A stretch of DNA of 33,086 nt, from contig JARXAE010000001.1 of assembly GCA_029866005.1 (NCBI GenBank), positions 1-33,086 on the forward strand. Direction: 5' to 3'. The position numbers and the translations under genes were made by a program. The notes under the pieces were generated by a model. It saw nothing but the letters and a program-made list of their open reading frames with translations, was not told where the DNA came from and ran no database searches. This stretch comes from Fimbriimonas sp. GTDB lineage: Bacteria; Armatimonadota; Fimbriimonadia; Fimbriimonadales; Fimbriimonadaceae. This document shows, piece after piece, positions 1 to 33,086 of the stretch. The stretch's first letter is position 1. Each line of letters opens with the position of its first letter.

Positions 1-96
1 GGCTTCGAAAGGCTTTGTTAGGAAGTCATTGGCTCCGAGGGAGAGAGCCTGCCGCCGAACTTTGCGGAGTAAGAAGCCGCCCGACCACGAACCGGA
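1..96 (-). pseudogene. Response regulator receiver-domain fragment (continues past window edge)
   Basis: Read from about position 72 down to 1, the minus strand encodes RQALSLGANDFLTKPFEA. This is the classic end of a REC domain: a G-A-N-D-F-L loop followed by the conserved Lys and cis-Pro (TKPF). The frame is open only back to a stop at 99-97 and has no ATG. The roughly 80 upstream residues that carry the phospho-acceptor Asp are therefore absent. In their place the sequence is the start of an oxidoreductase in another frame (see 18-200). The REC-like reading begins near position 60. Either a real deletion or rearrangement, or an assembly join, created this edge. Confidence 0.5.
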
Positions 97-200
97 TCAA
101 AGAGCCCGACGAGCTCAAACTCAGAGCACCTCCCGATCGCCGGGAGGTGCCCAAAATCAGCAACTGAGCCGCAGCCCATCAAGCCGATACGAAAAGCCAT
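18..200 (-). pseudogene. Truncated Gfo/Idh/MocA-family oxidoreductase N-terminus
   Basis: The 60-codon frame starts with an NAD(P)-binding Rossmann turn: residues 4-17 have the G-x-x-G-C-G-x-x-A pattern, followed by the strand FELVGLFDP at about 28-36. This is how Gfo/Idh/MocA dehydrogenases begin. After about residue 50 (AKFGGR) the similarity stops and the frame reaches TAA within ten codons; the family is usually 330-400 residues. The start codon is one base after the stop of the lipoprotein gene upstream, so the two were probably cotranscribed. The lost part coincides with the out-of-frame response-regulator fragment. The family call is fairly safe; the cause of the truncation is not known. 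Confidence 0.65.
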
Positions 201-201
201 T

Positions 202-549
202 TCAGTTCTTGTATCGACCTGAAATCGAGTTCGTTACTTTGTTTTGCATTGCAGGACCATTCATCCCTCCTGCTCCCGGATTCTCACCCGGCTGGTTCCC
301 AGTACCCTTCGCAGGATCATCGTATTCGGAAACCGTTCCCTTTGCCCGACCGCCGTTGTCCTTTCCGAGACGGGTACCGCTATTTGCACCACCCATGCCA
401 CCATTTGAGCCTTTGTCACCCATGTAACGAGGCTTCTCCACGTGTGGGGTCGTCGCTGAGATAAAGCTCGCCACCGACTTCGGCTGGCACCCAGCGAGCA
501 GCAAACCTACAACAAAGCTAAGAATCGCGATCCGTGCGTTCATATTCAT
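202..549 (-). CDS. Small Gly/Asn-rich lipoprotein, unknown function
   Basis: This is a 115-residue protein with a clean lipoprotein signal: a short positive N-terminus, a hydrophobic core, and the lipobox L-L-A-G-C with the lipidated Cys at residue 21. The mature part is low complexity and hydrophilic, rich in Gly, Asn and Lys, with stretches such as GSNGGMGGANSG and PGENPGAGGMNGP, so it is probably disordered. No enzymatic motif is visible. It lies 20 bp downstream of an intact oxidoreductase gene and 1 bp upstream of the truncated one, all on the minus strand, which suggests one transcript. Export and lipidation are well supported; the function is unknown. Confidence 0.7.
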   Translation of the reverse strand: MNMNARIAILSFVVGLLLAGCQPKSVASFISATTPHVEKPRYMGDKGSNGGMGGANSGTRLGKDNGGRAKGTVSEYDDPAKGTGNQPGENPGAGGMNGPAMQNKVTNSISGRYKN

Positions 550-569
550 AAGTTACCCCAGAGGCTCCG

Positions 570-1646
570 TCAGAACGAAACGTCTACCTTTTCTTCGTTT
601 CCTGTCTCGCTGCTCTTGTAAAGGGCATCGAAAATGGCGTTTAGAATCAAACCGTTCAGCCCAGGAACTGGCGACTCCTTCCCGTTCTGGATGGCGTCGA
701 TGAACGCTACAACTTCGGCTGTGTGCGGAGATTCAACCTGCGGAACGTTCTTCGGCTTGAGGTCGAACAATTGCTTATTGGATTCGGTGTAAATCTCGAT
801 TGGGTCATCTCCCCAAATCTTGACGTTTGCACCTGCCTTGGTTCCGAAGAGCTGAGTTTTCATGCTCTCGCTCTCGCCTTGATTGGCCATAAATGAGCTT
901 TCCAGCGAGACCACTGCGCCGTTGTCGAACTTGATCATTCCGACTGCGAAATCCTCGACGGTGAACTTGGAGCGATCATAATCGCCAAAATTGTTCGTCA
1001 GTTCAGGATTCTTGCCCAACATATCCCAGGTCTTTCCGCTGGCAGAGACCGGCTTGGGATAGCCCATCAGGAATAGCGTGAAGTCCAAAATGTGGACACC
1101 GATATCGATGAGTGGCCCACCCCCCTGCTTCTCTTTGTCGATAAAGACTCCCCAACCAGGGACGCCACGACGACGAAGAGCTTGAGCCCGAGCGAAGTAG
1201 ATCTCGCCCATATTTCCGGCGTCGATGTACTCCTTCATGAAGCGACCGGGACCGCTGAACCGGCTCTGTAGAGCAACTTGCAGAATCTTGCCAGACTCCC
1301 TCGCAGCTACGCACATTTCCTTGGCCTCCACCGCGTTCATCGCAAGCGGTTTTTCGCAAAGGACGTGGATTCCCGCTCTCAAAGCATCGATCGTCGGGTC
1401 CTTGTGGAACTTGTTGGGAGTGGTCACCGAAACCGCATCGATTTCGCCGTCAGCGAGCATTTCCCGGTAGTCGGAGTAGATTCGCTTGATCCCAAACTTC
1501 TCTGCGGCTTCGTTTGCCACTTTCTCATTCAGGTCTGCGACTGCCACCATTTCACAGGTGTCCGGGATCGTCTCATATCCTTTCATGTGCGCGTTCTGAG
1601 CGATGCCGCCCGCTCCAATAATCCCCACTCGTACTTTGTCAGCCAT
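570..1646 (-). CDS. Gfo/Idh/MocA-family NAD(P)-dependent oxidoreductase
   Basis: This 358-residue protein is the usual length for the family. It has an N-terminal Rossmann fold with GIIGAGGIAQ at 8-17, the cofactor-discriminating acidic residue in VAVADLN near 34-40, and the family signature CEKP at 97-100, whose Lys is catalytic. The C-terminal alpha/beta domain carries QGGGPLIDIGVHILD at 174-188, where D181 and H185 are the expected catalytic or substrate residues. Such enzymes oxidise or reduce sugars, inositols and related polyols; the exact substrate cannot be read from the sequence. It leads a minus-strand group with the lipoprotein and the truncated paralogue, and is divergent from the DUF1801 gene with 41 bp between them. 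Confidence 0.93.
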   Translation of the reverse strand: MADKVRVGIIGAGGIAQNAHMKGYETIPDTCEMVAVADLNEKVANEAAEKFGIKRIYSDYREMLADGEIDAVSVTTPNKFHKDPTIDALRAGIHVLCEKPLAMNAVEAKEMCVAARESGKILQVALQSRFSGPGRFMKEYIDAGNMGEIYFARAQALRRRGVPGWGVFIDKEKQGGGPLIDIGVHILDFTLFLMGYPKPVSASGKTWDMLGKNPELTNNFGDYDRSKFTVEDFAVGMIKFDNGAVVSLESSFMANQGESESMKTQLFGTKAGANVKIWGDDPIEIYTESNKQLFDLKPKNVPQVESPHTAEVVAFIDAIQNGKESPVPGLNGLILNAIFDALYKSSETGNEEKVDVSF

Positions 1647-1687
1647 GCAGGCTCAAGGTTACCCAGGCAAAGTATTACAATTCCGCC

Positions 1688-2047
1688 ATGCTAAGCAAGG
1701 CAACAACCGTCGATGAATACTTGACGGAAATCTCTGAGGAGCGGCGTCCAATCCTCAACCAAGTCAGGGCTGCGATAAGAATGCAAATCCCCGAATTGCA
1801 GGAGTCAATGGTTTACGGCATAGCCGCCTACACTCGTCCGGATGAGACCGAACCAGAGGTCGCGTTTGCCAGCCAAGTGCAATACATTTCGATTTACTTC
1901 CCTGTTTCGGTGGTCGAATCTAAGAAGCACATTCTCGCTGGGTTGAACGTTGGGAAATGCTGCGTACGCTATCGATCGGTCGCCAAGGTTGATCTGGCGA
2001 TTGTCCGAGAACTCCTTCTAGAAACCGCTAGACAGTATCGCGCGTAG
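1688..2047 (+). CDS. DUF1801 (YdhG-like) protein
   Basis: This 119-residue protein matches the DUF1801 pattern. It opens with TTVDEYLTEISEERRPIL, followed by an amphipathic helix (VRAAIRMQIPELQESMVYGIAAY), a short beta section (VQYISIYFPV), and the closing motif GKCCVRYRSVAKVDLAIVREL at about 92-112. Members include B. subtilis YdhG, proposed as an intracellular iron chaperone, but most have no tested function. Its last 20 bases overlap the 3' end of the convergent TerC gene. It is probably monocistronic and cytoplasmic. Confidence 0.8.
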   Translation: MLSKATTVDEYLTEISEERRPILNQVRAAIRMQIPELQESMVYGIAAYTRPDETEPEVAFASQVQYISIYFPVSVVESKKHILAGLNVGKCCVRYRSVAKVDLAIVRELLLETARQYRA

Positions 2048-2810
2048 GTTGATCGTCGTCGTACTCGAGGTCTTGTGCGTCCTCGACCAGATTGGCCGAA
2101 TCTGATTCTTCCTTCGTCGGCTCCTCCGCATATTTACGTGCGAGCAAGGTGCCTCCGATCGCAATTGTGAGCAGCACGCCCCAAAAAACTGCCTGGTGCA
2201 TGTGAGGAATCGAAGCCGAGTAGGAGTTTCCTGCCAAAAATGCGAGCTTGACCCCAACCCACGCCACCAAAGCATAGGCGACATGATCGAGAACTGGATA
2301 CCGGTCTAAAATGCGAACAAATGCACCTGCGGCAAAGCGTAGCAGTACGATCCCGATCACCGCACCGAACAGGACCACCCAAATTTTCTTGGCGTCGTTG
2401 TTGATGAATGTAATCCCGGCCAATACTGAATCCACCGCAAACGCGATATCGGTCAACTCCACGGCAACCACCGTTGGCCAGAAGCCTTTACCAACCGGCT
2501 TGACCTCTTTGTCCGATGCTGCTCCTACAAAGTGCTTAATCGAGATCAGTATCAAATAGGCCGCACCAATCGCTTGGAGCCACCACTGCTTTAAGATGAT
2601 CGTCGCGAATAGAATAGCGAGCAAGCGGAAGAAAAACGCTCCTCCGAGACCGAACAAGAGAGCCTTCTTCTGCTCCTCACGCGGTAAGTGGCGCACCATG
2701 ATGGCCAGAACCAAAGCGTTGTCACCGGACAGAAGACCCTCCAAAACGACCAGCGCAACGACGCTTGCGAGGTCTTTCGTTTCAACAATCTGGTGAAAAG
2801 GGAGTTCCAT
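2028..2810 (-). CDS. TerC-family integral membrane protein (probable metal exporter)
   Basis: This 260-residue polytopic membrane protein has about seven hydrophobic segments. The TerC signatures are present: EGLLSGDNALV at 24-34 and VELTDIAFAVDS at 117-128. Acidic residues E24, D30, E118, D121 and D127 sit inside membrane segments, as expected for a divalent-cation path. TerC proteins of the YkoY/MeeY/Alx type export Mn2+ or help metalate exported proteins; which applies here is inferred only. The C-terminal ~30 residues are strongly acidic (DAQDLEYDDDQP). I saw no yybP-ykoY riboswitch: only 18 bp separate its start from that of the divergent FmdB gene, too little for one. Confidence 0.9.
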   Translation of the reverse strand: MELPFHQIVETKDLASVVALVVLEGLLSGDNALVLAIMVRHLPREEQKKALLFGLGGAFFFRLLAILFATIILKQWWLQAIGAAYLILISIKHFVGAASDKEVKPVGKGFWPTVVAVELTDIAFAVDSVLAGITFINNDAKKIWVVLFGAVIGIVLLRFAAGAFVRILDRYPVLDHVAYALVAWVGVKLAFLAGNSYSASIPHMHQAVFWGVLLTIAIGGTLLARKYAEEPTKEESDSANLVEDAQDLEYDDDQPTRDTV

Positions 2811-2828
2811 CGTTCAAAATCTATTTGT

Positions 2829-3101
2829 ATGCCTACCTACGTCTACGAATGCTCGACCTGCGAAAAGACCTTTGAGCTCGAACAACGCATAACTGAAGAC
2901 CCAATTAAGGATTGTAACTGCGGTTCCAATGGTACCGTGAAACGAATCATCCAGCCAGTAGGTATCGCCTTTAAGGGTTCCGGGTTCTACGTGAACGACA
3001 GCTCCTCGGTTTCGTCCACAACTTCCTCGACAACCTCGTCCTCCTCAACCGAGAGCTGCAATGGTAACCCAACCTCCTGCGCATGCTCGAGCGAAGGCTA
3101 A
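2829..3101 (+). CDS. FmdB-family zinc-ribbon protein
   Basis: This is a 90-residue protein. MPTYVYECSTCEKTFE with C8 and C11 is the first knuckle of the FmdB putative regulatory zinc ribbon. The segment RIIQPVGIAFKGSGFYVND at about 39-57 is the other family hallmark. The second knuckle is compressed to C29-x-C31 where the family usually has CxxC. The tail (58-90) is almost entirely Ser/Thr followed by a Cys-containing end (SCNGNPTSCACSSEG). The start at 2829 was chosen because it gives the canonical MPxYxYxC opening; a longer reading frame runs back into the TerC gene. No Shine-Dalgarno is visible and the divergent TerC start is 18 bp away. The stop overlaps the stop of the convergent cyclase gene. 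Confidence 0.88.
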   Translation: MPTYVYECSTCEKTFELEQRITEDPIKDCNCGSNGTVKRIIQPVGIAFKGSGFYVNDSSSVSSTTSSTTSSSSTESCNGNPTSCACSSEG

Positions 3102-4081
3102 GACTTCCCTGCCTCAGCTCCAAATTCTTCAAGGAAGGCTTTCAAGGCAATCTGAGCTGAGGCGTCCTTTGAAGCAGACAGCTTTGCGCTGACTGCCTTT
3201 GGATCTTTGGAACCCGCTAGTTTGATAGCCATTTCCGCCAGTGACCAGTGCTCGATCTCCCGCAGCCCACGTTCGCGTTTTCCCATCGGACTTGATTTCA
3301 ACCACTCGACAACCTTGGACGGGTCTACCGTCTTCTTTGCCTCTGCCTTGACGGTCTCATACTGGTCGACTTCATCAAGCACCTGAGCGTAGGTTTCGTC
3401 AATGAAAGCCTCAATGTCAGGAGCATCGCTGTTCGCTCCATCGATCTGCATCATCTTGGTCACCGATCGCCGGACCGCCTGTTCATCAGGAGCTGGCTCT
3501 GCTTTCGGTCGGTTAGCGATCCACGCTCCTCCAAAAACAAGGACTCCAACCACGAGCCCGAGCCGGCTCCAAGGCACGACCCTTCGCTTCGGAACTGCTT
3601 GACCCCATGAATAGACTTCGATCGGTTCAAGAATTCCCCTCACGATAACTCTGCCGACCTTTTTCGCGGGTGGCAGAGCCTGCGCTTTAACAAGGTCAAG
3701 AACCATCTTGGATGCCACAACCGATCCTGGCTTCGCCTCCCTTTCCAATCGAGCACAGATGTTGACGGCGTCGCCGAATACATCTCCCTCGGTAACCGTG
3801 ACCTCTCCGGTATGAATGGCATATCGGTGTTGCAACTCAGTCATCTTCGGAATTGCCGCGAGACAAGCACGAACTGCTTGGGCCGGACTCTCAAAGAGAC
3901 ACAGAAGTCCATCACCGGTTGACTTCACCACCACGCCCTCGTGCCCCTCAACCGCGGTTCGGAACGCTAGGTGATCACTCGAAAGCGCCGCGAGGGCAGA
4001 CGGCTCATCGGCTTGCATCCGCGCAGTGAAACCCACTGCATCGGAAAGCACAACCGTTCTTAAAACCTTTTCCCCCACCAT
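3098..4081 (-). CDS. Class III adenylyl cyclase with C-terminal transmembrane segment
   Basis: This 327-residue protein has a cyclase homology domain at about 6-150. D14 (VVLSDAVGFT) and D57 (KSTGDG) are the metal ligands. K53 and D100 fit the adenine-selecting Lys/Asp pair, and N107 and R111 (GDAVNICARLE) the transition-state residues. All key positions are present, so an active homodimeric enzyme making cAMP is likely. A single transmembrane helix follows at about 171-190 (LGLVVGVLVFGGAW), then about 135 residues of Lys/Glu/Asp-rich, probably helical sequence without a recognisable domain. The order is catalytic domain, membrane, extracytoplasmic tail, the reverse of the usual sensor-first layout. 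It is monocistronic and convergent with FmdB (4-bp overlap). Confidence 0.9.
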   Translation of the reverse strand: MVGEKVLRTVVLSDAVGFTARMQADEPSALAALSSDHLAFRTAVEGHEGVVVKSTGDGLLCLFESPAQAVRACLAAIPKMTELQHRYAIHTGEVTVTEGDVFGDAVNICARLEREAKPGSVVASKMVLDLVKAQALPPAKKVGRVIVRGILEPIEVYSWGQAVPKRRVVPWSRLGLVVGVLVFGGAWIANRPKAEPAPDEQAVRRSVTKMMQIDGANSDAPDIEAFIDETYAQVLDEVDQYETVKAEAKKTVDPSKVVEWLKSSPMGKRERGLREIEHWSLAEMAIKLAGSKDPKAVSAKLSASKDASAQIALKAFLEEFGAEAGKS

Positions 4082-4197
4082 ATCTCGTCACCAATTCTGA
4101 ACGAAAAATATCACTCAAAGTTCGTCTACGTCTTTCTTAATCACCCCGACGAATAACCTGTGGAAAACGATGCGCAAAAAAATTGAAAAATTACTGC

Positions 4198-4249
4198 TTG
4201 AAATCTATCCCTAGTGGTGGCATACTGTTCAAGCCACTATATCTAGTGG
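4198..4249 (+). promoter_or_regulatory. nrdR-nrdJ promoter with paired NrdR boxes
   Basis: A -35-like TTGAAA (4198-4203) and a -10-like CATACT (4221-4226) are 17 bp apart. Downstream, CCACTATATCTAGTGG (4234-4249) has perfect 6-bp arms and fits the 16-bp NrdR box consensus. Exactly 32 bp upstream (4202-4217) lies a weaker copy, AATCTATCCCTAGTGG, with the right half-site intact. Paired boxes about three helical turns apart that overlap the promoter are the known arrangement for NrdR. This predicts that the repressor controls its own operon with nrdJ. Confidence 0.75.
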
Positions 4250-4265
4250 ATATCACGGAAGATCG

Positions 4266-4787
4266 ATGCATTGCCCCTCGTGCGGAAACGAAGACCTCAA
4301 GGTACTCGACTCGCGTCCCGGTTCGGACGGAGAGTCGATACGACGACGTCGCGAGTGTCCGTCCTGCAGCCGCAGGTTCACCACGATTGAGCGCATCGAA
4401 AAAGCAAGGCTGTTCGTTATCAAACGAGACACCAGCCGCGCCGACTTCAACCGCGATAAGGTCTTCGAAAGCATGCGGCTAGCTTGTGGAAAGCGCCCAG
4501 TCTCAATCGAGACTCTGCAAGCAACCGCCTTGCGAATCGAAGAGCATCTTCAAAAGAAATTCGACAACGAAGTGCCAACCAAGGAGATCGGACGCGCTGT
4601 GATGCGCGAACTATCCACCATCGACACCGTTGCCTATGTCCGTTTTGCGTCGGTCTACCAAGAGTTCGAGACCGTCGCCGATTTTGCCGAAATGGTTGAG
4701 ACCGTGCAACGAGAAGAAGCACTCAACCCTTTCCGGCATTTGCAGAAGGAACTCATCACCATCCCACCTCAGGAAGAGAAATCATGA
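4266..4787 (+). CDS. nrdR: Transcriptional repressor NrdR
   Basis: At 173 residues it is a normal length for NrdR. It has an N-terminal zinc ribbon with C3, C6, C31 and C34 and the signature [20 protein letters not shown], followed by an ATP-cone domain at about 48-138 ([21 protein letters not shown]...). NrdR senses the ATP/dATP state and represses ribonucleotide reductase genes. The start at 4266 gives the canonical MHCPSCG opening and has GGAAG upstream. The stop overlaps the nrdJ start by 4 bp (ATGA), so the pair is translationally coupled. Two NrdR-box-like sites precede it. Confidence 0.97.
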
Positions 4788-7700
4788 AAATTCGACGCTA
4801 CTTTACGCAATCCGGTCAAAACCCCTACGCAGGCATCAATTTCGAGCCACGTAAGAGTGAGATCCGCAACCCCGATGGCTCCACCGTCTTCCTCATGGAA
4901 AACGTCATGGTTCCATCCGGTTGGAGCCAGGTAGCAACCGATATCCTCGCCCAGAAGTACTTCCGGAAAGCAGGTCTCACTCCGGGCAAAGTCGGCGGAG
5001 CCGACTACGCCGGCGAGAATGCCTCGGTAGTTACCCCGTCAGCCGAGTGCGAAACCGATTCCCGCCAAGTCTTCCACCGCCTCGCCGGATGCTGGCGACA
5101 CTGGGGCGAGAAGTTCAACTACTTCGATTCCGCCGATGACGCGCAGACCTTTTACGACGAGATGGTTAACATGCTCGCCCGCCAAGTTGCCGCGCCAAAC
5201 AGCCCGCAGTGGTTCAACACCGGCATGCACTTCGCCTACGGCATCACCGGTTCCGCCCAAGGTCACTACTACGTCGATCCCCGCAACGGCGAACTGAAGA
5301 AGTCCGCCAACGCCTACGAGCGTCCGCAGCCCCACGCCTGCTTCATCCTCAGCGTCAAGGATGACCTCGTCAACGAAGGCGGCATCATGGACCTCTGGAC
5401 CCGCGAAGCCCGAATCTTCAAGTACGGCTCAGGCGTCGGCACAAACTTCTCCAAGATCCGAGGCGAGAACGAGCGACTCAGCGGCGGCGGAAAATCTTCC
5501 GGCCTGATGAGCTTCCTCCGCGTCGGCGACCGATCAGCCGGAGCCATAAAGTCCGGTGGCACCACCCGACGGGCCGCCAAGATGGTCTGCCTCGATATCA
5601 ACCACCCCGACATCGAAGAGTTCGTGAACTGGAAGGTCAAGGAAGAGCAAAAGGTTGCCTCCCTTGTCACCGGATCCAAGCTCAACCAGCGCCACATCAA
5701 CAACGTGATGAAGGCCGCCTACGTCGACGGAACCGTCAACGCCAACCCGCGCACCAACAAAGCCCTCTGGACCGCCATCGCCGAAGCCAAGCTCGACGAA
5801 ATCCCAACCAACTACATCCAGCGCGCCATCCAGTTCGCCGAGCAAGGCTTTACCAGCATCGAGTTCCCAACCTTCGACACCGGCTACGAGTCCGAAGCCT
5901 ACATCACCGTCTCCGGTCAGAACTCCAACAACTCCGTCCGAGTCAGCAACGACTTCTTCAAGGCCGTCGAAACTGACGCTGACTGGAGCCTCACCGCTCG
6001 AACCAGCGGCAAAACCGTTAAGTCTGTCAAAGCCAAGGGCCTCTGGGACGACATCTGCCAAGCCGCCTGGAACTCCGCCGACCCCGGCCTCCAATACGAC
6101 ACCACCATCAACGAGTGGCACACCTGCCCCGCGCATGGCCGCATCAACGCGTCCAACCCCTGCTCGGAGTACATGTTCCTCGATGACACCGCCTGCAACC
6201 TCGCCTCCATCAACCTCGCCACTCTCTACAACCGAGAAACCGGCAAGTTCGACGTCGAAGGCTACATGCACGCCATCCAACTCTGGACCGTCGTGCTCGA
6301 AATCAGCGTCCTCATGGCGCAGTTCCCCTCCAAGGAAGTCGCTCAGCTCAGCTACGACTTCCGAACCCTCGGCCTCGGATACGCCAACCTCGGCGCCCTC
6401 CTGATGCAGATGGGAATCCCCTACGACAGCCCCGAAGGTTTCGCTATCGCCGGAGCCCTCACCGCCGTCCTCGGAGGCGAAAGCTACGCAACCAGCTCCG
6501 AAATGGCCAAGCAGCACGGCCCATTCCCCAGCTACCAACCGAACCGCGAGAACATGCTCCGCGTCATTCGAAACCACCGACGCGCCGCCTACAACGCCGC
6601 CCGATCGGAGTACGAAGGCCTCAGCATCCTCCCCCTCGGCATCGACCAGCTTCTCTGCCCCGGAGACCTCCTTCACGCCGCCCACAAGTCGTGGGATCGA
6701 GCCCTCGAGCTCGGCGAGAAGTTCGGCTTCCGAAACGCCCAGGTGACGGTACTTGCGCCCACCGGCACCATCGGGCTCATCATGGACTGCGACACCACCG
6801 GTGTCGAGCCAGACTTCGCCCTCGTTAAGTTCAAGAAGCTCAGCGGCGGCGGATACTTCAAGATCATCAACCAGTCGATCCCGCCCGCCCTCACCAAGAT
6901 GGGCTACGACGGAAAGCAAATCGACGACATCATCGGCTACACCGTCGGATACAAAACCCTCAACGGCGCCCCGCACATCAACCACGAAACCCTCAAAGCC
7001 AAGGGCTTCACCGAAGTCGAACTCCAAAAGCTCGAAGCCGGCCTCGAATCCGCCTTCGAACTCCAGTTCGTCTTCAACAAATACACCTTCGGCGACGAGT
7101 TCTGCACCAAGGTCCTCGGCTTCACCGAAGACCAAATCAACGACTGGTCGTTCAACATGCTCGTCGAACTCGGCTTCACCAAAGCCCAGATCGAAGAAGC
7201 CAACGAGTTCGTCTGCGGCTCGATGACCGTCGAAGGCGCCCCCCACCTCAAAGCCGAGCACCTCGCCGTCTTCGACTGCGCCAACCGATGCGGTAAGAAA
7301 GGTCAACGCTTCATCAGCGCCGAGGGTCACATCCGAATGATGGCCGCCGCCCAGCCGTTCCTCTCCGGAGCGATCAGCAAGACCATCAACCTCCCATCCG
7401 AGGCCAGCGTCAGCGACGTCCACAACGCCTACTGGCTCTCCTGGCAGCTCGGAATCAAGGCGAACGCCCTCTACCGAGACGGCAGCAAACTCAGCCAGCC
7501 CCTCAACAGCAGCAGCTCCGACTCTGCCGCCGCCATCCTTGAAGCAACCTTGGATCTGGACATGGGACTCGAAGAGCCACAAGACGACTCAAGACTCGAG
7601 ACTCAAGACTCAAGACTTTCTGCGCATGCAGAAATCGAGCGTATCGCCACCAAACTCGTCTACCGCTACATCAGCAAGCGACGAGTCATGCCCGGACGCC

Positions 7701-8572
7701 GCAGAGGCTACACCCAAAAGGCCCGCGTCGGCGGACACAAGGTCTACCTCCGAACCGGTGAATTCGAAGACGGAACCCTCGGCGAAATCTTCATCGATAT
7801 GCACCGCGAAGGCGCCGCCTTCCGGTCGCTCATGAACTGCTTCGCCATCGCCGTCTCCCTCGGCCTCCAATACGGAGTCCCGCTCGAGGAGTTCACCGAG
7901 GCGTTCGTCTTCACCCGCTTCGAGCCAAACGGCTCCGTCCATGGCCACGACAACATCAAAATGTCCACGTCGGTCATCGACTACATCTTCCGCGAGCTCA
8001 GCATGTCCTACCTCGGACGAACCGACCTCGTGCAAGTCAAGCCCGAAGACCTCCGCTCCGACACCATGGGCACACCTTCCCAAGTCGTGGATTACGATGA
8101 AGAAGAAGACCAAGGCGAACTTGAGGACCACGTCCCCGGCTCCGCAAGAAACGACCACAGCAGCGTCGGCTACAACGCCAACAGCACCGCCGACCAAGGA
8201 CAAGACCCGCTCCCTTTTGAAGGCGGGCGAGCCCTCGGTTCGCCCACCGACGCCCTCATACGCAACCAAGCCAACAACGTCGCCGTCTACGAAGAACGCG
8301 TCGTCAGCGGCAACGGCTCCAACGGCCTAGGCCTGTTCGAGATCAGCGAAGCTCCGGCGCTCAAGACTCAAGACTCAAGACTCAAGACGACCGAAGCCGC
8401 TGTGGCATACTTGGCGCCCAGCGACATGGATGCAACGGCGGCGAAGGTCCGCGAAGCCCGCCTCAAAGGCTACGAAGGCGACCCCTGCGGCAACTGCGGA
8501 GCGTTCACGCTAGTCAGGAACGGAGTCTGCCTCAAGTGCAACAGCTGCGGAGAGACAAGCGGGTGTAGTTAA
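4784..8572 (+). CDS. nrdJ: Vitamin B12-dependent ribonucleotide reductase (class II)
   Basis: This 1262-residue enzyme reduces ribonucleotides to deoxyribonucleotides using adenosylcobalamin. The catalytic set is complete: thiyl Cys C460 within N458-P-C-S-E462, with C186 (PHACF) and C471 ([10 protein letters not shown]) as the redox pair. The 11-residue spacing between C460 and C471 matches characterised class II enzymes. The barrel is followed by a TSCPD domain at about 945-1090 ([20 protein letters not shown]) and a C-terminal four-Cys zinc ribbon in the last 30 residues (CGNCG...CLKCNSCG). The linkers on each side of the TSCPD domain contain 7-bp tandem repeats and one REP-like hairpin in frame. 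The gene is strongly biased to C in third position. Its stop shares an A with the start of the HEPN gene. Confidence 0.97.
7586..7613 (+). repeat. GACTCAA heptanucleotide tandem repeat inside nrdJ (copy 1)
   Basis: Four 7-bp units (GACTCAA, GACTCGA, GACTCAA, GACTCAA) lie in the linker before the TSCPD domain and encode part of [11 protein letters not shown]. Because the unit is not a multiple of three, gain or loss of one copy would shift the frame. Confidence 0.9.
8225..8245 (+). repeat. REP-like GC-rich hairpin inside nrdJ
   Basis: GGGCGA (8225-8230) pairs with TCGCCC (8240-8245); a G-T wobble and a CC/GG pair extend the stem around a CTC loop. It sits in the second linker of nrdJ, a poorly conserved part of the protein. 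Confidence 0.5.
8365..8385 (+). repeat. GACTCAA heptanucleotide tandem repeat inside nrdJ (copy 2)
   Basis: Three perfect GACTCAA units, plus a preceding partial one, encode part of [10 protein letters not shown] just before the C-terminal zinc ribbon. This is the same unit and phase as the array near 7586, and it yields the same QDSRL peptide. Confidence 0.9.
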
Positions 8573-9819
8573 TGGAGGAAGAGGCCAGGAAATATGGGCC
8601 ATTTGAAGATTCGCTGGCCCATTACCTAAGCACCCTTATAGCAATCAGGCATCTAGCATACGCATACCTGCCTGCTATGAACGCCAGTGTAAAAGCAACA
8701 CGAGCGTCAATCGATGAGGAATTAAAGCCCTTTTTGAAACCGGATGAACCGGACAAAGTGGTCACCTCACGCCTGAACTATCACCGAATCAAGAAGCTAA
8801 TTCGAAAGAGGAAGAGATTGGTTTATCCCACTGTTCTTCACGAGCAAGCGATGATCATCCATATCTACAATGCATTTGAATCGCTAGTTGTAAATCTCCT
8901 ACACTCCGTCTCAGCTGAAAAGCCAGAAACTATTGCAATTTTGGAGAAGCAAGTCTCCCTAAAAGATTTGTTTAAATACAGTACATTGGAGGATGCAAAG
9001 GAAGCGGTTCTCATCGAGGAGATCGAAGGGATTACACGCAAGGGCCTTGATGAGTTGTTCACTTGGTTCAAGTCTCGTTGCAAAAAACTTGAATTCTGCG
9101 GCGAGTCATGGTCAACTTTTCGGGAGGGCAATTTACGGCGGAATGTTATCGTCCACAATAACGGCTTTGCCAACAGCACTTACTGTACTAAGTTGGCGGA
9201 GTTTAATGAATCCGCCGCGCAAAACGTTAAACTCGGCGATCACCTTGTAGGCGATGGAAACTACCTAAACTCACTGATAGAGAGCGCATTGGACATAGGC
9301 TCAACGCTTTACATAGCGGTGCTAGGGCACATGGCAGGCGCAACCTCTGAAGAAATCGAGAGTTCGTTCACCGACATTGTTTTTAACCTAATTGAAGACG
9401 AGCATTACACCTATGCTCTACGGATTATCTCCGTCATTGAACGCGTCAGTAAAAACTCAAGCAGAGTGTTTCTAGAGCGGCTAACGCTGAACAAGGCTCA
9501 ATGTCACAAGTGGCATGGTGATCAGAATAGATGCGATTTGACGCTGAGCGAGGTCAACTGGAAAGAAACCCAACCTCTGTTTAGCTTTGCGGCAGAGACA
9601 CTCAAAAACGACTTTTCGGGTCTAGAAAAAAACATGAGGGCTCTGAAGGAACTTGACCAAGATCTACCTGGGGCATTATCCCAATATCCCGTGTTTAAAG
9701 AGCTCATCATGCGAGATGACTTCCGGGCAATTTTCAGAAGCCTTTACGGTAAGAACTTGGATGATTTCCAAGCGGAACTTCCAATGTTCGATCTTGGTTC
9801 AAAGGAAGAGAAGGATTAG
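8572..9819 (+). CDS. HEPN-motif protein, putative RNase or toxin-like
   Basis: This 415-residue, mostly helical protein has no signal peptide. The segment RRNVIVHNNG contains R190-x4-H195, the Rx4-6H catalytic motif of HEPN ribonucleases. It is preceded by a helix, MIIHIYNAFESLVVNLL (about 98-114), that resembles the first HEPN helix. The call rests on this motif and context; no named subfamily is certain. The C-terminal half (about 230-415) has no recognised domain. The start codon overlaps the nrdJ stop (TAATG), so translation may be coupled. Base composition and codon use (many TTA, AAT, ATA codons) are clearly more AT-rich than nrdJ, which suggests later arrival. No antitoxin-like partner adjoins it. 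Confidence 0.6.
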   Translation: MEEEARKYGPFEDSLAHYLSTLIAIRHLAYAYLPAMNASVKATRASIDEELKPFLKPDEPDKVVTSRLNYHRIKKLIRKRKRLVYPTVLHEQAMIIHIYNAFESLVVNLLHSVSAEKPETIAILEKQVSLKDLFKYSTLEDAKEAVLIEEIEGITRKGLDELFTWFKSRCKKLEFCGESWSTFREGNLRRNVIVHNNGFANSTYCTKLAEFNESAAQNVKLGDHLVGDGNYLNSLIESALDIGSTLYIAVLGHMAGATSEEIESSFTDIVFNLIEDEHYTYALRIISVIERVSKNSSRVFLERLTLNKAQCHKWHGDQNRCDLTLSEVNWKETQPLFSFAAETLKNDFSGLEKNMRALKELDQDLPGALSQYPVFKELIMRDDFRAIFRSLYGKNLDDFQAELPMFDLGSKEEKD

Positions 9820-9850
9820 CTGTCAAGGCTTCCTCGGCATTTCACGGACT

Positions 9851-9889
9851 AATTTGTGGACTGGGTACTCACTCCGATGGAAGTGCACG
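9851..9889. repeat. Possible degenerate copy of a dispersed repeat
   Basis: Within the 203-bp gap between the HEPN and M48 genes, a 29-base core starting at the GTGG at 9856 matches the 11231-11317 repeat at 22 of 29 bases (GTGG.CTGG, CACTC, GATGG). This is suggestive only. The rest of the gap shows nothing recognisable. Confidence 0.3.
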
Positions 9890-10022
9890 GTGAAAACCTG
9901 TGAAAGCACGCCGTGATCACCCATTCTGTCGATTCATGCGGGAATATCCTAGCACGCCTGACTTTGTCGCCTACTTCATCCTGCACGTAATGCACGCAAT
10001 AGGTCATACTAGCGAAAAGTAG

Positions 10023-11207
10023 ATGAATGACATCCAAAACGATAAAGATCCACTGTTCAAGCGAATCACCAGATCGACTGGAAAAGGACTTGGCTTATTG
10101 TCTCAGGGTCTGTTTGTATGCGTAATTCTCTTTTTTTCCGCCGCCAGCTGTTCCAAAGATGTTAAGGGTTTCCTTTCTTGCGCTGGAATCTCCCGTGGTA
10201 AGAATGAAGCGCAGGTTCAGTTCAGACCGCCAAATCCCAAAAACGAAACTGATAAACGCCTCTTGGCTTCGTTAGGAAAATTAGCGAAGGCAGGCGGAAT
10301 GGACTTAGAAAAGATCAACATTGCCATTGCTGTTTATCCTCACATCAATGCTCTGACGGTGGGAACCGATACCTTTGTCTTGTGTGAGGGGCTTGATAAG
10401 CTATCGGAAGAATCTCTCGACGCCGTAATGGCCCACGAGGTAGTTCACTCACTAAGAAATCATAGCGAGCGTTCGTCGGGTTTTGCGAATACTATCGCCA
10501 AGGCAACTGGCATTGCCGGAGGAATTCTCGGGCACGAGTCAGGCACCGTAGAGGAGGCTACTTCTTGGGCGGTGGACGTCTTCTTTGCCCCATACAGTCA
10601 GGCTCAGGAACTAGAAGCTGATTCTGGGGCAGTTGAGTTACTTAAGAAAGCCGGGTACCCCTTGGACGCAGTCGAGGTGATGAGCGGCGCGCTGGATTCT
10701 ATCCAGAAGCAGGAACCAGATACTGCCGGCGGATTTCTTTCAACACACCCCGCGATAGCGGATCGAATAAAAATGATTCGCACCAATTCGAAAAATGCGA
10801 GCGGCCCGCTTACAAATGAGCAGTACTGGCCGGCTATGCTTCGAGTCACAGGTGCGTCTGCACTTTCCGGCATGACTCAGCTCAAACCTCTCGCAGAAGA
10901 AATAGCTTCCGTAGGCGAACAAAAAGCATTAGATAACGTGGCAGCACATGATCAAAAGCTCTTGACCGGATTGGATTTGTGGAAAAACAATATTTCAAAA
11001 CTTAGTCCGCCAGCGGCAACTGCGTCTATCCACAAGAATCTGATTGCCTTCATTGAGGACTACAGTGCTGTAATCCAAAAGCAGTTAACTGCCGCGGAGT
11101 CGCGGGATAAAAAACGTGTCGCTAAAGCCGCTACTGAAGCAGCTGAAGTAGTTGAGCGCTATCGATCGACGATTGAGCTGTTCGCCTCCGAAATGACCAA
11201 GTTGTAA
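10023..11207 (+). CDS. M48-family metalloprotease, probable lipoprotein
   Basis: This 394-residue protein has a zinc site: H138-E-V-V-H142 in MAHEVVHSLRNHSE, plus E196 in E-L-E-A-D200, the third ligand motif of M48 peptidases. One hydrophobic segment (about 24-42, LLSQGLFVCVILFFSA) ends at A-A-S-C43, a plausible lipobox, so the enzyme probably faces the periplasm. THPAIADRIKMI (about 242-253) is the usual M48 tail motif. The C-terminal 110 residues are helical, with Lys/Glu-rich coiled-coil character. Periplasmic M48 enzymes such as BepA and LoiP act in envelope quality control; this role is inferred. Codon use is AT-richer than in nrdJ, as for the HEPN gene. Confidence 0.88.
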   Translation: MNDIQNDKDPLFKRITRSTGKGLGLLSQGLFVCVILFFSAASCSKDVKGFLSCAGISRGKNEAQVQFRPPNPKNETDKRLLASLGKLAKAGGMDLEKINIAIAVYPHINALTVGTDTFVLCEGLDKLSEESLDAVMAHEVVHSLRNHSERSSGFANTIAKATGIAGGILGHESGTVEEATSWAVDVFFAPYSQAQELEADSGAVELLKKAGYPLDAVEVMSGALDSIQKQEPDTAGGFLSTHPAIADRIKMIRTNSKNASGPLTNEQYWPAMLRVTGASALSGMTQLKPLAEEIASVGEQKALDNVAAHDQKLLTGLDLWKNNISKLSPPAATASIHKNLIAFIEDYSAVIQKQLTAAESRDKKRVAKAATEAAEVVERYRSTIELFASEMTKL

Positions 11208-11230
11208 GAAGAATGCTTCTCCTGAACCAC

Positions 11231-11317
11231 GAGCCACCGCGTGGGCTGGATAAGCACTCGGATGGCACTTTCAACCGACCAACCACCCGACCCAATCGCC
11301 TTCCGTCCGCCCAGCTT
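11231..11317. repeat. Dispersed ~87-bp repeat, copy 1
   Basis: It aligns almost end to end with 12667-12753. Shared blocks include CTTCCGTCCGCCCAGCT (17 of 17 bases) and ACCAACCACCC. It lies between the M48 gene and the 3' end of the small membrane protein gene. Confidence 0.7.
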
Positions 11318-11338
11318 GTCAGTGTTGCTCCGCGCCTT

Positions 11339-11644
11339 TCAATGCCACAGATGGCAGTAAGCCGCCGCGCAAGCCGTCACCGCGTAACCCGCCCAGCCCC
11401 ATGCTCGGTGTACCGCTTTGGCCTCTCCCGTTGGAGTGACCGTAACCAGCGATTGGGCGACAATGTACACCCAGAAAAGACACCCGACCGCGAATCGAAA
11501 CCAGTCGGTCTTATTGTAAGAAATCGACATCGATTGATACATCGCGTAAGTGAAAATCCAAGGAATCCCCGCCAAACACCCCGGCATCCGCCGCCGAATC
11601 TCCTCCTGTTGCTCTTCAGGCGACAGCGGTACTTTTGACATCAA
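11339..11644 (-). CDS. Small membrane protein, unknown
   Basis: This 101-residue protein has a charged N-terminus (SPEEQQEEIRRRMPG) and three hydrophobic stretches, at about 21-38, 50-70 and 80-97. It is probably an inner-membrane protein with three helices. The last part (HRAWGWAGYAVTACAAAYCH) is rich in Trp, Ala and Cys. No family is recognised. The two first codons are both Met, so the start could be one codon later. It follows the DMP19-like gene by 26 bp on the same strand and probably shares its transcript. Confidence 0.55.
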   Translation of the reverse strand: MMSKVPLSPEEQQEEIRRRMPGCLAGIPWIFTYAMYQSMSISYNKTDWFRFAVGCLFWVYIVAQSLVTVTPTGEAKAVHRAWGWAGYAVTACAAAYCHLWH

Positions 11645-11670
11645 TCAACTTTACCAAACCGCACAACGCT

Positions 11671-12117
11671 TCACACTATCCGCTCTTCCCAAAGTTCCGC
11701 GGCGTGATCCGTCGCGTATTTCCACACTAATGGACCCATGTCGTCGGTCGATTCAAAGTAGGTCTTCTCAATGTCCGCGAACATTTCGGTCTCGATCCCC
11801 ATCGCCGCCAGTTCCTCGTCCATCGGGTTGAGATGTTCATCGGTCCGAACCGGATACCTCCCTTCCGGAAACTTAGCCCGCGCCTCCAAAGCATAAGCAA
11901 GCTCCTTGTGCGCTCCCACCTTCCGACACCCTTCCATGTACACATCCGGATTGATCACCTGATTCACATAGTGCTGGTGCCACCCCCCGTTGAAGATGTC
12001 GTTCTGAGCGTAAACCATCAAATTGATCCAATGCTCCTCTGGCAGCCAAGTCTGCAAGACCTCCTCCCAATCCTCCCCGCTCAACCCCTCAACAAACTCC
12101 TGAAACTCCGCATCCAT
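11671..12117 (-). CDS. DMP19 (DUF4375)-like protein
   Basis: This 148-residue acidic protein has a central motif, NDIFNGGWHQHYVNQV, that resembles the E-x-x-N-G-G-x-x-Q-x-x-x-N core of DMP19/DUF4375 proteins. The helical C-terminus (DIEKTYFESTDDMGPLVWKYATDHAAELW) also fits that family, in which an inserted Dictyostelium-type domain was first named; some members are DNA-mimic-like or immunity-like, mostly untested. The ATG at 12117 was chosen over an in-frame upstream start at 12189, because the extra residues (VPPGGWKVSVWLG) come from a repeat-bearing leader and add no domain. It leads a two-gene unit with the small membrane protein. Confidence 0.72.
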   Translation of the reverse strand: MDAEFQEFVEGLSGEDWEEVLQTWLPEEHWINLMVYAQNDIFNGGWHQHYVNQVINPDVYMEGCRKVGAHKELAYALEARAKFPEGRYPVRTDEHLNPMDEELAAMGIETEMFADIEKTYFESTDDMGPLVWKYATDHAAELWEERIV

Positions 12118-12492
12118 AGCTCCAGATTTTAGCAAATCCAGCCCCAACCAAACAGAAACTTTCCACCCGCCTGGGGGCACGGGTCCCAAGGCAGCTTCGT
12201 TCCCAGAGCGAATGCGTCGGGAAAGGAGATGTCTTGGGTGGGGTGTGGCACTGGGCCGGCGGGTGGAACTTGGGGAATTCCCGACGCTTAGGTTGACAAA
12301 CCGCCGATTTGATTGCCTATATGTAGATGATCAAATTTTGCAGACCGCGCGCGAAACATCCCAAGCAAGTCAACACATCTCGCCCGCCCCCGGTTAAGTT
12401 TCAGCAAAGCCCAGTTCCAACCTCCACCCGCCTACCCAACCCTACCCAACATTCGTCCCAAGTATGAACTTCGTTGAACCTGACTACCCATC

Positions 12493-12548
12493 AAAATGCG
12501 TCGCAGTTCTCTCATCCACCCGGGCCAAAAGCCGATGACCGAAAGTCA
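12493..12548. repeat. ~55-bp direct repeat, copy 1
   Basis: It shares GCGTCGCAGTTCTCTC and ATGACCGAAAG with 12618-12672, about 125 bp downstream; about 46 of 56 positions agree by eye. Confidence 0.75.
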
Positions 12549-12617
12549 AATCCCTGTCCCCACTTGTCCCCACCATAATCGAAAACTTGAGCCCCGTTTG
12601 AACCCGACATCCCCACC

Positions 12618-12672
12618 ACAACGCGTCGCAGTTCTCTCCCCCCGTGGCCCGAAAGCCAATGACCGAAAGCCA
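12618..12672. repeat. ~55-bp direct repeat, copy 2
   Basis: It is the partner of 12493-12548. It runs directly into the second copy of the ~87-bp repeat, so the two families are joined here. Confidence 0.75.
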
Positions 12673-12753
12673 CTACGTGGGATGGGTAATGAATCGTGTG
12701 GCACTGTTAAGCAACCAACCACCCAAGCCAATCGGCTTCCGTCCGCCCAGCTA
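12667..12753. repeat. Dispersed ~87-bp repeat, copy 2
   Basis: It is the partner of 11231-11317. Both copies end in TTCCGTCCGCCCAGCT and translate to the same peptide N-R-L-P-S-A-Q-L in one frame, but neither has a gene-like context. Confidence 0.7.
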
Positions 12754-12763
12754 GATTTTCAAT

Positions 12764-12789
12764 CATGAAAAAGCCCCGGAGCTTCAAAA
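12764..12789. repeat. att-like direct repeat, copy in a terminator
   Basis: CATGAAAAAGCCCCGGAGCTT is nearly identical to 13844-13870, differing by one inserted base and one substitution over about 26 bp. This copy forms one arm of the terminator of the PEP-CTERM gene. Confidence 0.6.
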
Positions 12790-12799
12790 CTCCGGGGCT
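12768..12799 (-). terminator. Rho-independent terminator of the PEP-CTERM gene
   Basis: A perfect 10-bp stem (AGCCCCGGAG / CTCCGGGGCT) encloses an 8-base loop and is followed on the minus strand by five Ts. It lies 24 bp after the PEP-CTERM stop codon. Confidence 0.9.
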
Positions 12800-12823
12800 C
12801 TTCTGTTCTACCTAATCAGGTCG

Positions 12824-13531
12824 TCAGGCCTTCTTCACGCGGCGTCGAAGTAGTCCAGCAACGCCGAGTCCAAGAGCTGCCATCGAAGCCGGCTCTGGAA
12901 CAGGATTAAGGGCCGACACGTTTACCAGGTCAAATCCGAAGGTACCGGTCGAAGCATAGCTACCTGCAGGGTTAGACGGTGAATATGCCGTCGTCGTGGG
13001 AGCGAAAATCGAAACGACTCTGAATCCAAAGTTTGCATTGTCATCAGCTGCGTTGATCGCAGTGAAATCAAAAGCTCGCGAGTTCCAAGCATCACCACCC
13101 AGAATGTTCTCAAACTCTGCATTTGTAAGACCTGCGCTCGTGAAAGTGGTTCCGTCAAGGGTGTACTCAAACCGGCTCCAGCGGCTAGACGTGTTGCTGA
13201 ATCGGTGCTCGTACTTGACTTGAATGTCAGCTTGACCAACGGTCGAAACGTTAAATCGGACGCCATAAACTCCGCTGTCCGCTCCTTGAGCCGCATAGTT
13301 TCGAGTGTTCCAGCGATTGTTATCCAATCCTGGATCGAGGGAACTTCCAGTGTTGAACGTTGCGGAAAGTCCTGTCCCTAGAAGAGACGCCGTCCCCGTC
13401 CCCGTAGATGGAACCGGATTAGTTGTGCTCAGACCTGAAGCAACTCCGTTGAAGTTCCATTCGGTGATAAGAGTCTGTGCAAACGCTCCGCTTGCGATAA
13501 ATGCCAACGCCAAAGATGAAATCTTTTTCAT
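12824..13531 (-). CDS. PEP-CTERM sorted exported protein
   Basis: This 235-residue protein has a signal peptide (MKKISSLALAFIASGAFA, cut before Gln). The mature beta-rich body is full of Ser, Thr, Gly and Asn and resembles choice-of-anchor or lectin-like PEP-CTERM proteins (ITEWNFNG...). The end is a classic PEP-CTERM tail: V-P-E-P, a short hydrophobic helix (ASMAALGLGVAGLL), then RRRVKKA. Such proteins are processed by an exosortase and delivered to the surface or matrix; the exosortase is not in this window. The start at 13531 was preferred over a longer frame to 13576 because it begins the signal peptide cleanly. A strong terminator follows. Confidence 0.92.
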   Translation of the reverse strand: MKKISSLALAFIASGAFAQTLITEWNFNGVASGLSTTNPVPSTGTGTASLLGTGLSATFNTGSSLDPGLDNNRWNTRNYAAQGADSGVYGVRFNVSTVGQADIQVKYEHRFSNTSSRWSRFEYTLDGTTFTSAGLTNAEFENILGGDAWNSRAFDFTAINAADDNANFGFRVVSIFAPTTTAYSPSNPAGSYASTGTFGFDLVNVSALNPVPEPASMAALGLGVAGLLRRRVKKA

Positions 13532-13843
13532 AAAACAACCTCTGATTGCGCCACAGTATTCATGCCTGCATTGCAACGACCCCTAGATAGTGACTGGAGT
13601 ACTGAGTTCGTTTCAACATCATCTGAGGCCGAACGAAGACCCTTAATGAACTCTTAACTTTATTTGCTACTTCACCTGCTGGGTGAGACCAAGTTTTGCG
13701 CACTAAGCTAGCTTCAGCCAAGAACAGTCGAGATTCTTTGACCGATAGCGATCCGCTGGCCGATCTTGGAGGGGACTCGGGCGCCTCTGTCAAGTAACGG
13801 ACTACCACACCCAATCCTTAACCCCACTTAAGTGACCATCGGA
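13532..13843. other. Divergent spacer between PEP-CTERM gene and integrase
   Basis: No gene is seen in these 312 bp. It must hold the PEP-CTERM promoter. Near its end, CACTTAAGTG (13825-13834) is a perfect 10-bp palindrome, a possible operator or recombinase site immediately before the att-like repeat. Confidence 0.5.
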
Positions 13844-13870
13844 CATGAAAATAGCCCCGGAGCTTAAAAA
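13844..13870. repeat. att-like direct repeat, copy at the integrase
   Basis: CATGAAAATAGCCCCGGAGC and the next 7 bases repeat the terminator arm at 12764-12789 but lack the opposite arm. It ends 4 bp before the GTG that is the likelier integrase start, so it sits where an integrase attachment site would be expected. Confidence 0.55.
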
Positions 13871-13874
13871 TTCA

Positions 13875-15041
13875 GTGGCAAGAAGGCGAGCTGGAAAGAA
13901 TGCAAACGGTCTTGGATCCGTCTACTTTGATTCGTCAAAGGAGCGGTGGGTTGTCCAGTTCATCAATGAGAAAGGAACCCTCTCACGCAAGTTCTTCGAG
14001 AAGAAGTCAGATGCCGACGCGCACCACCGCCTGACGGTCGCCAAGCGCGAGATGGGTGTTAAAGACACTGGGCACAATGAGACGCTCCAGGTCTACATGG
14101 AAAGGTGGCTCGAGCAAACCATTAAGCCGAACAAGGCCGCGTCGACCTACAACAGCTACGTCCGAACCGCTAAGGCTCACATCTTCCCTACTCTTGGCAA
14201 GATCAAGCTGACAGAACTGCGGCGCGACATGATTCAGGCCCTCATCGCTAAGAAGGCGGGCGAGAGCAAGAAGCAGCCGATCAAGGGCGGCGAGGCCAGA
14301 ACGCTTGATACTTCCCTTTCTCACAACTCGCTCCGAATCATCCGGGCGGTTCTCGGCTCGTGCCTATCTGATGCGGTGAGGGATTCGATCATTCTTCACA
14401 ATCCGGCCAGAATCGTACAGCTGCCAAAGAAGCAAAGAGTTTCACCATCGTTCCTCACCGGAGAGCAGGCAAAGAAGCTCAGGGCAGCCCTACAGCCGAC
14501 GGCTCACGACACCTTGATCCTAACAATGCTGCTGACAGGCATGCGGATTGGCGAGGCATCCGGGCTTCGGTGGCAGGATATAGGCGGAGATGGCAACTGC
14601 ATTACAGTCCAGGGACAACTTCAGAGAGTCGGGGGAGTTCTAACGTATAGCTCGACAACCAAGACGCACGAGCCGAGAGTGCTCCCAATATCGCCATCAC
14701 TGCACGCCGCCTTTCTGGCGCTCAAGCAGAGGCAAAAAGAGTTCGGAGTCGAGGACAAGGACGGATTAATCTTCATCGCCGACATCGGAGCGAGGATGGA
14801 CGCAGCCGTAGTCAATAAGCGACTGAAGCAGGTTTGCGCTCAAGCAGGTCTTCCGCCAATTTCTGCTCACAAGCTCAGGCATACCGCTGCCACGCTAATC
14901 CTTCAGTCGTCCGGAGACATCGGGCTCGCACAGAAGATCCTAGGCCACAAGCAGATCTCGCTCACCGCCAACCTTTACTCTCACGCCACAGTCGAGATGC
15001 TTAGAGGTGGAACGGATGCGCTTGACCGAGTGACAAGCTAG
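13875..15041 (+). CDS. Tyrosine recombinase / phage-type integrase
   Basis: This site-specific recombinase has an N-terminal AP2-like DNA-binding part (GLGSVYFDSSKERWVVQF), a SAM-like core-binding domain, and a catalytic domain. Counted from an upstream ATG at 13845, the catalytic residues are R234 (TGMRIGEASGLRW), K273, H342 and R345 (HKLRHTAATL), H368 (GHKQ) and Tyr378 (ANLYSH); subtract 10 for the start used here. The set is complete, so it is probably active. I prefer GTG at 13875 because it gives the typical M-A-R-R-R-x-G-K opening and leaves the att-like repeat outside the gene; the ATG at 13845 lies inside that repeat. It is convergent with the six-gene operon, 41 bp apart. Confidence 0.93.
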   Translation: MARRRAGKNANGLGSVYFDSSKERWVVQFINEKGTLSRKFFEKKSDADAHHRLTVAKREMGVKDTGHNETLQVYMERWLEQTIKPNKAASTYNSYVRTAKAHIFPTLGKIKLTELRRDMIQALIAKKAGESKKQPIKGGEARTLDTSLSHNSLRIIRAVLGSCLSDAVRDSIILHNPARIVQLPKKQRVSPSFLTGEQAKKLRAALQPTAHDTLILTMLLTGMRIGEASGLRWQDIGGDGNCITVQGQLQRVGGVLTYSSTTKTHEPRVLPISPSLHAAFLALKQRQKEFGVEDKDGLIFIADIGARMDAAVVNKRLKQVCAQAGLPPISAHKLRHTAATLILQSSGDIGLAQKILGHKQISLTANLYSHATVEMLRGGTDALDRVTS

Positions 15042-15045
15042 TGCC

Positions 15046-15079
15046 AGCGGGTATCGTAGCCAGCGAGTTAGCTCCCGCT
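15046..15079. terminator. Possible weak bidirectional terminator
   Basis: A 6-bp stem (AGCGGG / CCCGCT) lies between the convergent integrase and phospholipase C-like genes. There is no T-run, so it is weak. Confidence 0.25.
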
Positions 15080-15082
15080 AGT

Positions 15083-17089
15083 TCAACTTCCTGGCGTCAC
15101 CGTCACTTCGAATGTAACTTCGACAGCATCTGATTCTGAACCCTTTGAAGTGCGAGATCCGATACTGCCAGTGAATTTTCGAATGAAAGTCTTCTTCTTC
15201 AGATCTACCGTGAAGGAGATGTCTCGATCATTACTCCCTGCGGCGGCATCACAATGGTCATCATCTCCTGCCAGATTCCCGTCCTCATCAAAGATTGATA
15301 TCTTGATGTCAACTTTGTCTGGCAGACTGGGATCATCCGATCCAATTACCATTTTAGAAAAACTCCAGTTTGAAGGTGAAACTGTCGATGCGTTGTTCAA
15401 TGCATCAAATGTCTTCTTTTCTGAACCTATGCGTAGGACTGCATAAAAGTCTGGCCCAGAACCAATGTCGGTCAAAGCGTCGAGCGACTTCACTGATTTA
15501 ACTTTGACGGTGACCTGATAGGTTTTTGGTACACGCATCGGCTTCTCTGTGGAAACGGCATCGTCTCCATCCTGCCTCTTAAACACACGATCGAAGACAC
15601 CAGCCGACTCGAGCAGCATCTTTTCCGGATTTGCCTTCCACTGGATGCTGCCATCAAACTTGCGATTGAAGCCGAGCATGAAATTGTTCGGCAAGGCTGA
15701 TCCCTTTTGACGAACACCGAGATCCGTCAGCAAATCCTGGGCACCTGCCTGAGACAAAAGAATCAACTTACTCATGATGAGGGTGTTATAGGCTGGGGCA
15801 AACTGGTCGATCACGAACTTACTTTTTGGACTTGCTAAACCCATCATCTGATTGATTTGAGAGAGCGAAATCGGTTGCCCAAGGAACCCACCTGTACTAC
15901 TTCTTGGTCGACGCGAAGCAGACATCACCTGATCGAAGTGGAACTCCGGCCTTTTCAGATAGTCCTTGAGCTCGGAGTACTTCATCCCCGTAAACCCAAC
16001 AAGATAATCCATCAGGTTTGCCTTCATCCGAATGATTTCTTCTTCGGAAACATAGCTGTACAGGATCGCATCTGTGAGTTCTCCGATCTGTGCCCTTGAA
16101 AGCCCCACGTAGTCTGGTGCCCCCAGCATGCTTATGAGGTGGTTGTTGAGATATGCCTCAATTTTGTCATTGAGGATCTTTTCTTTCAGAACCGGATCAA
16201 TACTGTCAGCATCAAAGAGCACCAAGTGTTGTGCGACGTCGTGACTCAACGTTACCAGCGCCTTTAGCCCTCGATCAATGTCTTTGATCCACTCCCGCTT
16301 GTAGGCTACGATTGGAGCAGCGGGCGCTCTCCGAAGATCATCCTTATGCCTTTCATAGTTTTCGATATCTTCTTGAAGCTCGTCCCTAAGCTTCGAGAAC
16401 AAAAAAGGCAGCGATCGAATTACCGTCTCGCCCTTGTAGAGCCGATCTGCCAGATAGGTTCCCTTGCGGCAGTCGATCAATGTCGAGTAGATCCAGTCTT
16501 CGATTCCATCGATACTAGTTGAAGTGGATTCTAAACCTGGAGCGTGTTTAGCAATGTAGCCCTCAAAGACCAGGTGCCGGAGGAAGTTTGTGGACAGGAC
16601 ATCAAAATCGCCGCCCGCGTAGTGATTCACTAATGTGTGACCAAACATGTCGCCGGCTCCGTGGGTCAGGTATCCGGCAGCGAATGCACGCACTTTTAAT
16701 CTCTTCTCACCTTGGGGAAGTTTCAGTGACTCATTCCAAAGATGTTCGAGCCAGATATTGGTTCCACCAAAGGTATTGCTTGGCGCATCCGGATGGATCA
16801 CCATTTGGCCCGTGAGAATGTCTGGATACGCGTCTGGTCCCATCGTTCCCGCACGGTAGTGCTCTGGATACTTCTTAAGGGCTTGGACTAGTTCGGGATC
16901 GACCTGATAACCCTTATTCAACCCTCTGAGCTTCAATGGTCCAGACTTAAGATCCGGAATCGTGAGAAATCCATCCAGAGCGTCTAGACGCGCAGATTCC
17001 GCGATAGCGGCATGCATAGACGGTTTCCAGGCTTGAGCGCTTGTAAGGAACATCGTAGCAAATATTGCGGCAACGAACTTTGTTTTCAT
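15083..17089 (-). CDS. Zinc phospholipase C-like exported protein with C2-like tail
   Basis: This 668-residue protein has a signal peptide (1-20, ending SAQA) so that the mature protein starts with Trp (W21-K-P-x-x-H26). In zinc phospholipase C and P1 nuclease folds, the N-terminal Trp itself binds zinc. Other expected ligands follow: D86 (GPDAYPD), H99, and the H143-x3-D147-x3-H151 motif (THGAGDMFGH) with H156. A helical middle of about 300 residues follows. The C-terminal 120 residues resemble a calcium-binding C2 domain (DFYAVLRIG ... ISIFDEDGNLAGDDDH). A lipid or phosphodiester substrate is inferred. AGAAGGAAA precedes the ATG. It is the last gene of the six-gene operon, 11 bp after the Fn3-like gene. 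Confidence 0.8.
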   Translation of the reverse strand: MKTKFVAAIFATMFLTSAQAWKPSMHAAIAESARLDALDGFLTIPDLKSGPLKLRGLNKGYQVDPELVQALKKYPEHYRAGTMGPDAYPDILTGQMVIHPDAPSNTFGGTNIWLEHLWNESLKLPQGEKRLKVRAFAAGYLTHGAGDMFGHTLVNHYAGGDFDVLSTNFLRHLVFEGYIAKHAPGLESTSTSIDGIEDWIYSTLIDCRKGTYLADRLYKGETVIRSLPFLFSKLRDELQEDIENYERHKDDLRRAPAAPIVAYKREWIKDIDRGLKALVTLSHDVAQHLVLFDADSIDPVLKEKILNDKIEAYLNNHLISMLGAPDYVGLSRAQIGELTDAILYSYVSEEEIIRMKANLMDYLVGFTGMKYSELKDYLKRPEFHFDQVMSASRRPRSSTGGFLGQPISLSQINQMMGLASPKSKFVIDQFAPAYNTLIMSKLILLSQAGAQDLLTDLGVRQKGSALPNNFMLGFNRKFDGSIQWKANPEKMLLESAGVFDRVFKRQDGDDAVSTEKPMRVPKTYQVTVKVKSVKSLDALTDIGSGPDFYAVLRIGSEKKTFDALNNASTVSPSNWSFSKMVIGSDDPSLPDKVDIKISIFDEDGNLAGDDDHCDAAAGSNDRDISFTVDLKKKTFIRKFTGSIGSRTSKGSESDAVEVTFEVTVTPGS

Positions 17090-17100
17090 TTGTTTCCTTC

Positions 17101-19800
17101 TTATGGGGTCTGTGTCGTAATGGATGCTGCAACAGATTGATTACCAAACGTGTCGACAGCAATGATTGAATACCTGTAGCTTTTACCAGCCAATGTGGTG
17201 TGATCTAGGAAAGTGCCTCCTTTCACATCAGAGCTGATAATCTCGGGCGTTTCTGTTCCACTCGTCCTACTGATGATGTAGAAAGCTGCATCAGGGACGG
17301 GTGCCCAAGAAAGTGCTACACCGCGAGAACTTGCGCTTGCGGAAAAGTTAATTGGCGCAGTCAATCGCATGCGAAGGGCTTTTGCCTTCATTGCCATTGA
17401 GTTCATCGATTTAAGCCCCGCGGTAGTGGCTGCAATCGCGGCGTACAAATACTCGCGTCCCGGTTGAAGATTCTTGTCAGAGTAGGTGAAGCTGCTGTTG
17501 TTATCACTAGGAACAACCTGCTCCGCAACTTGTTGTCCGTCTCGAAGCAGAATCACTTTAATGACACCTTGGTCAGCCGGGGGCTTGGAAACTTTGATTG
17601 TTAGCTCTTTGTCTCCGGTTGGCCTCACCGAAAGTAGATTCGGCGCATCGGGAGCAATTGTGGACGGAGCTTCGATCACAACCTCTTTTCCTGCTCCCTT
17701 GATGTTCCACCTCGAGATAGTGGACACACGATAGGTGTAGACCTTTGACCTGCTGCGTGGCAAGAAATCGGTGAATGAGTTTGCATTCGATGGGGTCATT
17801 CCAACTTCGACAAAAGGCTCATTGCCGGATTTTCTCTCTATCGAATAAACAGGATTTATCTGCCCCGGAACTGCTGCCCATGTGATGGTTGCCCGCCCTC
17901 CCGAGTCCTTAGTAGGTATGTTCAGCGTAACGGGAGCTTTACCCTTCAATGGATTAAAGTTAGTTAGATTATTCCGAAGTTGGGAAAAGGGTGCAGAAGG
18001 AGCACTGAATGGTCGAGGCGAGGCCGATGGCTTTGCACCAGCGGATGTTGCTATTGTTGCCTTAAAGCTGATAGCAACCGAGCCCGGAGCCGCAGGAGCC
18101 ACAGGATCAGGCAGGTTAACAACGCCGGCAGGTGCCTCTGCGGATTCAAGTCCAGTGGAGACGTAGAGTGCTTTGACGAAGAATCGATATCGCCGATTCA
18201 CTTCTGTACCAGTGCTGAGGAAGCTCCGAGGAGGATTCTGACTCCAGGAAGTTTTCAGCGCCTTTCTACCCATTTCAATCATAGCCTTAGTCTTCGCAGC
18301 ACTAATGATGGCGGCTTTTCTGGCATCGCCTGTAGATTGCTCGGCTGACCGCTCAGCCGCTAGAATCTGCCGCTCTTGTTCATCGAGATAAGACTCGCCC
18401 ATAACTAGGTCAAGCGCAGCAAGAAACTGTTCTTCGGTGCCTACAGAAATCGGAACGCCTTCTACCGGAGATGGATTCAAGAGCGATGGTGCAGCTTCAG
18501 GGTTGTCTAGATCTACGCGATAGATGTTGTATCTGAGCTGAAGACCCGCCGGGGCAACTTGTGATTGCCACCCGATAGAGACTGTCCTTCCAACGCCGCT
18601 CAGAACATCGGTCGGAGCATTAAACTTTTCAAATCCAGATGACCTTGGTTTAAACCTCTTTGGCTTTCCACTCAAAGTTGATCCCGCTGAGCGCGGGGGA
18701 GCCGGCTTCCTCCAATCTTTCGCAGGGACGGTCAGTGAAACTGGGCTACTGATTCTCCCAAAGCCATCCACGGCCCGGATTTCATAAGTGTATAGACCCG
18801 GCTTTGCGATCTGGTCTTGAAAGAACCAGATCGGCTCCCTCCCCTCCGGTCCATCAAGAATGATGAGAGGTTCTTCGGTCAGAGGCTCAAACGCCTGAGA
18901 GCCAAGTTCGGGTCCTTTGCGCTGTATAAGGTAGGAGACAGCCAGAAGAGTGTTTTCAAGCTCAACAGGAAACCGATTCCACCGCAATCGAATCTTGTCC
19001 TCCTCATGAATGAACTCAGGACCGCCTATTGCCGGTGCGCCGGACCCAGGACCGACATTAAAGTCGGGTAGCTTCACGAGAAGTTTTCCATCTCCTCCAG
19101 CTGAAGTGGCTTCGTATAACTCGTAAGAAACCGTTTCGTTCGGCTGCATAGTACGGTCAGTGGCACCTAAGCAAAGACTCTGAGCAAGGTCTGGCTTGAG
19201 GAAGGACATCAAGGTTAAACTGGCCCGAGGTTCAAAAGTCAAATCTTTGGTCGAAAGCGCCTTGACTTGCGGTCGTTTGGCAACTGGTCCATTTAATCGG
19301 CCAAGCTCACTTATCTTCTGCGCTTTGACGTCCCGTTGATTCTTTGTAAGCAATGTCGAATCCAAAGATTCGATCTCTTTCACGAGCTGCTGGCGCCTTG
19401 CGAATAGTGGTGCTGCCGAAACTCTACTTGGCTGCAAAAAGGACAGCTCTTTGGAGATAGGATTTACAAGTTTTGCCGAGGCGATAAACCCCCGGGAACG
19501 AACCTTTTGCGGCAAAGCTGAGTCGTCGATGCTCTTCGAGGCAACTACCAGTGACTTCGCAGAGCCTTGAATTCTGTATAGCCTGATCCCATTGGCTGGC
19601 ACCCAACCTTTGATGAATTGCCATCTAAGACGGACCTCGAATTGATTGAATGCTTTGGAGCTAACCGCATTAAGGCGCACATTACCGTTCGTCGTCGAAA
19701 CGACTTGTGAGCTGCATACTGCAATCAGCCCTCCCGCCAGTAGGGTCATTGCAGACTTGAGCATCGCACCGGCACAATTCTTAGTAGCTCTCATCATCAT
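17101..19800 (-). CDS. Exported fibronectin type III-like multidomain protein
   Basis: This 899-residue protein has a signal segment at about 13-32 (LKSAMTLLAGGLIAVCSSQ). The body is several beta-sandwich units with Fn3-like edge motifs: YTYEIRAVDGFGRISSPVSLTV (about 335-356), YRFFVKALYVSTGLESA, YTYRVSTISRWN, YLYAAIAATTAGLKS and, at the end, YRYSIIAVDTFGNQS. About five units can be counted. A helical Lys/Glu/Ala insert at about 470-520 interrupts the second one. No catalytic motif is seen; a surface scaffold or binding role is likely. It lies 4 bp after the 1001-residue protein. The three leading Met codons leave the exact start open by two residues. Confidence 0.8.
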   Translation of the reverse strand: MMMRATKNCAGAMLKSAMTLLAGGLIAVCSSQVVSTTNGNVRLNAVSSKAFNQFEVRLRWQFIKGWVPANGIRLYRIQGSAKSLVVASKSIDDSALPQKVRSRGFIASAKLVNPISKELSFLQPSRVSAAPLFARRQQLVKEIESLDSTLLTKNQRDVKAQKISELGRLNGPVAKRPQVKALSTKDLTFEPRASLTLMSFLKPDLAQSLCLGATDRTMQPNETVSYELYEATSAGGDGKLLVKLPDFNVGPGSGAPAIGGPEFIHEEDKIRLRWNRFPVELENTLLAVSYLIQRKGPELGSQAFEPLTEEPLIILDGPEGREPIWFFQDQIAKPGLYTYEIRAVDGFGRISSPVSLTVPAKDWRKPAPPRSAGSTLSGKPKRFKPRSSGFEKFNAPTDVLSGVGRTVSIGWQSQVAPAGLQLRYNIYRVDLDNPEAAPSLLNPSPVEGVPISVGTEEQFLAALDLVMGESYLDEQERQILAAERSAEQSTGDARKAAIISAAKTKAMIEMGRKALKTSWSQNPPRSFLSTGTEVNRRYRFFVKALYVSTGLESAEAPAGVVNLPDPVAPAAPGSVAISFKATIATSAGAKPSASPRPFSAPSAPFSQLRNNLTNFNPLKGKAPVTLNIPTKDSGGRATITWAAVPGQINPVYSIERKSGNEPFVEVGMTPSNANSFTDFLPRSRSKVYTYRVSTISRWNIKGAGKEVVIEAPSTIAPDAPNLLSVRPTGDKELTIKVSKPPADQGVIKVILLRDGQQVAEQVVPSDNNSSFTYSDKNLQPGREYLYAAIAATTAGLKSMNSMAMKAKALRMRLTAPINFSASASSRGVALSWAPVPDAAFYIISRTSGTETPEIISSDVKGGTFLDHTTLAGKSYRYSIIAVDTFGNQSVAASITTQTP

Positions 19801-19804
19801 CCTA

Positions 19805-22800
19805 TCACTTCTTGGCTGGTACTACCAGATCCACTTCGAAGGAGCCTTCAAATGGACCTGCTCTTCCAGAAACTTCTCCGGTGATGCGAATGTCTTTGTT
19901 TATCTGCATGAGAAGTGACGCATCAACTTGTGCGGTAAAGAATCCAAAATCCGCTTGGGCGCTTAGGGCCGTCTGTCCTGAGATGGACCAATTTTCCTCT
20001 CCGAAGTTCTTGAAGTCAAGGGTTGCGAGTAGGCCACCGGTAACGCCTACGCCTGCAACAGCAAAGCGAGCATCAGCATCGAGGAACACTCCGCCAGATT
20101 TATTAGCAAAATCTAGCCCCATACCAAAGCTACCCTTTAGCTCGATAACTCCTTTGAAAGCTTCGGCAAAGCGAACATTGACCGGCTTCTGTCCTCCTTC
20201 AGGCCATCCTATGTACAGGTGTTTGTCAGTCTTGCCTATCAGAAGTTCGGCCGATCCACTCATCGATATCAGCGAAGCTGCACGGGTCGGAAAGTTGAGG
20301 TCGGCATCGCCGCCAACGATGAACTCCGGTTTACTGAGATTGAGCGCCATGAACACCGTGGCAATCCGATCTTTGCGCAACCACTCATCGCGGTCGATAA
20401 AGTCAGCCCCGGCTAAGTCCAAGAAGGTCATTCGTGCAGTCAGGTCAATCAAGACTGGGTTCAGAGTAAACGTCAGGGCGGTATCTGCCCACCAGACTCT
20501 GCCTGAGCTCGCGGGATCGCTGAGAAGTAGACCTATTTGAACCAAAGCTCCCTTTGAATACTTCAGCTCCTTGTTTGGCTCTGATATCCGCCCGGTGCCT
20601 GGCTTTACGAGCGCCACATTGAGCCCAAATCCCCCGGAAAACCCGTTGATATTGAATAAGGGCACGGGAGGGGTTCCGGGCGCTTGCACAGAAATGGGGG
20701 GAACAAGAACATTGCCTCCGATAAACCAAGCGGCAGGTTCATTTCCACCCTTGGGCGCTAGCAAGAATTCTAGTCCGATCCCAGATCCCATTGATCCTAG
20801 ACAAGTAAGTTTGAGCTCGGCATCGCCGTAGAGGGTGTCACCAAACGACTCTATTTCCGTTCGAAAAAGCGACGCAGAGATTGTGCCCAATTCCGGAATC
20901 TCAGCTTTGAATCCGAATCCGCCCATACTAAATGGGGGGTCTCCTCTGCGCTTTGAGACTCTCATTCCTTCGAAGTCCAACTCTCCCGCCGCAGGCAATC
21001 CCTCAAGGGCCTTAGTTAGAAAAGCTGAGCCACTAAAAGTGACCGATTCAATCTCGTTATTCTGGGCCGTGAAGGAGAGACCTCTCAATTCGACAATACA
21101 TGGTCCGACATTGACTCTAGCAGGAGTTCCGAGGGTAATCCCACCTTCGCTCGGCAAAGTTATTGATCCGTCGCCAGCAACCTTGAGTCCCTGGATGCTA
21201 AGCTTCGTTCCAGCCAGCTCCTGAGGCATCTGGTTCCTTGTCACGAATTCTTGCTTAAATGTTAAGTCACCGCCTATCTGCAAGCTCTTCTGATCAAGTT
21301 GCGCATTTACTCTCTCCAGTTTCAAACCCAGGTCCTGGAACTCGAGCTGACCGTCACGAATCGCAACCCTCGCCTCCCCATCCTCATTGAACTCAGCATT
21401 ACAAGGAAGCACGCCTAGTCGTGGAACGGTGATGTCTGCTCCGAATTGACCAGCCGTGAGCTGATTTTGGGCGAAAGTCAAACAGACCGAGGCCTTGTTA
21501 AGATCGAAGCCTTCAAATTTGAAGCTTAGGTTTGAGGCACTTGCTGTTCCGGACAAACCGTTAGGTTCAATCAAAAAATTGGTATAAGCAAGCTTTGGAG
21601 TCGCGGTACCAAGGGCAGGCGTAACAGTGCCTGATGGCAGCCATACCCCTTTCCATTTGGGTTCAGCCGCGATGACAGGTGCCCCGGCACCAAAAAGTGA
21701 AGTTGAAAGATCGATAAATAGTCGGCTAGCAGTTAGCTTGGTCTTCCCAACTTTGAAAGCGATTGGATCTGGAAACTCAATAGTGAGACCGTTCTCAACC
21801 TTTACAATCACCCTTGGAGAAGACGGAATCCTCACTGGACGCCGGGGTTCGCCGTTCGGCGGTTGCGCCGGCGGGTTGTTCGAACCGGGGTTGGGGTTTG
21901 AGTCAGTGTCATCAGCCTGGATCGCAGGTGGCAATGTAACATCGACCCGCAAGTTGGTGATTTTTGGTTTCGAATCCTTTACCGTGAGAGTTCCTCCAGC
22001 CACGGTCGCTTTGAACCCGGCAATGTCTGGAAAATCAATCGTTGAACGGTTTGATATCGAAAACTCAGGGCAGTTAACTTTCCCATCTTGGTCGATTGAT
22101 AGCTCGGTGAATGCCGCAGCAAGGGGATACTTGGGAACCGTAGCAACTCCCGGGATTCCGGCTTCAAGCGTCCCAGTTGGTAACAGTAGTTTCCAAGCAT
22201 TCACGCCTTGAGCAGCCCACGAAACTTCAATATCGGCCTTCGGAGCCAATACTCGGAGACTTGGCAGTTGAATGCCTTCTCCAGCTACAGGTCCTTTAAA
22301 TCCAACTCCGTTCAACTTCAGGGAGCCCGATTGCTGATTTCCAGAGTATGTGAACTTCGATACCTCAGCCTCGATTGGATCGCCATTCGTTAAGCGGAAG
22401 GGAGTCGTTATGATCGCCTTTCCAACCAATGAAATACTCTTATCCGCAAATACATCAGCATCGCCGGTAGGCAAAGTGATTTTCACACCCAAACCAGGCG
22501 TGAACTCAAATGGGCGATCAAGTGTAAAACGCACGCCGCTTAAAGCGCCATTATTCGAAGTGATGAGATTCGTAAATGTGACGCCCGGCTTCGTAAAGGT
22601 GGCCGAACCAAAAATCAAAGCTAAATCGGCAGTGCCAGCTGCCGGTTTGGAGATATCTGCTGGAGTACCCGGTGTGTATACGACGTTTCTGAGCTCAACC
22701 GATCCTGGAACAAGCTGAATGGTCGATGGGCGCTGAGCCTGCAATACAGCGCTCGCTAAGCTCAATATTCCCAGCAGTAGGCCCGTCCTAATCAGTCGAA

Positions 22801-22810
22801 CCCTTTTCAT
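19805..22810 (-). CDS. Large exported beta-repeat protein, unknown (reminiscent of DUF6603-type proteins)
   Basis: This 1001-residue protein has a signal peptide ending LQA before Gln. There is no transmembrane segment. The whole chain is Gly/Thr/Ser/Leu-rich predicted beta strand. Two internal units are recognisably homologous: about 205-295 (WKLLLPTGTLEAGIPGVATV) and about 388-470 (WKGVWLPSGTVTPALGTATP), each continuing with a strand such as LTVKDSKPKITNLRVDV or LTAGQFGADITV. A Pro/Asn-rich linker at about 299-325 separates them. Near 720-740, FNINGFSGGFGLNVAL recalls the glycine motif of DUF6603-type giants; this is by memory of pattern, not a search. It has a 4-bp start/stop overlap with the CsgG-like gene. 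Confidence 0.7.
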   Translation of the reverse strand: MKRVRLIRTGLLLGILSLASAVLQAQRPSTIQLVPGSVELRNVVYTPGTPADISKPAAGTADLALIFGSATFTKPGVTFTNLITSNNGALSGVRFTLDRPFEFTPGLGVKITLPTGDADVFADKSISLVGKAIITTPFRLTNGDPIEAEVSKFTYSGNQQSGSLKLNGVGFKGPVAGEGIQLPSLRVLAPKADIEVSWAAQGVNAWKLLLPTGTLEAGIPGVATVPKYPLAAAFTELSIDQDGKVNCPEFSISNRSTIDFPDIAGFKATVAGGTLTVKDSKPKITNLRVDVTLPPAIQADDTDSNPNPGSNNPPAQPPNGEPRRPVRIPSSPRVIVKVENGLTIEFPDPIAFKVGKTKLTASRLFIDLSTSLFGAGAPVIAAEPKWKGVWLPSGTVTPALGTATPKLAYTNFLIEPNGLSGTASASNLSFKFEGFDLNKASVCLTFAQNQLTAGQFGADITVPRLGVLPCNAEFNEDGEARVAIRDGQLEFQDLGLKLERVNAQLDQKSLQIGGDLTFKQEFVTRNQMPQELAGTKLSIQGLKVAGDGSITLPSEGGITLGTPARVNVGPCIVELRGLSFTAQNNEIESVTFSGSAFLTKALEGLPAAGELDFEGMRVSKRRGDPPFSMGGFGFKAEIPELGTISASLFRTEIESFGDTLYGDAELKLTCLGSMGSGIGLEFLLAPKGGNEPAAWFIGGNVLVPPISVQAPGTPPVPLFNINGFSGGFGLNVALVKPGTGRISEPNKELKYSKGALVQIGLLLSDPASSGRVWWADTALTFTLNPVLIDLTARMTFLDLAGADFIDRDEWLRKDRIATVFMALNLSKPEFIVGGDADLNFPTRAASLISMSGSAELLIGKTDKHLYIGWPEGGQKPVNVRFAEAFKGVIELKGSFGMGLDFANKSGGVFLDADARFAVAGVGVTGGLLATLDFKNFGEENWSISGQTALSAQADFGFFTAQVDASLLMQINKDIRITGEVSGRAGPFEGSFEVDLVVPAKK

Positions 22811-23793
22811 TTGATAGAACCTTGCTCCACACCTTTGCCAAGAGTGACGACATCCGACTTTTCAAAACCCGCCCCGTCGACCGGAACACAAATCGTGACT
22901 TGATCCGAAACTTCAAGGACCTTGAGCTTTCCAACCTTTTTACCCTTGGTACGACCTATCACAACATTCGTTTCGGGATCAGTGATGATCTTTCCAGCGC
23001 GTCGAACATCTAGAATCATGCCAGCTGACAATCCAGCTTTTGCACCTACGTTCAGATATATTTGCAGACCATTGTCAGAGTCTTCTAACTCAACAACTTT
23101 AGCCTCCCACTCAACTTTTTCTGCGCGGGCTACGATGCCTTCGACAGCTAACTTTATCGCATCTCTTACTGCCGCACCGAGCGCACCTTCTTCGAAACTG
23201 GCAGTACCGAAGCTGAGTTCCTCTTTAGTAAAAGAAAACGATTTTCTGCGACTCGTAGCTTTTCCTTGCGCGTTAAACGAGTCCAATATCCGGCCTGTCG
23301 AAACCTCTACTATTCGGAGATCGACACCCACGGTCGCTTCGACTTTGGCTTCTGAAAAAGAACCCTGCTCTCCGACCTTTCCACCAACACCAGCCCCAGC
23401 TCGCTTCAGTTTTAGTTCTGTTATAGCTCCTTTCACTGTAATCTGTGGGATCAAGCTGCCGGTCCCCTGGGAGCTTCCCGCGAGTCGATCAAGGACTACA
23501 AAGTGGTCAGACTTGACCAACTCAGTCAGCAACATCTCAGTGATTCCAGTCCCAAATTCAGTCGGCTGATTTAGATCTAGGGTCACAACACTAACCGTGC
23601 CCGAAGGAGTCGGGGCAGTCGTTGTGACCGCTTGGACCTTGACCTCAAGCGGTGAAACCTCCGCGACTTTTCTTGGCGCGCTTCGCTTGGAAGTTTTCGG
23701 CTTGGCATCTTGCTGAACCTGACCCGCCTCCATATTCACAGGCAAACCGAAAGGTAGTAACACCAGGGCAAAAACTTGAGACATCAAAAGCAT
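22807..23793 (-). CDS. CsgG-family protein with FlgT C-terminal-like domain
   Basis: This 328-residue exported protein has a CsgG-like core at about 65-215: a first strand (SVVTLDL), the motif FGTGITEMLLTELVKSDHFVVLDR at 80-103, VKGAITELKL, and then VGVDLRIVEVSTGRIL. CsgG forms a nonameric secretion pore in the outer membrane. The C-terminal part (about 240-320, IYLNVGAKAGLSAGMILDV ... KVGKLKVLEV) looks like the FlgT C-terminal domain found with CsgG in other bacteria. No Cys is found near the N-terminus, so unlike E. coli CsgG it is not an obvious lipoprotein. It starts 2 bp after the barrel gene and overlaps the next gene by 4 bp. Confidence 0.82.
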   Translation of the reverse strand: MLLMSQVFALVLLPFGLPVNMEAGQVQQDAKPKTSKRSAPRKVAEVSPLEVKVQAVTTTAPTPSGTVSVVTLDLNQPTEFGTGITEMLLTELVKSDHFVVLDRLAGSSQGTGSLIPQITVKGAITELKLKRAGAGVGGKVGEQGSFSEAKVEATVGVDLRIVEVSTGRILDSFNAQGKATSRRKSFSFTKEELSFGTASFEEGALGAAVRDAIKLAVEGIVARAEKVEWEAKVVELEDSDNGLQIYLNVGAKAGLSAGMILDVRRAGKIITDPETNVVIGRTKGKKVGKLKVLEVSDQVTICVPVDGAGFEKSDVVTLGKGVEQGSIK

Positions 23794-23795
23794 GG

Positions 23796-26039
23796 TTAGA
23801 ACCTGTAATCAAGACCGAGAAAGCCAGTTGCTCTCGCCGGGTAGCCCGTGTAAAACTTAGCTCTACCAAGGTTGAATGCGCCGAGCATCATGTTAACACC
23901 TGGTCGAATTTTTTGCAAGGCGAAAACGTTGATTCCAAGAGCGGCTTCGGCTTCACCAACGTATGTGACCAAATTCCCCGAGATGTCTCGGACACTAACA
24001 GCCCTGGGCCTAGGTCCAAGATAAGCTAGACCTATTGTGTAGGTAGTCGAGCCCAGGACACTCTCAAGCTTAATATTTGCCTGAAGACGAGGAAAGTTTG
24101 CCAAGGAGTTCTGCTCGGTAGGCACTTGCACCGGATACGAACTCAGAGAGAACACGGGTGTAGTTGGGCTACCCGATGTAAATTGGTATGTGATATCCGT
24201 TTTCAGCTTGGAGTTCGAACGAAGACTCTGCTCCATATGCCATTCCACTCCGGTGGCCTCACCACTGCCGACTGGGGTCAGTAAGAGGTTGGTAGCTGCT
24301 CGCGGATCAGCTGCCTGCAGGAGGGCATTTTCCATCCTTCGGTGGAATAGAACCCAGTTCTCTTGAATCCGAGGTCCCTCACGGCCGGGCAGCTTGAGTT
24401 CATAGTTTAGAAACCGCGTGTCCCTACCAGAGAGAACAGGATTAGTGTTGAAATCCTGCGGCTGTAGCTCATGCCGGTCAATTGAGTTCTGCAACGGTGA
24501 ATCGCTTAACAGGTGCGCCGGAAAAAGATCGGACACGGAATCATTTACTCGTGAAGTCACTCCAAATCTGACTGGTCTACTTTTCCCTAGACGAAACTCG
24601 GCCACCGGCTGGAGAACAGTCGAACTGCTTAATTTTGCTGCTACAAATCCGAACGTCGTGGTCATTACCGGAGACACATGTTTCTCCCAAAGTGCATATC
24701 CCAACCAAGATCGTGTTGTTCCATCTGGCATTACCACCTCGGCCGGATCGAACGGGCGAGAACTGGTCGAGCCCCGTCGAAACTGAGACCAAGCAAAGCC
24801 GCTGGTCAGTTTTGAATTGTTTTTGTAGTTGGCAACTGCGCGCGCCTCAATGTTGAATACATCATCTTGGACTTGGTCTGCCCAATTTGTTACTGAGTTC
24901 CTAGTCTGCAGCGTGGAGGAACGGTACTTTGCGAAACCGGTGACCTCAGTCGATTTCCCCTTCGATTCTGCAGTTACAAGCAAGTTCGTTGACGCTAGGC
25001 GGAACCGAGAATCCGGAACAGGCACGACTCCAGCGATGGGTTCCTCCGCGCCAGGTCTACCACCACCTGAACTGTTATGCTGGACAATGACCGAGCCACC
25101 TTTTACTGAGAGAATGCCTTCGAAGCGATCTCGCCACTGGTACGCTTCTGGGCGCCCTTCGACATTAAGTCGATCAGTCCTAACTGCAAACTTGGAGAAC
25201 CGACCACCACTCGAAAACTGTTGCGACGCAAAATCTAGATTGAAGGCATTAGGCCCACCTCCCAAGACGTACCCACGTTGCGAAACTGGACTAATTAGGG
25301 AGTTTGCGGCCACGCTTCGGCCTTGCACTACGGCCTGCGAGAAGGTCTTCTCGGATTCACGCAATCGACCTTGATCTAGGTCAATTCGGGATTTGAGTAG
25401 CAAGAGAAACGGGTGATTGGGGTCTTTGAGCAGTCCAGCTTTGATTATCTCTTCTGCTCTCGGAAGCGAGAGGGCTTTGATGGCAGCCTCTGCGTCGGCG
25501 ACAGTGAATAGTGACGAAGTGTCGCCAAGCGAGCGGGCCATTTCTATGTTTCGTCCGGCCACATCCGTCCGCCCGATATCGATGTTGGCTAGGGCTGCAT
25601 TGACCCAAATGGCGGAATCGTTCGGTCTGAGCTCTGCTGCTAAATCTAACCAGCGAATGGCTTCCTCAGAATTTCCTTCAAGGATGTACGCAGCTGCAAG
25701 ATTGTTTCTTATCGCCCCCAGGTCTCCCGCAAAAATGAGGGCCACTTTGAGCTTCCTCGCTCGAGGATCAAAAGAAAGTTCTGCAAGGGCATCGTCAGAC
25801 CCAGACACAGCCGAACTTGGTCGGTTAGTAAGCTGCAGCAATCCTTTGCGAGCAGCTGCCGGATCCAGCTGCAACATTGATTCGAGGGCATTCGTGACAT
25901 CGTTTTCTTGGGCTGCTTGCGCACTGACCTTTGCGCCACCGAAGCCTTCAGACCCTTGAGCAATAGAACATGCTGTCAGTAGAGGAATGCAACGTATAGC
26001 GACAGCATTTAGCGCCTTGATGCGCCAAATACCTGTCAT
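23796..26039 (-). CDS. TPR-domain outer-membrane beta-barrel protein
   Basis: This ~747-residue protein has an N-terminal signal ending L-L-T-A-C (a possible lipobox). An alpha-helical TPR-like region covers about 60-210 (LGAIRNNLAAAYILEGNSEEAIRWLDLAAELRPND is one unit, quoted here by its key positions N-x-x-A-A-Y and A-x-x-x-x-x-P-N). Then about 450 residues of alternating strands follow, resembling the C-terminal strands of TonB-dependent receptors (GVEWHMEQSL, TYTIGLAYLG). The chain ends in Phe (GLDYRF), the usual barrel-assembly signal. There is no plug domain. ATG 26039 was chosen; a TTG at 26066 overlaps the upstream stop and is possible. Confidence 0.78.
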   Translation of the reverse strand: MTGIWRIKALNAVAIRCIPLLTACSIAQGSEGFGGAKVSAQAAQENDVTNALESMLQLDPAAARKGLLQLTNRPSSAVSGSDDALAELSFDPRARKLKVALIFAGDLGAIRNNLAAAYILEGNSEEAIRWLDLAAELRPNDSAIWVNAALANIDIGRTDVAGRNIEMARSLGDTSSLFTVADAEAAIKALSLPRAEEIIKAGLLKDPNHPFLLLLKSRIDLDQGRLRESEKTFSQAVVQGRSVAANSLISPVSQRGYVLGGGPNAFNLDFASQQFSSGGRFSKFAVRTDRLNVEGRPEAYQWRDRFEGILSVKGGSVIVQHNSSGGGRPGAEEPIAGVVPVPDSRFRLASTNLLVTAESKGKSTEVTGFAKYRSSTLQTRNSVTNWADQVQDDVFNIEARAVANYKNNSKLTSGFAWSQFRRGSTSSRPFDPAEVVMPDGTTRSWLGYALWEKHVSPVMTTTFGFVAAKLSSSTVLQPVAEFRLGKSRPVRFGVTSRVNDSVSDLFPAHLLSDSPLQNSIDRHELQPQDFNTNPVLSGRDTRFLNYELKLPGREGPRIQENWVLFHRRMENALLQAADPRAATNLLLTPVGSGEATGVEWHMEQSLRSNSKLKTDITYQFTSGSPTTPVFSLSSYPVQVPTEQNSLANFPRLQANIKLESVLGSTTYTIGLAYLGPRPRAVSVRDISGNLVTYVGEAEAALGINVFALQKIRPGVNMMLGAFNLGRAKFYTGYPARATGFLGLDYRF

Positions 26040-26062
26040 CGACAATGTTACGAGCCTGTGCC

Positions 26063-27853
26063 TCAAGGTCGATCCTCATCCGCTGTGGATATCCGCTTAA
26101 ACTTCGTAAGTTTGGAGACTCTCACTAACTTTGCTAGAGTCGCCTGATCAAGTCGCCTTCCTAAGGCCGGATCAAATGTAAGCTTTTTGTTTGGCCACAG
26201 ACTAACCAGACCGCCCCCAGGCAACGGTCCCGCCTCCATTAAGATGTTTTCCCGAATCCACTCTCCGACGGAGGCCGTTCGATGAATATTGTCGTGATTT
26301 CTGAACACCCACGGAGTAGGTTCACCATCCTGGAGAGAGGGCAGCCGATAAAAGTTTCCATCGACCTGCTCAGAACCTGCGCTCCAAGATCGACCGTGCT
26401 CAAAGATTCCTTCCGTTGAAGAGCCGAATCGGACCGCAAGACCTGACCGAACACCGACCATTCCGTCACCGTCGGCAAAACCATCCTGATTCGACACCGC
26501 TGGCTCATCCTTTATCTTAGGACGATTCTCCCGGCTGAAAAACGTTGGTATGCCGAGACCAGGCAGGGCAGGCAACTCTCCTGGTTTCGATATTTCCCTC
26601 AGAGCCTTTTGGTGATATCTGGCAACCAGGTCTTGACCGGCTGCGGTCGGCACTCCAAAACTTTTGGGTCCAGAAGGGGTCGGTATGGTGTAGAGAAAAT
26701 AGTCAAGGGCTGCAAGCCCAACTGCGCGCACAACGTTTCGCCGATACGACTCGGAGTCGAGGCTAGGTAAAGAGATACCTCCCAATGCGGATTGCCGAAC
26801 CGGGTCAGTGTAAAAACCTCCTGCCGGGCTGTGAGCGGCCATGGCAAACATGGGCACACGGGAACCATCCGATCGCTCCATTCGATAGGGTGCGAGGATT
26901 CCACGGTTCAGTGGCCCCCAGAAGTCTGATCGAAGATGGCCGATCGAGGGGGCCCCAACAAGACCGCCGATAAATCCTCTCGCAGAATCAACAACATTTC
27001 CTGGAATTAGTTTTAGAGCTATCCAGTTTTTATCGTTATCGATAGCCGCCTTGATATCACTCGCTCTATCTGCGAGAGGCGAACCCTCATGAGGGGTGGC
27101 AAGCGTGACGACGTAATTAGTTCTGTCGCGAATCGCCTCCGCCCGTTGACGCTCGGTCGCGGTCAGTGACTCGTTGTCAATCCTATCCGAAGGGCTACAG
27201 AGAAGCGTCCGAACTGCGAGTCCTCCCATGCTGTGGCACACAAATACAATATTCGGCAAAACCTTGCCGCTCTTTGGATTCAGGCGTGTTCCAAACTTTG
27301 CAGTGTAGATCTCATAGACCTGATTGATCAATGCCTTCGTTTGGGGAATTAGCTTCTTGGATGCATCTCGGTAGCTGGGAAAGATGCTCAGCTTGGGTGT
27401 ACCGTCTCCAACGAAGTTTGAGGGGACTATAAAGTGGTCATCAACCACACTCTCGTCGCAGCCGTTGAGCATTTGGATAGTCCCGTTCGATGCGGGCTGT
27501 CCATGGGCTTCCCACTTACTACCAGACACGTCCTTCTGGGAAAGCGTCTTGAGGGAGGCCGAGCCCAAAAGTTTTTGAACGAAACCTGAACTGAAGTAAA
27601 ACCTATTGTAATCCAGGGATGGAACTGCTGGCTCCGGCACTCCCGGCATAGGGCTATCTCCTTCAGCAGCGCTCATGCCATGAACCAAAATAACAAGAGT
27701 TGGATGACCCTCTTGTGTTTCGATTACCGAACCCAAGGATACGCTCGGCGATGATTGACCAAAGCAGCTGCCCAGAATGGCGACAGTGCAAGTACAAGCA
27801 ACAAAGCGGTTCAACGCAATCATGGTTGCCAAATATACCAGGTAGTTCGTCAT
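26063..27853 (-). CDS. Exported alpha/beta hydrolase, lipase-like (PGAP1-type)
   Basis: This ~596-residue protein is the first gene of the six-gene operon. The lipase pattern is present: the oxyanion strand LVILVHGMS, the nucleophile elbow VCHSMGG with Ser near residue 208, a likely Asp in DGDGMVGVRSG near 463, and a His in NHDNIHRT near 520-524. The elbow reads C-H-S-M-G, so the first Gly of GxSxG is replaced by Cys. This arrangement fits PGAP1-like or triacylglycerol-lipase hydrolases; the substrate is unknown. A hydrophobic N-terminus ends LGSCFGQ. A second ATG at 27823 gives a tidier signal peptide, and an upstream TTG at 27895 is possible; none has a clear Shine-Dalgarno. Confidence 0.82.
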   Translation of the reverse strand: MTNYLVYLATMIALNRFVACTCTVAILGSCFGQSSPSVSLGSVIETQEGHPTLVILVHGMSAAEGDSPMPGVPEPAVPSLDYNRFYFSSGFVQKLLGSASLKTLSQKDVSGSKWEAHGQPASNGTIQMLNGCDESVVDDHFIVPSNFVGDGTPKLSIFPSYRDASKKLIPQTKALINQVYEIYTAKFGTRLNPKSGKVLPNIVFVCHSMGGLAVRTLLCSPSDRIDNESLTATERQRAEAIRDRTNYVVTLATPHEGSPLADRASDIKAAIDNDKNWIALKLIPGNVVDSARGFIGGLVGAPSIGHLRSDFWGPLNRGILAPYRMERSDGSRVPMFAMAAHSPAGGFYTDPVRQSALGGISLPSLDSESYRRNVVRAVGLAALDYFLYTIPTPSGPKSFGVPTAAGQDLVARYHQKALREISKPGELPALPGLGIPTFFSRENRPKIKDEPAVSNQDGFADGDGMVGVRSGLAVRFGSSTEGIFEHGRSWSAGSEQVDGNFYRLPSLQDGEPTPWVFRNHDNIHRTASVGEWIRENILMEAGPLPGGGLVSLWPNKKLTFDPALGRRLDQATLAKLVRVSKLTKFKRISTADEDRP

Positions 27854-28529
27854 GATTTTAAGTCTTTTTGCACCACAAGAATTTCCCCTGGCCAACCTTA
27901 ACTTTGGGAATCACAAGTTCATGAAACCGTGAGGAGTACCGTGCACCCATTCGGCATTTACTAGCCCAGCGAGACGTTGTTTCGGGTCCTAAACGGCGTT
28001 TACCCACGCCGTGAAGAAAACGGAAAGATCTGTCCTCGGTGATTCGTAAGCAGACAGATATTGCTGACCGTTTCGAAGCGGCTTGGAGAAGACAGTAGCT
28101 TCATCTCTAAACTGACATGTTTGAGATAGGCACTCCACCGCGCCGGCAGAACCACGATTACCCTGCGCTCGACACCCTGAGGATCGTGAGTGGGGAGAGT
28201 GCTTTTTGAGGGGTCTGCAACCTAAAACAAAAATTTAAGGTAGTCACTGGCCCAGTTTGCCATGCCCAATTTCGGATGTCGTGTGATCTTTGGCCTTTGC
28301 TGGGTTTTCAGCGGTCCCTCGTCAAACTGGAGCCATTCACTAGTTGAGGTTGGAATTAGTGATCGCAAACTGTCCACGGCCCCATGAGGTCTTATCGCAG
28401 GCTGTCACTCTCCAACGGATCGGAGAGTGACAGCCTTGGTGTGTTCAACTTGCATCGTACTGTGCCTCAAATGGTTCAGTAGTGTCCTTGGTCACCCAGA
28501 GTGGCGTTCCAAAAGCTCGAGATAATCGG
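27854..28529. other. 676-bp gene-free stretch upstream of the six-gene operon
   Basis: No gene longer than about 60 codons is credible here. It contains a 7-bp inverted repeat with a 6-base loop (27993-27999 / 28006-28012) and a perfect 15-bp inverted repeat (28399-28436). It must include the operon promoter, which I could not place with confidence. Confidence 0.6.
28399..28436. repeat. Perfect 15-bp inverted repeat
   Basis: AGGCTGTCACTCTCC pairs with GGAGAGTGACAGCCT around the 8-base loop AACGGATC. There is no T-run on either strand, so it is not a standard intrinsic terminator. It lies 94 bp downstream of the unknown gene at 28530-29063 and about 550 bp upstream of the operon start. Confidence 0.9.
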
Positions 28530-29063
28530 TCAACTTTGATCCTCATCGCGCAGAGAGCAATTCGTCAGTGTCTGCCACGCACGCCTAAGTTCGCTCGAGC
28601 CAAAGACCTCCGCAGGTACTCCATCCTCGGGTTCATCTTCCCCTTCTTGATAGCGGACCCAGTCTGCACCATCTTGCATATTGTCAAGCGCGGCATGAAC
28701 CTCGGCTTCGACCTGTTCAAGTGTCGCGTTTGAAAGAATGAACTCAATCACACCACTTTGAAATGCTCCATAGGACCTTCCAACGACAGTTCCTCCGGCA
28801 AAGCGTGCGATGCTAACACTTATCGCTTCGTCGTTAACACGTATTCCGACTCCGCAGATTTTTCGTTCATCCAATGCTTCGGCCACGATGTCCAACTCGT
28901 CAGCTCCATTCTTGACCATTGCTGCTGACACCGGATCAAGCGAGGCAAGAATGCCCTGCACCATCTTATAGATGGCATCCTTTTCGGCAGGCAAGCCGAG
29001 CTTTGCCAGTCGGGCTTCCCAGACCGCGTCTGAAATTGAATATTTTGCGGTCACGTTGTTCAA
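28530..29063 (-). CDS. Unknown acidic cytoplasmic protein
   Basis: This ~177-residue protein has no signal peptide or membrane helix. The central part (ERKICGVGIRVNDEAISVSIARFAGGTVVGRSYGAF) alternates like beta strands. The C-terminal half is acidic and helical and includes EGEDEPEDGVPAE. No family is recognised. The start is uncertain: the TTG at 29063 and a GTG at 29054 are candidates, no ATG occurs before residue 34, and the frame stays open upstream to about 29160 without an ATG. A 12-bp inverted repeat lies just upstream of, or inside, its leader. It is probably a single-gene unit. Confidence 0.55.
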   Translation of the reverse strand: MNNVTAKYSISDAVWEARLAKLGLPAEKDAIYKMVQGILASLDPVSAAMVKNGADELDIVAEALDERKICGVGIRVNDEAISVSIARFAGGTVVGRSYGAFQSGVIEFILSNATLEQVEAEVHAALDNMQDGADWVRYQEGEDEPEDGVPAEVFGSSELRRAWQTLTNCSLRDEDQS

Positions 29064-29071
29064 CAGCTCAA

Positions 29072-29130
29072 TTTCTACCTTTTTACCAATCCCGAGCAGA
29101 GCTCTTGCATCGGCGTTTAAAAGGTAGAAA
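29072..29130. promoter_or_regulatory. 12-bp inverted repeat upstream of the unknown gene
   Basis: TTTCTACCTTTT (29072-29083) and AAAAGGTAGAAA (29119-29130) are perfect complements 35 bases apart. Two more nested pairs follow at 29135-29163 (GCGTAA/TTACGC and TGACAG/CTGTCA). The layout suggests operator sites or a structured leader. Confidence 0.5.
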
Positions 29131-29189
29131 CCTCGCGTAAGCTGACAGTTACGCTGACTGTCAAGTCACTTTTGAGTACTAAAACAAAC

Positions 29190-29214
29190 AACCCCCTCAC
29201 GCAGAGGGGGTTTT
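29190..29214 (-). terminator. Terminator after tRNA-Asn
   Basis: A 9-bp stem (AACCCCCTC / GAGGGGGTT) with a 5-base loop. On the minus strand it is followed by the T-rich GTTTGTTTTAG, and on the plus strand by TTC. It lies 22 bp after the tRNA 3' end. Confidence 0.85.
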
Positions 29215-29236
29215 CAACCTAACATTACAGTACTTT

Positions 29237-29312
<76 letters not shown>

Positions 29313-29579
29313 ATTTGAGGAGTAACTTTACCCTTCTGGATTGATGTCGGTCAAGAGCATCGAGAAAATCAGAGGGGCTCGGATCGAAAACTCAGTTGGT
29401 ATCTTGGTGCATGGAAACGCTACGTTCGAGTGAGTAGGATCTAGCGGAAGGGATTCAGGTAGCTACTGAGAATTTCGCCTTCGCATGAAGGGTAGCTTCC
29501 CAGGTCGAGCTGGAGTAAGGAGGGGATTCTGCCTCAGAAATGAGTGCCAGGTGCTAAGATCGTAGGGATTGCGCGGACA

Positions 29580-30536
29580 ATGAGAGAGTCACCGAGAACT
29601 ATGAATTCCGATGTTTCATTGTCGTCACGCGTTCGGTTCATGCGAAATCTTCGTAATCACCGATTCCCAACCGTCGCAGACTCTGAAGAGCTTATCGAAG
29701 TCATGAATGTGGTGACCACCGCGGCCAAAAAGGCAGATGCAGGACTCGCAACCAATCGATCTATCACGGCAAAGGAGCGAGAAAAACTCCTTGCCCAAAG
29801 AATTGTCTCTCCCAACTTTCAGTGGTCGCTGCCCGGAAGAGCCGTGATGTACAGCCCAGATCGGGTGCTCAGTGTTCTGATAAACGAGGAAGATCACATT
29901 CGAGTGCAAGCTCTGCGAGACTCGGATGATATTCAAGGCGCTGAGCAAGTTGCTTCAGCATTTCTGCGCGAGATGGAACGTCACGCAAGCTTTGCGTGGT
30001 CGACTGAGCAGGGTTTCCTCGCGAGCTCGGTCTACAACTGCGGCGAAGGGCGGCGCTACTCAACGATGATGCACCTTGTAGGTCTTGGTCACGACGAATC
30101 CCGGGAAAAGGTTTTCGATGCGCTGCTGGAAAAGAAGATCACCGTCAGAGGACTCTTTGGAGAGGGTTCGCGCCCGATCGGCGCCTTTGCACAGGTGTCG
30201 ACCACTTTGGCTCCACTCGGTGAATTCATGGGAGCAGTTGACTTTTTAACAGACCTCGAAAGAGCGTCACGTAAGCGACTAGAAGGTTCAAAGTTGCAGA
30301 GGAAGGCCAAGGAAGCATTGGAATACGTGAAGGCTAGTCCCCGGATTTCTCTGCCAAATTCTTTTCGTGTTCTTGGTTGGCTGCGATGGGCCATCGCAAA
30401 CGAGGTGGCGGGGTTCCCTACCGATCTAAAACGGATCGACCTTGCACTCAACAGTCTAGACTTGCTGATGCATGAAAACGTGGACTACGCCGACGGGAAG
30501 CGCGCAGATACTTTGCGCGAGCTACTTCAGCTTTGA
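29580..30536 (+). CDS. mcsB: McsB-like protein-arginine kinase (ATP:guanido phosphotransferase family)
   Basis: This ~318-residue protein has the family signatures in order: the ATP-binding start VSLSSRVRFMRNLRNHRFP, the catalytic loop VLINEEDHIRVQ, the segment YNCGEGRRYSTMMHLVGL, and RGLFGEGSRPIGAFAQVS. McsB phosphorylates arginines on proteins, marking them for ClpC-ClpP, and modulates stress repressors. The usual partner gene mcsA is not next to it, nor is clpC. It is somewhat shorter than the ~360-residue Firmicute enzyme. Possible starts are GTG 29544, ATG 29580 and ATG 29601; the middle one gives a typical N-terminal length. Its last 15 bp overlap the convergent unknown gene. Confidence 0.85.
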   Translation: MRESPRTMNSDVSLSSRVRFMRNLRNHRFPTVADSEELIEVMNVVTTAAKKADAGLATNRSITAKEREKLLAQRIVSPNFQWSLPGRAVMYSPDRVLSVLINEEDHIRVQALRDSDDIQGAEQVASAFLREMERHASFAWSTEQGFLASSVYNCGEGRRYSTMMHLVGLGHDESREKVFDALLEKKITVRGLFGEGSRPIGAFAQVSTTLAPLGEFMGAVDFLTDLERASRKRLEGSKLQRKAKEALEYVKASPRISLPNSFRVLGWLRWAIANEVAGFPTDLKRIDLALNSLDLLMHENVDYADGKRADTLRELLQL

Positions 30537-31322
30537 GTCCGAATAGAATTGGCAAGCTTTCGCCTTTGCTAGCAGTGTCGCCTCACGGTCAATGCCGAGA
30601 AACTTCTGAGCTCTGGTCCGCGAGTCAAAGAACGAACTTTGTGTGTTGGAGGTCATTGTCTCGTCAACTCCGTATCGAATTGAGTACACCAAATTCAGCG
30701 TTGCCGATCGTCGTTCCATTTCCTCAAATCTAGCTTTAGAGGTCTGAGCGATGGCGAGCTGTCGAACGAGGTGAGGTTCCAGCTTCTTGACCTTGGAGAT
30801 ATTGTTCGACGAAATTTCGAGTGATTGACGAATAACAGGGGCGGACCTCATCATAGTCTCATCGGAAGTAAAGCGAATCGTCTCAACGAGGGCCGAAGCT
30901 CTGATGGCGTCTGAAACCGCATCATCAACACGACCAACGTTAAGTTCTGCACTTGCAACTTCCGTCAGCTGTTTAGCGAGACGGATCGTTGTGTTCACAA
31001 GACGACCTTTGGGAGATTCTGCCAGCTCTTCCCCGTGGAAACTGGCCACGATCGGCTGAAGTTGTCCGGATTGTGAGGCCAAAATCATGTCGTCCGCAAG
31101 ATTTCGAAGATCGATTGCGCTAATCCCATTCTCAAGATTGGCCAACGGCAACATCCGCTTGTAGAACGGAACGTAAGCGTCAACTCTTCGGTCGGCACTC
31201 ATGTCGATCGGGACGGGGACAAACGATTCATGGAAAAGCGTGCGATCAACCGCAGTTGCCGCCAGCACGCAAAGCCCAAACCCCGCAATAGTTCTTAAGA
31301 GAATCCCCCGAATTTCTCCCAT
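30522..31322 (-). CDS. Unknown membrane-anchored protein
   Basis: This 266-residue protein has an N-terminal signal-anchor helix at about 7-25 (ILLRTIAGFGLCVLAATAV). The rest is hydrophilic and mostly helical (IRLAKQLTEVASAELNVGRVDDAVSDAIRASALVETI in part, at about 112-148), with a TPR-like flavour but no clear repeats. It is probably periplasmic and tethered to the inner membrane. No family is recognised. It is convergent with mcsB (15-bp overlap) and divergent from the sigma-factor gene, with a 159-bp AT-rich spacer between start codons. Confidence 0.65.
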   Translation of the reverse strand: MGEIRGILLRTIAGFGLCVLAATAVDRTLFHESFVPVPIDMSADRRVDAYVPFYKRMLPLANLENGISAIDLRNLADDMILASQSGQLQPIVASFHGEELAESPKGRLVNTTIRLAKQLTEVASAELNVGRVDDAVSDAIRASALVETIRFTSDETMMRSAPVIRQSLEISSNNISKVKKLEPHLVRQLAIAQTSKARFEEMERRSATLNLVYSIRYGVDETMTSNTQSSFFDSRTRAQKFLGIDREATLLAKAKACQFYSDSKLK

Positions 31323-31425
31323 GAAGAAATCATCGGTTGAACAGGGGATTGTTCCTCAGGTTAAGGAGCAATGAAGATTTAGACCTATAAAATATTCATT
31401 TTCTTTATCTCGTATTCAATTATTC

Positions 31426-31431
31426 TATAAT
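31426..31431 (+). promoter_or_regulatory. Consensus -10 of the sigma-factor gene
   Basis: A perfect TATAAT lies in a very AT-rich stretch (31381-31435). No good -35 is visible 17 bp upstream; the A/T tract may act as an UP-like element. Transcription would start near 31437, at the base of the leader hairpin. Confidence 0.65.
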
Positions 31432-31434
31432 ATC

Positions 31435-31464
31435 TGTGTTGAGGAATTAAGAATCCTCAACACA
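31435..31464 (+). promoter_or_regulatory. 5' leader hairpin of the sigma-factor mRNA
   Basis: TGTGTTGAGGA (31435-31445) pairs perfectly with TCCTCAACACA (31454-31464) around an 8-base loop. It would sit at or next to the mRNA 5' end, ahead of the GGAAG ribosome site. It may stabilise the mRNA, or as DNA serve as an operator. Confidence 0.7.
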
Positions 31465-31481
31465 CATTGGAAGAACTAAAG

Positions 31482-32036
31482 ATGAACAGCTACGCACAGT
31501 CTTGGGAATCGAATCTTGTACTGGAGATCCGCAATGGAAACGCGGACGCATTCCAATCGCTGATGGATACCTACCGACCGATGCTGATCGGGCTTGCCCT
31601 CCGCAAGTTGCATAACACCGACGACGCCGCAGACGTCGTTCAAGAGACTTTCGTTAAGGCTTACCGCAGCCTCAAGGATTTCGACGTGACCCGACCACTT
31701 CGACCTTGGCTAACCAGGATTTGCATGAACTGCATAGTGGATCTGGCTCGCCAACGCAAAAACTCGACGGAGTCCATCGAGAACCATGAATATTCGTTGA
31801 GCGACAATGGAGAGATGACAGAGCGAGCCGAAGGAGCCTTGCTACGAAGTCAAATCATGGAGGCAATCAAGCGGCTCCCGTGGCGATACCGCCAAATTAT
31901 CATGATGCGCCACTTCCAGCATATGGATGTGAATGAGATTGCGATGCAACTCCACAAGCCGGAAGGAACCATCAAGAGCTGGCTATTCCGAGCCAGAGCT
32001 ATGCTCCAAAAGGACCTGGAACCATCCTTCGCCTAA
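31482..32036 (+). CDS. ECF-type RNA polymerase sigma factor
   Basis: This 184-residue protein has sigma region 2 at about 20-90 (FQSLMDTYRPMLIGLALRKL, then DDAADVVQETFVKAYRSLKDF and RPWLTRICMNCIVDLARQ). Region 4 is at about 120-180 (AIKRLPWRYRQIIMMRHF, a helix-turn-helix NEIAMQLHKPEGTIKSWLFRARAML). The fold is complete for an ECF factor. The ATG at 31482 was chosen because GGAAG lies 8 bases upstream; a TTG five codons earlier is less likely. No anti-sigma gene adjoins it, which is unusual for the group. A strong terminator follows 17 bp after the stop. Confidence 0.95.
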   Translation: MNSYAQSWESNLVLEIRNGNADAFQSLMDTYRPMLIGLALRKLHNTDDAADVVQETFVKAYRSLKDFDVTRPLRPWLTRICMNCIVDLARQRKNSTESIENHEYSLSDNGEMTERAEGALLRSQIMEAIKRLPWRYRQIIMMRHFQHMDVNEIAMQLHKPEGTIKSWLFRARAMLQKDLEPSFA

Positions 32037-32053
32037 ACAGGCTGGAGTCAACA

Positions 32054-32086
32054 GAAAACGGGATCGCAGCATGCGATCCCGTTTTC
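32054..32086. terminator. Bidirectional terminator between sigma factor and barrel genes
   Basis: A 14-bp perfect stem (GAAAACGGGATCGC / GCGATCCCGTTTTC) with a 5-base loop ends in T-runs on both strands. It serves the sigma-factor gene on plus and the barrel gene on minus. Confidence 0.95.
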
Positions 32087-32106
32087 ATTTCTCCTTCGAT
32101 TTGGGA

Positions 32107-32694
32107 CTAGAAGCGGTAGCCAACACCGAGGGTGAGGAAGTTTCCACTAACTCCGCCCTGCTGTTGCTGCCAGAATGTCGCATCAATACTGACCGCGTTC
32201 TGAAGCGGGTAAGCAGCCTTGAGACCGTACGTCAAATTGAACTTGTTATCAGCGCCGGAGCGATACAATCCCGCATAGGCAGACAGGCTAATCGCGTTCT
32301 CTCCGGAAGTAGGCAGATCCTTCCAGTATGTGAAGCTGAAATCGTTCTTGGCGATATCTCCACCGAGGATTCCGAGTTGCACACTCGTGTCTTCACCGAT
32401 GTACATACGGTAGTTGATCTGCCAGAGCGTGAATCCGTCGACTCGTGATTGTGAGAACCCAAGAATGGTCTCGGCCATTTCTTTGGTTCCAATCAGCTTT
32501 TCGACCGAGAAGCTATAGCCGCTCGCATCGTTGCCGCCGCCCGACAGTCGCGTAAACGGGTTGTAGGTGAAGTAGCCACCCGACTTACCATTTTCCATGG
32601 TGAAGTCCTTTTTCGATGCCGCACCAAACTGTGCGTTTGCAGATACGGCCATCATGGCTGTTCCGAGAATAATCACTTTATTAAGGTTTTTCAT
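32107..32694 (-). CDS. Small outer-membrane beta-barrel protein
   Basis: This 195-residue protein has a signal peptide (MKNLNKVIILGTAMMAVSANA, cut before Gln). The mature part alternates short strands with turns (YGLKAAYPLQNAVSIDATFWQQQQGG) and ends LTLGVGYRF, a C-terminal Phe barrel signature. It probably forms an 8- or 10-stranded barrel. No family is assigned. ATG 32694 was chosen over a start five codons earlier because GAGGGG lies just ahead of it and the signal peptide begins there. A shared terminator follows. It is divergent from the methionine synthase module. Confidence 0.82.
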   Translation of the reverse strand: MKNLNKVIILGTAMMAVSANAQFGAASKKDFTMENGKSGGYFTYNPFTRLSGGGNDASGYSFSVEKLIGTKEMAETILGFSQSRVDGFTLWQINYRMYIGEDTSVQLGILGGDIAKNDFSFTYWKDLPTSGENAISLSAYAGLYRSGADNKFNLTYGLKAAYPLQNAVSIDATFWQQQQGGVSGNFLTLGVGYRF

Positions 32695-32790
32695 GGTCCC
32701 CTCATCCAAAGGAGGCGATCAAACCGCTCCGTCAGATGCCCGAATTGTACGCAATTTTGCCAGGACTGTGCAAGAGGTATTCTCACTTGT

Positions 32791-33086
32791 GTGAATGAGT
32801 CTGAGCGTACGTGTATTTACGATCCGCTTATCGAGCTCATGCAGAAGTTCGAAAACGTCAAAATTTCCGACTCTTCAGTTAACTCCTTCGACGGTCTCTC
32901 GATAGAAGAACAACTTCAGAAGCACATTGTTGACGGTGTCAAGAAAGGACTGGAAACACGCCTCGATGCGGCCAGAAAAACCTACTCCCCACTCCAGATT
33001 ATCAACGATCTGCTGCTCGCAGGTATGAAGACGGTCGGTGAGCTCTTTGGAGCGGGAAAGATGCAACTTCCCTTTGTACTCCAAAG
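32791..33086 (+). CDS. metH: Methionine synthase cobalamin-binding module (partial, runs off the window)
   Basis: About 98 residues are present before the edge. The segment DPLIELMQKFENV, then YSPLQIINDLLLAGMKTVG, ELFGAGKMQLPFVLQ is the helical cap preceding the B12-binding domain of B12-dependent methionine synthase. The frame begins here at GTG 32791, without the homocysteine and folate domains that precede this cap in a full-length MetH. The enzyme therefore appears to be split, with this as its cobalamin subunit. A later ATG at 32839 is a second possible start. The B12-binding His motif lies beyond the window. Confidence 0.85.
   Translation, partial: MNESERTCIYDPLIELMQKFENVKISDSSVNSFDGLSIEEQLQKHIVDGVKKGLETRLDAARKTYSPLQIINDLLLAGMKTVGELFGAGKMQLPFVLQ

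Follow-up and report, generated by a model that had tools for sequence, protein, structure and literature searches.

Ring-fold proteins are found in curli secretion (CsgG, Type VIII secretion), in the flagellar H-ring (FlgT) and in Pel export, where twelve PelC subunits form a ring on the periplasmic side of the TPR-barrel protein PelB (PMC12141448). The locus described here links proteins of this fold with a barrel of the TonB-receptor type, and it belongs to an uncultured bacterium, with Fimbriimonadaceae and other Armatimonadota as its closest named relatives, of the phylum Armatimonadota, whose outer-membrane biology has been little studied. The initial annotation of this DNA, made from the sequence alone, knew of no named system with the same set of genes, which accords with the system libraries and papers searched; likewise, no description of the six-gene set was found in the literature searched. 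The operon is interpreted here, tentatively and with somewhat less than even confidence, as encoding a PelBC-like device in two modules for export or display at the outer membrane; its cargo or surface complex would include a beta-rich protein, its Fn3 partner and two lipid hydrolases.

Operon layout and genomic setting

Within the window, that is the whole stretch of 33,086 nucleotides that was analysed, six co-directional ORFs form a minus-strand block running from 27895 to 15083, in the 5' to 3' order alpha/beta-hydrolase (lipase), TPR-barrel protein (TPRb), CsgG-like protein, 1001-aa beta protein, Fn3 protein and Zn-dependent phospholipase C-type enzyme (PLC) (Table 1). The earlier view of the six genes as one tight unit holds, with junctions ranging from -4 to +11 bp (lipase/TPR-barrel -4, TPR-barrel/CsgG +2, CsgG/beta -4, beta/Fn3 +4 and Fn3/PLC +11). 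Moreover, the operon is not a chance assembly, because a second genome of the genus, G006, has five of the six genes in collinear order. The start previously assigned to the first gene, ATG 27853, is probable, and a longer TTG start is also possible; the TPR-barrel gene starts with TTG, with ATG 26039 as an alternative. Promoter and terminator scans gave matches no more numerous than in shuffled sequences.

Every product had been credited with an export signal. An N-terminal hydrophobic core was indeed detected in all six by a simple scan, but that of the CsgG-like protein is atypical, as no basic residue precedes the hydrophobic core and the cleavage site is unclear. Lipobox-like motifs, which may or may not be used, are carried by the lipase and the TPR-barrel protein.

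Table 1. Features of the operon and its surroundings in the window.
Feature	Position	Strand	Remarks
Tyrosine recombinase (phage integrase)	13845..15041	+	Pfam Phage_integrase 7.8e-28
Zn-dependent phospholipase C-type enzyme (PLC)	15083..17089	-	Pfam PF00882 (Zn_dep_PLPC) 7.3e-8
Fn3-repeat exported protein	17101..19800	-	899 aa; constant neighbour of the beta gene
Exported, predicted beta-rich protein	19805..22810	-	1001 aa; family without Pfam model
CsgG-superfamily protein with FlgT_C-type C-terminal domain	22807..23793	-	328 aa; Pfam CsgG 2e-18
TPR head with C-terminal TonB-receptor-type beta-barrel (TPRb)	23796..26066	-	756 aa; Pfam TPR matches
Exported alpha/beta-hydrolase (DUF676/PGAP1-like lipase)	26063..27895	-	596-610 aa; Pfam DUF676 6.8e-5
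tRNA-Asn gene	29237..29312	-	ARAGORN

The recombinase gene, whose end lies 41 bp from the operon end, is possibly a mobility gene standing outside the machine. On the other side of the operon, the blastn match to G001, the closest relative, ends at 29237, exactly the 3' end of the tRNA-Asn gene. The integrase and the synteny break would fit an island integrated at tRNA-Asn; a second att site, sought as a copy of the tRNA-Asn 3' end, was not found within the window. As regards anti-phage defence, no PADLOC match was obtained at E 0.01.

Conservation in relatives

Family profiles were searched across 291 genomes of the phylum, and the anticipated co-occurrence of the genes in order was found, with five of six collinear in G006 and subsets in other genomes. 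In G006, the genes for the TPR-barrel, CsgG-like, beta, Fn3 and PLC proteins retain both order and strand at identities of 33-52%, while an ABC transporter (by sequence) stands upstream in place of the lipase. The subset in G016 comprises lipase, TPR-barrel, CsgG-like and PLC genes without the beta-Fn3 pair, and that in G105, a member of a distant family of the phylum, comprises CsgG-like, beta and Fn3 genes with no TPR-barrel nearby. In G126, lipase, TPR-barrel and CsgG-like genes are located at one contig end and a truncated beta gene followed by the Fn3 gene starts another contig, an arrangement that fits one broken cluster.

The TPR-barrel gene lies beside a CsgG gene in all eight genomes with a close TPRb. 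In G068 and G156, beta and Fn3 genes are located elsewhere than this pair; in G068 a co-directional lipase relative precedes another CsgG-like gene at a distance of 153 bp, and a TIG/GDSL-lipase protein is encoded directly upstream of the pair in G156. In G003 and G010, the pair is followed by genes for exported proteins of about 200 aa (five in tandem in G003), and since these take the hydrolases' place, the cargo would not be fixed. Five of the 291 genomes have both TPRb and the beta family (p 1.5e-6) and five have both TPRb and the lipase (p 2e-8), p values that ignore shared ancestry and derive from profiles built partly from the loci counted; in two of the latter five, G006 and G068, the lipase gene does not adjoin the barrel gene. 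The conserved unit is modular, consisting of a TPRb-CsgG module and a beta-Fn3 module.

The TPR-barrel and its CsgG-like neighbour

The prior assignment of an outer-membrane barrel with a TPR head agrees with the predicted sequence families: a TPR_19 match (9e-6, Pfam) was obtained in the protein itself, PF00593, the barrel family, is matched at 9e-9 by two of eight TPRb family members and at 1e-16 by wider relatives, and the C-terminus is aromatic (YRF). TonB-dependent receptors such as SusC possess the same C-terminal barrel, but here the TPR head replaces the plug, and no plug domain occurs among the Pfam matches of any of the eight family members. This barrel type raises the prospect of a lipid-utilisation locus, similar to the polysaccharide-utilisation loci for which a SusC/D-type layout is known, where secreted hydrolases and binding proteins would degrade lipids outside the cell and the barrel would import the products. 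The two hydrolases co-encoded with Fn3 and beta proteins of binding type are in line with such a function; however, the consistent absence of the plug makes the usual TonB-gated import unlikely, and a TPR head combined with a ring-fold partner is typical of exporters like PelB/PelC, which together render this use of the locus unlikely.

The CsgG/FlgT_C-like identity of the neighbouring protein proved correct, resting on Pfam (Table 1) and on the fold. Its architecture is FlgT-M plus FlgT-C, where the sequence signal of FlgT_C is weak (0.08) but the fold bears out the C-terminal domain. The AF2 model (mean pLDDT 68) matches, with both domains covered, the LPHT ring chain 8z5n (Z 19.5) and FlgT (3w1e, Z 15.7), while the match to CsgG (Z 13.5) extends over the core only and those to PelC chains (Z 10.8-11.3) and a PelBC chain (Z 10.7) comprise 117-124 residues of the core. 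Despite this whole-length likeness to the H-ring protein, including the CsgG-like middle domain, the alignment starts at FlgT residue 93 and the FlgT-N domain is missing; flagellar families are absent among the window genes tested with Pfam (six operon and ten flanking genes).

The initial annotation had regarded this protein as a CsgG-like pore, which was not borne out. A Type VIII-like pore secreting the beta or the Fn3 protein could be argued from the clear homology across the CsgG core (profile against CsgG chains, E 4e-11), from the first hairpin region, which is alignable along its full length, and from the beta and Fn3 genes that follow immediately, a layout shared by G105, which has no TPR-barrel near. 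On the contrary, CsgG differs by its lipidation Cys, whereas a lipobox Cys is missing from the protein and its relatives (seven sequences aligned), by the lack of the extra C-terminal domain and by having no separate barrel next door. Furthermore, FlgT matches better, over the whole length, than CsgG does, the two hairpin regions resemble those of CsgG in length but their tips (134-147, 184-198) have a pLDDT under 50 in the AF2 model, and the second hairpin region contains a charged RRK stretch. No curli families (CsgA/B/E/F) were found among the six proteins by Pfam and NCBIfam. A pore formed by the CsgG-like protein itself is thus improbable, and if there is a channel at all, the TPR-barrel is the likelier candidate.

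The closest counterpart of the pair is PelB/PelC, with which it shares a barrel equipped with a TPR domain, periplasmic in PelB, and encoded beside a PelC-fold protein. At variance with Pel, the barrel is of the TonB-receptor type by Pfam, while PelB is of the 16-strand type; the ring protein bears an additional FlgT_C-like domain and no lipobox, while PelC is lipidated; and hydrolases and the beta and Fn3 proteins stand in place of the synthase genes. Since Pfam shows no Pel synthesis genes in the operon or among ten genes flanking it and the lipobox is lacking, the operon does not qualify as a Pel system. A machine of the Pel/BcsC/PgaA kind that exports an exopolysaccharide or holdfast, with the hydrolases as modification enzymes, would make equal use of the TPR-barrel and PelC-fold ring, which correspond to the Pel export layout (PMC12141448). 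Nevertheless, no glycosyltransferase, synthase or deacetylase is encoded by the six genes or the ten flanking genes tested, the enzymes are of lipid type and not of glycan type, and the ring protein has no lipobox, so that polysaccharide export is quite unlikely to be the task of the locus. The combination of a TPR-barrel with a PelC/FlgT-fold neighbour makes a PelBC-like working the most plausible.

The beta protein and its Fn3 partner

The second module is formed by two constantly paired families of unknown function, which are named here and one of which is fused to a lipase. The beta family, for whose 1001-aa member no Pfam match was obtained, is present in 11 of the 291 genomes according to the profile search, and at each of the 13 loci in these 11 genomes the beta gene has an Fn3 gene as its neighbour. 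The fn3 score of the Fn3 protein (0.0013) is below the Pfam cut-off, and a relative reaches 5e-12; the Fn3 profile, built from the beta-linked partners, detected no additional genome at 1e-20. At a second locus of G006, a single ORF of 1836 aa comprises both lipase and beta protein and is followed by the Fn3 gene. In six genomes the beta-Fn3 pair occurs without a close TPRb, and no constant third partner was found by Pfam at the loci without barrel.

Several candidate relationships of the beta protein were rejected. Internal repeats yielded low E-values with an hhalign probability <10%, DUF6603 reached 0.026 at best in one member and no genome above the curated cut-off, and T2SSN, an AsmA-like family, reached 0.023 in two members and is too weak. 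The AF2 model, computed with one relative in the alignment, attained a mean pLDDT of only 35.5. A phage minor capsid protein in the PDB was weakly matched (0.005) by the beta family profile.

The T2SSN matches are of interest for a role in envelope maintenance, in which an AsmA-like beta protein, together with hydrolases in the periplasm, would trim or move outer-membrane phospholipids, and both enzymes being of phospholipase type would suit it. Yet the T2SSN signal is too weak for use, the beta protein is devoid of an internal membrane anchor by a simple scan, and the sporadic presence of the set (11/291 genomes) is unlike a housekeeping function, making envelope maintenance a very improbable role.

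The lipid hydrolases

The two lipid-hydrolase folds recognised earlier stood up to closer inspection, both active sites being intact in the aligned family members. The lipase scores 22.9 bits against a DUF676 cut-off of 20.3 (Pfam) and carries the nucleophile S222 in HSMGG, the acid in DGDG (471-477) and H534; S222, D471/475/477 and H534 are invariant among four aligned members, with HSxGG as the family motif. In the PF00882 family, zinc ions are bound by an N-terminal Trp together with His, Asp and Glu residues. The PLC, which scores 33 bits against the curated PF00882 cut-off of 26.8 (Pfam), has W21 as its N-terminal Trp after a classical signal cleavage site between AQA and W, and W21, H26, D86/D90, H99, H143, D147, H151, H172 and E176 are invariant across three aligned members; its C-terminal region is C2-like, with a tail that is unconserved in the G016 relative. 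Judged by their intact catalytic residues, both enzymes look active. They share these conserved residues with PF00882 phospholipases C and PGAP1/DUF676 esterases but differ from them in being embedded in this operon. The PLC gene is mostly solitary in other genomes, and the two hydrolases could be plain Sec-exported neighbours of the device.

Proposed working of the device

In the favoured two-module export or display device, the barrel would serve as outer-membrane channel or anchor. The CsgG-like protein, in view of its fold and its strict pairing with the barrel, would ring the TPR neck as PelC does on PelB and guide substrates into the barrel. The lipase fusion and the operon suggest that a beta-Fn3 scaffold may carry the lipase, possibly together with the PLC, on the outer membrane or beyond it; there the hydrolases would cut foreign or extracellular lipids, the target being probably outside the cell. 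The enzymes as cargo of the device, as well as roles in predation, scavenging or remodelling, are inferred. The narrower version, according to which the TPR-barrel and its FlgT/PelC-type ring export or anchor a hydrolase-loaded beta-Fn3 scaffold, and a PelBC-like architecture is thus employed for proteins and not for polysaccharide, is at present doubtful. Nonetheless, the pairing of the families and the fusion make protein display by a PelBC-like device concretely testable.

A scan of the genome contigs with the barrel protein gave no match. Longer TPRb versions with an extra N-terminal FecR domain occur in other classes of the phylum, and the barrel gene of G258 has a CHASE2 sensor kinase gene as its neighbour; the barrel family is therefore wider than this operon.

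Setting of the operon

The six-gene operon is flanked by a tyrosine recombinase gene at one end and by tRNA-Asn at the other, the 3' end of which constitutes the exact limit of homology between the window and the relative G001, an arrangement resembling that of an integrated island. Beside the recombinase (integrase) gene lies a PEP-CTERM protein gene (12824-13576). An 85-nt direct repeat occurs at 11232-11316 and 12668-12752 (copies 81% identical), close to a terminator-like 31-nt repeat at 12768, of which a second copy (84%) at 13849 falls within the start of the integrase gene.

Related genes elsewhere in the phylum

The lipase and the beta protein are joined in one reading frame in G006. 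In G068 a lipase relative and a second CsgG-like gene adjoin one another, with no TPR-barrel. FecR domains are present in the long TPR-TonB-barrel proteins of L100 and L103; a protein of ~330 aa with APVY or APMY at its C-terminus adjoins each of the three proteins of this type, and in L100 a CHASE2 sensor kinase is a further neighbour.

Members of one ~200-aa exported family, possibly an alternative cargo, are encoded directly 3' of the TPR-barrel-CsgG gene pair, five in tandem in G003 and one in G010, followed by a small protein and then a multi-pass membrane protein.

Feature coordinates (L, loci in relatives' genomes)
Feature	Position	Remark
Tyrosine recombinase	window 13845-15041	one operon end
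tRNA-Asn	window 29237-29312	opposite operon end
Lipase relative (799 aa) + second CsgG-like gene (361 aa)	G068, L118:7796-11434	one strand
Lipase-beta protein fusion	G006, L014:7886-13396	one 1836-aa ORF
Long TPR-TonB-barrel proteins	L100:6822-12409, L103:6315-10049, L105:1472-4990	other classes of phylum
~200-aa exported proteins	L016:4689-7890	single family; minus strand
~200-aa exported protein	L017:12305-12940	same family as at L016
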